Shown here: one piece after another, positions 1 to 60,024 of the stretch | How positions within the stretch are numbered: position 1 is the first letter of the stretch | Layout: each line of letters begins with the position of its first letter | Source: Kiritimatiellia bacterium | GTDB lineage: Bacteria > Verrucomicrobiota > Kiritimatiellia > RZYC01 | Length of the DNA: 60,024 bases | Assembly: GCA_028708815.1 (NCBI GenBank) | Contig: JAQVYB010000005.1 | Coordinates: 1 to 60,024 of the forward strand | Direction: 5' to 3' | Position numbers and translations under genes: made by a program | Notes under the pieces: generated by a model | The model's database searches: none | Told to the model about the DNA's origin: nothing | The model's input: only the letters and a program-made list of their open reading frames with translations

Positions 1-1577
1 AAACGCAAGAAAAAGAGTGGATTGCCGATCAAATATCGCTTCCAAAGACGACGCGGTTCGTAATAAAGGCGTCCCAGCCATTCGAATCCATAATTGGTCA
101 TCCACGCCGGCGGACGCTTGAGTTTGCCCGCCATATAATCCAGGCAGGCGCCACCCGGCAGGGCGATTCGCGCATTAATGTCGTTCCAGTTTTCCTTCAA
201 CCAGGACTCCTGAAGCGGCATCCCGAAGGAGGTGAGCAGAACATCAGGCTTGCACTGGTTAATCTGGGCAACAACCGATTGATTATCCTCCGAATCCCTG
301 TGTTTATCAAAGAAGCCGTTGTGGCAACCCCGCACATTCAACGCCGGAAACAGCGTCACCAATTGGTCCCGGGCCTTTTCAGCAACTCCCTCTTCGCCCC
401 CGAGAAAAAAGAGGGAAAATCCCTGCTCCGCGCAGAACTCGCAAAAGCGCGGGAACCAATCCGCATAGGTGATCTTCTGCGGTATGCCCAGGCCGGCCAC
501 ACGGGCTGCCAGCATCACCCCGTGCCCGTCGCAAAAAACATATTCCGACCTATTCAAAAACTCGCGAAACCACGACTGCTCCCACGCAATATTCATGGCA
601 TAAGCGTTCACGTTGGCCACAACGGCCTTGTGTTGATTTCGTATAACGTCCGCAATCGTATCGTGGAGCGACATGAGGGTGAACGCATTGATATTCACCC
701 CCATGAGCGAGATTCGTTCTGTTTCGCCATTTCGTGCCAAAACCACCGGAGATTCCTCCGGGACCTCCTCTCGAAATACCGCGGCCCTTCCAAATCGATC
801 CCGGACCATGTTCCATATGAACAAGGGATTGCCGATCAGATACCGGCGCCACATCCGGCGGGGCTCAATAAGCAGACGATGTATCCACTGAATGCCCGCA
901 CGACGCATCCATACCGGGGCTTCCTTTAACATCCCCCCGTAAAACATAACGGTTCCGCCGCCAATGTGCCAAACAAGTGCCCGCTGGCAAATTCCTGCGG
1001 CCATCCGGGCGATCCGTTCCGATTTTGGACTGCCCATGCCCAGCAATATCATGTCGACATCGCCGTGCTCACGCAGGCAGGCTTCATATTCCGCATCCGT
1101 GCCATATCCGGTCAGCCAGCGTTCGACATGGCAGTGGGGAGACACTTCGTTTATGGCTGCGGCGGCTTTTTCTGCGACATCCGCATCGCCGCCAATCAGA
1201 AGACAGCGGGTTTGCGGCATGTCCGGATTCTGCAGAAAGGCACGAAAGGCCTCCGTGAGGTTACACCGTTCCCTCATGCGGTATCCAAAGAGATTGGCAG
1301 CCCACACGATGCTCATGCCATCGGCAACAATGCAATCGGAAGCCGACAGCAACCCGCGAAAGTTCTCATCCCTCACCGCCATGTTGTATAAATGAGCATT
1401 TACAAAATTCAGAATTCGCGGCTTGCGTTCCGGGTCGCGCAATTGCTCGCCGACCCACTGGATGTACTCCTCTATGCCAAACAGAGACAGGGAGATGGGC
1501 CCCAATTGCATGACTTTGGAAGGAGGCAATGCGCTCATGCGTATTTTTCCGTCTGGTCCGTTCTCAAGCCTGATCAC
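1..1577 (-). CDS. Tandem two-domain WecG/TagA/CpsF glycosyltransferase (3' end beyond window)
   Basis: Reading the minus strand from 1577 to the left edge gives one uninterrupted frame of about 525 codons holding two complete WecG/TagA/CpsF domains. Domain 1 (about residues 20-262) shows VADGMSIV, LLIGGDADVAEKA, ILLGMGSPKSERIA, HIGGGTVMFYGG and the C-terminal signature EPRRMWRRYLIGNPLF. Domain 2 (about 285-525) repeats the set: FCDGHGVMLAARVAG, LFFLGGEEGVAEKA, LLTSFGMPLQESWL, ALPGGACLDYMAGKLKRPP and EPRRLWKRYLIGNPLFF. The family transfers a sugar such as ManNAc or ManNAcA from UDP-sugar to a lipid-linked intermediate at the inner membrane. The GTG at 1577 overlaps the upstream stop as GTGA; an ATG at 1538 is an alternative start. 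Codon phase was checked at three places and no stop was found. The gene probably ends a few codons left of base 1. It is last in the polysaccharide cluster. Confidence 0.9.
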   Translation of the reverse strand, partial: MIRLENGPDGKIRMSALPPSKVMQLGPISLSLFGIEEYIQWVGEQLRDPERKPRILNFVNAHLYNMAVRDENFRGLLSASDCIVADGMSIVWAANLFGYRMRERCNLTEAFRAFLQNPDMPQTRCLLIGGDADVAEKAAAAINEVSPHCHVERWLTGYGTDAEYEACLREHGDVDMILLGMGSPKSERIARMAAGICQRALVWHIGGGTVMFYGGMLKEAPVWMRRAGIQWIHRLLIEPRRMWRRYLIGNPLFIWNMVRDRFGRAAVFREEVPEESPVVLARNGETERISLMGVNINAFTLMSLHDTIADVIRNQHKAVVANVNAYAMNIAWEQSWFREFLNRSEYVFCDGHGVMLAARVAGLGIPQKITYADWFPRFCEFCAEQGFSLFFLGGEEGVAEKARDQLVTLFPALNVRGCHNGFFDKHRDSEDNQSVVAQINQCKPDVLLTSFGMPLQESWLKENWNDINARIALPGGACLDYMAGKLKRPPAWMTNYGFEWLGRLYYEPRRLWKRYLIGNPLFFLR

Positions 1578-2581
1578 GAGGTAAACGCCGCCCAACTCGC
1601 CGGCATATTCTTTTCCACCTCAATGTTTCCAAATGGTTTTCCCTGCCTCGCGCCGGCTTGCTTCACCCAGTCCGTCATGCGCGAGATTCCTTCATCAAGA
1701 GGAATATTACGAATCAACTCCGGGAATGCCTGTTGAATTTTTTCATGCGAGGAAAAGGCATGCTCCACTTCATTGCGTGCGGCCAGTAATTGTATTTCAG
1801 CGTTTACCCCCATCGATCGCTGCACCGTCCCGGCCAGTTCGAGCACGGAATACGGCTGATCTGCCCCAATGTTGAACACCTGATTATAGGCATCCCGATT
1901 TTTTACGCACTGCGCGATAATCGGGGCGACATCATCAATGTGACTGAACGCTCTCGTTTGCTGTCCATCGCCAAAAACAGTCAGCGGCTTTTCCTGCAAA
2001 ATCTGATTCATAAATATGCCGATGACATTGCGATAGGGATCCCCGATATTCTGCCGCTCACCATAAACGTTGTGCGGACGGAAAACGATGTAATCCATCC
2101 CGAACATTTCATGCGTCTCTTTCAGGTCCAATTCCACCGCATATTTTGAAATGCCGTAAGGATCCTCGGGCTGCGGAACCATCTCTTCCGACATGGGAAC
2201 CTGTCCGGCCCCATACACCGCGATCGACGAGGTGAATACAAAACATTTCACACATCCCGCATTCACCGAGGCGTTGATCAGGTTGATGCTGCCAATCAGA
2301 TTGTTCGTGTAGTTAAACCGTTTAATAAAATGGCTCAACCCCTCCGCCGCATAAGCCGCCAGGTGGTAGACATAGTCCGGACGATGCTCCGCGAAGATTC
2401 GATTAATCCGTTTTTCATCCGTTACGCTCCCTTCAATGAATTCAGCGCTTTGATTAACATTCTCCCGGAAACCGCCGGAAAGATCATCCAAAGCCACAAC
2501 CGAATGTCCCATGCGAATCAATTCATCCACCACATGTGAACCGATAAACCCTGCCGCACCCGTAACCAGTGATTTTACCAC
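1574..2581 (-). CDS. NAD-dependent sugar epimerase/dehydratase (extended SDR)
   Basis: This 335-aa extended short-chain dehydrogenase resembles UDP-glucose 4-epimerase-type enzymes. It has the N-terminal Rossmann motif GAAGFIGSH, a TSSIAVYG catalytic serine region and the YGISK tyrosine-lysine pair. The C-terminal part has FGDGQQTRAFSHIDDV, common in nucleotide-sugar epimerases. The start is GTG at 2581, preceded by a good GGAG ribosome site. It probably supplies an epimerised UDP-hexose to the neighbouring glycosyltransferases. The exact substrate cannot be read from sequence. Its stop overlaps the start of the tandem WecG gene by 4 nt, which indicates translational coupling. Confidence 0.88.
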   Translation of the reverse strand: MVKSLVTGAAGFIGSHVVDELIRMGHSVVALDDLSGGFRENVNQSAEFIEGSVTDEKRINRIFAEHRPDYVYHLAAYAAEGLSHFIKRFNYTNNLIGSINLINASVNAGCVKCFVFTSSIAVYGAGQVPMSEEMVPQPEDPYGISKYAVELDLKETHEMFGMDYIVFRPHNVYGERQNIGDPYRNVIGIFMNQILQEKPLTVFGDGQQTRAFSHIDDVAPIIAQCVKNRDAYNQVFNIGADQPYSVLELAGTVQRSMGVNAEIQLLAARNEVEHAFSSHEKIQQAFPELIRNIPLDEGISRMTDWVKQAGARQGKPFGNIEVEKNMPASWAAFTS

Positions 2582-2594
2582 AACAATCTCCTTT

Positions 2595-3641
2595 CTATCT
2601 TGAAGAACACGATACAGAGTTATTATCTGTATCTACCTGCATTTTGCTTGAGTCGTGATTAATCCGACTGTTTTTCTTGAATCTTATATATTCCCCAAAG
2701 CCCATCATTAAGGATTCGGCCTTCAGATGGCTCTTTCTGGAGATCGTGCCAAACAACTTTTTTCGTTCGGAAATAGCCCATGGCAGGTAACGGAGAAAAG
2801 CTATCTTTGCTCTAATAAAAACACCCGGGCGTCCCTGCTTAATCAACTCATAAAACGCAAGCCCCTCCGATATAAGATGTAACAAACCATAGCGGAGAAT
2901 ATGTTTCCCCGTCGTATTAATCCAAAAAAAGAATTCAATATTTCTGCGAAGGTGAAAAACGTGGAATTTGCTCTTTCGTTTACCTGTGGCAGAGCCAATA
3001 TGCCAGCCTATGGCATCAGAAGCATAGGCCACATTATACCCGAATGCCCGCAGTCGAAATGCCAGATCATTATCTTCATAATAAGCAAAATACTCGTCAT
3101 GAAAAAGAAATTTTAGCTTATCCAGGGCGGACTTTTTATACAATGCCGCACTTGCTGCTGCAGCATATGGAATATGGGTGGCATGATTGAACGTTTGGGC
3201 ATCGCATCCATAAAAGGTATCTGCCGAACCGTTGAAAAACATCGCGAAACCGACGCTATCTAGCAAATGCGGTGCGTTTGCCTGCCTCAGTTGGCATGCC
3301 ACGCTGCCGATCTGAGCGGGTTGGGCCGCATGAATCATGGCACCCAGCCAGCTGGAATCCAACACAACGTCATTATTTAAAAGCACAATGAACTCCCCGC
3401 GTACCTGCTTGAGAGCAATATTGTTGGCCTCGGAAAAGCCACTGTTTCGATTCAAACGAATCACACGATATTGCGGGTCCGTATCCAGAAAAGGAATATC
3501 CAAAGAGTCATCTTTCGATCCATTATCCACCACGATTACTTCATAGTCTCGAAATGTTTGACGTTTAACAGAATCCAAGCAGGTGCGAAGCATGGCACCG
3601 CCATTATAATTCACTATGATTATACTGGCTGATGGTGTCAT
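2595..3641 (-). CDS. GT2 family glycosyltransferase
   Basis: This GT-A fold family 2 glycosyltransferase opens with SIIIVNYNGG and shows the nucleotide-binding VVDNGS motif, an LLNNDV (DxD-like) metal site, and a YYEDNDLAFRLRAFG acceptor-side motif typical of rhamnosyltransferase-like GT2 enzymes. It likely adds one sugar to the lipid-linked repeat on the cytoplasmic face. I choose the ATG at 3641 because it forms an ATGA overlap with the stop of the upstream gene. An in-frame ATG at 3656 would add five residues. Composition is AT-richer than the flanking housekeeping-type genes. Confidence 0.87.
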   Translation of the reverse strand: MTPSASIIIVNYNGGAMLRTCLDSVKRQTFRDYEVIVVDNGSKDDSLDIPFLDTDPQYRVIRLNRNSGFSEANNIALKQVRGEFIVLLNNDVVLDSSWLGAMIHAAQPAQIGSVACQLRQANAPHLLDSVGFAMFFNGSADTFYGCDAQTFNHATHIPYAAAASAALYKKSALDKLKFLFHDEYFAYYEDNDLAFRLRAFGYNVAYASDAIGWHIGSATGKRKSKFHVFHLRRNIEFFFWINTTGKHILRYGLLHLISEGLAFYELIKQGRPGVFIRAKIAFLRYLPWAISERKKLFGTISRKSHLKAESLMMGFGEYIRFKKNSRINHDSSKMQVDTDNNSVSCSSR

Positions 3642-4807
3642 GTCGCCCCATGGCAAATAATATTAACGAATGCGTTGCCATAAGCTGCCGCATCATAAAT
3701 GCCGGCAAACTGGCGCGCTTTATCGGTATTAAACGAAACCCCCTGCGAAATACAGGATTCCAAAGCATCTTTTATGGTTATGTGATCCAATGCATCCACA
3801 ACCTGCCCTAGTTGATAGTGTTTAACCGTATAACCTATCCATCCCATATTTACGGCCAACACTGGTGTTGCTGTAGATGCCGCCTGAGTCAGCACCCCAC
3901 TGCAGCCAACGTGTATCGGCGAGTAAAGGAGCAACACAACATCAGAATTCGCAAGCAAATCTTCAACCGCTTGATTGCTTATAAATTCATCGTACCACTC
4001 AATGGAGGTATCATTTATCGAGTCCATACATTCACGAATAACGGCTGCATCCCGCTCAAGTATTCGTCCCTTAATCTGCAGCCTTGCCCGGGTTTTAAGC
4101 TCGAGGTCCAGCGCCGCCCATGCCTGAAGTATACTTGATGCACTTTTTGCTTCAGAAATAACCCCATATAAGGTGAAGCGTATAAACGGAGATTTTGTTT
4201 TGGAACGAAGCGAACAAAAAACACCGGGTATTGAAAGGCGCTCTGCCTTAATATGCCTGCGCCGGCACCAATCAACAGCGCCTGCATCCTCAAATATAAA
4301 ACCATTGATAAGTCGCATGCGGTAAAACAAGATGGCAATATAATTTTTAACAAGCGGACGAAAATAGGCTGCACCTTTATACAAATGCATTGGATAATTC
4401 TGTTCCTTATAGCACATAATAGGTCGAAAGATTATGTATAACAATTCACTTCTATGCGCAAACATACGAATTAGCGGAGCAAAGACTACGTGAATATCTC
4501 CCTCCAGTAAGAGAATTCGGCTGTATCGGGCTGACAGCAGCTCTCTGACAAGGTAGAGTGTGACGATAAATCTACTATGCCATGAAGTAATATTATGAAG
4601 GGTTGGAAACTTCTTCAAAGTCAGGACCGGATTGTGCGGTCTACAAGCCGCTTCGATTTGTTCTGCGACTCTTTCCGACACAAGTATCGTGATTTGCCAA
4701 CCTCCTCTATGACAAAGCGCTCTCAAAGCCGCTGAATTCAGAAGCAAAAGCAGACTATTCACGCTGTGACCATACGAAAAGCACTCAAAAAGAAGAATTC
4801 GCTTCAT
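3638..4807 (-). CDS. GT-B glycosyltransferase-like protein, polysaccharide cluster
   Basis: The protein is 389 aa with an N-terminal Rossmann half (MKRILLFECF, then a long helical linker) and a C-terminal half with LANSDVVLLLYSP and CSGVLTQAASTATPVLA. The latter matches the nucleotide-sugar-binding half of GT4-like GT-B enzymes. The canonical EX7E glutamates are not obvious, so it belongs to a divergent branch. It sits between the flippase and the GT2 gene, with a 4-nt overlap to the GT2, and likely builds the repeat unit. Assignment to glycosyl transfer rests on C-terminal pattern and neighbours. Confidence 0.65.
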   Translation of the reverse strand: MKRILLFECFSYGHSVNSLLLLLNSAALRALCHRGGWQITILVSERVAEQIEAACRPHNPVLTLKKFPTLHNITSWHSRFIVTLYLVRELLSARYSRILLLEGDIHVVFAPLIRMFAHRSELLYIIFRPIMCYKEQNYPMHLYKGAAYFRPLVKNYIAILFYRMRLINGFIFEDAGAVDWCRRRHIKAERLSIPGVFCSLRSKTKSPFIRFTLYGVISEAKSASSILQAWAALDLELKTRARLQIKGRILERDAAVIRECMDSINDTSIEWYDEFISNQAVEDLLANSDVVLLLYSPIHVGCSGVLTQAASTATPVLAVNMGWIGYTVKHYQLGQVVDALDHITIKDALESCISQGVSFNTDKARQFAGIYDAAAYGNAFVNIICHGAT

Positions 4808-4956
4808 ATTCTAACAGACGTCCATAATTGTTCTCGATGCCCTGCTATTGTACAAGCAAGCGACAGGAGCATATCCATGCCGCCATTGATCGATAATCAT
4901 ATTTAACTTCCATAATGTCTGCATATCTAATTAAATTCCGAATTTATAATTATGTA
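4808..4956. other. AT-rich gap between flippase and GT-B gene
   Basis: This short gap of about 150 bases is strongly AT-rich and holds no convincing coding sequence. It could carry a promoter for the genes to its left on the minus strand, since it is one of the few real gaps in the cluster. I see no clear -35/-10 pair. Confidence 0.4.
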
Positions 4957-6447
4957 TTAATTAGATGGTGTTTCTTTTTCGAGAACATGCATCTTAGTCT
5001 TAGTCACTTTAATTATGATCACAAACCAGCACAGAACCAGCATAACCAAACCAGATAAACCACAAAGCAAAAACCGCGCAAGAAGAGGTAAGCCAAGTCT
5101 GCGCACATAACCCAGCAGCAAAATCGTTCCCAACATCCATGGAAGAGGTCGCAGAATAATATATAATTCATCCCTTAATTTGATCGAGGAGCTGCGGGAA
5201 AGCGCGATTACCGAAAAGAACCACGAGAGAATCCTTGCCACAACCACTCCGAAAACCATACCCGTCAAGCTCCAATACAACCCTATCACCACACCCGTAA
5301 CCTGCAGAATGGCACAAACTAAATTCTGATGGAATACACGATTCACCCGGCCAATCGCCTTCAAAACAACCACATGAACCTGGAATAACAATTGAAGTGC
5401 GCTCATAACGCAGCCGGCCTGAAACAAGAAAGTGGCTGGAAGCCAGTTTGCACCTATTAAAACCTCAATGACCACTGGCGCACTGACCGCTAGCGCACTC
5501 ATTCCCACAAGTAGAAGCGAAATGAAAACAGTCATATGATTCATATAGGTCTCTCTCAACAAAACGGGATCTTTTTGTAGCCTGGATATAATGGTGAAAT
5601 TTGTTCTGAAAAATATGTTTTGCAAAAATACACATACATTGTTTGGAATAAAGCAGCCTCGATCTAAAAAACCTAATTGTGTTAAGCTCACAAATTTGGC
5701 CGTGAAAACATTTATGACTTGCTCGGCCCCGCTTCGAATGGTTTGAGACGTCATCACCGGAATTCCGAATGAATACAAATCTTTGATATTCTCCCAACGG
5801 GGCACTTTCCCGGGACGCCATGGCAGAAGAATCCAGAGCGTTAGCGCCTGTACGATGGAGCTAACCAACTGCTGGCCCAAAATCGCCCAAACACCACCAC
5901 CAAACAACGCCAAAACAATGCCTGTTATACTGCCTGCCATAACCGATCCCGCACTGATCAATGCATTCGTTTTAAATCGTAATTCGCGAATAAGCTGACA
6001 CTGCTGAACCTTTCCGGAAGTCATAAAAAAGGTAACGATGGACATTACAACCACAACCTTTTTCAATTCAGAATTCCCGTAGAAGGATGAGATTACGCCT
6101 GAACTCAGCACCAAGGATCCACAACAGATTACAGACACGACACCATTGCACCAAAAAAGAGCCGTATAATCATCGTCATGAATATTATTCTTCTGGATTA
6201 TGCGCGATCCGATTCCTCCATCAATCAGGTTTTGCGCCATCGTCAAAAATATCATCACAGAAGCAACGATCCCGAATGTCTCGGGGGGCAACAGCCGGGC
6301 AAGCAACAAACTCACCACCATTCGCAGCCCTTGCTGCGAAAATTGCTCCACACCACACCAAAACCAGCCTGAGTATGCCTGTGATACAGAAGACACGCCC
6401 GCTGTACTGCCGAATTTATTCATAAAATATCGCGATAGATACGCCAT
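4957..6447 (-). CDS. wzx: Wzx/WzxC-type oligosaccharide flippase (MOP superfamily)
   Basis: The product is an integral membrane protein of about 496 aa with roughly 12-14 hydrophobic helices along its whole length. Near the N-terminus are the PST/WzxC hallmarks ARLLPPETFGIVA and IDGGIGSRIIQ. It would flip the undecaprenyl-linked repeat unit across the inner membrane. I choose the ATG at 6447 (MAYLSRY), preceded by AAGGAAGA; a TTG at 6465 would add six residues. Placement among GTs, a methyltransferase and a Wzy-like polymerase supports a Wzx/Wzy-dependent pathway. Confidence 0.9.
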   Translation of the reverse strand: MAYLSRYFMNKFGSTAGVSSVSQAYSGWFWCGVEQFSQQGLRMVVSLLLARLLPPETFGIVASVMIFLTMAQNLIDGGIGSRIIQKNNIHDDDYTALFWCNGVVSVICCGSLVLSSGVISSFYGNSELKKVVVVMSIVTFFMTSGKVQQCQLIRELRFKTNALISAGSVMAGSITGIVLALFGGGVWAILGQQLVSSIVQALTLWILLPWRPGKVPRWENIKDLYSFGIPVMTSQTIRSGAEQVINVFTAKFVSLTQLGFLDRGCFIPNNVCVFLQNIFFRTNFTIISRLQKDPVLLRETYMNHMTVFISLLLVGMSALAVSAPVVIEVLIGANWLPATFLFQAGCVMSALQLLFQVHVVVLKAIGRVNRVFHQNLVCAILQVTGVVIGLYWSLTGMVFGVVVARILSWFFSVIALSRSSSIKLRDELYIILRPLPWMLGTILLLGYVRRLGLPLLARFLLCGLSGLVMLVLCWFVIIIKVTKTKMHVLEKETPSN

Positions 6448-6519
6448 GCCGATCTCTTCCTTCAATCATAAGTATTCCTTTAAGATGAGAGAATCGCGGC
6501 CACGTCAAATGTTCATCTG

Positions 6520-7548
6520 TCATGCGAGCAGGACTTTTTGATAGATATTCAAGTACTCTCTTCCCACATCCCGCCAATCACTCACAGGGAATGTTTGAGT
6601 CCCAGGAAGGCGTTGCGACTTTTCATAGAAACTTCTCAATCGATCTGGAGCATCAGGCCGAAGCACATCGGCATGATTAAGCCGTGGACAATGCGGATAG
6701 GACCGGCGCGCCCACGGCTTATCAGACAGAAGCAAAGGCAAGCCCGCTGCTGCCGCCTCGTATACAGCAATACAACCACTCTCATATTCACTGCAAAGCA
6801 CAAACCCGCGCGCCCCTGCCATCCATTTTATTTTTTCCTCTTCCGTAACGAATCCTGCATAACGGACAATGACCCCATCTACTTCTTTCATAAATGCATC
6901 AAAGTATGGGTCTTCTTTGGCGTAGGGTTTTCCGGCAAAAACAACCGGCACACCCGCCTTCCGCGCCGAGCGGGCCAGTTCCAGATTGTTCTTGCGAGGA
7001 TGTATTGTGGCTAACGAAAACAAATAATCATCCTGCCTGTGTTCCTGAGCCAATGCTTTCAGCGAATCACCTGTCAATCCGTGGGGAACCACATAGCAAC
7101 GGGCTGCAGGAACATTGAATAAATAACGTGCGACATCTCCTTCGTGAGCAACAATTGTAACATAGGCATCCACCATTCGGTACACATCCCATCCAAGCCG
7201 CTCAACAAAACCTTTGAAACCCTTTTGCAAAGCTGTAATCAATACCCTTTGAGCCATGAGCGCCATACGGGAACGTGATGCGGTAGAATCCAGGATGTCC
7301 GTAAAAACAACCTTGTACCCCTTTTCGCGAGCAAGACGCACATTCAAAGCAGGCGGGCGACCAAAATAGTGAATTACATCTGCACGAAGCTGTGACTCCC
7401 ACCATCTATCTGACACCACGTTCACATTCAGCTCTCTTAATGCTTTCGCTAGTGCTTCAATCATGTTTTGACATCCTCCATGCGCCAAATAAAACGGCAG
7501 AGAATGCGAAAAGATTACAGAAATTGGATTGGATAATATTTTATTCAT
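6520..7548 (-). CDS. GT4 family glycosyltransferase
   Basis: This is a GT-B glycosyltransferase of about 342 aa. It has a glycine-rich N-terminal acceptor loop (YLAHGGCQN), a central LATIHPRKNN, and the C-terminal donor motif CSEYESGCIAVYEAAAAGLPLLL, matching the EX7E region of GT4 enzymes. I prefer the ATG at 7548 (MNKILSNP), which leaves a short gap after the methyltransferase. A start at 7608 would overlap that gene by 38 nt and add an odd hydrophobic leader. It likely acts on the lipid-linked glycan in the cytoplasm. Confidence 0.88.
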   Translation of the reverse strand: MNKILSNPISVIFSHSLPFYLAHGGCQNMIEALAKALRELNVNVVSDRWWESQLRADVIHYFGRPPALNVRLAREKGYKVVFTDILDSTASRSRMALMAQRVLITALQKGFKGFVERLGWDVYRMVDAYVTIVAHEGDVARYLFNVPAARCYVVPHGLTGDSLKALAQEHRQDDYLFSLATIHPRKNNLELARSARKAGVPVVFAGKPYAKEDPYFDAFMKEVDGVIVRYAGFVTEEEKIKWMAGARGFVLCSEYESGCIAVYEAAAAGLPLLLSDKPWARRSYPHCPRLNHADVLRPDAPDRLRSFYEKSQRLPGTQTFPVSDWRDVGREYLNIYQKVLLA

Positions 7549-7570
7549 CTGTGATCGCTTACATGAATTG

Positions 7571-8434
7571 TCATGTCCGATGAACAAGAAAACAAAGCAT
7601 ATGACCATAATACTTCAGAGGCAGAATGCGTTGAAGCATGCGACCCAGAAGATTTAGCCGAACACAACAACATTTATCATCCCAATGAGCAGCCATACGG
7701 CCAAAATTATGCAGAATGCCTTCATCTGCAAAAGAAACAAACTCCCGCTCAATTGAAAAGCCCGCCTCTTTCAAAAAGCCGCGCATCTGTATCAGATTGA
7801 ATTCATACTGAAAAAAACCCCACCCGGCTTCAGAACAGAAATATTGCGGGAACCAGTCAGAACGACAACCTTTCTTCGCCTCGAATAGTGACGTTCCATC
7901 TGCTCCCTGTTTATGCAGCCAATGGCGTATAAACGGCAATGATTTCATCCAAAGCAGCGGGCTACTCAGCCTACGAATCAGTCGGCGTAACACACCACCA
8001 TATGGTACCGTAATAATTGCAACGCCTTCTGCTTTTAGAACACGATTGAATTCCTTCAATGCACGTAGCGGCCCTTCCGGCACATGCTCTATGGATCCCA
8101 AGGCCACCACAGAACCAAATGAATGATCCGGGAACGGCATATCCTGGATATCACCACTGACGAACGTCACTCCATCTATTTCATTCCTTGCCCGCGCGCA
8201 CAGCGCTTCGCTCCAATCAAGCCCCACAGACTCCCATCCCTGTTTCCGAAACCAGGCGCACCAGCGTCCAGAGCCGCATCCGGCCTCCAGAATGGGCTGG
8301 TGATTCTGCAATTGCTCCATGAATAACGGTGCTATTGCATAATGATCGCAATGTGTAATCTGCCGTTGAAGTGGTATTCCAAGAAAATCCTCTTCAAAAC
8401 GTTTGCTAATTTCTTTGTCTGATCGTCTGTCCAT
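7571..8434 (-). CDS. Class I SAM-dependent methyltransferase
   Basis: The product is a methyltransferase of about 287 aa with the SAM-binding motif I LEAGCGSGRW, an acidic loop at VGLDWS, motif II SGDIQDMPF and the post-motif GSIEHVPEGPL found in Methyltransf_11 enzymes. The ATG at 8434 is preferred; a start at 8491 would add 19 residues with no clear benefit. In a polysaccharide cluster it could methylate a sugar or a phosphonate/phosphate substituent, but no acceptor is identifiable. The decayed IS lies just upstream, so its original promoter context may have changed. Confidence 0.85.
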   Translation of the reverse strand: MDRRSDKEISKRFEEDFLGIPLQRQITHCDHYAIAPLFMEQLQNHQPILEAGCGSGRWCAWFRKQGWESVGLDWSEALCARARNEIDGVTFVSGDIQDMPFPDHSFGSVVALGSIEHVPEGPLRALKEFNRVLKAEGVAIITVPYGGVLRRLIRRLSSPLLWMKSLPFIRHWLHKQGADGTSLFEAKKGCRSDWFPQYFCSEAGWGFFQYEFNLIQMRGFLKEAGFSIEREFVSFADEGILHNFGRMAAHWDDKCCCVRLNLLGRMLQRILPLKYYGHMLCFLVHRT

Positions 8435-8509
8435 AGCACCACTCTTTATGCTGGCAATTTGTCGGACTTTAGGATGCCTTATACTCAACAAGAATAGTCA
8501 TCAATCGGT

Positions 8510-9872
8510 TGTGTGACCTTTCCTCATGATTCCGACAAATTGTTTATTGCGAACAACCGTTCGCAACAGGGGGTTGCATGATGTTTTTGATAATACTTGT
8601 CGAATGGGGTTCCCGATTTCTGCGATTCCAGCGCCTGTTTCAGGTTGAACAGGTGTTTCATGTTATAGCTCAGAATGACCAGGTCCCATTCACCCTGTAC
8701 GGCTTGAAGCCCACGCAATGAAAACCGTGCAAACCCCATGACGGATTTGATTATGCCAAAGACCGGTTCAACGGTTTGTTTTCGCAACTTATACAATTCT
8801 CGTCCGTGCATTGACTCAAAACGTTTCTGCATAACTTCCTGCGCCGTCGCATCCGGCCCAGTCAGATCGGGATCTCTTAACGCTTTTTCAAGGTCTTCAA
8901 TACTCTTGTGATGACGTTGTTTTCCAACTGCGGCATAGTCCGTGACATCACACTCTTTTTCCGTTTCGCGAACCGCTTCTTCCGAGTAAAAGCCGCTGTC
9001 AGCCAGCACGTTTTCCGCAGAATAATCAGTTCCTCCGGGAATACTCTTTAATGTTGGTAACAGTTGTTCTTTATCATTCGGCGCATTGGTAACCGTCTTG
9101 CCAACAATGAGCATTGATTCCGTATCAACAACTGCCTGAGCATTACAGGCCTGTTCAAAGTGTTTGCCGTTTCCTGTCTTCATAATCCTGCTCTCGGGAT
9201 CCGTGAAGTTGACCTGTTTCTTTGGCGGTGGCTCAGATTGGTCTGCAGATCGGGAAGTCTTCCCTTTTTTCTTTTTCTGCTGCTCTTCTTTGTGCCGTTC
9301 TAAAATCATTTCACGCGCTTTCCGGAGGTGTTTAATCCGTTCTTCACGCCTTGAAATTTCTGCCGGGATATCCAGGCCGATGGGCAGGTCCTCGCGGTCG
9401 GCCCGTTCTGCTTTTTCGATCAATTGATCCACTTCTTTACGTAACATTTCAAGCTGCTCTCCGGCACGCTTTGAAGGCCCTGGTGTTCTTTTTCCTAAAG
9501 GTGCAGATGGTATCGTGGTCAGGATGTGTGTTGCCGCAGACATTGCGGACAGCAACATCACTATAGGTGGCTTCCTCAATACGGCGGGAGGAAAAACGGC
9601 CTGTGATGTAGCTGTAAATTAATAGCGAAAACATCAGGAATGGCGGGTACTGCTGCGACCCGCTGCCTTTCCAGTTTAAATGATACACGTGAAGAGGAAG
9701 ATGACTCACGGCTTCCAGCAGGAAATGAACAATATGATTATTCGGTATCCAGTCACGTAAATCCGGCGGAAGAAGCATGGGGGTGTCCCGGTCAACTGTC
9801 TTTAAACGCAAAGCCATATAATATCCTTTTGTTCATTGCTATGCCCTTAGTATAAAGGCCTGTCACAAAAAT
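8510..9872 (-). mobile_element. Degenerate IS1182-family insertion sequence
   Basis: The element contains the remains of an IS1182-type transposase gene. Its ends are only approximate. Reading inward, the left side begins TGTGACCTTT near 8512 and the right side (reverse complement) TGTGACAGGCCTTT near 9867. These share TGTGAC and CTTT but differ by three bases, so the terminal inverted repeats are degraded or misplaced. No target duplication is evident. It lies between the methyltransferase and a GT4 gene and does not interrupt either. Confidence 0.65.
8524..9817 (-). pseudogene. IS1182-type transposase, frameshifted with internal deletion
   Basis: The N-terminal DUF772-like part (9449-9817) reads normally to HPDHDTICTFRKKNTRAF. 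The rest of the DDE domain continues in the +1 frame (from about 9500 down to 8524), with VLADSGFYSEEAV as the second aspartate region and RKQTVEPVFGIIKSVMGF as the glutamate region. The join runs straight from TFRKKNTRAF into SKRAGEQLEML. In intact relatives a segment of some 40 residues lies here, including the first catalytic aspartate (DGT motif). Thus an internal deletion with a frameshift removed an active-site residue and the element should not transpose by itself. Confidence 0.8.
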
Positions 9873-9900
9873 TCAAACACAACAGCGAATTCGCTGTTGT
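9865..9900 (-). terminator. Perfect 22-bp palindrome after GT4 stop, likely terminator
   Basis: Bases 9879-9900 form a perfect palindrome (arms ACAACAGCGAA and its complement). As RNA on the minus strand this gives a 9-bp stem with an AATT loop, followed by GTTTGAATTTTT. It begins at the TAA stop of the GT4 gene. It is likely an intrinsic terminator, though the U-run is a few bases away from the stem. Confidence 0.5.
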
Positions 9901-11078
9901 TAGCTAGCAGGATGACGGGCCAAAGCCCGACAGCCTGCTAGTTTATTATAAAGCCCTTGATATTGCGACAACACGACTCCTGGATCACACAAGGAGAGTG
10001 CAAATTTACGTCCTTCCCTCAGCAAATTGTCATCACGTGCATTGTCATACGCCTCTTTTAGTGCCGCCGCCATACTCTGTGGAGAATGGCCGTTTGCCAT
10101 TATGCCATACTTCCCGTTGTTTGAACAATATGCGCATCCTCTTGCCTGTCGAGTAAACACGACAGGGACATTTAATAAAAGCGCCTCACAAACCGGCATT
10201 CCAAATGATTCTTCCAGCGACGAGTGAAAATATATTTTGGCATCCTGAATCTTACGAAGACACTCGCCTTGTGGCAAATTGCCCAGGAATATCACACCAT
10301 CAAGAAGATTTTTGGAGCGCGCCCACTCATAGGCGGGGCCACCATGTTCTAAACCAGGCCCCATTAAATGATATGCAAATTCTGGATGATCGTTCAAAAA
10401 CAGACGAAACGCTTTCAAAGCATTTTTTACATTTTTCAACCGACTCCAACTTAATGCACTGCAGATTACAGATTCTGACGCCCTGCCGCGATCCCGAGAT
10501 GAAATTTTCAACAAATCTGATTTCACGCAATTTGGTATCGACACAGCCTTCCGCCCCGAAATTCGGGCAACAAAAGAAGCAACATATGGTGACACTGCGG
10601 ATAACAGCGTGGCTTTCCGCATGGTATATAGCGCAATCAGAAAATTTATAAAATAGGATAACGGAAAATGAATCAAAATGCGTGCAGCATGATCGTGCGC
10701 AGTTAACAGAAACGGCTGGCCGAAACGAATTGCACCCAAGGCATATTCACAAGTCCAATTAACATGAATCACATCGGGTACTGCCTCAAAAAGTACCTGC
10801 TCAAGCAGCATCGTTTCCTCTCGGTATAAATCTCTGCACATACCCCCCAAGCGACGCCGAACCGTCCAAATTCGAAGCAACCCGCCGTCCCATCTTTCTA
10901 TTGGAGCCGTCTGGTTTGGTATTAATGTAATAACATCTGTTTCCATTTGTCGTGATATTCGCTCGTAAACATAGTTTGTCACATTATATCCCCCCATCCC
11001 AGAGGGCAATGTTTCCCCGGAGGAAACGAGCATTTTCAAGGCCATAAGATCGACCGGCGACAGAATGGCTACACGCAT
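9900..11078 (-). CDS. GT4 family glycosyltransferase
   Basis: This GT-B enzyme of about 392 aa has an N-terminal SGMGGYNVTNYV acceptor/diphosphate loop, VPDVIHVNW, AHDHAARIL and a C-terminal FHSSLEESFGMPVCEALLLNVPVV, a clear EX7E donor-binding motif. The ATG at 11078 shares one base with the upstream TGA (TGATG) and is preferred over an ATG at 11117 inside the upstream gene. It likely adds a sugar to the glycan that carries the phosphonate, since it is coupled to the TagB/F-like transferase. Confidence 0.9.
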   Translation of the reverse strand: MRVAILSPVDLMALKMLVSSGETLPSGMGGYNVTNYVYERISRQMETDVITLIPNQTAPIERWDGGLLRIWTVRRRLGGMCRDLYREETMLLEQVLFEAVPDVIHVNWTCEYALGAIRFGQPFLLTAHDHAARILIHFPLSYFINFLIALYTMRKATLLSAVSPYVASFVARISGRKAVSIPNCVKSDLLKISSRDRGRASESVICSALSWSRLKNVKNALKAFRLFLNDHPEFAYHLMGPGLEHGGPAYEWARSKNLLDGVIFLGNLPQGECLRKIQDAKIYFHSSLEESFGMPVCEALLLNVPVVFTRQARGCAYCSNNGKYGIMANGHSPQSMAAALKEAYDNARDDNLLREGRKFALSLCDPGVVLSQYQGLYNKLAGCRALARHPAS

Positions 11079-12304
11079 CACAAATCCTCTGACCCACGGG
11101 TCTGTAGTATTTCCCATATTCTTTCCGAAGCCCCACCCATGGGATAAGCATGGAATATATCTCGTACAAATGCGCGCTTCTCCCGATACATCGTCTCTTC
11201 AAAGCCACCAAGCAGGTCATCAAGAACATCAATCAACTCATCGCCGGTTTTAAGTATCGGGCCGGGAATTATTTTTTCATAGTCATAGAGAAATCCCCGC
11301 TGATTATTATAGCTTGCGATATCATGGGCAAAACTAACAATCGGCCTGTTAAGCAACAGATAATCCACCCAAATGCCAGAATAGTCTGATATTAAAACGG
11401 CACTGTTTCGAAGCAGCACGAGTGTATCTATGATTGTATCCCGACTTAGCTCTACGATTTCGTCGTCGTATGCGATTCCTGCATAGGCTGTTTTACCGAT
11501 ATGCGGACGAATGCCAATGACTGCATTGTGCTCTTTTAAAACAGAACGAAGCTTCCTTCTTTCGTCCATTGAAAACGCATAAACGCCCTTTAAACTCTCT
11601 TCTGTATTTTCGTGATTCCCCCTGAAAGTCGGCGCATAGAGAACAAGTCGGCGCCCTCGCAATATGGCAAGCAGCACCTGTTCCTGTTCCTTTTGCTTTT
11701 CAGATAAAACGGCAGTAGTTGTCAAGCAATCATTCCGAGGATAGCCCGTACAGAGAACGCTCTGATAATCCACGCCAAAAGCAAGTGACATCATCGCCCG
11801 ATCAACGGGGGATGAACTAATATAACGGAAATATCCAAACGCTTTAGAAAACGATTTTTTCTCTATATCGCCACATGTCAAACCAATGCGTTTTATAGGG
11901 ATGCCATGCCAAAGATTCAAAAAAAGGTGTCGGTGCGTTGCCAGGCGCGCCCAGTACCACTCCCCTGCGCCCTGTTCGACTACAATGCTTGCACTTCGAA
12001 GCAACCGCCATATGCCTCGAAAACTCCTTGCTTTCACCATGTTGCCTCTGTGAGCATCCTCGACCAATCTCATATCCGAATTCACGCCATAAAGAATGGA
12101 AACCAGAACCGGCTGTTTCTCGCAAAGCCAGTCATGAAACGCCTTAATATTGCCACTGAAAAGATAACAATCCCCCACAATAAAAAGCCATGTTTTATCC
12201 CTTTTTGGAATAATGCTGTCAGCAATCCAAATGATCAGTGCTTTTGCTTTTCGAAATATGATTTTTATATTTCCAGTAGATTTCATATCAGAATGAACCA
12301 TCAT
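11078..12304 (-). CDS. CDP-glycerol glycerophosphotransferase-like (TagB/TagF family) enzyme
   Basis: The 408-aa protein belongs to the Glyphos_transf family (PF04464). Seen motifs are FLNLWHGIPIKRIG (about residue 131), VLYAPTFRG, IRPHIGK and LISDYSGIWVDYLLLNRPIV. Members move a phospho-alcohol from a CDP-alcohol to a polymer, as in teichoic acid synthesis. No CDP-glycerol synthase (TagD) stands alone here. Instead a TagD-like cytidylyltransferase is fused to PEP mutase in the same cluster. I infer the donor to be a CMP-activated phosphonate such as CMP-2-hydroxyethylphosphonate, which mimics CDP-glycerol. Cytoplasmic, membrane-associated action is expected. A conventional phosphoglycerol substrate cannot be excluded. 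Confidence 0.85.
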   Translation of the reverse strand: MMVHSDMKSTGNIKIIFRKAKALIIWIADSIIPKRDKTWLFIVGDCYLFSGNIKAFHDWLCEKQPVLVSILYGVNSDMRLVEDAHRGNMVKARSFRGIWRLLRSASIVVEQGAGEWYWARLATHRHLFLNLWHGIPIKRIGLTCGDIEKKSFSKAFGYFRYISSSPVDRAMMSLAFGVDYQSVLCTGYPRNDCLTTTAVLSEKQKEQEQVLLAILRGRRLVLYAPTFRGNHENTEESLKGVYAFSMDERRKLRSVLKEHNAVIGIRPHIGKTAYAGIAYDDEIVELSRDTIIDTLVLLRNSAVLISDYSGIWVDYLLLNRPIVSFAHDIASYNNQRGFLYDYEKIIPGPILKTGDELIDVLDDLLGGFEETMYREKRAFVRDIFHAYPMGGASERIWEILQTRGSEDL

Positions 12305-12403
12305 TTTTGCTCATTACACAGTGCAAATTTTCTCGCAGCAAATCAGTACGAGTCAACGAAAACAAACCCTATTATTCAAGCTCATCCTTCTGATTCCGCT
12401 AAA

Positions 12404-12432
12404 CGCCGACACTTTTTAACAGGTGTTAGGCG
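12404..12432 (-). terminator. Hairpin in gap after wzy-like gene
   Basis: A stem forms between CGCCGACAC (12404-12412) and GGTGTTAGGCG (12422-12432), with an internal bulge. It lies a few bases after the polymerase stop on the minus strand. It lacks a strong T-run, so it may be an attenuator or mRNA-end stabiliser instead of a full terminator. Confidence 0.3.
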
Positions 12433-12437
12433 TATCC

Positions 12438-13937
12438 TTAGAAGATGTTTTTTTCAAAATATCGTTGATCACATACTATCAATGCATTTAATAAGGCCAA
12501 TTGGAAAATCAAATCACAATAAACCCATTGAATCCCCCCCAGATAAGTCATAAATTGAGTCAGGCTGACGACATAGTATACGGTAAGAGCAAGGTGATAT
12601 CTCTTAAGATTCTCGTTATTCCATTGTATTTTTTGACGTTTTATATGGCGGATTGACTCACCAATCCACCAGACAATCGAAAAACACAATCCTGGAGCAC
12701 CCAAAAATATCAGCAAGTCCAAAAGGCCTTGATGCATATGCCCGCCCACAAATGTTCCGTATACGTCACCCCACAGCGAAGGAAATCTCATTGCAGATTG
12801 CCTAATCGTCAAAACCAAATCTGGATTATATCCAAATCCACGACCAACCACGAAATATCTTGGAATATTTTCGAAAGCTAACGTCCACAGATATCTTCTC
12901 CACTCCATCGTTTGAGAACCTGCGGCATATGCTACGTGAGATACTTCGATTCCAGGAATCATCGCCAGCACCCTTTGCACGCCAAAAGGCATATATGGCG
13001 CGAGAAAGATCATCAGAAGTATGATCAGCATACCTCCAGTCAGTGCAATCATGGCGGTCCTGAAGGGTTTCCGTGAATTAAGAATAGTAAATAAAAACAA
13101 GAATGCTATAACGTGGAGAAATCGATTTCTATAACCCGACAGCAATGCTGCCGCGCCTGCGAGTGTGAAAAATATACCATAATATAGATAGTGTCGCTTC
13201 GTCTTACATGGCCATAAAAACGTCGGGAACAAATATATAAGAACAACCGGATGTAAAATGGACCATCTTGTGGTAGTAATATCGTGGGTAAATGCTGTAA
13301 ATGTATCCGCTAAACCAACTCCCGGCAGAATGAACAAAAGTGGATACCATATCCTCCCTCTGCTCACTATAAAAAGAAGATTCACAACAAACGGGACAAA
13401 AATCAGCAAAAGCATAAATGAAAAGGCTATTTTCCACTGCTTTTCCGAAAGGGTTATGTAACCGGAAAACAGATATAATGAAAAAGCAATAAATATGTGA
13501 ATATATGCCCCGCCACCAGCATCCGGACTGCCAAGGAAGCTTAGCGCATGACCCCTAACAGCAATAACAAAGCAAATCCATATGATACTCAACCAGCCCA
13601 GCTTAATACATGGAGATGCCTTCACTTCTTCCTTACTGATAATCTTTTTTGCAAGAGATAGCCCAACGAATGACAGCATGAATACCTGATACAACATAAG
13701 ATTCATTGGGATATGGTAATAGTACAGTCTGCTAAAGTAGAAGGTAATAACAAGAATCGCGACTATATCAGCGCGAGAAAAAAGCATTAGCACAAAAGGG
13801 GTAATTGCAAGGATCGCCAGCAAGACATAATCTCCATGCAACTGTACAAAAAAACAAAGAAGAAGAAAGATTCCAGCTATCACAGGAACCATTAATTCTC
13901 GCGGTGCTAAATATCGCGCGGGTTTTTGTTCATCCAT
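12438..13937 (-). CDS. wzy: Wzy/O-antigen ligase-like polysaccharide polymerase
   Basis: The 499-aa polytopic membrane protein has about 10-12 hydrophobic helices and a larger periplasmic loop around residues 330-400 with VVGRGFGYNPD and GGHMHQGLLDLLIFLG. That loop resembles the Wzy_C/O-antigen ligase signature, where the histidine and asparagine-rich loop is functional. It would polymerise or ligate lipid-linked repeats in the periplasm. A strong AAGGAG site precedes the ATG at 13937. It is clearly AT-richer than the dehydrogenase gene just upstream. Confidence 0.82.
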   Translation of the reverse strand: MDEQKPARYLAPRELMVPVIAGIFLLLCFFVQLHGDYVLLAILAITPFVLMLFSRADIVAILVITFYFSRLYYYHIPMNLMLYQVFMLSFVGLSLAKKIISKEEVKASPCIKLGWLSIIWICFVIAVRGHALSFLGSPDAGGGAYIHIFIAFSLYLFSGYITLSEKQWKIAFSFMLLLIFVPFVVNLLFIVSRGRIWYPLLFILPGVGLADTFTAFTHDITTTRWSILHPVVLIYLFPTFLWPCKTKRHYLYYGIFFTLAGAAALLSGYRNRFLHVIAFLFLFTILNSRKPFRTAMIALTGGMLIILLMIFLAPYMPFGVQRVLAMIPGIEVSHVAYAAGSQTMEWRRYLWTLAFENIPRYFVVGRGFGYNPDLVLTIRQSAMRFPSLWGDVYGTFVGGHMHQGLLDLLIFLGAPGLCFSIVWWIGESIRHIKRQKIQWNNENLKRYHLALTVYYVVSLTQFMTYLGGIQWVYCDLIFQLALLNALIVCDQRYFEKNIF

Positions 13938-13997
13938 CTGTCGCCTTCTCCTTAACTCTTTATAATCGGCATACGCACCTACAACTCGTTTATGTGA

Positions 13998-15050
13998 TTA
14001 TTTAGCCAGAGTAGATGTAAATTCATGCAGCATTTCTATGCATATGTGAACGGGATTATTGCTCAGTCGCTCCTGATTTACATTTTCTTCCAGCAACCGG
14101 AGCAATTCATTGGCAGAGAGGTCCAGTCTTCTATCCAGCCCTATTCTACACAACAGATCGCAAAGACGCGACCCTGTGACCCCCTCCACCGTCACGCCAT
14201 GTGCAGCATGGTAGGCCACAAAATGAGGAAGAAGCAGGCCCACGGCCTGTCCGTGCGGAAGACCAAAGGTCGCCGTCAGGATATACGAAAAGGCATGAGG
14301 CGCGGTGGTTTTTGAAATATTGATAGCCTGCCCTGCCAGATTCGCTGCGCGCATCATGCCGGACCTGTTCTCCGGGTTCGGCGCGTGGACGGCGGCTTCC
14401 AGATATCGCAACGCCAAATCCACCGCCTCCCGGGCATACCCGCGTGATTCATCGGTAGCACATTTGGCCCAAAGCGATTCGACACCCTGAGCCAGGGCGT
14501 CCATCCCCGTGCAGGCCGTTTGATAGCCACTCAACGAATAGGTGAATTCAGGAACCAGCAACACCTGGGATGGGATCATGGAGGGCCCATCCACCGAGTG
14601 TTTTGTTGCGCCACGATAGACCACGGCAAAGTGCGTGGCCTCGCTTCCGCTTCCCGACGTGGTGGGGATGGCCAACAACGGTGGTACGGGGACATCCGCA
14701 GGGCACGTCCCCTGAAGGAAAGCATCCAGGTTGGCGCCGGTGCAGCCAAAGAAATTGATCAGCTTGGCCGTATCCATAGCGCTCCCGCCGCCCACCGCAA
14801 TCACCGCGCGAATCCCGGCGGAACGAAGGTTCTCCACTCCCCGCATCACGTCCTCTTCTTTGGGGTTCGGTGAAAAGTCGCTGAAGTACACCGTATCGGC
14901 AGGAACTTCCCCCGACAAAAAATCCCGGACGCCCGATTGATGGAATGAATGCTCCCGGCAAACCACCAAAATCCGTCCTTCCGCCTTTTGGATGAACGCC
15001 TCCAAAAAATCTTCTGCTCCAGACGCCCCAAAATGTGTGAGTTGATTCAC
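13998..15050 (-). CDS. Iron-containing alcohol dehydrogenase, predicted phosphonoacetaldehyde reductase
   Basis: This 350-aa group III (iron-type) dehydrogenase has the NAD(P)-binding GGGSAMDTAK, the IPTTSGSGSEAT motif and the metal region TGMDALAQGVES followed by PHAFSYILTATFGLPHGQ. It stands directly after PEP mutase and phosphonopyruvate decarboxylase, the spot occupied elsewhere by PhpC-like reductases that turn phosphonoacetaldehyde into 2-hydroxyethylphosphonate. The usual DxxxH metal pair reads DALAQ here, with glutamine for the first histidine. Start is GTG at 15050 with AAGGA upstream. There is no AepZ-type aminotransferase nearby, so aminoethylphosphonate is less likely as the product. 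Confidence 0.82.
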   Translation of the reverse strand: MNQLTHFGASGAEDFLEAFIQKAEGRILVVCREHSFHQSGVRDFLSGEVPADTVYFSDFSPNPKEEDVMRGVENLRSAGIRAVIAVGGGSAMDTAKLINFFGCTGANLDAFLQGTCPADVPVPPLLAIPTTSGSGSEATHFAVVYRGATKHSVDGPSMIPSQVLLVPEFTYSLSGYQTACTGMDALAQGVESLWAKCATDESRGYAREAVDLALRYLEAAVHAPNPENRSGMMRAANLAGQAINISKTTAPHAFSYILTATFGLPHGQAVGLLLPHFVAYHAAHGVTVEGVTGSRLCDLLCRIGLDRRLDLSANELLRLLEENVNQERLSNNPVHICIEMLHEFTSTLAK

Positions 15051-15073
15051 GATCGCTGAGTTCCTTCCGGCCT

Positions 15074-16201
15074 TCAGGTGGATTGGAGAAAGTCCATAAA
15101 GGCCCTCTTATTCTGATCCGGGGTCGTTTTCGGGCGGCCCAAATCTTTTCGTGCGCCGGGTGCCACCCGGACTTCAAGAAAGCTTGGGCCCTTCTTCTGC
15201 AACTGGAGTCTGAATGCAGAGAGCAAGGCCTCTTCGCCATCCACGCATACGGCATCCACATATCCGCAGGCGAGCGCAAGCTGCACGAAATCCACATCAA
15301 ACCCCACCGTTTTCTGTGCACCCACGGAATCATGTACGCCGTTGTTCAATAACACATGATGATAATTAGGGGCCTTCAACGAGCCGATAATGGCGGGTGC
15401 GCCAAGATGCATCAGCAACGCGCCATCGCCATCGAGACATATGACCGGGCGGGTGGTCTGGTGAAGAGCAATGCCCTGGGCAATCTGCGAGGCATGGCCC
15501 ATGGAGCCGACCGTCAGAAAATCCCTTTCATGCCCTTGGCCGTTTCGCTCCCGGCATTCATACAACTCCCGCGAGAGTTGGCCCGTGGTGGAAACCAACG
15601 CCGCACACTCCGGTAAGCACGAAACCACCATCTCCAGCGCCGCCTCTCTTTTCAATGAATAACGCGCGTCAGGCGCTTTCCGCGCATACGGTTCGAACGT
15701 CCCGGCACGCACCAGCAGGGCCACCGGACGGTGCTCCGTCGTCGCCCGACGTATCATCTCCTCCAGACAGCTCGCGGCGTCCGAATTGTTGTCGGGAAGA
15801 ATACGGCAGGGAATATCCATCGCCTCAAAAAGTGCCTGCGTTACCTGGCCTTGCTTGAGGTGCTGCGGCTCATCCTTGACGCCCGGCTCGCCGCGCCAAC
15901 CCACCAACAGGAGCATCGGAATGCCATACACGTCCGGATCAGCCAACGACAGCAACGGATTCACGGCATTCCCCTGCCCCGAGTTCTGCATGTAAACCAG
16001 GGCCGGCCGGCCGGAGGCCAGATAATGACCTGCGGCCAACGCCACCGCGCCGCCCTCGTTGGCGGCGGTCACATGCCGCTCGGGCGGCACATGGTCACTC
16101 ACATACGCGCAAAACGCCTTCAGCAGCGAGTCCGGCACCCCGGTAAAAAAATTCACACCGACGCGCTCCAACATGCTGCAAAATGATTCTGTGCAGATCA
16201 T
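15074..16201 (-). CDS. ppd: Phosphonopyruvate decarboxylase (ThDP-dependent)
   Basis: The 375-aa protein decarboxylates phosphonopyruvate to phosphonoacetaldehyde, the irreversible step that pulls the unfavourable PEP mutase reaction forward. The N-terminal pyrimidine-binding half shows FTGVPDSLLKAF, AANEGGAVALAAGHYL and YMQNSGQGN. The C-terminal diphosphate half has the ThDP motif GDGALLMHLG ending at LLNNGVHDSVGAQKT. Length and domain order match Ppd/AepY. The ATG lies two bases after the PEP mutase stop, so the pair is translationally coupled. Confidence 0.93.
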   Translation of the reverse strand: MICTESFCSMLERVGVNFFTGVPDSLLKAFCAYVSDHVPPERHVTAANEGGAVALAAGHYLASGRPALVYMQNSGQGNAVNPLLSLADPDVYGIPMLLLVGWRGEPGVKDEPQHLKQGQVTQALFEAMDIPCRILPDNNSDAASCLEEMIRRATTEHRPVALLVRAGTFEPYARKAPDARYSLKREAALEMVVSCLPECAALVSTTGQLSRELYECRERNGQGHERDFLTVGSMGHASQIAQGIALHQTTRPVICLDGDGALLMHLGAPAIIGSLKAPNYHHVLLNNGVHDSVGAQKTVGFDVDFVQLALACGYVDAVCVDGEEALLSAFRLQLQKKGPSFLEVRVAPGARKDLGRPKTTPDQNKRAFMDFLQST

Positions 16202-16203
16202 GA

Positions 16204-17490
16204 CTAAATGAACTCCACAATTTCACGTATGGGCATGCACCCGGATTCCGCCTCCAGGGCTCGACCATGCGTCAGAATGGATTCGGCGGTTTTCTGCATC
16301 GCCGGATAGGCACTGCGCAAAAGCTGATTGGCATAGATCACGATATTGACTCCGTGCTTTGCAAGTTCCTCTTCCGTCACCTGGGAATAGGTGCTGGGAA
16401 CGACCACCAATGGGACCCGTCGAGGAAGCCTCCCGTAGGCGGTGCAAAACGCGATGATTTCGTCCGCTGTCGTGGATTTGCTGTGAATCATGATGCCATC
16501 GGCACCGGCTTCGATATAAGCCTGAACGCGAGCAAGCGCATCTTCCTGTCCGGCTCCTGTAATCAGGCTTTCACACCGGGCTATAATCATGAACTCTTCG
16601 GAAATCTGCGCGGCTTTCCCGGCGCGGATTTTTTCGCCCATGTTAAAGGCGCTATCCTGTTTCTGGTCGTTCCCGGCATCCAGCAGGGAGTTCTTTTTCA
16701 GGCCGACCTTGTCTTCAATGATTACAGCGGAAACACCCAGCCGCTCCAGCGTACGCACCATGAACACAAAATGCTCCGCCTGCCCGCCGCTGTCACCATC
16801 ATAAATGATGGGTTTGGTGGTCACTTCCAGTATGTCGTTCACGGTGTGCAGACGCGAGGTCAGATCGACACACTCGATGTCGGGTTTTCCCTTCAACGTG
16901 GAATCGGTCAAACTGCTAAGCCACATGGCATCAAATTCGACGGACAGATTGTCCTTTTTGACGCGGCAGTTTTCAACGATCAACCCACTCAATCCGCTGT
17001 GCGCCTCCATAACGCGAACCAGTGATTTTGCCTTCAGCAGTCGGCGCAGGCGTTGACGACGAATGTCCGGCGTGACGCCGACTTCCCGAATGGCCTTGTT
17101 GAGTTGGGTCGAGGAGATGCCCGGGGTATAGGACGGTTCGATCAGCTCGCCGCCCCATTCGGCAAGCGCATCAATCACCCGCTGACGCGTTTCGCGCTGG
17201 ACGCCATCGCGCCAATCGTCGCCATGCACCACGTAGTCGGGTTTCAGTGTGCGCAAGTTGGGCACATAATCGAGCGTTGTTTGAGGAATGACCTGCTCCA
17301 CGCCTTTCAGATTCTCCACAATGGCCGCCCGTTGCTCATAGGTCATATAGGGCAGTCGTTTATAGCTGGCAATGGCTTCATCGGTCAACACGCCCACGGT
17401 GACTTCACCATACTGCGCGGCCACTTTAAGAATATTGAGATGACCGGGATGAATGATATCCGCACTCATTCCCACATAGACTTTTTTCAT
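16204..17490 (-). CDS. pepM: Cytidylyltransferase-phosphoenolpyruvate mutase fusion
   Basis: The 428-aa protein joins two enzymes of one pathway. Residues 1-140 form a TagD/glycerol-3-phosphate-cytidylyltransferase-like domain with HPGH at 14-17 and GISSTQL around 124-130. Residues 150-428 form PEP mutase: DGDSGG (231-236) metal site, the EDKXXXXXNS signature as [10 protein letters not shown] (259-268), and ARCESLITG (304-312). PEP mutase makes the C-P bond of phosphonopyruvate; the N-terminal half would later charge the phosphonate with CMP. Such fusions are known among bacteria that attach phosphonates to surface glycans or lipids. A good AAGGAAGAG site precedes the ATG. Confidence 0.94.
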
Positions 17491-17533
17491 GATGACTCTT
17501 CCTTAAACGGTTCCCAAACAAGCAAGGACCCAA

Positions 17534-18706
17534 TCATTGGGTTGCCGGCCAGCCCACTTGACCTATGACATCCCGAAGCGGGACAACCGAAATATTCGCT
17601 GAAAGTGAATAGTGCCTTTCTCCCGGATAGACCACGTAGAGATGTTGCAAGCGGAGATCCTCCAAAGCTACGTGCATTGATTTTGTGCTTCCCGGGGCAT
17701 CCCCATATTTGAATTCAAACCCGATTCGTCCGCCTCCCGGCCTGATAAGCAGCAGGTCCAACTCGGCCCCTCCGTGGGTAGCCCAATAGTAGGCATGTCG
17801 CGGCATGAATTTCTGCAAGATGCAATCAATTGCAAAACCTTCCCATGAAAAGCCGAGTTGGGGGTGACGTTGAATATCAGACAAGGATTCTGTTTCCAGC
17901 AAGGCATGCAACAAGCCGCTGTCGCGGATGTAAACCTTGGGTGCCTTGACCTGTCGTTTTTTAAGGTTTTCATGCCATGGTTCTATGACATGAACCATAT
18001 AGGCCGAGTGCAAAACGTGCAGATATCGCTTGGCCGTCATATTGGAAACACCCAGTGACATTCCGATACTCGATGCGTTCCAAACTTTCCCATGCGTATG
18101 AGCCAGCATAGACCAGAACTGATACAGTTGGGCTGGAGGGAAATCAATTCCGAACCGCCGCAAGTCTCTTTCAAGAAATGTTCGAATGAAGTTTTCGCGC
18201 CATGCATAGCTGTCTTCATCCGTGTCTGCCATGAAAGACAACGGAAACCCACCCCGCAGCCACAAACGAGTCAAAAAATCTAAGCCCACCTCCTCCAACG
18301 AAAAACCGGAGATATCTACAAATTCAACGCGACCTGCCAGCGTCTCTGAACTTTTTCGAATCAAATCGGGTGAAGCACTGCCAAGGATCAAAAACTGAGC
18401 GGGAAGAGGGCTTCGATCAGCCAGAACACGCAACACCTCGTAGAGTTCCGGCATCACCTGCACTTCATCTATGACCACAAGCCCCCGCAGCGGTTCCAAA
18501 AAAGACATGGGATTCGACAGGGCTCGATAATCAGCAGAATTTTCTAAATCCAGATACATGGTTTCCCCATCACGAGCACTCACCAGTTGTCGGGCAAGTG
18601 TTGACTTACCACATTGCCGAGGCCCCAGAAGAGCGACAATGCGACTGCGACCCAACGCCTTATCCAGACGTTCACGAAGATTCTTCCTGTCAACGAGCGA
18701 TTTCAT
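17534..18706 (-). CDS. AAA_14/DUF4143 ATP-binding protein
   Basis: The 390-aa protein is of the widespread AAA_14 plus DUF4143 type. It shows Walker A GPRQCGKST, Walker B LVVIDEVQ, a sensor-like ILGSASPDL, and a C-terminal nuclease-like fold region with GGAELDLLLIRPGGGRIGFEFKYG (the E-x-D...E-x-K pattern). The biological role of this family is not settled. It separates GDP-fucose synthase from the phosphonate genes and seems unrelated to polysaccharide synthesis, so it may be a passenger or recent insertion. Confidence 0.87.
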   Translation of the reverse strand: MKSLVDRKNLRERLDKALGRSRIVALLGPRQCGKSTLARQLVSARDGETMYLDLENSADYRALSNPMSFLEPLRGLVVIDEVQVMPELYEVLRVLADRSPLPAQFLILGSASPDLIRKSSETLAGRVEFVDISGFSLEEVGLDFLTRLWLRGGFPLSFMADTDEDSYAWRENFIRTFLERDLRRFGIDFPPAQLYQFWSMLAHTHGKVWNASSIGMSLGVSNMTAKRYLHVLHSAYMVHVIEPWHENLKKRQVKAPKVYIRDSGLLHALLETESLSDIQRHPQLGFSWEGFAIDCILQKFMPRHAYYWATHGGAELDLLLIRPGGGRIGFEFKYGDAPGSTKSMHVALEDLRLQHLYVVYPGERHYSLSANISVVPLRDVIGQVGWPATQ

Positions 18707-18836
18707 TGTTGAATATTAAACATCGCGTGTTAGAATTTCATGGATAATGTGGCGATGGATTAGAAGAACGTCAAATCCTATCCAAGAGAATATTCCGCGC
18801 GGCATGCGCTTCATTTTTTCGCGCTTCGCGAAAAAA

Positions 18837-19874
<1,038 letters not shown>

Positions 19875-19958
19875 GTACCCTCATAACACTTGGCCCTCCC
19901 GGGAAGGACGCTGTCCACAGCGTCCAAAAGGCAGCCCCTGGCAACACGGGTTGCCCTC

Positions 19959-20453
19959 TCACTTCATCAACATGCCCAGCATCACTTTATCCCACACCCA
20001 CTGGACGCGTTCCTTAAACTGCGTGAAGCGTTTTATCCTTTTTTTGACAAACTTCAACTCTTCCTTGCAGACCTGCGGGTCCGATTGCTTTAAGAGCACA
20101 TCGGTTTGGCGGAGGACTTCCTCCGTACGTTCCATGTGCTGGGCAATACTGTCGAGCATGGCCTTGCGCATGAACTTGCCCCAGTCTTCCGTGGCCTCGT
20201 AATAGTCCTTGCGGTCGCCTTTTTTCCAGACCTTTTTGAGCGCACCCCATTGCTCCAATTGTCGAACCGACATACTGGCGCTTCCCTTGCTGATGCCGAG
20301 GGCTTCGGTCAGATCATCCAGCGATTGCACCTCCCTGCACAGATACAGGTGAGCGAAAATCTGACCGATCACACGCCCCGCACCAAAGGATTGGGTGGCG
20401 CTTCCGGCCAATTCAACAAAGGATGCACGAATGGTGTTTAATTCCTGCGACAT
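19959..20453 (-). CDS. GbsR/MarR-like transcriptional regulator
   Basis: The product is a winged-helix regulator of about 164 aa of the GbsR type (MarR superfamily). It has GRVIGQIFAHLYL leading into a helix-turn-helix LTEALGISKGSASMSVRQLEQWG and a wing KGDRKDYYEA, followed by a helical dimerisation tail. I use the ATG at 20453 (MSQELN); an upstream in-frame start at 20555 adds 34 unlikely residues. As the first gene ahead of the polysaccharide cluster on the same strand it is a candidate local regulator. Confidence 0.82.
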   Translation of the reverse strand: MSQELNTIRASFVELAGSATQSFGAGRVIGQIFAHLYLCREVQSLDDLTEALGISKGSASMSVRQLEQWGALKKVWKKGDRKDYYEATEDWGKFMRKAMLDSIAQHMERTEEVLRQTDVLLKQSDPQVCKEELKFVKKRIKRFTQFKERVQWVWDKVMLGMLMK

Positions 20454-20620
20454 AGACTTCGTCCCTGTGAAGTCCCGGTAAGGGAAGCTTCTTTGTTCTT
20501 TATTAACCTGTGTGACAACGGGAAGATCATCAAAACAACACCTTGCGGCGTTCATTATGTTTTGAACGTATCATATGCGGGCAAGGGATCAAGCAATAAC
20601 GCGGTTATTTCTTCGGATTA

Positions 20621-23600
20621 TTAGCGCTTCACGCCTAGGCGGTAGAGGAGGCTGTTCACGTTGGCGCGGATATTGGTCAAAGAAAGCGTGTGAAGACTCT
20701 CCGTATCCGAGGTGATGTTATCCCGAATGAGCGTCCAGGTGCCTGTCACCAGATTCGTGGTGCTGTCGACGCGATAGATTCGTCCCGGTTTGGCGGTCCA
20801 GCTTAAGTCTACGCTCGAGGTATCGCCGCCGGTCACGTGTTGCAGTACGACATCGTCGGCATAGAACGTTCCGTCATTCCCTACCCCTGTAGCTTCCACG
20901 ACCATCTGGGCGTAGACCGCATTTAGCGGGGCATCGCCCGTCAGGTAGAGGTCCATCCAGGTTTCTGTGGGAAGCTCCGTCATGGAGCAGGTGTATCGCG
21001 AGAGGAATGCATACGAAGCATCGAAGAATTCCAGTTTCAGCACGGTCGGGTTGGTCCAGTTTGATTCCCGCTGAAACCAGCCGCCGCACCGGTAGATCTG
21101 ACCACCTGCGATGGATACGGATTGAATCAATCCGGAGTAATTGGTTTGAGCCATCCAGCTGCCTGTCAAGATTCCGCTCTCAGCACCACCATGTGACCGC
21201 CAATTGGTCACCGTGGAATTCCCCAGGGCCGTCCACTGGTTGGTATGAGCCTCAAAATCGGTATTCAGGAGCAAATTGGCACCATATTCCAACGGCGAAC
21301 TGGCAAAAAACCGGTAGGCGGTGCTGTCAATCGTCAGCATGGAGGAAGCATCGGTCGGATCCGTTCCGGCCACATACTCACCCCAGGCGCTCATCCGGTC
21401 GCCATCCGTATCCAGCGCGACATCGGCACTGTTCGTCAGGTTATATCCATACCCATGTTCCCAACCGTCATCCATCCCATCGCCATCCGAGTCGGTCGTC
21501 TGCGGGTTGTATTCATAGCACCCGATGTCCGATTGAGCGATGCCATCAAAATTCCCATCCAGAGGACGGGCGTTTCCACCCAGATCATACGTCACTTCCA
21601 CCAGATTGGTCCCCGCATCAATGCACGGGGAGCCATATTTCAGATGGTAATCGCCAGCCGCCGCGTTCAGGAATTGGGGGTTGCCCACGAAATTCCCCGT
21701 CCCGCTTATTTCCACCGGCGCAGAGCAGTATTGGATTTGGTTGTTTTGCGATGCGCCCCCAACATGCAAGGCATCCGGTTCGGTCATGATGCAGTTTTTA
21801 ATAATGGCTCCATAACCATCTACATGTATCCCGCTTCCCCGTTGACTTGGCGCTGAATTGCTCAACAGGGTGCAATGCTGGAAGCCTGCATTATTGCACA
21901 AACCGATTCCACCACCGTAACCATCTGTATAGTTATCCATAATCAGGCAGTTTCTCAGGTTTTTCCCATTATCCAGCACCACCCCGCCGCCCATTCCAGA
22001 TGCATAATTAGAAATAACCAGACAGTTTTCAATAACGGTATTTCCTGCCCAATGGGCCTCTATTCCTCCACCCCAACCCGCTTGATTATGTTTTATCGTA
22101 CAATGTGTCATTTTGCCTGCTGCGGCAATCAAGGCTATCCCTCCACCCCATCCGCCGACTAATGCAGAATTTCCATTAATGCAGCAATTAGAGAGAACTT
22201 TCATATTGATAACCAATGCTCCTGCCCCTGAAGTCGTACGCAAATCAACGCTGTTACCTAGAATGGAACCATGCATCATGGCAACACCATATACAGACGC
22301 ATTTGTGTGATTCACATACACGCAACGCGTCGCCCAGGTTCCGCCATCAATGATCACATTCTCTGGTCCATCTACGCCGACGACGGTAATACCTTTTTCA
22401 ATGACCAGGCGTGACCGGCCACAGGTGTTGTCTCGAAATCCCTTTTTATAAACACCGCCTGCCACATACACCGTGTCGCCGTCTGCTGCTGCATCCACGG
22501 CTTCCTGGATGGTATGCGCCGCCGTTTCCAAAGAGGCAAAGGGATACACGGGTGTCGCAACATTGGTGGAAACATAATGAGCCGGTGTAGGCCCCTGATC
22601 AATCAGGAGGCTGTCTGAAGCCATCATGCCCCAGGCATTGGAGCCCTGAACATAAACACGGTTCAATCCGGAAAACAGCCCGGTAATCGAGGCCGTCCAT
22701 GAAACTGCACTGGAGAAACTGCCGCTTGAGATAACAGCCCCGTTGTACACATTGCTCCACCACATGGTTGACGCCGTCTGTTCATTTCGGGATCCGCCGA
22801 TGACGCAGGATGCTTCCGATACGACCATGCCTGTGCCATTCGTAATATTCACCAGAGGCATGCCGGAGCCGATACCTCCGCGTGTAATCACGGCTTGATT
22901 CGAGACCAAAACACCATGCTCATTCGTGGCATAAACGGTGATGGTGTACGGCACGCTAATAAACGTCAGATTGGTCGCCAGCGTCCAAGTATAGGGAGTG
23001 ACCCGCGACACTTGCACGGTAGCGAGATTTCCACCAACCAGGACTGTGGCCGTCATCGCGCCGGACACATTGAAATTGTTTGCCCCCGAAACCGTGGTGA
23101 CATCATACGATACCAAGCCGACTGGGCTCGTAATTACGACAAGGGGTGCCAACGATTCAGGCGAGGCGGAAAACTCATGACATCCCAGGTCCACCTGGTC
23201 GCCGATTAGCCTGGTTTCTCCCGCATAATCCGCAACGCCCGCCCAATCATAGATCGCGGCAATATTCGTGGTTCCCTGATTGATGCAGGGAGAACTCTCT
23301 GCGGGCCGATAGTCCCCAAGCGGCGGGCAGCGAAACACGGGGTTCGTCACGATGCTGTTACTGTCAAAGCCTGTGTTTGCCGAGTAGTTAAGCAAATTGG
23401 TATAATTCACCGTCCCGCCGTGGAACAAATAATTGCTGTTCGCTCTGAAAAAACAGTTGTAGTCGCTCTGATTGTCGAAGATGTAGTTATCCTCCTGCAA
23501 TTTATTCGTCGGCCACATGATATCCCAAGTGCAGGCATTCTCATAGATGAGATTGTTGAACACATAATTATTCGTAAAAGGCGCGGGATAGCCAAGATCT

Positions 23601-25954
23601 GAACGTTGCCCCGTACGACAACCTAAGGCAAAACGGCCCTGCTGGCCAATAATTGTGTTGTTGAAAACGCGAGTATTACAAGATTCTGCGATGCAAATTC
23701 CGCATCCGTCATTGTCGACTAACATATTATCATGAATAAGGGCTCCGCCTGGACTGATTTCATAAAATATAGCGGAACCGGTTGTGCCATCCTTCCAGTT
23801 GCGGGCGGTTTCTCGGATTAAATTACCTCGAATGACATTGCTTCCCTCGGGGCAGGTATCAAACCAAATGCCATACCCCAGATTTCCAACGAACACGTTG
23901 CTCTCAACAGTCCCGTTCTGAGCAGGCATGAATTTCATCCCGCCACAATGACACCCCACGGAAAATCCATTGTAATTATTGCTGTTGATGATACACCCTC
24001 GGACCAGAAAACTGTCGGGACTTCCGCCAAAACCAGCCATCCCGTTATGGCTCACATTACAGTTTATTACTTGGGTGTTATCGCTCACGCCAACCCCGGT
24101 TGCATCCATCCACGAAACATCACACGAATCCATCGTCGAATATTCACCCAGATTTACAGCCGCATAACCACCCATGGAGTATCCGAGTGTATTCACATGC
24201 ATGAAATGAAGTCCGTAAATATTATTGTATCTTGCCGATTTGAATAACACACTTCGGGCGGTACTGGCTTCCATAATGCTTTCGGATGGGTTGGAGTGAT
24301 CCGACAACCAGACATACAGCACATTCTCGTTGGCAGCATAATAAAACGAACCGGCAACCATATCCGCCAATCCGAGACCGTATGGGATGAACGGATAGGT
24401 CGGCGTACTACCATAGCATTCATTTGGATAACCAATTTGCCTCAGACATGCACCATCATCAAAAAGCTGCTGTGTGTTGCGGACCCAATTTGTCAGTTTC
24501 CAAATACTGTCGGCATGATGAATCCAATTTGTTGCCAAGACAGAACCCTTTATCATCGGTGTTTCATTGCTGTAGGCACACACGGTTACCGGATGGCCCT
24601 GTTCTCCATCAACAGGCACAATGAGAAATTCACGATACGTTCCTCCGCGGATATACAAGGTGTCACCGGGAGCCAAGACTGCTAATCCTTTCTGCACTGT
24701 GCGAAATGGATCGTTCAAAGACAATCCCGTCGCCTGATCATTCCCATTTGTCGCCACATAAAACACCGTGGGATCGCGCGTTTCGTCCGTCCAAAACTCA
24801 TGTGCGCCGATATCCACATGTTTTTTTGCCACCCGTGGATTACCATAGAAATCTTCGATCCCTTCCATCATCCAGTCTTCCTGAAGACCCGCATCCCGGC
24901 ATGGAGAACTTTCGGACAAACGGTAGTCATCGTTCTCAAAATCTGCATACTTTGGCTCGTTGGTTACGATGGCACGGGACGTGACGGAGTTGGTCAACGG
25001 AGGCGTACAGCAAAACTCTATCATATTGATCGCGCCGTCCGGTCCGGCATAGTAAAAATTTTCTGCACCATTGTAATACATGGTATTATCGCACAAACGG
25101 TTATCGACCCCTTGTAGAAATACACCAGCCCCACGGGCGTTAGCCGTGTTTTTCTCAATGGTGCATGAAGAGAGGCACGTATTGTTATCCAGAAAGATCC
25201 CTCCGCCGTAGGCAGCCGCATGGTTGTATAACACAATGCAGTGGCGGACACTTTTACAGTTATCTACCACCAATCCACCACCGGACTGGGCTGCGTTTGA
25301 AATCACTGTGCAATGTTCGAATATCGTTCCACTTCCCCAACGGATACTGGAGCCTCCGCCAGAACTGGCTTCGTTTTGCCGTATATCGCAATGCGTGATC
25401 ATTCCGGCGGCACTGATTACAGCGATACCACCGCCCCACCCATAAGTTGCCGTCCTGTTATTCCGCATAACACAGTTAGACATCAGCCCGATGTTGTAAA
25501 TCAACGCTCCGCCACCATTGCGTTTCCCCTCGATGGTCGAGGTCTGCCCGTTCTCCAGGGTGAAACCGAGCAATGCGGCGTTCGTGTGGTTGATATAGAC
25601 ACATCGGGCCGGGGTGGAGAAGTCGCCGCGAATGATGGAGGCCTCGGGACCTTCCACGCTTCGGAGGGTCACGCCCTTGGTGATCCCGACGCGACTGACT
25701 CCGTACTCATTGGAAAACATGCCGGTAGAGTAGACGCCGTTCGTTACCAGCACCGTGTCGCCGTTGCTTGCCGCATCAATGGCGGATTGAATGTCGTGGG
25801 CGGCATTTTCCCAGGTGGCATAGGGCGAGGATGGAGAAGGACTGTTCGTCCAGACGTATAGCGTTCCTGCCCAGGATGATGTGATAGAGGCCAGAAAGAA
25901 CACTCCGGCAAACAGCACGGCGTGGGTTCTTTTCTCGATGGATAAATAATTCAC
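20621..25954 (-). CDS. Large exported triple beta-helix (pectin-lyase-like) protein
   Basis: The 1,777-aa exported protein starts at GTG 25954 (GGGAG upstream) with signal peptide ending ASITSSWA. Three right-handed beta-helix units follow, each opened by a choice-of-anchor-like header (ATWENAAHDIQSAIDAAS near 50; DPFRTVQKGLAVLAPGDT near 410; SLETAAHTIQEAVDAAADGD near 1130) and ending in D(I/L)GC(Y/H)E motifs. Residues 1488-1540 form a calcium-binding TSP3-like linker (DSDGDGMDDGW, DTDGDRMSAWGEYVAGTDP). A carbohydrate-binding-like module (NLLLNTDFEAHTNQW, near 1560) and a short C-terminal domain (PGRIYRVDSTTN) close the chain. Probable polysaccharide lyase-like or adhesive surface protein; no catalytic residues identified. 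Confidence 0.85.
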   Translation of the reverse strand: MNYLSIEKRTHAVLFAGVFFLASITSSWAGTLYVWTNSPSPSSPYATWENAAHDIQSAIDAASNGDTVLVTNGVYSTGMFSNEYGVSRVGITKGVTLRSVEGPEASIIRGDFSTPARCVYINHTNAALLGFTLENGQTSTIEGKRNGGGALIYNIGLMSNCVMRNNRTATYGWGGGIAVISAAGMITHCDIRQNEASSGGGSSIRWGSGTIFEHCTVISNAAQSGGGLVVDNCKSVRHCIVLYNHAAAYGGGIFLDNNTCLSSCTIEKNTANARGAGVFLQGVDNRLCDNTMYYNGAENFYYAGPDGAINMIEFCCTPPLTNSVTSRAIVTNEPKYADFENDDYRLSESSPCRDAGLQEDWMMEGIEDFYGNPRVAKKHVDIGAHEFWTDETRDPTVFYVATNGNDQATGLSLNDPFRTVQKGLAVLAPGDTLYIRGGTYREFLIVPVDGEQGHPVTVCAYSNETPMIKGSVLATNWIHHADSIWKLTNWVRNTQQLFDDGACLRQIGYPNECYGSTPTYPFIPYGLGLADMVAGSFYYAANENVLYVWLSDHSNPSESIMEASTARSVLFKSARYNNIYGLHFMHVNTLGYSMGGYAAVNLGEYSTMDSCDVSWMDATGVGVSDNTQVINCNVSHNGMAGFGGSPDSFLVRGCIINSNNYNGFSVGCHCGGMKFMPAQNGTVESNVFVGNLGYGIWFDTCPEGSNVIRGNLIRETARNWKDGTTGSAIFYEISPGGALIHDNMLVDNDGCGICIAESCNTRVFNNTIIGQQGRFALGCRTGQRSDLGYPAPFTNNYVFNNLIYENACTWDIMWPTNKLQEDNYIFDNQSDYNCFFRANSNYLFHGGTVNYTNLLNYSANTGFDSNSIVTNPVFRCPPLGDYRPAESSPCINQGTTNIAAIYDWAGVADYAGETRLIGDQVDLGCHEFSASPESLAPLVVITSPVGLVSYDVTTVSGANNFNVSGAMTATVLVGGNLATVQVSRVTPYTWTLATNLTFISVPYTITVYATNEHGVLVSNQAVITRGGIGSGMPLVNITNGTGMVVSEASCVIGGSRNEQTASTMWWSNVYNGAVISSGSFSSAVSWTASITGLFSGLNRVYVQGSNAWGMMASDSLLIDQGPTPAHYVSTNVATPVYPFASLETAAHTIQEAVDAAADGDTVYVAGGVYKKGFRDNTCGRSRLVIEKGITVVGVDGPENVIIDGGTWATRCVYVNHTNASVYGVAMMHGSILGNSVDLRTTSGAGALVINMKVLSNCCINGNSALVGGWGGGIALIAAAGKMTHCTIKHNQAGWGGGIEAHWAGNTVIENCLVISNYASGMGGGVVLDNGKNLRNCLIMDNYTDGYGGGIGLCNNAGFQHCTLLSNSAPSQRGSGIHVDGYGAIIKNCIMTEPDALHVGGASQNNQIQYCSAPVEISGTGNFVGNPQFLNAAAGDYHLKYGSPCIDAGTNLVEVTYDLGGNARPLDGNFDGIAQSDIGCYEYNPQTTDSDGDGMDDGWEHGYGYNLTNSADVALDTDGDRMSAWGEYVAGTDPTDASSMLTIDSTAYRFFASSPLEYGANLLLNTDFEAHTNQWTALGNSTVTNWRSHGGAESGILTGSWMAQTNYSGLIQSVSIAGGQIYRCGGWFQRESNWTNPTVLKLEFFDASYAFLSRYTCSMTELPTETWMDLYLTGDAPLNAVYAQMVVEATGVGNDGTFYADDVVLQHVTGGDTSSVDLSWTAKPGRIYRVDSTTNLVTGTWTLIRDNITSDTESLHTLSLTNIRANVNSLLYRLGVKR

Positions 25955-26404
25955 GCCAGCTCTCCCTTGAAATGGTTCCGCTGAACGCGGAAATTTGGAT
26001 ACAAATGGAACGCCACAACACGGAGCGAAGGGTAGTGGGGCCGTGCCCATGTGTCAAGCGCCTGGTAAACCGGTTGTGTTCCACGGTGCTTTCGGGGTCT
26101 TCTCTTATCCGCCGGAATTCTGGGATGTCGGACTGAAAGTCCACCTTACGTCAGAGGCTTTGCGTTCTTCGCGTGCTTGAGCGAAGCGGGCGAGAAACAT
26201 ACCTTTTGCACAGAAAGGGAAGAAAGCAGGTAGGAATGCCCATTCTACAGGGGATTTTTTCTGTATTTTGGAGTTTTTGCGTTCACAGATGCCGTTCCGG
26301 GTGACCTTGTTCGACATTCAACGTTCCATGTTCAACGCTCGCCTTCCACCGTTCATCCTGCCGGCATTCGTACGTATGTGTTCGGATGTTGTACGGGAAG
26401 AATT
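25955..26404. other. 450-bp intergenic region with heptamer-like repeats
   Basis: No convincing gene is present between the two exported-protein genes. Bases 25976-25992 hold an inverted repeat (TTCCGC-N5-GCGGAA) about 22 bases ahead of the beta-helix start. Bases 26309-26336 hold four degenerate heptamers (GTTCGAC, ATTCAAC, GTTCCAT, GTTCAAC). A promoter for the beta-helix gene is expected here but I cannot point to one. Confidence 0.5.
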
Positions 26405-29400
26405 CTATTCCCCGATATAGAGCACACGGTAGTACCGGTTGGAGCGGTTGGCCGCCGAGGCGTCGTTGTAGGTTCGGTTGGTGGCCGTACCGTAAGGGGC
26501 GCTCTCCGTCACCGTAATAAGCGGCACGAATCCGGCGGTGAGATCATCGGAATATTCAATGCGGTACTGCCGCCCGCCCACGGACTGCCAGCGCACCGGC
26601 ACACCCGCACCCGCCAACGGACCGATTCGGTCCATGCACAAAGCGGATGCGGCGTCACGCGGATTGGTTCCAAGCCGGTATTCCTCCCGATTGCTCAGTG
26701 TATCCCCATCGGTATCTTCGTCGGCAATGGAGGGACCGGATGGAGTAAAGCCGTTCTGCTCGTACCAGGCGTCCGGGATACCGTCGCCATTGCTGTCGGT
26801 TCCGGCGGCGCGCGTGATGGTTACGCTGTCGGAATAGGCTTCAGCCTCTCCGCTTTCCGGCGTGGTAATGCGGAGGTCGTTGATATAGTAATCATATTCC
26901 TCTCCGGTTCCGGCAAAATTATTCCAGGCGCGGAACAGGGTAATGTTCTTGTCGGCCACGTCTTCCAAATTTCCGGCGTAGGTCCTTGCGGCGCCGCCGT
27001 AGGGCGTGATTTCTGCGGAGAAGGTGGAGGTGCCGGTGAGGGTGAATTCAATCTCGAGTCCATCGCCGGTCCAGCCGATGTCGGTGGTCCCGGAGGTGAT
27101 GTTGTAATTCGTATCGCCGCCGTTGAACCAGAACTGCCACAACGTGTCGCCGCCTTCATTCTGCAAGGCAATGCCCACCCCTGCGCCGGTGCTGATCCAG
27201 CCGTTGCGCATCTTCACGCAGAAGGTCTGGCCGGTCTGCATCGCGGAGGCAAACGGACGTTTGGCCTCGGCCATCTGGCCGCTGTTGGCATACATGGCCC
27301 ACGACCTGGCGCCCAGAATATTATTGCGGGTGAACCAGCCGGCCTGGCTGTTATCCTCGACCGTACGGTAAAACACCCAGGGACTGAATCCCGTGCCCCC
27401 GTTGGAATCATCGGCCCATACCGCATCGTAGGCGGATTCCGAGCCATCATCCTGCGCGTTGGTGGTCACGCCCGAGGCGGCGGCCCCGGACCCCTTCACT
27501 GTAATCAGATTGGCGCCCGTACCCAAAGGCAGCGCGGGAATGGTCCAGGCGGAGACGGCATCGAGCGTCCCGGCGTCGCCGGTGAGCGCATTGGTCCAAG
27601 CCAGATCACCCACCACTATTTTCGCGGTACCGCGCACCATGTAGTTCGATTGAATAAAGGCCACCTCCAGATTGGAAGGCGGATTGGTAATGACAATGCC
27701 ATCCGGTACGGGACCAAAGCAATTGGTGACGGCGATATGCCAGTCGAGTCCATCCTGGTTATCCCAGGTGGTTCCGTCGTTGAAGCAGAAGTCCAGCATC
27801 TCGATTCCCAGGGGCGGCGTATAGACATACTGCCAGTAATACCCGTTCTTGGTCATGATCGGATTGGGAAGAACGGTGTCCGCAAAGCCATCGTGACCAA
27901 CGTGTATGTAGATGGCGGCTGCGCCTTGCAGGGGACCTTCGTTCGGATAGTATTTAATGGTGATCGGGTTGCAATCAGACGGCGATACAGGATCCACCAC
28001 CGCAGTGGACGGCCCCACCGGCGCGTTGCAGTCGCGTATCGAAGTGGACCAGTTGAGCCCGTTGCGCGAATCGACGGTACCGCCGGAAACATTCTGGAAC
28101 CAGACCTCCGCTTCCGTCGAATTGCTGGGCACGTTCTGAATCGTATAGCTCCAGACATCCGGCGAAACACTGCTCATCTGATAGAGGTTCCAGGTGGTTC
28201 CGGTGAAGTTGATTTGCATATAGACCGGCGAGAATCCTTCCAGGGGACCACCCTCGGCATGGTAGGTCACCGTCAGGGGCGAGCAATTGTTCGGATCATC
28301 CGAAAACGTCACGCTGGAGGAGGGCGATATGCCGTCATCCTCGACCCAGACATGCTGAATTTCCGTCTTCGTGACGTTGCCGAGTTCGTCCGTGGTTTCG
28401 ATGTAGTAATCAAACAGATTGCCGCGGAATCCGGGCAGGCTGTCATTATCGATCCGGACAAAATAGTAATCGGCGATCACGGGTTCGGCCCAGAAGGCGG
28501 GATCAAACACAAAATAGTCAATCTGTCCGTTATCGGCGGCGGCGTTCAAGGCCGTGCGCGTATTGGGCAGCACACGTTTCGTCATCGGAATACTGACCCA
28601 GCTTTCGACATCGCCCCCTCCGGCGTAGGTAACGTTGTCGTTGTTGGACAGCGAACGCACGCCGTCTTTGTCGCGCCGTATTTTCAAATTCACACTCTGC
28701 ACGCCACTCAGGTCATACACATGCGACCAGATGTAAAATTCCGACGGCATTTTTTTGAGGTAGCGTGTGTCGCCGCCCGGAATGGGGTTGAACCATCCAA
28801 AGGTGTAAGCGCCGGGATTGTAGGGGAAGCGCTGCGGCTTGAGAGCGGTTGGGCCGGTGCGGTCCTGATCCATGCGGGTAGACATAAAGCTCTGCAGTTT
28901 GTCAATGGCGCGGCGGGTCGCCAGCGCGGGTTTATCTTCATCGTCGTTCCCGAGGCCGCCGTAATAATTGAAGCCCGAATCGAGGCCCATCAGATAAATA
29001 TGCCAGGCCAGTTCCACATCATTGGGCGAAGTCCAAACACCGTCCCAATCATAAGGCGACTGAATCTTCCATGCCTGCACCGATCCACCTTCGTCCACCA
29101 GAATCTGTTCCGCCGTTTCACACCAGTTCGCACCTGCCATCAGCGGGGCGTAACTGAAAAATTTCAGGGCGAAGCCGGGGGTTTCCATATCCACCTTCGT
29201 ACCCGGATAGCGATTCGTCGCACCGGCGGCCAGGTTATAGAGCGGCGGCTCAATCCACTTCAGGAAATACGAAGACCCATAGCAGGATTCCGGAAAGATC
29301 CAGGCGCCGTCTTCGATGTGTGCCACGCCCGCGTTGTTGCCATACTGATTCACAAAATCCTGTATGGTCGTGGTCTGGTAGCCATTGTTCTGACAATCGC

Positions 29401-30556
29401 CGAAAAACCCGGGCGTGGACTCTTCCCACGAGGTATATCCACCGCCCCAGGCATTGTCGCCATCCGTCGAGGGCAACACCATGACCGGGTTGTTCGGATC
29501 CGTCGCATAGGGCGCGATACTGCCCGAGATTTTACCCACCTGCGCACCGCTGTAGCCCGCCTGATAGCTCAACACATCATCCGAAGGCACCGCCACCATC
29601 GTCTTTTCCTCGCCCGTTTCCGGATTCACATATTTGACCTTGTGAAGCTGATAGCCGTAAGGAGAGACATTCCACGCAGCATTCCCGGGATTGGGTTGGT
29701 CAAACCACCAGCCGCTGGTGGGTGAAGGACCGAGTAGATCCGCCTTGTTCGGAGGACTCGAAAAAATATTGTAGGACCCCTCCGGATCGGCCTGATCCAG
29801 ATACGTCGGACAGGTGCGGCTGATGTGATGGCTCGCCACAATGATCCACTCGTAGCCTTCATCCACCAGCACATCAATCAGGTCGCGCGTATACGCCATT
29901 TCCGTGGGGAAAAAGCCCTTGGAATGGTCGCTCAGATCACTGTTTCCGTCCCACGCCTTCCACCAGGCCTGCTTGAAAATCTGAACCTCCTTGCGAAAGA
30001 CGGACTTCGGCAGCAGCGGGGCCAGCGAATGGTGATACGTGAAGCCGACCATGTCGAGGCGCGGTCCGCCCGACGGAGTCGTCCACTTGCGTGCCTCGGT
30101 ATTTCCGCTGTTCCAATAACCGCTGTAGCCCAAATGACCGCCGCCGCCCAATTGGCGCACATTATCAATCAGCGAGCCGGAATAACTCATGGCGAATCCA
30201 GCCGTATTGGCCACCTTCGAGACGGACGCCCGCGGACGGTCCTGATAAGCCGCAATGCGGTCGTTTACGCTGAAAATCGCGCTCAGATCATTTTCCGGAT
30301 GATACGCCGGACTGATTCCGCCGTAGTTCTGTCCCGGCTTGAGCACAATGGAATCCCAGGCGTACTGCCCGCGCGACGTCTGATCGCCATTGCTGTTCCA
30401 TTCCGGCCAATAAAGGGGCTGATGATTATGCCAGAAGCGGGAAACATGCACCGTGGCACCCCGAACGGGCCCCTGCGGAAAAAACAACATCACCAAAAAG
30501 AGTAAAACAAACCAACCGCCCACGATCCCGCAACAACCCCTCGTTTTTGTTTTCAT
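26405..30556 (-). CDS. Secreted GH57-like glycosidase with two CBM25-like modules
   Basis: The 1,383-aa protein starts at ATG 30556 after an excellent GGAGGAG site and has a signal peptide (hydrophobic FVLLFLVMLFF). The catalytic domain (about 38-640) shows GH57 landmarks: FWHNHQP (residues 41-47), GFFPTEMAYTRDLIDVL with the putative nucleophile E219, and VLPSTDGDNAWGGG with the probable acid/base aspartate at 365-367. Two CBM25-like repeats follow (SPLTVTYHAEGGPL... and NPITIKYYPNEGPLQG with WDNQDGLDWH), suggesting binding of alpha-glucan. The C-terminus carries a TSP3-like linker (DSNGDGIPDAW, DEDTDGDTLSNREEYRLGTNP) and a terminal domain shared in style with the beta-helix protein. Likely an exported alpha-glucan hydrolase or branching-type enzyme. 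Confidence 0.85.
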   Translation of the reverse strand: MKTKTRGCCGIVGGWFVLLFLVMLFFPQGPVRGATVHVSRFWHNHQPLYWPEWNSNGDQTSRGQYAWDSIVLKPGQNYGGISPAYHPENDLSAIFSVNDRIAAYQDRPRASVSKVANTAGFAMSYSGSLIDNVRQLGGGGHLGYSGYWNSGNTEARKWTTPSGGPRLDMVGFTYHHSLAPLLPKSVFRKEVQIFKQAWWKAWDGNSDLSDHSKGFFPTEMAYTRDLIDVLVDEGYEWIIVASHHISRTCPTYLDQADPEGSYNIFSSPPNKADLLGPSPTSGWWFDQPNPGNAAWNVSPYGYQLHKVKYVNPETGEEKTMVAVPSDDVLSYQAGYSGAQVGKISGSIAPYATDPNNPVMVLPSTDGDNAWGGGYTSWEESTPGFFGDCQNNGYQTTTIQDFVNQYGNNAGVAHIEDGAWIFPESCYGSSYFLKWIEPPLYNLAAGATNRYPGTKVDMETPGFALKFFSYAPLMAGANWCETAEQILVDEGGSVQAWKIQSPYDWDGVWTSPNDVELAWHIYLMGLDSGFNYYGGLGNDDEDKPALATRRAIDKLQSFMSTRMDQDRTGPTALKPQRFPYNPGAYTFGWFNPIPGGDTRYLKKMPSEFYIWSHVYDLSGVQSVNLKIRRDKDGVRSLSNNDNVTYAGGGDVESWVSIPMTKRVLPNTRTALNAAADNGQIDYFVFDPAFWAEPVIADYYFVRIDNDSLPGFRGNLFDYYIETTDELGNVTKTEIQHVWVEDDGISPSSSVTFSDDPNNCSPLTVTYHAEGGPLEGFSPVYMQINFTGTTWNLYQMSSVSPDVWSYTIQNVPSNSTEAEVWFQNVSGGTVDSRNGLNWSTSIRDCNAPVGPSTAVVDPVSPSDCNPITIKYYPNEGPLQGAAAIYIHVGHDGFADTVLPNPIMTKNGYYWQYVYTPPLGIEMLDFCFNDGTTWDNQDGLDWHIAVTNCFGPVPDGIVITNPPSNLEVAFIQSNYMVRGTAKIVVGDLAWTNALTGDAGTLDAVSAWTIPALPLGTGANLITVKGSGAAASGVTTNAQDDGSESAYDAVWADDSNGGTGFSPWVFYRTVEDNSQAGWFTRNNILGARSWAMYANSGQMAEAKRPFASAMQTGQTFCVKMRNGWISTGAGVGIALQNEGGDTLWQFWFNGGDTNYNITSGTTDIGWTGDGLEIEFTLTGTSTFSAEITPYGGAARTYAGNLEDVADKNITLFRAWNNFAGTGEEYDYYINDLRITTPESGEAEAYSDSVTITRAAGTDSNGDGIPDAWYEQNGFTPSGPSIADEDTDGDTLSNREEYRLGTNPRDAASALCMDRIGPLAGAGVPVRWQSVGGRQYRIEYSDDLTAGFVPLITVTESAPYGTATNRTYNDASAANRSNRYYRVLYIGE

Positions 30557-30835
30557 GCGAAGCGCTCCTCCATCATACACGTCATTTAAACGATCCTATA
30601 GCCCATAATGCTCTAGATATACCGCCCGACTCCGCCAAAGTTAAGTAAAACGTTTTTATTTGTCGTTTTAACCCGAAAATGGCGCCCTTTGTCCATTTTT
30701 TTTGAAATTTTGCGAAAAATCAGTGGTTTTTACCAAAAAAGTGGCCGTTTTTTCGATTTTTCGACCGAAAATGGACGTAAATTCACGAATTTTCGCCTTT
30801 TTTGAGTTCTCTGCGGTTTTTCGCGGAAGAGATTT

Positions 30836-31879
30836 TCACCCCTCATGGGTGACAGAATCTGTCCGGCAGGGTTGCATCCCGCATTCCACGGGTTGGCAGG
30901 CAGACAAGACCGGATAGGCGAACTCGGTGGTCCAGGTTTCGGGCGGGCGATCCGAGAACACCCACACCATGCCCCCTCCATCGCCACGCACGGAACCAGC
31001 GCCGCAAATTTTGGCCGCTCCACCCCGTTCCTCCACGGCCTCGACAAAGCGCTGCACACGTTCCGGCACCACCCCGATCTCCACCAGCAAACGGTGATTT
31101 CTACGAATCAACGGCGGAAGGCGAACCGTCTCACCTCGGGTCAACGCCGCGGCCATTTCCTCTGCCACCTGCTCGAACTGCGTCCATATTTCGGATGTCC
31201 CGAAACGTTTGGTCACCTGGTCCACACATTCACCCGTGGAGGCCTCGGGGGTGCCGGTTTGCGCGAGGGTGACGGCAAAATCCTTGAGAGCCAGCGGTTG
31301 GATGGCGCCGCCCTTTCGATAGGTCATGCAGCCGCCATAGATCGAGGCATAGGCATCCACCCCGCTCGGGCGCCCATGCTGCAGGCGCTCGCAATCCATG
31401 ACACGCTCATACAAATCCGACGGATCAAAACGTTGGCCTGCCAGCCGGCCCACCGCCTGAATCACGGAAGACGCCACAGCCGCCGAGGAACCCATGCCGC
31501 AACCCACCGGCAAATCCGTGGCGACCCGCAGGTGCATTCCGACACGCCATTCGCCCCCTTCCAGCGCACGCATCGCCGCGAAAATCAAAAACTGCCCGGA
31601 ATCGTCCAGCAGTTCACGCACGGCCCGCCGGCCTGCCAGAAATTCCTGATAGCGCCCGCGCAACAGGATGAACGTTTCCTCTGCTTCCGCGAGACTGATA
31701 TCCACGCCATCGCAGAAGGCCGGCGCATCAATCGTCAAACGGGATTCATGCAGCGGGGTCACACTGCATTCTGCGAAGCGGTTCACGGCCATGGCCACGG
31801 CGGCACATCCATGCACCACGGCATGTTCTCCGCACAAAATCAGTTTGCCCGGCGCACGGGCTGTGACGGCTTCGCTCAC
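30836..31879 (-). CDS. GHMP kinase, mevalonate-kinase-like
   Basis: The 347-aa GHMP kinase has motif 1 ARAPGKLILCGEHAVVHG, the ATP-binding motif 2 LPVGCGMGSSAAVASS and motif 3 KICGAGSVRGDGGGM. The set and spacing fit mevalonate kinase best, phosphorylating mevalonate in the isoprenoid pathway, but a sugar kinase is possible as no other mevalonate-pathway gene is present here. The GTG at 31879 overlaps the upstream stop as GTGA and is chosen; an ATG at 31966 would overlap by 91 nt and add 29 residues with little family likeness. Confidence 0.83.
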   Translation of the reverse strand: MSEAVTARAPGKLILCGEHAVVHGCAAVAMAVNRFAECSVTPLHESRLTIDAPAFCDGVDISLAEAEETFILLRGRYQEFLAGRRAVRELLDDSGQFLIFAAMRALEGGEWRVGMHLRVATDLPVGCGMGSSAAVASSVIQAVGRLAGQRFDPSDLYERVMDCERLQHGRPSGVDAYASIYGGCMTYRKGGAIQPLALKDFAVTLAQTGTPEASTGECVDQVTKRFGTSEIWTQFEQVAEEMAAALTRGETVRLPPLIRRNHRLLVEIGVVPERVQRFVEAVEERGGAAKICGAGSVRGDGGGMVWVFSDRPPETWTTEFAYPVLSACQPVECGMQPCRTDSVTHEG

Positions 31880-32484
31880 GGCTCCATCCCGCCGCACAGG
31901 GCTGCCCAGGCCTCGGGCGTATTGATATTGTTCAGCACGGACGCATCCTCCACATCGAGCCGACACTCCACCGGACGCAACAGCTCGTCCAACCGAGCCT
32001 GTTCTTCCGCCGCATCATCCAGCGCCATAATCGGATCGAAAAGCTCGCCGGAAATCCAGCACAGCAGACCGCGTTCGCCACGGTAATACGGACGCACCGA
32101 ACGTACGCCCAACCCGACAGCCTCAAGCATTTGCCGAATCGTGGCTGCCTGCACGCCCACCGTATCCACCGGCAGCAGTACGCAACCGGCAAATGGATAC
32201 ACCGCGCGCAGGCCCGCCTGGATCGAAGAGACGCGCCCCTGTGGCCAGCGTTCATTGAACACACACGCCTCGGAATCCCCCAGCGCCTGACGCACCTCGC
32301 GCTCGTTGGCGCCCAGGATGATTTTTACCGGATCACATCCCGCCTGACGCAGCGTGTCGGCCTGGATCCCGGCCAGCGGCGCGCCGTGGGGCAGGCGCAG
32401 CAGTGCTTTCGGCAGGCCCATGCGTGACGACGCGCCCGCCGCCGGAATCAATCCCGCCACTCGTTTAATCCCCACCTTGTTCAT
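31876..32484 (-). CDS. MobA-like nucleotidyltransferase
   Basis: The 202-aa GT-A-fold nucleotidyltransferase carries LIPAAGASSRMGLPKALL at the N-terminus and the LLPVDTVGV aspartate motif, the family hallmarks of MobA/MocA/IspD-like enzymes. It lacks other molybdenum-cofactor neighbours, so a cofactor role is not supported. It sits 12 nt after the lipid-transport auxiliary lipoprotein and is coupled to the GHMP kinase by a 4-nt overlap. A kinase plus a nucleotidyltransferase would suit activation of a small phosphorylated molecule, but the substrate is unknown. Confidence 0.8.
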   Translation of the reverse strand: MNKVGIKRVAGLIPAAGASSRMGLPKALLRLPHGAPLAGIQADTLRQAGCDPVKIILGANEREVRQALGDSEACVFNERWPQGRVSSIQAGLRAVYPFAGCVLLPVDTVGVQAATIRQMLEAVGLGVRSVRPYYRGERGLLCWISGELFDPIMALDDAAEEQARLDELLRPVECRLDVEDASVLNNINTPEAWAALCGGMEP

Positions 32485-32496
32485 ACCTCTTCGCCG

Positions 32497-33162
32497 TTAC
32501 GGCTCGATCGTGGCGGACGCCTTTCCGGCACTCCTGTTTTCGCGCATAAACGCAGCGATGTCCTTTGTGAGCTGCTGCAAAAGATCCCCCAGCCCGGCCA
32601 CATAGGCCGAATAGCTTGAATCCGCCGGCACCGATTCATACACTGAGGTGCGCCGCGCCAGCGGGGGATGCTCCTCGCCGGATGAAAGAATCGTCCATTG
32701 CGCAATCAGCGTCACCTTTTCGCCGGGCACACCATCCATGCGCAGGATATCCACCATGATTTTATATTCAAACGGATCCGTGACCGTCCAGGGAAAGAGA
32801 TCGATGTAGGCATCCGGCAATTCCGTGGCGAGATTGGCGGCAACGGCGCCCAGCACGATCTGATCCAGCGGAGCGGCCCAGCGGTTGAATTCATCCACCA
32901 CCACTTCCCCGCCCCCGCACACACTCACGATCTGCGGGCGGTCCAGATAGGGGCTGATCTTCACCGGATAGAACCCAACCTGAAACTCCGAGTGGGCCAC
33001 ATCCACCGAGGCGCCCGGCGCGATGTTCAAGGCATTCGGCAGCACATAAAAGCGGGAGGGCGAGCTGGTGCCGCAGGCGGTCAGCAGCAGGCAGAGCATC
33101 AGTGCGGCGCAGGGAATGAGGCGGTGAAATCGAAGCAGCGATAAGTCATGCAGTATATTCAT
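32497..33162 (-). CDS. ABC-type transport auxiliary lipoprotein (PqiC/DUF330-like)
   Basis: The product is a 221-aa lipoprotein with signal peptide and lipobox LLTAC (cysteine about residue 30). The mature part has FYVLPNALNIAPG, VGFYPVKISPYLDRPQIV and RWAAPLDQIVLGAVAANLATELPD, matching the ABC_trans_aux family that accompanies MCE transporters such as Pqi. It is expected in the periplasm, attached to the outer membrane, where it would bridge the MCE protein to that membrane. It is the fourth gene of the lipid transport unit. Confidence 0.88.
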   Translation of the reverse strand: MNILHDLSLLRFHRLIPCAALMLCLLLTACGTSSPSRFYVLPNALNIAPGASVDVAHSEFQVGFYPVKISPYLDRPQIVSVCGGGEVVVDEFNRWAAPLDQIVLGAVAANLATELPDAYIDLFPWTVTDPFEYKIMVDILRMDGVPGEKVTLIAQWTILSSGEEHPPLARRTSVYESVPADSSYSAYVAGLGDLLQQLTKDIAAFMRENRSAGKASATIEP

Positions 33163-33181
33163 ATCGGCATCTCCTGTCGGT

Positions 33182-34138
33182 TTATTGTTTGCCGCGAATC
33201 AGGGATTCGGGATTACGTTCCAGATAGTCGGTCAGATAACGCAGAGAGCGTGCGGACCTTGCGATCTCTTCGAGCGCCTGCTGTGTATGATAATTCAGAG
33301 GGGACTGGCGTTCGAGCAGGGCGCCGATCTGGTCGGCAAGTTTCGTGGCGCTCAACACAAAGGGTTCGAGCTCGGGCTGCACATCGTCCAGCATTTGCTG
33401 CAACTGCTTCATGGTTTGATTCATGGTCTCGAGCGAACCGGCCGCCTGCTTCATCATGGGTTCGAGGTCCCGATTGATGGTGGCGGCCATTTGGTCGATC
33501 TGTTTCAGGGCGGCGGCGGTGCTGTCCACGGCCTGCTGCGTGGACTCCGAAGTCACAATTTCCGATATACCCTTCATGGCGGTGTGTACATCATACACAA
33601 TTTCCTTGAGCGGGAGTTCCTGCACCTCCGCCGCCATACGGCGCAGGGGCGACAACGCCGTGGGCATCTGCCAACAACCGGAAATGGCCGTTTCCTGGCG
33701 CTGCACCGGCACATCCGGAAAGAGGCCCAGTTCGATTTTCAGTTTACCGGTCAGCATACTTTGCGAGGCGAGGCGGGCACGCATCCCCTGGCTGACGAGA
33801 TACTCCATGCCGTCCTCAATCCGGTTGAACTCCTTGTCATCCCCAATATAGCCGATACGCCCACCCTCGAGGCGAAACGTCACCGGACGTATGATTTTTT
33901 TACTGATGGCCCGATCCATGATAAGGCGCACATCGGTCACCGTACCAACCCGAACCCCTTGAAACTCCACCGGGGCGCCAATATCGAGCCCGGTAATGGA
34001 CTCCTCGAAAAAGGCCACACAGTTGAAATGCTCCTCGAAAAACCCTCCGCCGCTCAGGATCAGTATCCCGGCCACGGCCAGCGCAATCGCGCCCATCACA
34101 AACGCGCCAATCAGCGTGGAATTCACTTTTTTGCTCAT
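33182..34138 (-). CDS. mlaD: MCE/MlaD family lipid-binding protein
   Basis: The 318-aa protein has one N-terminal membrane helix (LIGAFVMGAIALAVAGILIL) and one MCE domain (GLDIGAPVEFQGVRVGTVTDV), then a long helical C-terminus (about 200-318) likely forming a coiled-coil barrel. It would form a hexameric periplasmic ring carrying phospholipids. The ATG at 34138 makes an ATGA overlap with the ATPase stop and matches a normal membrane-anchor start. An upstream start at 34219 would lie inside the ATPase gene. Confidence 0.9.
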   Translation of the reverse strand: MSKKVNSTLIGAFVMGAIALAVAGILILSGGGFFEEHFNCVAFFEESITGLDIGAPVEFQGVRVGTVTDVRLIMDRAISKKIIRPVTFRLEGGRIGYIGDDKEFNRIEDGMEYLVSQGMRARLASQSMLTGKLKIELGLFPDVPVQRQETAISGCWQMPTALSPLRRMAAEVQELPLKEIVYDVHTAMKGISEIVTSESTQQAVDSTAAALKQIDQMAATINRDLEPMMKQAAGSLETMNQTMKQLQQMLDDVQPELEPFVLSATKLADQIGALLERQSPLNYHTQQALEEIARSARSLRYLTDYLERNPESLIRGKQ

Positions 34139-34926
34139 GCATTCACCTCTTCCTGTTCGGCCCGCAACGGCGCCTCGTTTCCCCGGTTGAGGAAACGCCG
34201 CACCTTTTCTTCCGGGCATCGGGTTAACAGTTCGCGGGGATTTCCCTCGGCAATCATTGTGCGCGTTTCGACATCAAGAAACAACGCGCGCGTGGCAATT
34301 GCAAAGATACTGGCCAGTTCGTGCGTCACCACCACAATGGTCGCACCCAGACTTTCGCGTAATTCGATAATCAGATCATCCAGTCGTTTGGCGCTGATCG
34401 GGTCAAGCCCGGCCGAGGGTTCGTCGAAATAGAGAATTTCCGGGTCCAGGGCCATCGCGCGGGCCAGTCCGGCTCGTTTTTTCATGCCGCCGCTGATTTC
34501 CGAGGGGTAAAAACCTCCGAATCCGGCCAGCCCGACCAGGGCCAGTTTCAGTTCCACCACATCGCCGATTTCGCGGGTGGAAAGCGAGGTATAGGCCTCA
34601 AGCGGGACGGCGATGTTTTCAGCCAGCGTCATGGAACTCCACAGCGCGCCGCTCTGATAGAGAATGCCGGTCCGGCGCATCAGGGCGTTGCGCGTTTCCG
34701 GCTCGGCCTCCCACAAATCCGTTTTCCCGTAAAACACCCGGCCATGCGCCGGGCGCTGCAAACCAATCAGGTGGCGCAGCAGCGTGCTTTTTCCGCAACC
34801 GCTGCCCCCCATGATCACCACCGTTTCCCCGCGCCGGACACTGAAGGTCAGCTTCCGCTGAATCACAAAATCTCCGAAGGCCATGGTCAGATCTTCCACG
34901 CGGATATGAGCTTCGTTTGCCTGCAT
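34135..34926 (-). CDS. mlaF: MlaF-type ABC transporter ATPase
   Basis: The 263-aa ABC ATPase has Walker A MGGSGCGKST, Q-loop LYQSGALWSSMT, ABC signature SEISGGMKKRAGLARAMALDP, Walker B EILYFDEPSAGLDP and the switch histidine THELAS. The signature GGMKKR and GALWSSMTLAEN region are typical of MlaF/Ttg2A lipid-transport ATPases. It would power the adjacent permease and MCE protein. Its start follows the permease stop by one base. Confidence 0.94.
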   Translation of the reverse strand: MQANEAHIRVEDLTMAFGDFVIQRKLTFSVRRGETVVIMGGSGCGKSTLLRHLIGLQRPAHGRVFYGKTDLWEAEPETRNALMRRTGILYQSGALWSSMTLAENIAVPLEAYTSLSTREIGDVVELKLALVGLAGFGGFYPSEISGGMKKRAGLARAMALDPEILYFDEPSAGLDPISAKRLDDLIIELRESLGATIVVVTHELASIFAIATRALFLDVETRTMIAEGNPRELLTRCPEEKVRRFLNRGNEAPLRAEQEEVNA

Positions 34927-34927
34927 C

Positions 34928-36073
34928 TTAAAATCCCGTCAAGGTGTAGATAATGGAAAGAATCGAGTCCGCCACAATGATATATACAATCGCGTGCACC
35001 ACGGCGGAGGTGGTGGCATCGCCCACGGCGGAGGCGCTGCGTCCGCAGCGAATCCCCTGCATGCAGCCCGAGAAGGCCACCAGGACGCCAAACACCACAC
35101 TCTTGATGAGCCCCGAAGCAACGGCCTCAAACGTAAGGGACTTGACCGTTTCCAGATAATACTGCGTCGGGGTCAGGTCCATCATCAAAACCCCCACCAC
35201 CGCGCCGCCGAAAATGCCCAGCACGTTCGAAAAAATGGTCAGCAACGGCATCATGAGAATCAGCGCGATCATCCGGGGCAGCACCAGAAATTCCATGGGC
35301 GAGAACCCCATCGTCTGAAGGGCATCCACCTCCTCGTTCACCTGCATGGTGCCCAGCCGCGCCGCAAAGGAAGCTCCCGTACGGCCCGCCATGATGATAC
35401 CCGTCATCAGCGCGCCCATTTCGCGCACCATGCCGACGCCCACCAAATCCGCCACATACACCTCCGCCCCGAACAACTTGAGCTGAATCGAACCCAAAAA
35501 CGCCAGAATCATGCCCACCAGCACACTGATCACCGCCACAATCGGCAGGGCCTCCGGCCCGCATTCCTGAATCACCGACCACAAATCCACCAGGCGCATA
35601 TGGGCCCTGCCGCGAAACAGCGCTCCGAAAGCCAGCACCGTTTCCCCCAGGAACGACATCGTTTTTTTGCAGTCGTCCAGTGTGGCCAGCGCGGATCGGC
35701 CGACCCGCGCCAAAAACGATCCGCCGGCCTGCTCCCGGTGCGCCTCGGTACGGTCCGGCACCGCCTGAGCAAGCCGCAGCATCCGTTCGATTCCGGGGGC
35801 AAAGCCCTCCAGGCGGAGAGGCACATCGGAGTCGGAAGCCAGTTGGCAGACGTGCTGCAGAAAAATCAGGCAGGCGCTGTCCCAATCGGTAATGCCCGAG
35901 CCTTCCAGCGCGATGGCGGTGGGGGGGCCGCCCGCCGTCAGCGCCTCCCGCACCAGATCCGGCGCCGGGCGTTCATCCCGAAAGCGCCACGCACCACGAA
36001 GGCGCACCGTCAGAACTCCTTCTGCATTTCTGGAACAGTTAACCTGATCAACCATCGCATTTGCTTTCGTCAT
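34928..36073 (-). CDS. mlaE: MlaE family permease with N-terminal STAS domain
   Basis: The 381-aa protein has an N-terminal STAS-like domain (about 10-110; LEGSGITDWDSACLIFLQHV) joined to a MlaE permease (about 130-381). The permease shows LVGMILAFLGSIQLKLFGAEVYVADLVGVGMVREMGALMTGIIMAGRTGASFAA and five or six membrane helices. In other bacteria the STAS protein MlaB is separate; fusion is a known arrangement. It forms the inner-membrane core of the lipid transporter and is first in the mlaEFD-like unit. Confidence 0.92.
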   Translation of the reverse strand: MTKANAMVDQVNCSRNAEGVLTVRLRGAWRFRDERPAPDLVREALTAGGPPTAIALEGSGITDWDSACLIFLQHVCQLASDSDVPLRLEGFAPGIERMLRLAQAVPDRTEAHREQAGGSFLARVGRSALATLDDCKKTMSFLGETVLAFGALFRGRAHMRLVDLWSVIQECGPEALPIVAVISVLVGMILAFLGSIQLKLFGAEVYVADLVGVGMVREMGALMTGIIMAGRTGASFAARLGTMQVNEEVDALQTMGFSPMEFLVLPRMIALILMMPLLTIFSNVLGIFGGAVVGVLMMDLTPTQYYLETVKSLTFEAVASGLIKSVVFGVLVAFSGCMQGIRCGRSASAVGDATTSAVVHAIVYIIVADSILSIIYTLTGF

Positions 36074-36186
36074 GACGGCCTCTTACGGCGAAAATAGTGC
36101 TTTTGAGATTAGCGAAAGCGAGGCGGCAAGTCACGCAAAACCAAGACCGGAAATATTCCGATCCCGCCCCAAACCGAAAAACCCAT

Positions 36187-38643
36187 TCAATTCAGCGACG
36201 TGGAAATGGCCTCGCGAACCCGATCGGCCATCTCCTGATAGTCCTCGCCCGAGGGGGCCGCCGGCGGCAGAATACGCACCGTGACCGGCGAGAAAAACCG
36301 GGGCAGGCGGCGCCCCGGCGGAAGGGCCTCAAACGCGCCTTGAATAGCCGCCGGAAGCACCGGCACCTTCCGCTCCAGACTCAGCATGGCGAAGGTGGGC
36401 CGAAACGCACCGAGCCGCCCATCCCGCGTGCGCGTCCCTTCCGGGAAGATGATGATACTTCCGCCGCTTTGCAGCGCTGCGCTCATTTTTTGAATGGATT
36501 CGCGCAGCCGCTTGTTGATGTCCATCACAATCACATTGCAGTGCCGTGCGAGATAGCGGAGGAATGCATTATTCACGTGTCGTTCCTTGGCATAAAAAAA
36601 CACCCGCTGCATGCGGCGGGCCGTGAGCGCCGCAGAAAGAAAAAGCCCATCCACATAGCTGGCGTGATTCGCCACCAGAATAAACGGCCCCTGATCCGGA
36701 ATATTTTCCACCCCCTCGACGCGCACACGGAAGCAGAGGCGGACCAGCCCATTCAGCAACCGTACCAGCAAACGGTGCAACCACCCGCTGTGCGGCAATT
36801 CCACCGCGTCGCCGGAGATCAGAATATCCTTCCAGTGAATCGTCTTTTCCACATCGCGATCCTTATGCCCATCGATATATTCCGCCAACCGACGCACCGT
36901 GGGCAATCGCTCGAAATCCAAGTCATTCAAATCCACCCCGAACGACTCCCGCACATACACCTGCAAACTGATTCGACCGAGCGAATCCAGCCCAAGATCA
37001 GCCATCAGCCGCGCATCCGCCGTGACCGGAAGAGTCACCAGGCGCGCCAAACATCCCGTAAGACGGCGGCACGTGGCCGAGGGTGGCTCCTCCGCCTGCT
37101 CCATCGTCATCCTGGGCCGCTCCGCCAAATCCGGCAGCAGAAAACGCCGCAGCTTGCCCAGCCGCGTACGCGGCAGCTCCTGTGTTGCAATCCAGGCGCG
37201 GGCGATTTTCTTATACGAAGCGGCCTTCTCATTATACGGCGCAAGAATCTGCTCCTCCACCCAGGTCTCGTCGGCCCCGGCAGGCGCCTGGTCTCCCAGC
37301 CGCATCACTGCCTGCAACACACCATCGCGTAAAAACACTCCCACCTCGCTCAGCGCAGGCGAAGATGTCATCAGCTTTTCCTCCACCTCCGCAGGATTCA
37401 CCTTCTTCCCGCTTGGAAGCGCCAGAATCTCCTTGATACGTCCGGTAATAAACAAATGTCCGTCCGCATCGAGTCGCCCGGTATCGCCTGTGTGCAGCCA
37501 GCCGTCGCGCAACACTTCAGCCGTTTCCTCGGGGCGTCCGTAATACCCCTGCATCACATTCGGCCCGCGTGAAATGACTTCCCCATCCTGAATACGCACC
37601 TCATTACACTCGAGGGCCTGCCCGCAGGAACCCGGGCGCACGCCATCCGGACGCGGAAACGTGATCATGGGCGCGGCCTCCGTCATCCCGTAGCCCTCCA
37701 GCACGCAGAACCCCAGCGTACGGAGGCATTCCGCCACCGCCGGGTCCAACGGGGCGCCCCCGCTCACCATAAACCGCATGTGCCCCCCGAACTTCTCATG
37801 CACCTTTCGAAAAAGACGGCGCGAAAAAGACGGCGAACCCACCCAACGCGCCAACCCGTACAGGGCCCGAGCCACCACCGACTCCGCAAAACGAGCCTGA
37901 ATATTCCCCGTAATCAGCGAATAAAACCGGGGCACTCCGATAATCAGCGTCACCGCATGACGCTGCAGGGTCGCCATCATATCCGCCGGCGAAAGGGAAG
38001 GCGTAAACACCAGCGTACCCGCCGTGGCCAGCGGCGCCAGCACCGACCCCACCAGCGGCAGCACATGGTGCAGCGGCAGCAGCACCAGCGTCCGCTGCTC
38101 CCGCGTGAAAATCCCCGCCGAACCCACCGCACGCACATTCTCCATCAGATTATTGAAAGAAAGCATCACGCCCTTCGGCTGGCCCGTGGTGCCCGACGTA
38201 TAAATAATAACCGCCGTACGCTCCGCATCTCCCGACACCGAAACCGGCGCCGACTCCGAAACAGCCGACGCCTCCGCCAACTCCTCCAGCACCAGCAACC
38301 GACACGAAACGCCCGACTGCTCCAACGCCGCACGTGCGCGCCCCTCCGACCGACGCGAACAAACCAGCAGCTCCGGCCGACAATCACTCAAAATATACGC
38401 CACCTCGTCCGGCGGAAGCTCGTGATCAATCGTCACATTCACCGCCCCGCGCAACCACACCGCATAAAAGCTGAACACCCATTCCGGACAATTCTCCAGA
38501 TACAGCGCCACCCGGGAACCCGATGCGGGATTCAACGTGCGCGCGGCCTCACCAATGGCCTTCAGCAACTCCGCATACGAGACCATCCGATCCCCCGCCA
38601 ACATCGCAGACTTCCCCTCATCCTTCAGAAAGCATATATCCAT
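36187..38643 (-). CDS. Acyl-AMP ligase / acyl carrier / PlsC acyltransferase fusion
   Basis: The 818-aa protein combines three units. Residues 1-500 form an AMP-dependent acyl ligase (IIYTSGTTGQPKGVM, LEGYGMTEAAPMI, LHTGDTGRLDADGHLF, GRIKEILALPSGKKVNP). Residues 520-600 resemble an acyl carrier domain with the phosphopantetheine site ADLGLDSLGR. Residues 630-818 form a PlsC/LPLAT domain (NHASYVDGLF, HX4D; FPEGTRTRDG). It could activate free fatty acids, hold them on its own carrier and transfer them to a lysolipid. E. coli Aas joins the same activities in the opposite order and without the carrier. It lies just upstream of the Mla operon, fitting lysophospholipid repair. Confidence 0.9.
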   Translation of the reverse strand: MDICFLKDEGKSAMLAGDRMVSYAELLKAIGEAARTLNPASGSRVALYLENCPEWVFSFYAVWLRGAVNVTIDHELPPDEVAYILSDCRPELLVCSRRSEGRARAALEQSGVSCRLLVLEELAEASAVSESAPVSVSGDAERTAVIIYTSGTTGQPKGVMLSFNNLMENVRAVGSAGIFTREQRTLVLLPLHHVLPLVGSVLAPLATAGTLVFTPSLSPADMMATLQRHAVTLIIGVPRFYSLITGNIQARFAESVVARALYGLARWVGSPSFSRRLFRKVHEKFGGHMRFMVSGGAPLDPAVAECLRTLGFCVLEGYGMTEAAPMITFPRPDGVRPGSCGQALECNEVRIQDGEVISRGPNVMQGYYGRPEETAEVLRDGWLHTGDTGRLDADGHLFITGRIKEILALPSGKKVNPAEVEEKLMTSSPALSEVGVFLRDGVLQAVMRLGDQAPAGADETWVEEQILAPYNEKAASYKKIARAWIATQELPRTRLGKLRRFLLPDLAERPRMTMEQAEEPPSATCRRLTGCLARLVTLPVTADARLMADLGLDSLGRISLQVYVRESFGVDLNDLDFERLPTVRRLAEYIDGHKDRDVEKTIHWKDILISGDAVELPHSGWLHRLLVRLLNGLVRLCFRVRVEGVENIPDQGPFILVANHASYVDGLFLSAALTARRMQRVFFYAKERHVNNAFLRYLARHCNVIVMDINKRLRESIQKMSAALQSGGSIIIFPEGTRTRDGRLGAFRPTFAMLSLERKVPVLPAAIQGAFEALPPGRRLPRFFSPVTVRILPPAAPSGEDYQEMADRVREAISTSLN

Positions 38644-38685
38644 CCCAAACCTCCCAAACCACTCGGCACGACCTTAAAATCCATT

Positions 38686-38826
38686 TTTCCAACCATTGGA
38701 AACTTTTCACAGCGTTTTTCCAACCATTGGAAACTTTTTTGGCAATTTTTCCAACCATTGGAAACTTTTCACAGCGTTTTTCCAATCATTGGAAATTTTC
38801 ATAGCGTTTTTTCCAACCATTGGAAA
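38686..38826. repeat. Palindrome array B: five 17-bp palindromes at 31-bp spacing
   Basis: Copies at 38686-38702, 38717-38733, 38748-38764, 38779-38795 and 38810-38826 follow TTTCCAACCATTGGAAA (the fourth has AATC) and start exactly every 31 bases. Two of the 14-bp spacers are identical (CTTTTCACAGCGTT). An isolated further copy lies at 38928-38943. The array is 43-183 bases upstream of the acyl ligase fusion start on the minus strand. Confidence 0.92.
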
Positions 38827-39172
38827 CTCTTTCCGGACGTTGTTGCTACGGATCGTCCCCGATCCTTGTCCCTTCGGGAGCGACCATCACGGCGGCCCTT
38901 ACTCGCCGCTACCCTCACGGCTCGTAATCCAACCATTGGAAAAAATGAAAACGTGCTCTCAGAGCACCCGGTGGTGAAGGCGGGGAAGGAACTTGCCGCC
39001 TGAGCCGCCGGAAGCGGGCGGGCGTGGCGCTTTGGCTCGACCGCTCGACCGTTGACCCGCACGCAACAGACGGGACGTATTTGTTCAAAGGGGCTGGCGC
39101 GGCGGGGGCGTAGCAGGCCGCCACGATCAGCCGGGGGAAAGGGTGTGAAGGGCGCGAACCGGTGAGCGACCG

Positions 39173-39203
39173 AGCGGGAAAGCGTGTGTGGGGCTTTCCC
39201 GCT
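39173..39203. terminator. 11-bp perfect hairpin, possible terminator or RNA stem
   Basis: AGCGGGAAAGC pairs with GCTTTCCCGCT across a 9-nt loop. No T-run follows on either strand, so a structural RNA stem is as likely as termination. Confidence 0.3.
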
Positions 39204-39620
39204 TTCAAGCAGGCCGGAATCGAATCACGCTCCCGGCGGGAATGGATGACGGCCTGCGTTTTATTGTCCGGCGGGAACGATGCGCCATGAGGTTTCCGAA
39301 TGGCGCTTCGTGCTCGCCGTCCGAGGAGTGGCCGGGGCCGTGTTGAGGCCCTGAACGGGCCGAACCGGCCATGGCCCGACCTTGTCCCCCCAGGCCGGGG
39401 GGATCGGGGGGGGCGCTGAGCGGCGTTGTGGTGGCGGGCACCCACCGGGCGGCGCCCTTCAAGCATAAATGAAGCCGTGCCGTTTCCCCCTGGCAGTGCC
39501 ACGCCGAAGCCTCGGCGAAGGCGGGATGGGTTTTCCCCCTGGTGATGATCCGCCTGAAAGGGGGCGCCTCGGAAAGGGGGTCCAGGGGGAAAACCAAGGC
39601 GGGGGAAACAGGGCGCTCGG

Positions 39621-39699
39621 GGTCAGCCCTTAAATATTAAGTGAAGGGCCTTTGCTCGACTTTTTGACTGAGAATATCCTGAGTCAGACCGTAAATATT
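39621..39699. repeat. Paired REP-like repeats GTCAGNCCNTAAATATT
   Basis: Two related copies (39621-39638 and 39683-39699) share GTCAG-C/A-CC-T/G-TAAATATT and are followed by AAGTGAA and CACTTTAA respectively, so the flanks partly mirror each other. They look like a small REP/MITE-type unit. No transposase is adjacent. Confidence 0.45.
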
Positions 39700-39864
39700 C
39701 ACTTTAAGCAACGAAGGGGGAGTAGTCGTTGAAAAAGTGTTATATGGAAAAAGAGTTTCACTGCATTGTCGATCAGACGATCGGCGGTCCCGGGAGAGGC
39801 AATCACCTGATGGGCAGCGAAGCCGAAGCCCCGGGCTCTCTGCGGCAACTTCTTCCCGAAAAAG

Positions 39865-40272
39865 TCACTTTTTCGCGCGACGGGCGGGGGCGGCTTCGTC
39901 CACGATTTCCTTCATGATGGTTCGGTAGCCCTTGCCGGAATCCATTTTCCCCTGCACTTCATTCAGGACGGTGCGGGTCCCGGGATGATTGGTATCCTTC
40001 AAGGTAACGGACGTGCTCCCCACCTTCAGGCAGTCGCCCGACTTGATCACGGATTTCGCCACTTTGTGCCCATTGACCGTAATGCCGTTTTTGGACTTCA
40101 AGTCTTCCACGTAATAGATGCCGTCTTCATAGAACAAACGGCAATGGATGCGGGATGCACGCACATCGGCCAGCACCATATCGGCATCGGACCCGCGCCC
40201 GATGGTCAAAGGAATCTTTCCAACCTCCCGGGAGATCGTCATGCCGTTTGCATCGGTATAGTGCAGCATCAT
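39865..40272 (-). CDS. Small FHA domain protein
   Basis: The 135-aa protein is mostly one FHA domain (about residues 1-95) that binds phosphothreonine peptides. The core motifs are LTIGRGSDADMVLAD, ASRIHCRLFY and KSKNGITVNG, with the conserved G-R, S-x-x-H-like and N-G residues present. The C-terminus (about 96-135) is charged and lysine-rich. It starts three bases after the UDP-glucuronate decarboxylase stop, so the two are likely co-transcribed. No serine/threonine kinase partner is in the window. Confidence 0.88.
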   Translation of the reverse strand: MMLHYTDANGMTISREVGKIPLTIGRGSDADMVLADVRASRIHCRLFYEDGIYYVEDLKSKNGITVNGHKVAKSVIKSGDCLKVGSTSVTLKDTNHPGTRTVLNEVQGKMDSGKGYRTIMKEIVDEAAPARRAKK

Positions 40273-40275
40273 GGT

Positions 40276-41232
40276 TCAGGTCCTCAATGATTTAAAGTAG
40301 TCGATCGTCAGCCCCAATCCCTTTTCCAACTCCATGACCGGCTCCCATCCAAGCAGCTCTCTGGCCTTCCCGATGTTGGGACGGCGTACCTTGGGATCAT
40401 CCTCCGGAAGCGGCTTGTAAACGATCTCGGCGGTACAGCCGCAAAGCGCACGGATTTTTTCCGCGAAAGCCAGCACGGTCATCTCGCCGGGATTGCCGAT
40501 ATTCACCGGGTCGTTGCAGGAACTCATCGCCAGCAGATAAATACCGTGAATGAGATCCGAGACGTAGCAGAAGCTGCGCGTCTGATCACCCTCGCCAAAC
40601 ACGGACAACGGTTCGTTGTTCAGGGCCTGAGTGATAAAGGTCGGCACCACGCGTCCATCATTCGGGCGCATGCGTGGGCCGTACGTGTTGAAGATGCGCA
40701 CGATGCGCGTATCGAGTCCATGGAAGCGGTGATAGGCCATAACCATGGCCTCGGCGAAGCGCTTGGCCTCATCGTACACCCCGCGCGGACCAATCGGATT
40801 CACATTGCCCCAATACGATTCCGGCTGCGGGTGCACCAGCGGATCGCCGTAGATTTCAGAGGTCGATGCCAGGAAATACACCGCCTTTTTCGCGCGGGCC
40901 AAACCGAGTGTTTTGTGCGTACCAAGCGCCCCCACCTTCAGCGTCTGGATCGGCAGCTCGAGATAATCGATCGGGCTGGCCGGCGAGGCAAAATTGAACA
41001 CGTAATCCACCGTCCCGGGCAGATCGATGTACTCGGTCACGTTGTGTTTGATAAACGTAAAACGCTCGTTTCCCGAAAGATGTTCGATATTGGCCTCGTT
41101 CCCCGTGATCAGATTATCCAGGCAAACCACACGGTGCCCTTTCTCGAGCAGATAATCACACAGATGAGAACCTAAAAAGCCGGCACCACCGGCCACTACG
41201 GAAACAGGCTGTGAAGTAGACTTGGTCATATC
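40276..41232 (-). CDS. uxs: UDP-glucuronate decarboxylase (UDP-xylose synthase)
   Basis: The protein of about 318 aa is an extended SDR. It has [71 protein letters not shown](F)AE with the catalytic Tyr-Lys, and [17 protein letters not shown], all typical of Uxs. It converts UDP-glucuronate to UDP-xylose, a donor for surface glycans. I start at ATG 41232 (MTKSTSQP); 41250 is an alternative. It stands away from the main polysaccharide cluster and is divergent from parB. Confidence 0.93.
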
Positions 41233-41385
41233 GGTTCGCTCTCCTTGCAAAATCTGCGGTTGAATGGTTCTGAATTAACAACGATTCACCCGCATTTGTC
41301 AACTGCATCCGGGTTCCGGGAAAATTCTGTTGCGGTTTGCCCCCGTTTTACATAACACTCTCCAAAAACCAAACAGGACACTACT

Positions 41386-42288
41386 ATGGCAGCAAAACAC
41401 AAAGGACTCGGACGCGGTCTCGACGCCCTCATACACGAGCGTGAAGAAGAAGCCCCCGTCACCCCGCCCTCAACTTCCGGCCCCCTCGAACTGCCTTTGG
41501 ATCAGATCAAGCCCAATCCCTGGCAGCCCCGCCGAGCCTTTGCGCCCGAAGCCATTCAGGAACTCGCCGCATCCATCCGCGAAATGGGCCTGCTCCAACC
41601 ACTGCTCGTTCGCAAAATCCGTGACGGCTATGAACTGATCGCCGGCGAACGACGCCTAACCGCCGCCAAGGCCGTCGGACTTGAGCGGGTGCCTGTGATC
41701 CTGAAAGAATACACCGATTGCGAGGCCCTTGAAGTGGCCCTCGTCGAAAACCTTCAGCGCGAAGATCTCAACATCATGGAAGAGGCCGAAGGCTATCAGG
41801 CCCTGGCCGAAAAATTTCAACTCACGCAGGAAGACATCGCCCGGCGCGTGGGCAAAGGCCGCGCCACCGTGACCAACGCCCTCCGCATACTGAATCTGCC
41901 CGACAAAATCAAAGACCGCCTGCGCACCGGAACCCTTTCTCTGGGACATGCCAAGGTCCTGCTCGGTGTGGACATTTCCGAAGAACAGAAACTGCTTGCG
42001 GACCGCACCGTACGCGAGGGCCTCTCCGTTCGCGCCCTTGAGCAGGTCGTGGCCAAACTCCACCGCGCACCGAAAAAAGAACGCGTGCGCCGCGCCGACA
42101 TGCCCGAAAGCCATGTGCGATACCTCTCCGACAAACTCCATTCCCACTTCGGCACCGGCGTACGCCTCACCCCCTGCGCCACCCTCGCCAACGGAAAAAA
42201 AACCAAAGGCACCCTCGAAATAGAATTTTATTCCAACGACGACCTCGACCGAGTCCTAACCCTGCTGGGCCTCACCGAAGAATGGTAG
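41386..42288 (+). CDS. parB: Chromosome partitioning protein ParB
   Basis: The 300-aa ParB/Spo0J protein opens with the typical KHKGLGRGLDALI tail that would bind ParA. It then has the CTPase/ParB nuclease-like domain (IKPNPWQPRRAF, SIREMGLLQPLLVRK, IAGERRLTAAK, LVENLQREDLN), a helix-turn-helix (LTQEDIARRVGKGRATVTNALRIL) and a C-terminal dimer domain. It would bind parS sites and load SMC. No parA or gidA/gidB genes are adjacent. The next gene overlaps it by 7 nt. Confidence 0.94.
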   Translation: MAAKHKGLGRGLDALIHEREEEAPVTPPSTSGPLELPLDQIKPNPWQPRRAFAPEAIQELAASIREMGLLQPLLVRKIRDGYELIAGERRLTAAKAVGLERVPVILKEYTDCEALEVALVENLQREDLNIMEEAEGYQALAEKFQLTQEDIARRVGKGRATVTNALRILNLPDKIKDRLRTGTLSLGHAKVLLGVDISEEQKLLADRTVREGLSVRALEQVVAKLHRAPKKERVRRADMPESHVRYLSDKLHSHFGTGVRLTPCATLANGKKTKGTLEIEFYSNDDLDRVLTLLGLTEEW

Positions 42289-43250
42289 AAGCCATGCGTT
42301 TTCCCTGCCGCTCCAAGTTCCTGCCCGCCGTTCTCCCCATCCTGAGTGCGGTCCTCTTCACCGCATGCAGCGCCGAACAGTCCGTTCGCCCGGGCGCCAC
42401 ACAATCGCTGCAACCGGCCCTGTTCGATTCCGAGAGAGCCCTGCGCGAAGCGGCCGATCTGGCCGCCCTCTATCCGCGCGACGCCGGAACCCCCGGCGCC
42501 GAACAAGCCGCCCTCCACCTGCGCGATCGACTCCAGGCCGCCGGACTCGAAGCCTTCATCGATTCCTTCCCCGATCCCACTCCCACCGGAACCCAAACCT
42601 TTCACAACGTCTTCGGACGCCTCCCCGGCCAGGGACGCGGACTCCTCCTCCTCGCCTCGCACTACGACAGCAAGTCCGGCATGGAGCCCCCCTTCTGCGG
42701 CGCCAACGACTCCGCCTCCAGCTCCGGCGTACTCCTTGAACTCGCCCGCCTGCTCGCCCCACACACCAACCTCCCGCCCGAAATTCTTCTCGTCTTCTTC
42801 GATGGGGAGGAATGCCTCCGCTATTACAGCGAACACGACGGACTCCACGGCAGCCGACACCTCGCCCGGCAACTCGTGGAAAATGGAAAACAAAACGATG
42901 TTCAGGCCGTGATCCTCCTCGATATGGTCGGCGACAAAGACTACAACATCACCATCCCGCAGAACACCACCCCATCCCTTGCCCATATCGCTCTGGATGC
43001 CGCGCAAGCGGAGGGCATCCGCTCCTCCTTCTCCCTCTACCGCTATGCCATGGGCGACGATCACGTCCCCTTCCTCGCCGCCGGAATGCCCGCCATCAAC
43101 CTCATCGATTTTGAATTCGGAAGCGCCCCCGGACGCAACGATTACTGGCATACCCCCGACGACAACATGGCCCACATCAGCGCCGAAAGCCTCGGCAAAA
43201 CCGGTCGCGTCGTCCTGCACATGCTCAACACTCTCATCCACTCGAAATAA
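42282..43250 (+). CDS. M28 peptidase / glutaminyl-cyclase-like lipoprotein
   Basis: The protein of about 322 aa has a signal peptide and lipobox LFTAC (cysteine about residue 28), so a membrane-anchored periplasmic lipoprotein is expected. The zinc peptidase fold is shown by LLASHYDSKSG, CGANDSASSSG, FFDGEECLR and RNDYWHTPDDN. Overall it resembles glutaminyl-peptide cyclotransferases more than aminopeptidases, which would turn N-terminal glutamine into pyroglutamate on exported proteins. Start ATG 42282 overlaps parB; ATG 42294 (MRFPCRSK) is an alternative. Confidence 0.85.
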   Translation: MVEAMRFPCRSKFLPAVLPILSAVLFTACSAEQSVRPGATQSLQPALFDSERALREAADLAALYPRDAGTPGAEQAALHLRDRLQAAGLEAFIDSFPDPTPTGTQTFHNVFGRLPGQGRGLLLLASHYDSKSGMEPPFCGANDSASSSGVLLELARLLAPHTNLPPEILLVFFDGEECLRYYSEHDGLHGSRHLARQLVENGKQNDVQAVILLDMVGDKDYNITIPQNTTPSLAHIALDAAQAEGIRSSFSLYRYAMGDDHVPFLAAGMPAINLIDFEFGSAPGRNDYWHTPDDNMAHISAESLGKTGRVVLHMLNTLIHSK

Positions 43251-43261
43251 GAAAGGACCCC

Positions 43262-44056
43262 ATGCCCTACAAAACCTTCAAACAGACCGTAAAAAACACC
43301 TATATGGACCGGCTGGACTTCTTCTATCGCCACTTCACGGGCCAACAGGACATGCCTCCCTGGTCCCTGCGTCACTTTGTGGGAGGAGCGAATGATTTTC
43401 AGGAGATTGGCGCCGCCTTTCTCCGCGAAATCAAGGGATACGGCCTGCTGAAGAAAGACATGAACATACTCGACATCGGTTGCGGCTGCGGGCGCATGGC
43501 CTATCATCTGGAAAAAGATGCGGAAGCCAGGACTCTGAATCTACGCTATACCGGGATGGACATCGACCATCGCTGCATTGCCTGGTGCCAAAAAAACCTC
43601 GCCCCCAAAACCCCCGCCTTTCAGTTCTTTCATGCAAACATCCACAGCGAATCCTACAATCCGCGCGGACCGGTCAACGAAAATGAATACCGTTTCCCCC
43701 TGGATGATGAAGCATTCGACCTGATCATTATGTCCTCCGTCTACACCCACCTCCTTGAACAGGCCATGCAGAACTACCTGAAGGAATGCGCACGCATGCT
43801 CCAAAAGGACGGCATTCTGTATGCCACCTTTTTCACCTATCAGGATGAACACGAGGCACGCAACGGCTCCGCTCGCCGCCCACTCATCTATCCCTGCTAC
43901 CACGAACACATCGCCTTTGCCAACGAGACCTTTCCGGAAGCGGCCGTCGCCTACCAGATCGACTACCTCCGAAAGACCATCGCCTCCTGCGGCCTGGTCG
44001 AAGAGCGCCCACCCGTCTTCGCCTACCAGGATATCTTCTTCCTCAAACGGGCCTGA
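43262..44056 (+). CDS. Class I SAM-dependent methyltransferase
   Basis: The 264-aa protein has the SAM motif ILDIGCGCGRMAYHL, acidic GMDIDHRC, and FDLIIMSSVYTHLLEQAMQNYLKECARMLQKDG, which matches Methyltransf_25/11-type enzymes. It follows the M28-like gene by 11 bases with an AGAAAGGA site. Substrate unknown; the neighbours do not fix it. Confidence 0.87.
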   Translation: MPYKTFKQTVKNTYMDRLDFFYRHFTGQQDMPPWSLRHFVGGANDFQEIGAAFLREIKGYGLLKKDMNILDIGCGCGRMAYHLEKDAEARTLNLRYTGMDIDHRCIAWCQKNLAPKTPAFQFFHANIHSESYNPRGPVNENEYRFPLDDEAFDLIIMSSVYTHLLEQAMQNYLKECARMLQKDGILYATFFTYQDEHEARNGSARRPLIYPCYHEHIAFANETFPEAAVAYQIDYLRKTIASCGLVEERPPVFAYQDIFFLKRA

Positions 44057-44170
44057 GCGCCTCCCTGCGAACCATTGCCGATTATAAAAACGGGAGGGAT
44101 CGTGTCCTCACTCTTTATTTTTTAGACTCCCGCAAAAATCACTGGCCCGGGCCTTGCGCATCCGGCTCGC
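44057..44170. other. Convergent gap between methyltransferase and FG-GAP gene
   Basis: The gap separates convergent genes. On the plus strand GAGGGATCGTGTCCTC is followed by ACTCTTTATTTTTT, a weak hairpin plus T-run that may end the parB unit. No gene seen. Confidence 0.35.
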
Positions 44171-47100
44171 TTAATTCACCGGTTCGGCCTCTTCAAAGCC
44201 CCAGGGCTGGATTCGACTGGTTTGTGTTTCACTCTGCCACAGATACCACATGCCGTAAATCGGCGCATAAACGGTGCGATCGAAGATTCCGTCGCCATCA
44301 TAATCCGCAGGAACCGGCGCGGCGGCAACCCAGCCCCAGGGCCCGGTCATCCCGGTCTGGCTGCCCGAGAGCCAGCCATACCACATGCCGTCCTCCGGCC
44401 AGTAGACCGCCACATCGGTAAGGCCATCGCCATCGTAATCGCCCGGAATCGGTTCGGCATCCACCCAGCCCCAGGGCTGGGTGCGGCCGGTGCCTGTGGT
44501 GCTTTGCAGGATGTACCACACGCCGCTCCCCCGATCATACACCGCCGGGTCTGCCAAGCCGTCGCCATCGTAATCGCCCGGCACCGGCACGCCGCCATCA
44601 AAACCCCACGCCTGCGTACGGGCGGTTTGCGTGGCACTCTGCCAGATCAGCCAGCTCCCGGCGGAGACATCATACACGGCAACGTCGGTAATGCCGTCGC
44701 CATCGTAATCCGCAGGAACCGAACCGGCGCCGGCATAACCCCACGCCTGCGCCTTGCCGCTTTCCGAATCGCTCTGCCAGATATACCACATACCGTTGGT
44801 AATGCAGTAGACGGCCACGTCATACATGCCGTCACCATCATAATCGCCCGGCGCAGGCACACCGTCGGGCCAGCCCCAGGGCTGGGTACGTTCGGTTAAC
44901 GTTGCACTTTGCAGGATGTACCAAGTGCCCTCTTGCGGACAATACACCGCCACATCGGCCGTTCCATCGCCATCAAAATCAAGATAGGCTGCCTGCTTGA
45001 TCACCCGGACACTCTGTTCGGCACGGGCGGCATCCCAGGTGGCATCGCCATCCTGCGAAACGCACACAACGACTATTCCGTTGGAGGTAAACTGCAAGAC
45101 GCTGTTGCTGACAATCACTCCCGGACCGGATTCAATGCTGTACGTAACCGGAAGACCACTCGATGCCGTGGCCGCGAGCGCCACGCTATGGGTCACCCGC
45201 TGCACGCCAATCACCGGAAAATCAATGGTCTGCGATTCTTTATAGGTATATGCGCCGGCGAGCGTGATTTCCCCATAGTCTTTTGTCTGAACGACCATAT
45301 CAACCGATCCCGCATTCGTGGCGGGCGGCATAATCAGTGTGAACCAGTTCGTGCCGCAAGCAACGGGAGTTTGTCCAACCTGCGCCACCAGCACATTGGT
45401 CACCACCCCAAAAAGGCCATTGGTAAAACAAACCGTATTTCCGCCCGCACACGAACCGTTGTCGGGAATCAGGGAAATTTCGTTGCGTATGCCCAGCGCA
45501 TACCATCCGGTCGTCATCGCCATGTTTTCAAACGTTACCTGCGCGGTATCGACCGTCGTTGCAACGCCCACCGCCGCAAAATCTCCCGTCTCTCCCACGC
45601 GATACAGCAACTGATAGTTGGTCGCGGCACAGCCTTTCAATGCCTCTGCACCACATTGATCAAAGACACACGACACGTTCAGCGCATACGAGTTGCTGGG
45701 TGCTGTTTCGTTATACCAAATGCGTGACGAACGAACCAGGCCGGCGGGCAGGTTACTGTAAACCACGCCCGATTCCCCGTTGTGCGCAAACACCGACCGC
45801 CCCGATCCCAGCGGCTGCGTACTGATCAACTGCAATCCCCCCGGCGCAAAGGGCGTAACCGGCTTATAGGCCGTCCAAACCGCGCGCGCATTGACCCCCT
45901 GCGCAATCTGATCATTGCCGATAACCGCCGTGCTGTCTTCCCACGCACAGTTCAAGAGCACTCCATCGTTATTGTTGGTCGACCAATCCGGCAGGACATC
46001 GCCCGACACCTGATTGCAACGGTAATAAGCCTCCAAACCGGGTTCCCTGCCCGTCAGGTGCCGATGCATGTTGTCGCGAATCTGCTCGGGCGTGCGCTCC
46101 GTATTCCAAAAGCGAATTTCATCCATCCGCCCATCATACCCTGTTCTAGATCCCTCCATAAACCCAACCTGCAGCGCCCCGGTTCCGACACCGGCAGGAG
46201 CCGCGCCGGCAATAGTCACATTGCTGACGCCATTCACATAGAAGGTCACATTATTATCCGCATCAAAAACCACCGCGATATGGTGCCAGACATAATGAAT
46301 GGTACCCGGAGAAAATTCATAGTCCTGCTTCCCCCAGGCGCTGAAGACAAACGTCTCACCAACATAGCGCAGTCCATATCCCGTGCCGGCCGGTTCGGAC
46401 AGCTTCGCAAAAAGCGTATTGGTATCTCCCCCCAGCCACCCCGGACAGAACCACAGCTCGCAGGTAAACCCATTGGTCAAATCCAGACTATCGCTGTCCG
46501 CCACAGCAACCAGGCTGGTAAAACTGGTGTTCCCTTTATTATTCGTAAAATGCAACATCCGCTCCGGTCCCTGCGGCGTCTCATAGCATCCCATGTCCAC
46601 CCGCGCACCCGCCAGGCGTGGACATCCATCCAGATCCCGATCCGACGCCGTCCAGCTCCCCGTATCGCCCGCCTCAATGCAGGGCGAAGCCCAGTTCAAA
46701 TGATAATTACTGCTCGCCGCATCCACAAACAGCGGATTGTTCGTGATGCAGCCGTCCACCCCATTCGTGACACCATCGGGCGAGCAGGTATAACGCACCG
46801 TGCCATAATGCCGGCAAATATTTTGCGTCCCCGAATTTCCCCAGACAATGCAGTTGTTGAGCGTGCTGTCCGATGTAAATAAAAAAGTGCCGCTTCCATA
46901 TTGACCTGCTGTATTGCCGCTCAGCGTACAGTTGTTCAGCGTACCGCCACCGCCATTCAGACATGCACCACCACCATCAACAGCCGCCGTATTGCCGATC
47001 AACAGGCTGTTATTCACCACGCCCCCAAAATCCAAATACACCCCACCGCCACAGTAACCGGATGTGTTGTCGATCACCGTACAATTGTTCAGCGTGCTGC

Positions 47101-49042
47101 TGTCTTCCAAAAATACGCCGCCGCCGGCCATCACGGCTGTATTGCCGATCAGCGCACAGTTATGCAATATGCCACCGGAATTCAAATACGCACCACCACC
47201 CCCTATATCGCCGGTATTGCCGCTCACGATCAGATTGGACGCTACGCAACCGCTCGTCATCCAGAGTCCGCCCCCCTGCCCATCAAGACCTCCGTCGGAC
47301 AAGGTATGGCCATTGGTAATGCTGAAACCGATCAGAGCTCCACCGCCTGCCATATAAACTCCACGCATGGCATCCGCGCCGACAAGGATTGTCGCCTCCG
47401 GCCCGTTGACCGACTGCACCGTGATCGCATTCGTAATGCAGACCCGATTCGTCAGCGCACACCCCGGCGCAACCGCCCCGCCCACATCATACACCCCATT
47501 GGTCACCCACACCGTATCTCCGTCATACGTCAAATCCACCGCCGCCTGAATCGTTCGTTTCGCCGTGGCCCAGTTTGTCCCGGCCCCCGAATCATCCAGA
47601 CGCGACGCAGACGCGTAAAACACCTTGTTCGGTCGAAGTTCATAGGTATACGCATCCGCAAACGTGGTTTCGCCTACCGAGGTCGACTGAATCACCACAT
47701 CCCCGGTCACATCCACGGCAAAATTCGTACTCGCCCCCAGCGTCACCTGCACCCAGTTACTGCCCTGATCCGTCACCGACGCCACACTGCCGCACACCGT
47801 CACATTCGTAATATCGGCCCCGTCCCCCAGATGCCCGTTGGTCACCACCAGCGAACCGCCGCCCACCGCCGGACCCCGATTCGTACTCAGCAGCACCTGC
47901 ACCTCATACGCCCCCATATCCACCGTGCCAAAAATAATCCGCGTATTCCCCGCCAGATCCGTCCCCGACGGCGCATACGCATTATTCCCCGCATTGATGC
48001 ACGGCGACCCCGCCTGCAGCCGAAAATCATTCGTCGAAACAAACAGCGGATTGTTCGTGATGCAGCCATCCTGTCCGGCTGTCACGCCATCCGAGGCGCA
48101 GGTGTTATAACAATAGTATAAAATACCACCTATATCGCGATTCCCTATGCTGGATGTGTTCCCCCAGGCAACACTGTTGCATATTCTCGCACCCATATCC
48201 AAATAGGCGCCGCCACTGCCCTGCACCGCCGAGTTACCAACCAATGTGCAGTTGTTGAGCTTATTCAGGACATACGCACCGCCCCCCTCATCACCCGCCG
48301 AATTGCCGACGAACAGACAGTTATCCACGGTAGCATAGCCATCCACGCCACCGCCATCGTAAGTCGCCGAATTACCGCTCAGGACACAATTGCTCAATGT
48401 ACCGATTACGTACGCGCCACCGCCATGCATTGCCGAGGACCCGCTCAGCGTGCAGGAATGCATCACCGCGCCATTTAGAAGAAACGCACCACCGCCGGAG
48501 GTGTTCTCAAAATTCCCGCTCGTGATGGATACATCGCCATTGGTCAAGGTAAATCCCGACATCGTCCCCGCCCCCAGATATACACAGCGTATAGATCCCC
48601 CGCCGTCAATCACCGTCACCTCCGCCCCGTTCACCGACTGCACCGTAATCGCTTTTGTCACGCACACCCGGTTGGTCGACGAAAACCCCGGCGTCACCAT
48701 TTCCCCGACATCATACACGCCATTGGTCACCCAGACCGTATCCCCGGCCTGGGCCGCATCCACCGCCGCCTGAATGGTCTGTTTCGCCGTGGCCCAGCTT
48801 GTTCCGTCCCCCGAATCATCCGGACGCGACGCATCCGCATAAAATTCAGCCGCCAACAATGACCCGCTTAAGAAAAACAGACCACACACCATGCCCAAAC
48901 CGATTTTCCAACTGGTGGAAAAAGTTCCAATGATTGGAAAATTCGACCCGCCACTTTTCCCAATGAGTGAAAATTTTTCAGCCCGGTTTTCCATCCATTG
49001 ATAAAGGGAGAAGGCCTGCCCGCGCGTCGTTGTCTTCCTCAT
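44171..49042 (-). CDS. Large exported beta-helix / LamG / FG-GAP-repeat protein
   Basis: The 1,623-aa exported protein has a long charged N-region, then the hydrophobic core MVCGLFFLSGSLLAAEF (around residue 51). Beta-helix unit 1 (about 65-370, header GTSWATAKQTIQAAVDAAQAGD), an IPT/TIG-like piece (about 380-460) and beta-helix unit 2 (about 477-820) follow. Next come a LamG/concanavalin-like domain (about 830-1050; GFTCELWFCPGW, DEIRFWNTERTPEQIRDNM) and six FG-GAP-like repeats of about 45 aa (1350-1623; DYDGDG..D.AVY....G.WYIWQS). ATG 49042 is chosen for its AGGAG site; ATG 48892 (MVCGLFF) would give a normal signal peptide and place palindrome array C in the leader. Possible surface adhesin or glycan-binding protein. 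Confidence 0.84.
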   Translation of the reverse strand: MRKTTTRGQAFSLYQWMENRAEKFSLIGKSGGSNFPIIGTFSTSWKIGLGMVCGLFFLSGSLLAAEFYADASRPDDSGDGTSWATAKQTIQAAVDAAQAGDTVWVTNGVYDVGEMVTPGFSSTNRVCVTKAITVQSVNGAEVTVIDGGGSIRCVYLGAGTMSGFTLTNGDVSITSGNFENTSGGGAFLLNGAVMHSCTLSGSSAMHGGGAYVIGTLSNCVLSGNSATYDGGGVDGYATVDNCLFVGNSAGDEGGGAYVLNKLNNCTLVGNSAVQGSGGAYLDMGARICNSVAWGNTSSIGNRDIGGILYYCYNTCASDGVTAGQDGCITNNPLFVSTNDFRLQAGSPCINAGNNAYAPSGTDLAGNTRIIFGTVDMGAYEVQVLLSTNRGPAVGGGSLVVTNGHLGDGADITNVTVCGSVASVTDQGSNWVQVTLGASTNFAVDVTGDVVIQSTSVGETTFADAYTYELRPNKVFYASASRLDDSGAGTNWATAKRTIQAAVDLTYDGDTVWVTNGVYDVGGAVAPGCALTNRVCITNAITVQSVNGPEATILVGADAMRGVYMAGGGALIGFSITNGHTLSDGGLDGQGGGLWMTSGCVASNLIVSGNTGDIGGGGAYLNSGGILHNCALIGNTAVMAGGGVFLEDSSTLNNCTVIDNTSGYCGGGVYLDFGGVVNNSLLIGNTAAVDGGGACLNGGGGTLNNCTLSGNTAGQYGSGTFLFTSDSTLNNCIVWGNSGTQNICRHYGTVRYTCSPDGVTNGVDGCITNNPLFVDAASSNYHLNWASPCIEAGDTGSWTASDRDLDGCPRLAGARVDMGCYETPQGPERMLHFTNNKGNTSFTSLVAVADSDSLDLTNGFTCELWFCPGWLGGDTNTLFAKLSEPAGTGYGLRYVGETFVFSAWGKQDYEFSPGTIHYVWHHIAVVFDADNNVTFYVNGVSNVTIAGAAPAGVGTGALQVGFMEGSRTGYDGRMDEIRFWNTERTPEQIRDNMHRHLTGREPGLEAYYRCNQVSGDVLPDWSTNNNDGVLLNCAWEDSTAVIGNDQIAQGVNARAVWTAYKPVTPFAPGGLQLISTQPLGSGRSVFAHNGESGVVYSNLPAGLVRSSRIWYNETAPSNSYALNVSCVFDQCGAEALKGCAATNYQLLYRVGETGDFAAVGVATTVDTAQVTFENMAMTTGWYALGIRNEISLIPDNGSCAGGNTVCFTNGLFGVVTNVLVAQVGQTPVACGTNWFTLIMPPATNAGSVDMVVQTKDYGEITLAGAYTYKESQTIDFPVIGVQRVTHSVALAATASSGLPVTYSIESGPGVIVSNSVLQFTSNGIVVVCVSQDGDATWDAARAEQSVRVIKQAAYLDFDGDGTADVAVYCPQEGTWYILQSATLTERTQPWGWPDGVPAPGDYDGDGMYDVAVYCITNGMWYIWQSDSESGKAQAWGYAGAGSVPADYDGDGITDVAVYDVSAGSWLIWQSATQTARTQAWGFDGGVPVPGDYDGDGLADPAVYDRGSGVWYILQSTTGTGRTQPWGWVDAEPIPGDYDGDGLTDVAVYWPEDGMWYGWLSGSQTGMTGPWGWVAAAPVPADYDGDGIFDRTVYAPIYGMWYLWQSETQTSRIQPWGFEEAEPVN
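48905..49005. repeat. Palindrome array C: degenerate copies
   Basis: Four degenerate versions of the TTTCCAA-N-TTGGAAA palindrome lie at 48905-48921, 48924-48940, 48956-48972 and 48988-49005. The last three start 32 bases apart. They overlap the 5' end of the 1,623-aa gene if ATG 49042 is used, or lie 13-113 bases upstream of the alternative start at 48892. Confidence 0.7.
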
Positions 49043-49336
49043 GATCTCATCTCCTGATTTAACGCCAACATAGACGTTTCCGTTCCGCAAAACCGGAAGT
49101 ATAAGCGGTCTCGGTTGCTGCATTAGAATTTAACGCCGAATTCATATTTTTCGAGGGCCGTGGGAGGCGCGCGAATACCCCGCATCAATCACCGGGTTCG
49201 GACTTTGCGTATCCGGCAAATTGATGTCACCGAAATGTATGCGCAAGGCATAGGCCTCATCGACATTTTTTACACCTACGGCCAAACCACGCCGCATCAT
49301 GCAGGAGTATGCACCGGTCCGTTTAATTTTCAAAAC

Positions 49337-49370
49337 AAAAAAAGGCAGGCGGTCCGAAGACCGCCTGCCT
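49337..49370 (-). terminator. Strong rho-independent terminator
   Basis: On the minus strand a 12-bp perfect stem (AGGCAGGCGGTC with its complement) closes on a UUCG tetraloop and is followed directly by TTTTTTTGTTTTG. It lies about 40 bases beyond the stop of the 697-aa FG-GAP gene. Confidence 0.93.
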
Positions 49371-49407
49371 GGATAGATATTCTGCAGCGTTCAGCCGCTG
49401 CTACAGC

Positions 49408-51501
49408 TTACAGATTCGGCGGAAGAGCTGCGCTCCAGCCGAAGTCGAATTCAGCCGTCCAGTCGCTCTGACCATCATCCGGGTTGAAATCCTTCATCGA
49501 CCAGTGGCCAAGCTCCGGGAAGTAGACGGCGACCTGAGCGCGCGTCTCACGTCTTCTTCCGCGCAGGAGCTCCGCTCGATAACAGGCAGGCACCGGCAGG
49601 GCGTCGCTATTGCCCCAGGCCCAGGTGGCACTGCGACCCTCTTCGCTTAGCCAGACGTACCAGGTGCCGTCCGCATAGACGGCCATATCGGCCTTGTTGT
49701 CGTCATCGTAGTCGGCGGGAACCGGCTTGGTTCCGGCAAAACCCCAGTTTTCCGACATCGCGGTTTGAGACTCCGTGAGCCAACCGTACCACATCCCGGT
49801 ACTGGGATCGAAGACCGTCACATCCGCTTTGCCATCGCCATCGTAATCGGCGGGCACGGCCTGCGCACCACTCCAGCCCCACGGCTGCGTGCGTCCCGAC
49901 CAGGACTGACTCTGCCAGATGTACCAAGTGCCGACGCTCGGATCATACACGGCCACGTCCGTTTTTCTATCGCCATCGTAATCCGCAGGCACGGCCTGGG
50001 CACCGCTCCAACCCCACGGCTGCGTGCGGGCGGTCTGCGACTCGCTCTGCCAGATGTACCAGGTGCCGACGCTCGGGTCATACACGGCGAAATCCGTCGT
50101 GCCATCGCCATCGTAGTCGCCCGGGACCGGCTGTGCACCGCTCCAGCCCCACGCCTTGCTCGTCTCGGCGCCAAACACACCGCCCTCGTTGTACTTGATA
50201 TACCACGTACCATTGTTTGGATAATACACGCAGGCATCGATAGCGCCATCGCCATTGTAATCACCGGGGAGATACATACCGCTGGAGCCGGCGGAATCGC
50301 CACTGACTTTCAGCTTACGATAGAAGACGCCATTGTTGTTGTAGAGCAGGTGAATATCGCCGGCGCTGTCCACGCAGAGCGACATAACGATGCCGGCATC
50401 GCAAACATCCACTTCCGGCCCGCAATCATTGATGCTTGTGCAGTTGGACGGCACGTAACGGAGCTTTGCGCGGCCACCGCGCACCCAGGAAACCCATACG
50501 CCGCCATTGTTGGCGGGATACTGCTGCACTTCATAGCGACCACCCACGCCGGTGCGCCCATTGGAGTCCAGACACAGCAAGCTGCTGCTCGGAAAGAGGC
50601 AATCGCCATTCCCAAATCTATCGGTGCCTTTCCAAATGTTCAGGAAAATCCCATAGGGTGCGCGCTGATAGTATTCAGCCGCCATGTAGGCAATCATGGG
50701 ATCTTTTCCGTCCGCCACCACGGAAGGATAGGCGTGATCGTTGAGCATGCCGGGATAGGCATTCCAATCCGACCACTTATACCAACCCATGCCGCTCGCA
50801 GCGCGCAACGAGTTGTTGTAGGAGTATTCCGTCACATGATGCTTCACGCCGACTTCCTTGCCATCCGCATGGAGTACGCTCCCGGCCTTGCCAATCCAGA
50901 AGAAGGCCTTTTCGCCGCCGGCGCCGTCATCCACGCTGCCATCACCGGACTGGTAGATGTAGCCGGCGGAAGCATTGTAGGTGTATTCTTCCCACACACC
51001 CCTGTGCGAGGCAAAATAACACTTGCCCAGCGCGGCGGGATCCAACGAGAGGTTGGCCACATCAAAGGGGCCATTCCAAACGTCTTCACTGTTGAAGCTC
51101 GGATATGCGCCGGGATTGTTCTTAATATCGGGACGCACCACCACGCCTACGCCCATGTTCGGCCACCAGAAGGTGGCGGAAATCCATGCGGTGTCATTCT
51201 CGTCAATTTCCATGTGCGCTCCACCAAACTGGGCGCTGTTAAAAATGGTCGAAGAGTTGTAGCGGGTCGTCACAAACGCACCACCCACCTTATCGCTGAA
51301 ATAAAAGCCGGTACTGGGCGCTTCGGTGGTGGCAATGTGCGGACCGTTTCCGCTGTCCGTTGCGATTGTGCCGCGAAGGCCACCCGCACCCGAGACATAT
51401 TCGCCTCCCCCTATTTGCGACACCGTCGGCGCTGCAAAAACTGAACCAATTCCCCCCGCCATCAACAAAACAATGGCATACCAATACAGTTTTCTCATCA
51501 T
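49408..51501 (-). CDS. Exported FG-GAP-repeat protein
   Basis: The 697-aa exported protein has a signal peptide ending IGSVFA. Residues 25-405 form a domain that I do not recognise, rich in WW/WY and BNR-like phrases (AYMAAEYYQRAPYG, LCVDSAGDIHLLYNNNG), suggestive of a beta-propeller. Residues 410-697 hold six FG-GAP-like repeats (DYDGDGTTDFAVYDPSVG; WYIWQSESQTARTQPWGW) nearly identical to those of the neighbouring 1,623-aa protein. The sixth copy has lost the calcium motif (ACYRAELLRGRRRETRAQVAVY). The start ATG 51501 follows AAGGAG at 10 nt, and a strong terminator follows the gene. Possible secreted or surface-bound glycan-binding protein. Confidence 0.85.
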   Translation of the reverse strand: MMRKLYWYAIVLLMAGGIGSVFAAPTVSQIGGGEYVSGAGGLRGTIATDSGNGPHIATTEAPSTGFYFSDKVGGAFVTTRYNSSTIFNSAQFGGAHMEIDENDTAWISATFWWPNMGVGVVVRPDIKNNPGAYPSFNSEDVWNGPFDVANLSLDPAALGKCYFASHRGVWEEYTYNASAGYIYQSGDGSVDDGAGGEKAFFWIGKAGSVLHADGKEVGVKHHVTEYSYNNSLRAASGMGWYKWSDWNAYPGMLNDHAYPSVVADGKDPMIAYMAAEYYQRAPYGIFLNIWKGTDRFGNGDCLFPSSSLLCLDSNGRTGVGGRYEVQQYPANNGGVWVSWVRGGRAKLRYVPSNCTSINDCGPEVDVCDAGIVMSLCVDSAGDIHLLYNNNGVFYRKLKVSGDSAGSSGMYLPGDYNGDGAIDACVYYPNNGTWYIKYNEGGVFGAETSKAWGWSGAQPVPGDYDGDGTTDFAVYDPSVGTWYIWQSESQTARTQPWGWSGAQAVPADYDGDRKTDVAVYDPSVGTWYIWQSQSWSGRTQPWGWSGAQAVPADYDGDGKADVTVFDPSTGMWYGWLTESQTAMSENWGFAGTKPVPADYDDDNKADMAVYADGTWYVWLSEEGRSATWAWGNSDALPVPACYRAELLRGRRRETRAQVAVYFPELGHWSMKDFNPDDGQSDWTAEFDFGWSAALPPNL

Positions 51502-51557
51502 AATCCTATTTCTCCTTAAATATCATCCATTCGCTTGCCGCCAAATCCACCATAGCA

Positions 51558-51587
51558 TTGACACGCCCGGCGCGCCGCTGATACGTT
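51558..51587 (+). promoter_or_regulatory. Possible sigma70-type promoter for GT-C gene
   Basis: A perfect TTGACA (51558-51563) is followed after 18 bases by TACGTT, in the divergent gap ahead of the GT-C gene. The -10 match is poor, so this is tentative. Confidence 0.3.
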
Positions 51588-51680
51588 GGCAGTTCTTGCT
51601 CTAACTAAAGAGTTTTCGGGGCGGAGTCAAAGATTTTAGTTGGATTATTTGTTTTTCTTCAAAAAGGCGCTTATCTTCGT

Positions 51681-53501
51681 ATGAAAAAGGGATTATTACG
51701 TCTCGCCGCACCATGGCGCCAGGGGGCTGCACTACTTCTCTTTGCAATGGTCTCGCTGGGCGTTTATATGGGAATTCGGCATCTGTTCGCCGCCATTCCC
51801 CATGCCGGACTGGGCATCGATGATGCCAATATCTTCTTTGTGTACGCACGCAACCTGCGGCAGGGCTTCGGGTTGGTTTATAATGCAGGCGGCGAGCGGG
51901 TCGAGGGGTTTACCTCGCCGGCCTGGGTTCTGATCGGCGCAGCGGCCTTTTTTTTCCGCTCGCCCGAGCGAATGCTGCTCTTGTTCAATGCGGTGCTCTG
52001 CTCATTCACGCTGACAGCCCTGGCCCTTCACCTGGCACGAGGGGAGCGGGGCGGTAAACGGGGGGTATTTGTGCCACTGGGCGCCCTGCTGATGTTGGCT
52101 TGGGTCTTTACAGCGCCGGAATATTTCTCCTGGTGCATCGTTTCACTGATGGAGACCGGCCTGTGGAGCGCCTCGCTTATTTTCTGCATCATAACCCTTT
52201 CCGGCGCCGCCTGCGGCGGGCGGGCGGGCCGAATTCTCTTCCCGGCCTCACCGGCCCTCCTGCTGCTGGTGCGTCCTGAAAGCATGGTTTGGGGCGCGGG
52301 GTTTGTTGCGCTGTATTTTCTGCTGGTCCTTCTGGGCACAGGGAGAGCGCGCATCGCCATCCGCCACGCCCTTCCACCCGCCCTGGTCTACCTGGCCGTG
52401 CTGACGGCTCTAACCTCCTTTCGCCTGCTCTACTTCGGCTTTCCCTTCCCAAACACGTATTATGCCAAGGTCTCGCCGGATCGCCTGTACAGTTTGCAGG
52501 AGGGATGGAACTACTTTACCGCCTTCCTGGAAACCCACGGTTGGATCCCCTGGTTGCTCACCGGGGCGGCGCTGGTGGCCGGCGGCTGGACACTTGCCGG
52601 CGGGGTGCAGATTCTCCGCCGACGGACCTTGCCCCTGAACAAATGGGATGTCACAGCCTATATCAGCGCCGCCTCGGTGCTGGTCGGTATGGCAATCCCC
52701 ATATGGGTCGGGGGCGACCACTTTGCCTCGTTCCGCTTTTATCAGCCCATCTGGCCGCTGCTCCCGATCCCACTGGCCTACCTCGCCGCAAGAGGGCTTC
52801 AAGTCCTATTCCAACGTGCCGAACGCCTGGCACCCAGTTCGGCCCTGCGGATAATCCAGGCCGCGCTCGCCCTGTTCCTCGCCCTCCTGGCAACCGCCTC
52901 CTTTCTCCGCTCCAACAACGCCCGATGGAACGCCCTCGAAAAAACAGAACTGCACGTGGATTTTGAAGTCGCCCACGACGGACGCCTCTTCGCCGACATG
53001 CTGAATCAGCTGTTCGAGGGCATCCCCACGCCCTCCGTGGGCGCCATTACGGCCGGTGGATTCAAATTCGTGTATGAGGGAGAGGTGGTCGATTTGATGG
53101 GGCTGAACAACGTGGCCATGGGCCACGCCCCCGGTGAACGAAAGGGCATCAAAAATCACGCCGCGTTCAATAAGGAGGTGTTTTATCAACTCCAACCCGA
53201 ACTCCTGCCGCTGCTGCCCGTGACGCCGGAGGTGATCGGCGCGAGCCTGACCTGGGAGCATCCGCAGGTCCAGCGCTGTGTGCAGCACCGCTGGTTGCGG
53301 CAGCCCCTCCACGACATCTTTCTCGACCCCGAATTCCAGGAGGCCTACGCCCTGGTTTATCTTTCCCGAAACAATGAACCGGAGACGCCCGGCGTCCTGG
53401 CCTTCGCAAAACAGACGTTCATCCACCGACTGAAAGAGTGCGCCTCGCTCTCCATACTCGAGGAAGAACCGTCCAGCCGTCAACGGCCCCGCCGACTCTG
53501 A
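51681..53501 (+). CDS. GT-C fold membrane glycosyltransferase-like protein
   Basis: The 606-aa protein has about ten membrane helices. The first periplasmic loop has GIDDANIFFVYARNLRQG and NAGGERVEGFTSPAWVL, the DD-containing signature seen in AftB-like arabinofuranosyltransferases and related GT-C enzymes that use polyprenyl-phosphate sugars. FPNTYYAKV and IWVGGDHFASFRF also fit that group. The soluble C-terminal part (about 410-606) faces the periplasm. It would add a sugar to a surface glycan, but donor and acceptor are unknown. Confidence 0.8.
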   Translation: MKKGLLRLAAPWRQGAALLLFAMVSLGVYMGIRHLFAAIPHAGLGIDDANIFFVYARNLRQGFGLVYNAGGERVEGFTSPAWVLIGAAAFFFRSPERMLLLFNAVLCSFTLTALALHLARGERGGKRGVFVPLGALLMLAWVFTAPEYFSWCIVSLMETGLWSASLIFCIITLSGAACGGRAGRILFPASPALLLLVRPESMVWGAGFVALYFLLVLLGTGRARIAIRHALPPALVYLAVLTALTSFRLLYFGFPFPNTYYAKVSPDRLYSLQEGWNYFTAFLETHGWIPWLLTGAALVAGGWTLAGGVQILRRRTLPLNKWDVTAYISAASVLVGMAIPIWVGGDHFASFRFYQPIWPLLPIPLAYLAARGLQVLFQRAERLAPSSALRIIQAALALFLALLATASFLRSNNARWNALEKTELHVDFEVAHDGRLFADMLNQLFEGIPTPSVGAITAGGFKFVYEGEVVDLMGLNNVAMGHAPGERKGIKNHAAFNKEVFYQLQPELLPLLPVTPEVIGASLTWEHPQVQRCVQHRWLRQPLHDIFLDPEFQEAYALVYLSRNNEPETPGVLAFAKQTFIHRLKECASLSILEEEPSSRQRPRRL

Positions 53502-53588
53502 GCCACCCAAAAGATTCAGAAAAAACTCGTTGCAAACAAACCCAAGTCCACCTAGTATTTGAAACGAGGGCTCGGAGGAGTACATAGA

Positions 53589-54629
53589 ATGATGAGCAAA
53601 CATGGAGGTTCCCATCCGCACGGCGGATGGGCCGCGACAGGATGCGTGGTTCTTTTGGCAGGCATGCTTATGGGACTGTCCTGCTCGCGCAACGACAAGC
53701 ACTTCAGCGATGTACGCATTGCCTTCTTCCCGGGCGGAGGCCCTGACCAGTCCTTTGCGGCCATTGTATACCAAGGCGCCAAGTCCGCCGCCGAGGATCT
53801 GGGTTGCCACATGGATTACTATTGGTCGTACTGGGATGAAGATACCATCGTGTCTCAATTCAGGGAGGCGATCTATTCCGAGCCGGATGCCATCTGTATT
53901 GTCGGGCACCCCGGCGAGGAACGAATGCGCCCGCTGGTGGAAGAGGCCTTTCGAAAAAATATTCTCGTGACCTTTCTTAACGCGGATCTTCCGGACATAA
54001 AAAACGACTTCATGGTTCACGGCTGCGGTTATGTCGGCCAGGACACCTATCAATCCGGATACACCCTGAGCAGCGCTCTTGCGCGAAAATATACCCCTGA
54101 ACAATTGCGGGAAGTGCACGTGCTGACGTGGGATTATCAAACCAACGCGCCCCTGTCCCATCGTGCCCGACGCAGCCTGGGCCTGCTCGACGCATTGAAA
54201 GAGCATCACATCCCCTATCATCACTCCGAAATACCCCTTGAAATGCGCGGGTCCTGCTCTTCCGATGAGCTGGCGGTGGTTTTACGCCCACTGCTGAAAA
54301 GCCATCCCGATACGGGGGTGGTCATCGCCGACAGCGGCGACGTCACCGCCGCGCTCGCCGATGCGCTGAACACCGCCGGATTCAAACCGGGGAATATCAT
54401 TGGGGCGGGATTTGATCTCTCTGTGGAGGCCGTGAAAGGATTGAATACCGGTTATTTGGGATTGATTCATGATCAGCAACCGTTCTTACAGGGCTATCTG
54501 CCCGTTTTGCAGGCCTGCCTTACCGTGAAATACGGATTTGCCGGGCTGAACATCGATACCGGATCAGGCCTGATTGACAGCGGAAACCTGGGCCTGATCG
54601 AAGAACTGGTGCGCCGCCAAATCCGCTAA
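53589..54629 (+). CDS. Periplasmic sugar-binding-protein-like lipoprotein
   Basis: The 346-aa protein has a signal peptide and lipobox LMGLSC, then a type I periplasmic-binding fold (Peripla_BP_4 style): RIAFFPGGGPDQSFAAIVYQGAKSAA, AICIVGHPGE, NILVTFLNADLP, VVIADSGDVTAALADALNTAG, GAGFDLS and a LIHDQQPFLQGYLPV hinge-end motif. Such proteins bind sugars or autoinducers. No ABC permease or ATPase is near; the next gene, 14 bases on, is a hybrid histidine kinase. A LuxP/LuxQ-like sensing role is therefore inferred. Start ATG 53589 follows GGAGGAG at 8 nt. Confidence 0.85.
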   Translation: MMSKHGGSHPHGGWAATGCVVLLAGMLMGLSCSRNDKHFSDVRIAFFPGGGPDQSFAAIVYQGAKSAAEDLGCHMDYYWSYWDEDTIVSQFREAIYSEPDAICIVGHPGEERMRPLVEEAFRKNILVTFLNADLPDIKNDFMVHGCGYVGQDTYQSGYTLSSALARKYTPEQLREVHVLTWDYQTNAPLSHRARRSLGLLDALKEHHIPYHHSEIPLEMRGSCSSDELAVVLRPLLKSHPDTGVVIADSGDVTAALADALNTAGFKPGNIIGAGFDLSVEAVKGLNTGYLGLIHDQQPFLQGYLPVLQACLTVKYGFAGLNIDTGSGLIDSGNLGLIEELVRRQIR

Positions 54630-54643
54630 TCGGTATCTATTTC

Positions 54644-57106
54644 ATGAAACTCAGTATCAAAATATTCCTCCTCCTCTTTGCGGGAATACTGATCCTCAGC
54701 GCGTTTTTCATTTTCATCTCGGTGACCTTTCTGGCGCAACTCCAAGAGAAGAATCTCGATCTTTTTCAATCCGAACTGCTGGGAGCCGCCGCAGAACAGA
54801 TGCGCTACGCCTCGGACCTGTTTTTCAATCAGATGGACCAGGAAATGCTCCGCGAAACGGATTCCTCCGTGCTTTCCGTCGTTGAACGACTCTATCCAAG
54901 AGACGGGTTCGTTCTGGTGGTGGACAAGAACAGGCACCCGACGGATGGAGACCCTTCTCTGTTGACCTCGAAGGAGCTGTATGCCGCACTCCACAATGCG
55001 CAACTCAACCGCATCTACCGCTTCACTAAAAACAATTTTGCGGAATGTCAAAGCGACGAAACGCATCAATCTCAGCCGGTCATCATCAACTACAAAGCGT
55101 ATGGTCGGCAGGGCGAATGGTACCTGATTGGGTACGGGCGCGTTTTTCGCACACTGACCGATCGACTGAATTATATTCGGGAAAGAAACGCCCGCTCGTT
55201 GAACCGCTTCATTCAAACCTCGATCGGTATTGTGTTGGCCGGATTCTCCTTCCTCATGCTTTTTCATATGATGATCACACGCCGCCTGATCCTCTCGCCA
55301 CTACGAAAACTCGGGCACATCTTCGGCGACATCGCCAATGGGGCATTTGACCGCCGTATTTCCGTGGAACGCACCGATGAAATCGGCGCGCTGGAAACCT
55401 CCTTCAACGAAATGGCAGAGCAGCTCCAGCAGGAAATGAACACGCGCCGAATTGCTGAAAACAACCTGAATCGGCTCAAAGACAACCTGGAAGAGGAAGT
55501 GGTCCGAAAAACAAGCGCCCTGCGCGAAGCCAAAGCCGCCGCCGAAGCCGCCGCCGAGGCCAAAGGACGCTTTCTGGCCAATATGAGCCACGAGCTGCGT
55601 ACCCCCCTGAACGCCATCGTTGGATTCAACAGCCTACTCAACAAAACAACGCTCGACAGCGAACAACGCCAGTTTATCGGGGCCATCGACCAAAGCAGTC
55701 AGGTCCTCCTGGACCTGATTCACAACATCCTGGATCACGCTAAAATCGAGGCGGGAAAAATTGAACTCGAACAGATTGCGTTTAACCTGGAAGAGATACT
55801 GGAAGGGATTGTGGAAATTATGGGGGCCATGGCCCAGGGAAAAGGCGTGGATTTGCTTTTCTACTACCCACCCGGCATGAAAAAAACCTTTCTGGGCGAC
55901 CCCACACGCATACGCCAAATCCTGATCAACCTCATCAGCAACGCGATCAAATTCACGCACGAAGGCACGGTGCTGATCCACGTCCGGCACCTCCAGCCCT
56001 CCGCAACAAGTCCTGACACCGTACAGTTTAAAATCAAGGACTCCGGCATCGGCATCCCTCAGGAAAAACAGACCGGTATTTTTCATTCCTTTGTTCAGGC
56101 CGATGATTCCACCACGCGAAAATACGGAGGGACCGGACTCGGGCTTTCCATTGTGCACGCACTGGTTGAGACCATGGGTGGCGACATTACGCTTCGCTCC
56201 AAAATCGGAAAAGGCTCGCTCTTCACCGTTCGCCTTCCGCTTCAACCGGCGAACGAGCCAGCCCCGCCGCCCCTTCCCGTGCAATGGAAAATTCGTTCGG
56301 TCTGTATCGTTGACCCAAGCCCCAAACTGCTTCGCGTGATGAGAGATATGCTAAAGGGATACAGACTGGAAATTCTGCCCCAAGGCACACGAAGACTGAC
56401 CTCCTGCCGCCTGGCAGAAGACGCGCTCCTCCACCCGCCGCCAAACCATCCGCCCGGCATCGTCCTGATCAACAACGCCATGCCGGATGGTTCAGGCGTG
56501 AAACTCCTGGCCAAGCTCCGAGCGGAACCAGCCTACGCCAAAACCATCTTTATCGCGCTGGGCTCCTCCATAAATGTGCGCCGGGAAGAGGAACGCTACA
56601 GAGCGCAGTTCGATGGCTACCTCTCCAAGCCCCTGACGGGATTCAAACTGCGGAAAATTCTGATACGAAACGCTTCGGCAGAATCTCACGTCGTGGATAT
56701 AACAGAACCGGATATAAAACAGGCCGTCTCGCAATCCGGCAGAAAAATCCTGGTGGCTGAAGATGACTCCACCAGTCGAATAATGATGCAGGCCATGCTG
56801 AGAAAACGAGGCTGTGAAGTCACCCTGGTTGAGTCGGGGAAAGAGGCCGTCGAGGCCATGAAAGCCCACTCCTTCGACTTGGTGTTCATGGATATTATGA
56901 TGCCGGAAATGGGGGGGCTGGAAGCCGCATCGCGCATACGCAAACAACTGAACGTGACCACGCCGATCATCGCCCTGACCGCCGCCACACTGACCGCCGA
57001 GCAAATCAACGAATCCGGCATCAACGGCTGCATCTTCAAGCCCGTGAAAGACCGGCAGATTAAAACAGCTCTGCATAAATGGACCGAAAAAAGCGTTCTT
57101 CATTAG
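54644..57106 (+). CDS. Hybrid sensor histidine kinase with two receiver domains
   Basis: The 820-aa membrane kinase has a first membrane helix (about 7-31), a periplasmic sensor region (about 32-188), a second helix (189-211), HAMP (about 212-265), a coiled coil (270-308) and HisKA with FLANMSHELRTPLNAIVGF (phospho-acceptor H316). HATPase_c follows (NLISNAIKFTHEG, GTGLGLSIV, GDITLRSKIGKGS). Receiver 1 (about 555-675) is degenerate: the phospho-aspartate position reads INNAMP instead of MDxxMP. Receiver 2 (about 695-815) is intact (LVAEDDSTSR, FMDIMMPEMGG, ALTAAT, FKPV). Paired with the binding lipoprotein upstream. No output regulator or HPt gene is seen. Confidence 0.93.
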   Translation: MKLSIKIFLLLFAGILILSAFFIFISVTFLAQLQEKNLDLFQSELLGAAAEQMRYASDLFFNQMDQEMLRETDSSVLSVVERLYPRDGFVLVVDKNRHPTDGDPSLLTSKELYAALHNAQLNRIYRFTKNNFAECQSDETHQSQPVIINYKAYGRQGEWYLIGYGRVFRTLTDRLNYIRERNARSLNRFIQTSIGIVLAGFSFLMLFHMMITRRLILSPLRKLGHIFGDIANGAFDRRISVERTDEIGALETSFNEMAEQLQQEMNTRRIAENNLNRLKDNLEEEVVRKTSALREAKAAAEAAAEAKGRFLANMSHELRTPLNAIVGFNSLLNKTTLDSEQRQFIGAIDQSSQVLLDLIHNILDHAKIEAGKIELEQIAFNLEEILEGIVEIMGAMAQGKGVDLLFYYPPGMKKTFLGDPTRIRQILINLISNAIKFTHEGTVLIHVRHLQPSATSPDTVQFKIKDSGIGIPQEKQTGIFHSFVQADDSTTRKYGGTGLGLSIVHALVETMGGDITLRSKIGKGSLFTVRLPLQPANEPAPPPLPVQWKIRSVCIVDPSPKLLRVMRDMLKGYRLEILPQGTRRLTSCRLAEDALLHPPPNHPPGIVLINNAMPDGSGVKLLAKLRAEPAYAKTIFIALGSSINVRREEERYRAQFDGYLSKPLTGFKLRKILIRNASAESHVVDITEPDIKQAVSQSGRKILVAEDDSTSRIMMQAMLRKRGCEVTLVESGKEAVEAMKAHSFDLVFMDIMMPEMGGLEAASRIRKQLNVTTPIIALTAATLTAEQINESGINGCIFKPVKDRQIKTALHKWTEKSVLH

Positions 57107-57133
57107 AACCCCCACACGAAAAGAGGTCGCCCG

Positions 57134-58096
57134 ATGAACTCCAACGATAGAGTACGCCTGGGAATCAGCAGCTGCCTACTCGGCCAACCCGTGCGTTACG
57201 ACGGACAACACAAGCTCGACCTCTGGCTGCGCGACCGACTGGGGACCTTTGCCGACTATGTGCCCGTCTGCCCGGAAGTGGAATCGGGCTTCGGCACCCC
57301 GCGCGAGGCGATGCGCCTGGTGGGCGAACCAGAGGCCCCGCGACTCTATACCGTGCGCACCAAACAAGACGTCACCGAAACCATGCAGCATTGGATTCGT
57401 GGACGTCTGCGTGAACTCGAAAAAGAGCGACTGGATGGCTATATCTTCAAAAGCAAATCCCCCAGCAGCGGCATGGAACGGATCAAGCTCTATCCCTCTC
57501 CCGAAGGCGGGGTGCCCTCCAAAAAAGGCGTCGGCCTTTTTGCCCGGGCCTTTATGGACCTCTTTCCGCTCCTGCCCGTCGAAGACGAAGGCCGCCTGCA
57601 TGACGATGCACTCCGCGAAAATTTCATCGAGCGCGTGTTTGTGATGCACCGCTGGAACGTGATGACCTCCACGCGCATCCGGCTCGCGGATTTTCAAACG
57701 TTTCACGCCACGCACAAGCTGCTGATGATGGCACACGCCCCGCAGGTTTACCGGGATCTCGGGCCGCTGGCGGCCCAGGCCACACGAACCAACCTGAAGA
57801 AAACCATGGAGCAATACATCCAAACGTGCATGCTGGGCCTGAAGCACCACGCCACACCCGCCCGGCACGTCAACGTGCTCCAGCACATTCTCGGATACTT
57901 CAAAAAGGAACTCTCCGCCGATGAAAAAAAGGAATGCGCGGAACTGATGGCCTCCTACCGCGACGGACTGCTTCCCCTTATCGTGCCCATGACCCTGATC
58001 AATCACTACATCCGAAAATTCGGCAACGAATACCTCGCCAACCAGATCTACCTCCACCCCCATCCCGCCGAACTCTCCCTCCGAAACCACACTTGA
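57134..58096 (+). CDS. DUF523 and DUF1722 domain protein
   Basis: The 320-aa protein has N-terminal DUF523 (about 8-155; GISSCLLGQPVRYDG, VCPEVESGFGTPREAMRL, DGYIFKSKSPSSG) and C-terminal DUF1722 (about 195-315; FQTFHATHKLLMMAHAP...LG, LQHILGYFKKELSADEK). The same pair occurs in E. coli YbgA-like and many other bacterial proteins. The cysteines in SSCLLG and VCPE are conserved in DUF523 (thiouridine-desulfidase-like fold). It is separate from the sensor pair upstream, with its own AAGAGG site. Confidence 0.9.
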   Translation: MNSNDRVRLGISSCLLGQPVRYDGQHKLDLWLRDRLGTFADYVPVCPEVESGFGTPREAMRLVGEPEAPRLYTVRTKQDVTETMQHWIRGRLRELEKERLDGYIFKSKSPSSGMERIKLYPSPEGGVPSKKGVGLFARAFMDLFPLLPVEDEGRLHDDALRENFIERVFVMHRWNVMTSTRIRLADFQTFHATHKLLMMAHAPQVYRDLGPLAAQATRTNLKKTMEQYIQTCMLGLKHHATPARHVNVLQHILGYFKKELSADEKKECAELMASYRDGLLPLIVPMTLINHYIRKFGNEYLANQIYLHPHPAELSLRNHT

Positions 58097-58187
58097 CCCA
58101 TACGCTTCCGGGCACCCCCTGCCGGCACACGAAAAGAATGAAAGACAAATTAACAGAAGACCCGTAGAACCGTATATTGAACGCCCT

Positions 58188-60024
58188 ATGATTACGTCTC
58201 TTCTGCGCGGGATAATCTGCGCGACTTTTGTATTCTGGGCGGGGCTCAACGCTCGGGCCGACGGCTTCGCCTTTTCGCGTCTGGCCGTGGAAGAACAGAG
58301 CGCGGAGTACAGCGTGAGTATCGGGCTGAACGGCGCCTCGGGCACTACGTTTCGCATCCTACTCTCCGGCTCGGCGCAGGAAGGCACGGATTTCCGCCTC
58401 TCCACCAATGCCGTGACCTTTGGCGAAGAGGAAGCGGCAGACCTTGAACTGACCATTCTGCCGGAGGGAGTGATCGAGGGACCGGAAAGCATTCTTTTGA
58501 CGCTGACCAACGCGGCCGGCGAAGCACCGGAAAGCCCCCTGCTGGCCATCACCCTACGCGATGCCGACAGCTTCTCCATCGCCGCCGCAAACCTCAGCTC
58601 GCAAACCAGTGCCTCCGAAACCTGTTACCGCCCCGCCGCAGGACGCCTCTTCGAGGGCGTCGCCCCGGATGTGGTCGCCATTCAGGAATTCAACGTCACC
58701 AATAATGGCGACTATTCGAGCCGACGCGACTTTGTGGACCAGCACTTCGGCACGAATTTTTATTACTATGCGGAAACAAACCGCCTGTATCCCAACGGAG
58801 TCATCAGCCGCTGGCCGATTCTCGAGGCGGGCACCTGGAACGACGTGGAACTATACGACCGGGAATTCGTCTGGGCAACCATTGACCTTCCCGGTGAACG
58901 CAGGCTGAATGTGGTGAGCGTGCATATCAAGGCCGGCAGCACAGAAGACGACATCACGCGCAGAATCCACGAAGCACGCCAACTCACCAATTACATTGCC
59001 ACCACCTTTTCCTCCACCAACTTCACGGCACTCTGTGGCGACTTCAACCTCGTGGACCGCTCCGAAACGACTCTGGCTGTTCTGACGAACCACTTCCCGT
59101 ATACCCGCACACCGAAAGATCAGTATGGCTATAAAAACACCAGCCGAAACCGGGAAACACCCTTCGATTGGGTGATGCCGAATCCCTTGCTCGATGCGCA
59201 CTCAACCACCACCCATGTGGACGGAACGGCCTTCCCGGACGGGGCCATCTTTGACAGCCGCATGTGGACCACACCCCCTCACCCCATACTCACCAACGAC
59301 TCGCTCGAAACCGGCATCCAGCACATGCTGGTACTGCGCGCCTTTGCCTTCACGCAAACTTCGTCGCCTCCCGACACGGCCTCCATCGCGCAATATACCT
59401 TTAATGGAACGAGCGGAGGTACGAATTCCGCCTCGCAAACCGACCCCGGCGTGACCGCCTCCGCTTTCACCACGGACGATGGTACCTTTTCCTACCTCAC
59501 CGGAGAAACCAGCGACTATGCCATACGCGATACCGGCTGGACCGCCGATCTCTACAGCCATTACTTCACCTTCACCATCTCCATCACCGCCGGATACCAG
59601 GCCAACCTCTCCGCGCTGTCCTTCAGCGCCCTGCGCGGCGGCACCGGCCCGACCCGCTGGGCCGTGCGTTCGAGCCTCGATGACTTTTCCAACGACCTGG
59701 CCGAAGGCGAACGCCCGCTCGAAGACGCCTGGGCGGATTCCTACATCTCCCTCGGACTCGATCTCTATTCGGGCGAAATCACCTTCCGCGTGTATGCCTG
59801 TGATGCGGCCACCTCGACCGGCAACTGGCGCATCGACAACGTCTCCCTGCTGGGCAGCCTGGAAACCGTCAAGCTCTTCAGCTTCTCCGCCACCGCCCTC
59901 ACCAACAGCGTCCTCCTGCGGTGGACCCTGCCCTCCGAATGCGGTCTCCCCAACGACCTCGTGCGCATCGTATACAATACCACGCACTATCCCACCAACG
60001 GCCCCGACGGCACAATCATTGAGC
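58188..60024 (+). CDS. Secreted endonuclease/exonuclease/phosphatase-fold protein, cut by right edge
   Basis: From ATG 58188 the frame stays open to the right edge (612 codons). A signal peptide ends GLNARA. Residues about 28-125 resemble a Calx-beta-like sandwich (EGTDFRLSTNAVTFGEEEAADLELTI). Residues about 140-390 look like an EEP nuclease/phosphatase: VVAIQEFN (metal-binding glutamate), VVSVHIKAG, ALCGDFNLVDRS (catalytic DxN) and a later TPFDWVM. The catalytic part lacks a clear SDH; HPILTND near 365 takes that position. Residues 400-590 form a jelly-roll-like beta domain, with a fibronectin-like segment starting near 595. Probably an extracellular nuclease or lipid phosphatase. Confidence 0.82.
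   Translation, partial: MITSLLRGIICATFVFWAGLNARADGFAFSRLAVEEQSAEYSVSIGLNGASGTTFRILLSGSAQEGTDFRLSTNAVTFGEEEAADLELTILPEGVIEGPESILLTLTNAAGEAPESPLLAITLRDADSFSIAAANLSSQTSASETCYRPAAGRLFEGVAPDVVAIQEFNVTNNGDYSSRRDFVDQHFGTNFYYYAETNRLYPNGVISRWPILEAGTWNDVELYDREFVWATIDLPGERRLNVVSVHIKAGSTEDDITRRIHEARQLTNYIATTFSSTNFTALCGDFNLVDRSETTLAVLTNHFPYTRTPKDQYGYKNTSRNRETPFDWVMPNPLLDAHSTTTHVDGTAFPDGAIFDSRMWTTPPHPILTNDSLETGIQHMLVLRAFAFTQTSSPPDTASIAQYTFNGTSGGTNSASQTDPGVTASAFTTDDGTFSYLTGETSDYAIRDTGWTADLYSHYFTFTISITAGYQANLSALSFSALRGGTGPTRWAVRSSLDDFSNDLAEGERPLEDAWADSYISLGLDLYSGEITFRVYACDAATSTGNWRIDNVSLLGSLETVKLFSFSATALTNSVLLRWTLPSECGLPNDLVRIVYNTTHYPTNGPDGTIIE

Follow-up and report, generated by a model that had tools for sequence, protein, structure and literature searches.

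We find that the gene at one end of the window (the whole stretch of 60,024 nucleotides analysed here, from a Kiritimatiellia bacterium) is, as far as its sequence can be read, a fusion of two old paralogous WecG subfamilies. A single frame on the minus strand, running from 1595 to 3, spans 531 codons with zero stops and holds two matches to PF03808 (Pfam), at window positions 33-545 (183 bits) and 840-1340 (130 bits), each far over the cut-off of 27.4; the whole protein scores 306 bits (E = 6e-92). These are the only PF03808 matches in the 4.0 Mb genome, and the frame is thus its sole WecG gene. The initial annotation had described two complete WecG domains in one frame that is cut by the window edge, and both parts of that description hold. 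The features of the gene are as follows.

3..1595, minus strand: two-domain WecG open frame of 531 codons, counted from the first TTG and truncated at its 3' end where the contig stops
789..1508, minus strand: N-terminal WecG/TagA domain (N-half), residues 30-269, N-type subfamily, PKSE in place of PKQE
726..812, minus strand: interdomain linker, with low model confidence around its middle
744..759, minus strand: possible internal start, with a Shine-Dalgarno-like GGAGGA at 759-754 and, after a gap of seven bases, an in-frame GTG at 746-744
3..731, minus strand: C-terminal WecG/TagA domain (C-half), residues 289-531, with the canonical PLQE motif and complete up to the last helix, lacking only the tail beyond it

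Both halves are members of the WecG/TagA/CpsF family (PF03808, CAZy GT26) by Pfam score, fold, Asp65 and arginines 214 and 221, and the protein scores below the cut-off of each of three equivalog models: 175.6 bits for the TarA/TagA UDP-ManNAc transferase (NF041710, cut-off 350), 127.2 bits for the WecG UDP-ManNAcA transferase (NF002980, cut-off 323) and 194.6 bits for the EpsA exopolysaccharide glycosyltransferase (NF041872, cut-off 500). The candidate starts are a TTG at 1595, a GTG at 1577 and an ATG at 1538, and either of the last two may be the real one. At the other end the window stops where the contig does, which leaves out the final codons and the stop; a search of the genome's other contigs for an overlap with this edge found none that would supply them. 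Judged against the single-domain relative L048, about 12 residues and the stop should be missing.

The case for fusion rests on the ancestry of the two halves, which are only 27% identical to each other. In a maximum-likelihood tree of WecG domains (127 rows), the N-half sits in a 13-row clade with support of 100/99, and the C-half in a separate clade where the fork joining its five closest rows has support of 100/98; both clades include single-domain members from other genomes. The tandem duplication named in the initial annotation, at least a recent one, is ruled out by this low identity together with the separate, well-supported clades, whereas the fusion named beside it finds support, as the same placements argue for the joining of two paralogous lineages rather than the doubling of one.

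Relatives of the N-half are mostly single-domain proteins of ~245-346 aa, hosted by Verrucomicrobiota and by records labelled Neomarinimicrobiota, Hydrogenedentota, KSB1, Fibrobacter and Bacteroidales. The single-domain N-type proteins L047, L082 and L091-L101 (L047 and L082 ~48% identical to the N-half) share the Ser/Thr in the PKQE motif but lack a fused second WecG domain. The C-half is closest to the 257-aa L048 from the same family (genome G001), which is 65% identical over the whole length but has no N-domain and is accompanied by no other WecG gene in G001; then follow a protein in G077 at 63% and two at 48-50%. The G077 relative (L079:6780-8537) is similar only up to about residue 220, beyond which come 360 extra residues, arginine-rich and with no Pfam matches; we considered it as a further fusion and rejected it, reading the extension as a probable frameshift in the gene or the assembly. 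The exact N-type plus C-type pair was seen in 1 of the 346 genomes of the class, the window's own, where the locus lies at a contig end with the stop absent, which counts against the fusion reading. A contig scan of genomes with the whole two-domain protein as query gave no match, and an N-type alignment used as query did match.

The domain border holds evidence for a different account, namely that these are two adjacent genes, merged by an assembly or base-calling error, or that the internal GTG serves for separate translation of the C-domain, either in place of the fusion protein or in addition to it. At -9.5 kcal/mol, the GGAGGA/GTG site in the linker is the strongest in the gene, and of the window's 1249 internal in-frame starts only 11 (~1%) have a site as strong. 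Its placement exactly at the border is suggestive, and it may be an internal start of the C-domain or a relic of a once separate gene; both subfamilies do occur as single genes elsewhere, and the assembly is fragmented, with this locus at the end of one of its contigs. Set against this are the 531 codons without a stop and a codon usage that prefers one frame across the whole gene, weakly at ~1055-755, with no switch of frame. A frameshift at the junction was rejected on this unchanged preference, as judged from codon statistics, which without reads are blind to a point error. Comparable WecG-WecG fusions are also found in other genomes; in one of them, L085, from an independently assembled genome, an N-type domain is followed by a further WecG domain and the linker between them lacks a ribosome-binding site, which supports fusion here. 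We regard the two-gene account as unlikely.

The initial annotation credited each half with the full motif set, which is right for the C-half and incomplete for the N-half. Both keep the equivalents of the catalytic Asp65 of TagA and of Asn39, Glu168, Arg214 and Arg221. Of the PKQE motif (Gln167, Glu168), the PLQE of the C-half has both residues and the PKSE of the N-half has the Glu alone, like its whole subfamily; the N-half thus has Ser at the Gln167 position, and it has Met at the Asp191 position. The Thr37 position varies widely among relatives; the N-half has Phe there and the C-half has Asn. For TagA, the proposed roles are general base for Asp65, donor contact for Thr37 and stabilisation of the leaving group for Arg221 (PMC6493773). 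The two substitutions in the N-half make its activity uncertain, and they are properties of its lineage: all N-type sequences read at the Gln167 position have Ser or Thr, and none of the 13 aligned N-type sequences keeps Asp191. Most of these have also lost Arg221, which is present in the window copy.

Such losses are what one might see if the C-domain alone were catalytic and the N-domain had diverged into an inactive, acceptor-binding or regulatory part that helps membrane placement. We consider this somewhat unlikely, as all 13 N-type sequences share Asp65, Asn39, Arg83, Glu168 and Arg214, Arg221 is still there in the window copy, and most N-type members are encoded by genes that stand alone, which suggests that they have an activity themselves. 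A more specific proposal, in which a domain of the little-known Ser/Thr167 subfamily and the canonical GT26 domain of the same chain add two different sugars one after the other, and the C-domain is also made alone from an internal start, seems to us quite unlikely as stated.

An AlphaFold model built on a 13-row alignment, in which the N-type single-domain proteins are 41-48% identical to the window row (matching their level against the N-half), bears out the prospect of two folded domains in the chain as far as it was recovered. It shows two complete TagA-like folds, C-terminal helices included, with helices and strands in the same order in both halves (mean pLDDT 85.8, pTM 0.58). The best PDB matches are TagA structures, with a TM of 0.95 on the target for the best-matching domain. 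The protein thus resembles Thermoanaerobacter italicus TagA/TarA (PDB 5WB4, 5WFG, 7MPK, 7N41) in its per-domain fold, its catalytic Asp and its C-terminal appendage with conserved arginines, but differs in having two domains rather than one, in the Ser for Gln167 of the N-half and in the residues that replace Thr37, at ~28% identity. Because the linker is disordered and the pTM is 0.58, the model does not fix the placement of the domains relative to each other. The internal dimer raised in the initial annotation, a permanent TagA-like packing in which one active site is used, accordingly finds no support in the model; TagA does form dimers, but these are inactive, and it is as a membrane-bound monomer that TagA is active (PMC6493773). 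We judge this arrangement highly unlikely.

The protein is one of several in which WecG domains are fused. Members of the family had been described as normally single-domain proteins of ~240 aa, which is right for most, but two-domain members recur: two PF03808 matches fall in one frame in 4 of 57 relatives' genomes, the window's own not counted, and at least four other two-domain lines were found, of which three belong to the same class and one to Caldisericota. Among the collected loci, 12 other proteins carry two full WecG domains and fall in at least three tree lines, namely ten tandems of the RVYGPDL type (L003/L032, L033-L035, L060, L062, L065, L070, L074 and L078), L072, whose related subfamilies stand in a different order, and L112, whose record is labelled Caldisericota. 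Like the window protein, the RVYGPDL-type tandems have two full WecG domains per chain, but they use other subfamilies, mostly have a long extra N-terminal region and have a separate origin in the tree. That region, of ~230-370 residues and hydrophobic-looking, is present in L062, L065, L070, L074, L078, L033, L034 and L035, and had no Pfam match in L062, the one scanned. A fourth line is L085/L102 in G334 (record labelled Lentisphaerota), which resembles the window protein in placing an N-type domain before a second WecG domain in one frame, but its second domain is of the RVYGPDL type and not the C-type, and its 5' end is cut at a contig edge.

WecG domains are also joined to other enzymes. 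L038:5819-8440 (G039) encodes an 873-aa chain in which a WecG domain is joined to a PF00953 (WecA/TagO/MraY-type) enzyme, apparently a fusion of the enzymes for the first and second steps in lipid-linked glycan assembly. In L083 the domain is fused to a GT4. The N-type gene lies directly 3' of a GT4 gene in L093 and L095, and these GT4 proteins are distant from the fused one (28-31% identity). In L039:4694-7276, L041:2524-5124 and L045:5323-6903 a WecG domain is followed by a STAS-like domain, and in L041 it is also preceded by a GT2. Our searches of open-access papers turned up no account of tandem GT26 proteins, and protein databases may well already list the two-GT26 architecture.

The WecG fusion gene is the last of a co-directional run of polysaccharide genes.

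1574..2581, minus strand: NAD-dependent epimerase/dehydratase gene, directly upstream, overlapping the first start of the WecG frame by 22 bases
2595..13937, minus strand: rest of the co-directional polysaccharide cluster, with GT2, GT1/GT4, methyltransferase, PF04464, flippase and weak Wzy_C
4957-6465, minus strand: flippase-like Polysacc_synt gene
11078-12304, minus strand: PF04464 glycerophosphotransferase-like gene
12438-13937, minus strand: weak Wzy_C match

A relative of the upstream epimerase, 62% identical, lies close to a single N-type WecG gene in G007. The cluster also contains a DDE-type transposase gene (8524-9579, minus strand) and, at 13998-17490 on the minus strand, genes of a phosphonate route.

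13998-15050, minus strand: Fe-dependent alcohol dehydrogenase
15074-16201, minus strand: TPP decarboxylase
16204-17490, minus strand: cytidylyltransferase-PEP mutase fusion

Together with the PF04464 gene, the phosphonate-route genes suggest a CMP-activated phosphonate decoration of the glycan.

WecG and GumM, both GT26 enzymes, transfer a sugar to an undecaprenyl-diphosphate-linked acceptor. TagA, also of GT26, likewise adds a sugar to such an acceptor (PMC6493773). With known GT26 enzymes acting in this way, we read the protein as two tethered transferases that arose by fusion of two single-domain WecG/TagA genes, each adding one sugar at what are probably neighbouring steps, a reading to which we give roughly even chances. 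The fusion would have arisen inside the polysaccharide cluster from two different GT26 genes, to give a protein whose two halves fold independently, each a peripheral-membrane glycosyltransferase, and are joined by a flexible tether. Acting on an undecaprenyl-diphosphate-linked oligosaccharide, each domain would transfer one nucleotide-sugar residue, and a single chain would thereby perform two steps of repeat-unit assembly, probably neighbouring ones, ahead of Wzx/Wzy-type export. The flippase, glycosyltransferases and weak Wzy match of the cluster support a repeat-unit role of this type. In textbook order the WecA/TagO-type and WecG steps are consecutive, so the L038 chain would join consecutive steps and supports the logic of neighbouring steps; the fusions in L038, L083 and L041 and the N-type genes beside GT4 genes in L093 and L095 support the glycan-assembly reading more broadly. 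We infer the activity of both domains, the adjacency of their steps and the identity of the sugars; addition of two sugars in sequence, as the initial annotation had suggested, remains our leading reading.

The GT26 family and its fold are already known, and tandem copies recur, so a two-domain WecG is not unique. Work on WecG/TagA enzymes normally deals with single domains; in this genome and in related ones, fusions to one another and to other enzymes of glycan assembly occur repeatedly, and they may reveal which transferases act at neighbouring repeat-unit steps in uncultured bacteria. With its fixed change from Gln to Ser or Thr, the N-type subfamily is one in which a shift in GT26 chemistry or in the choice of donor can be tested.
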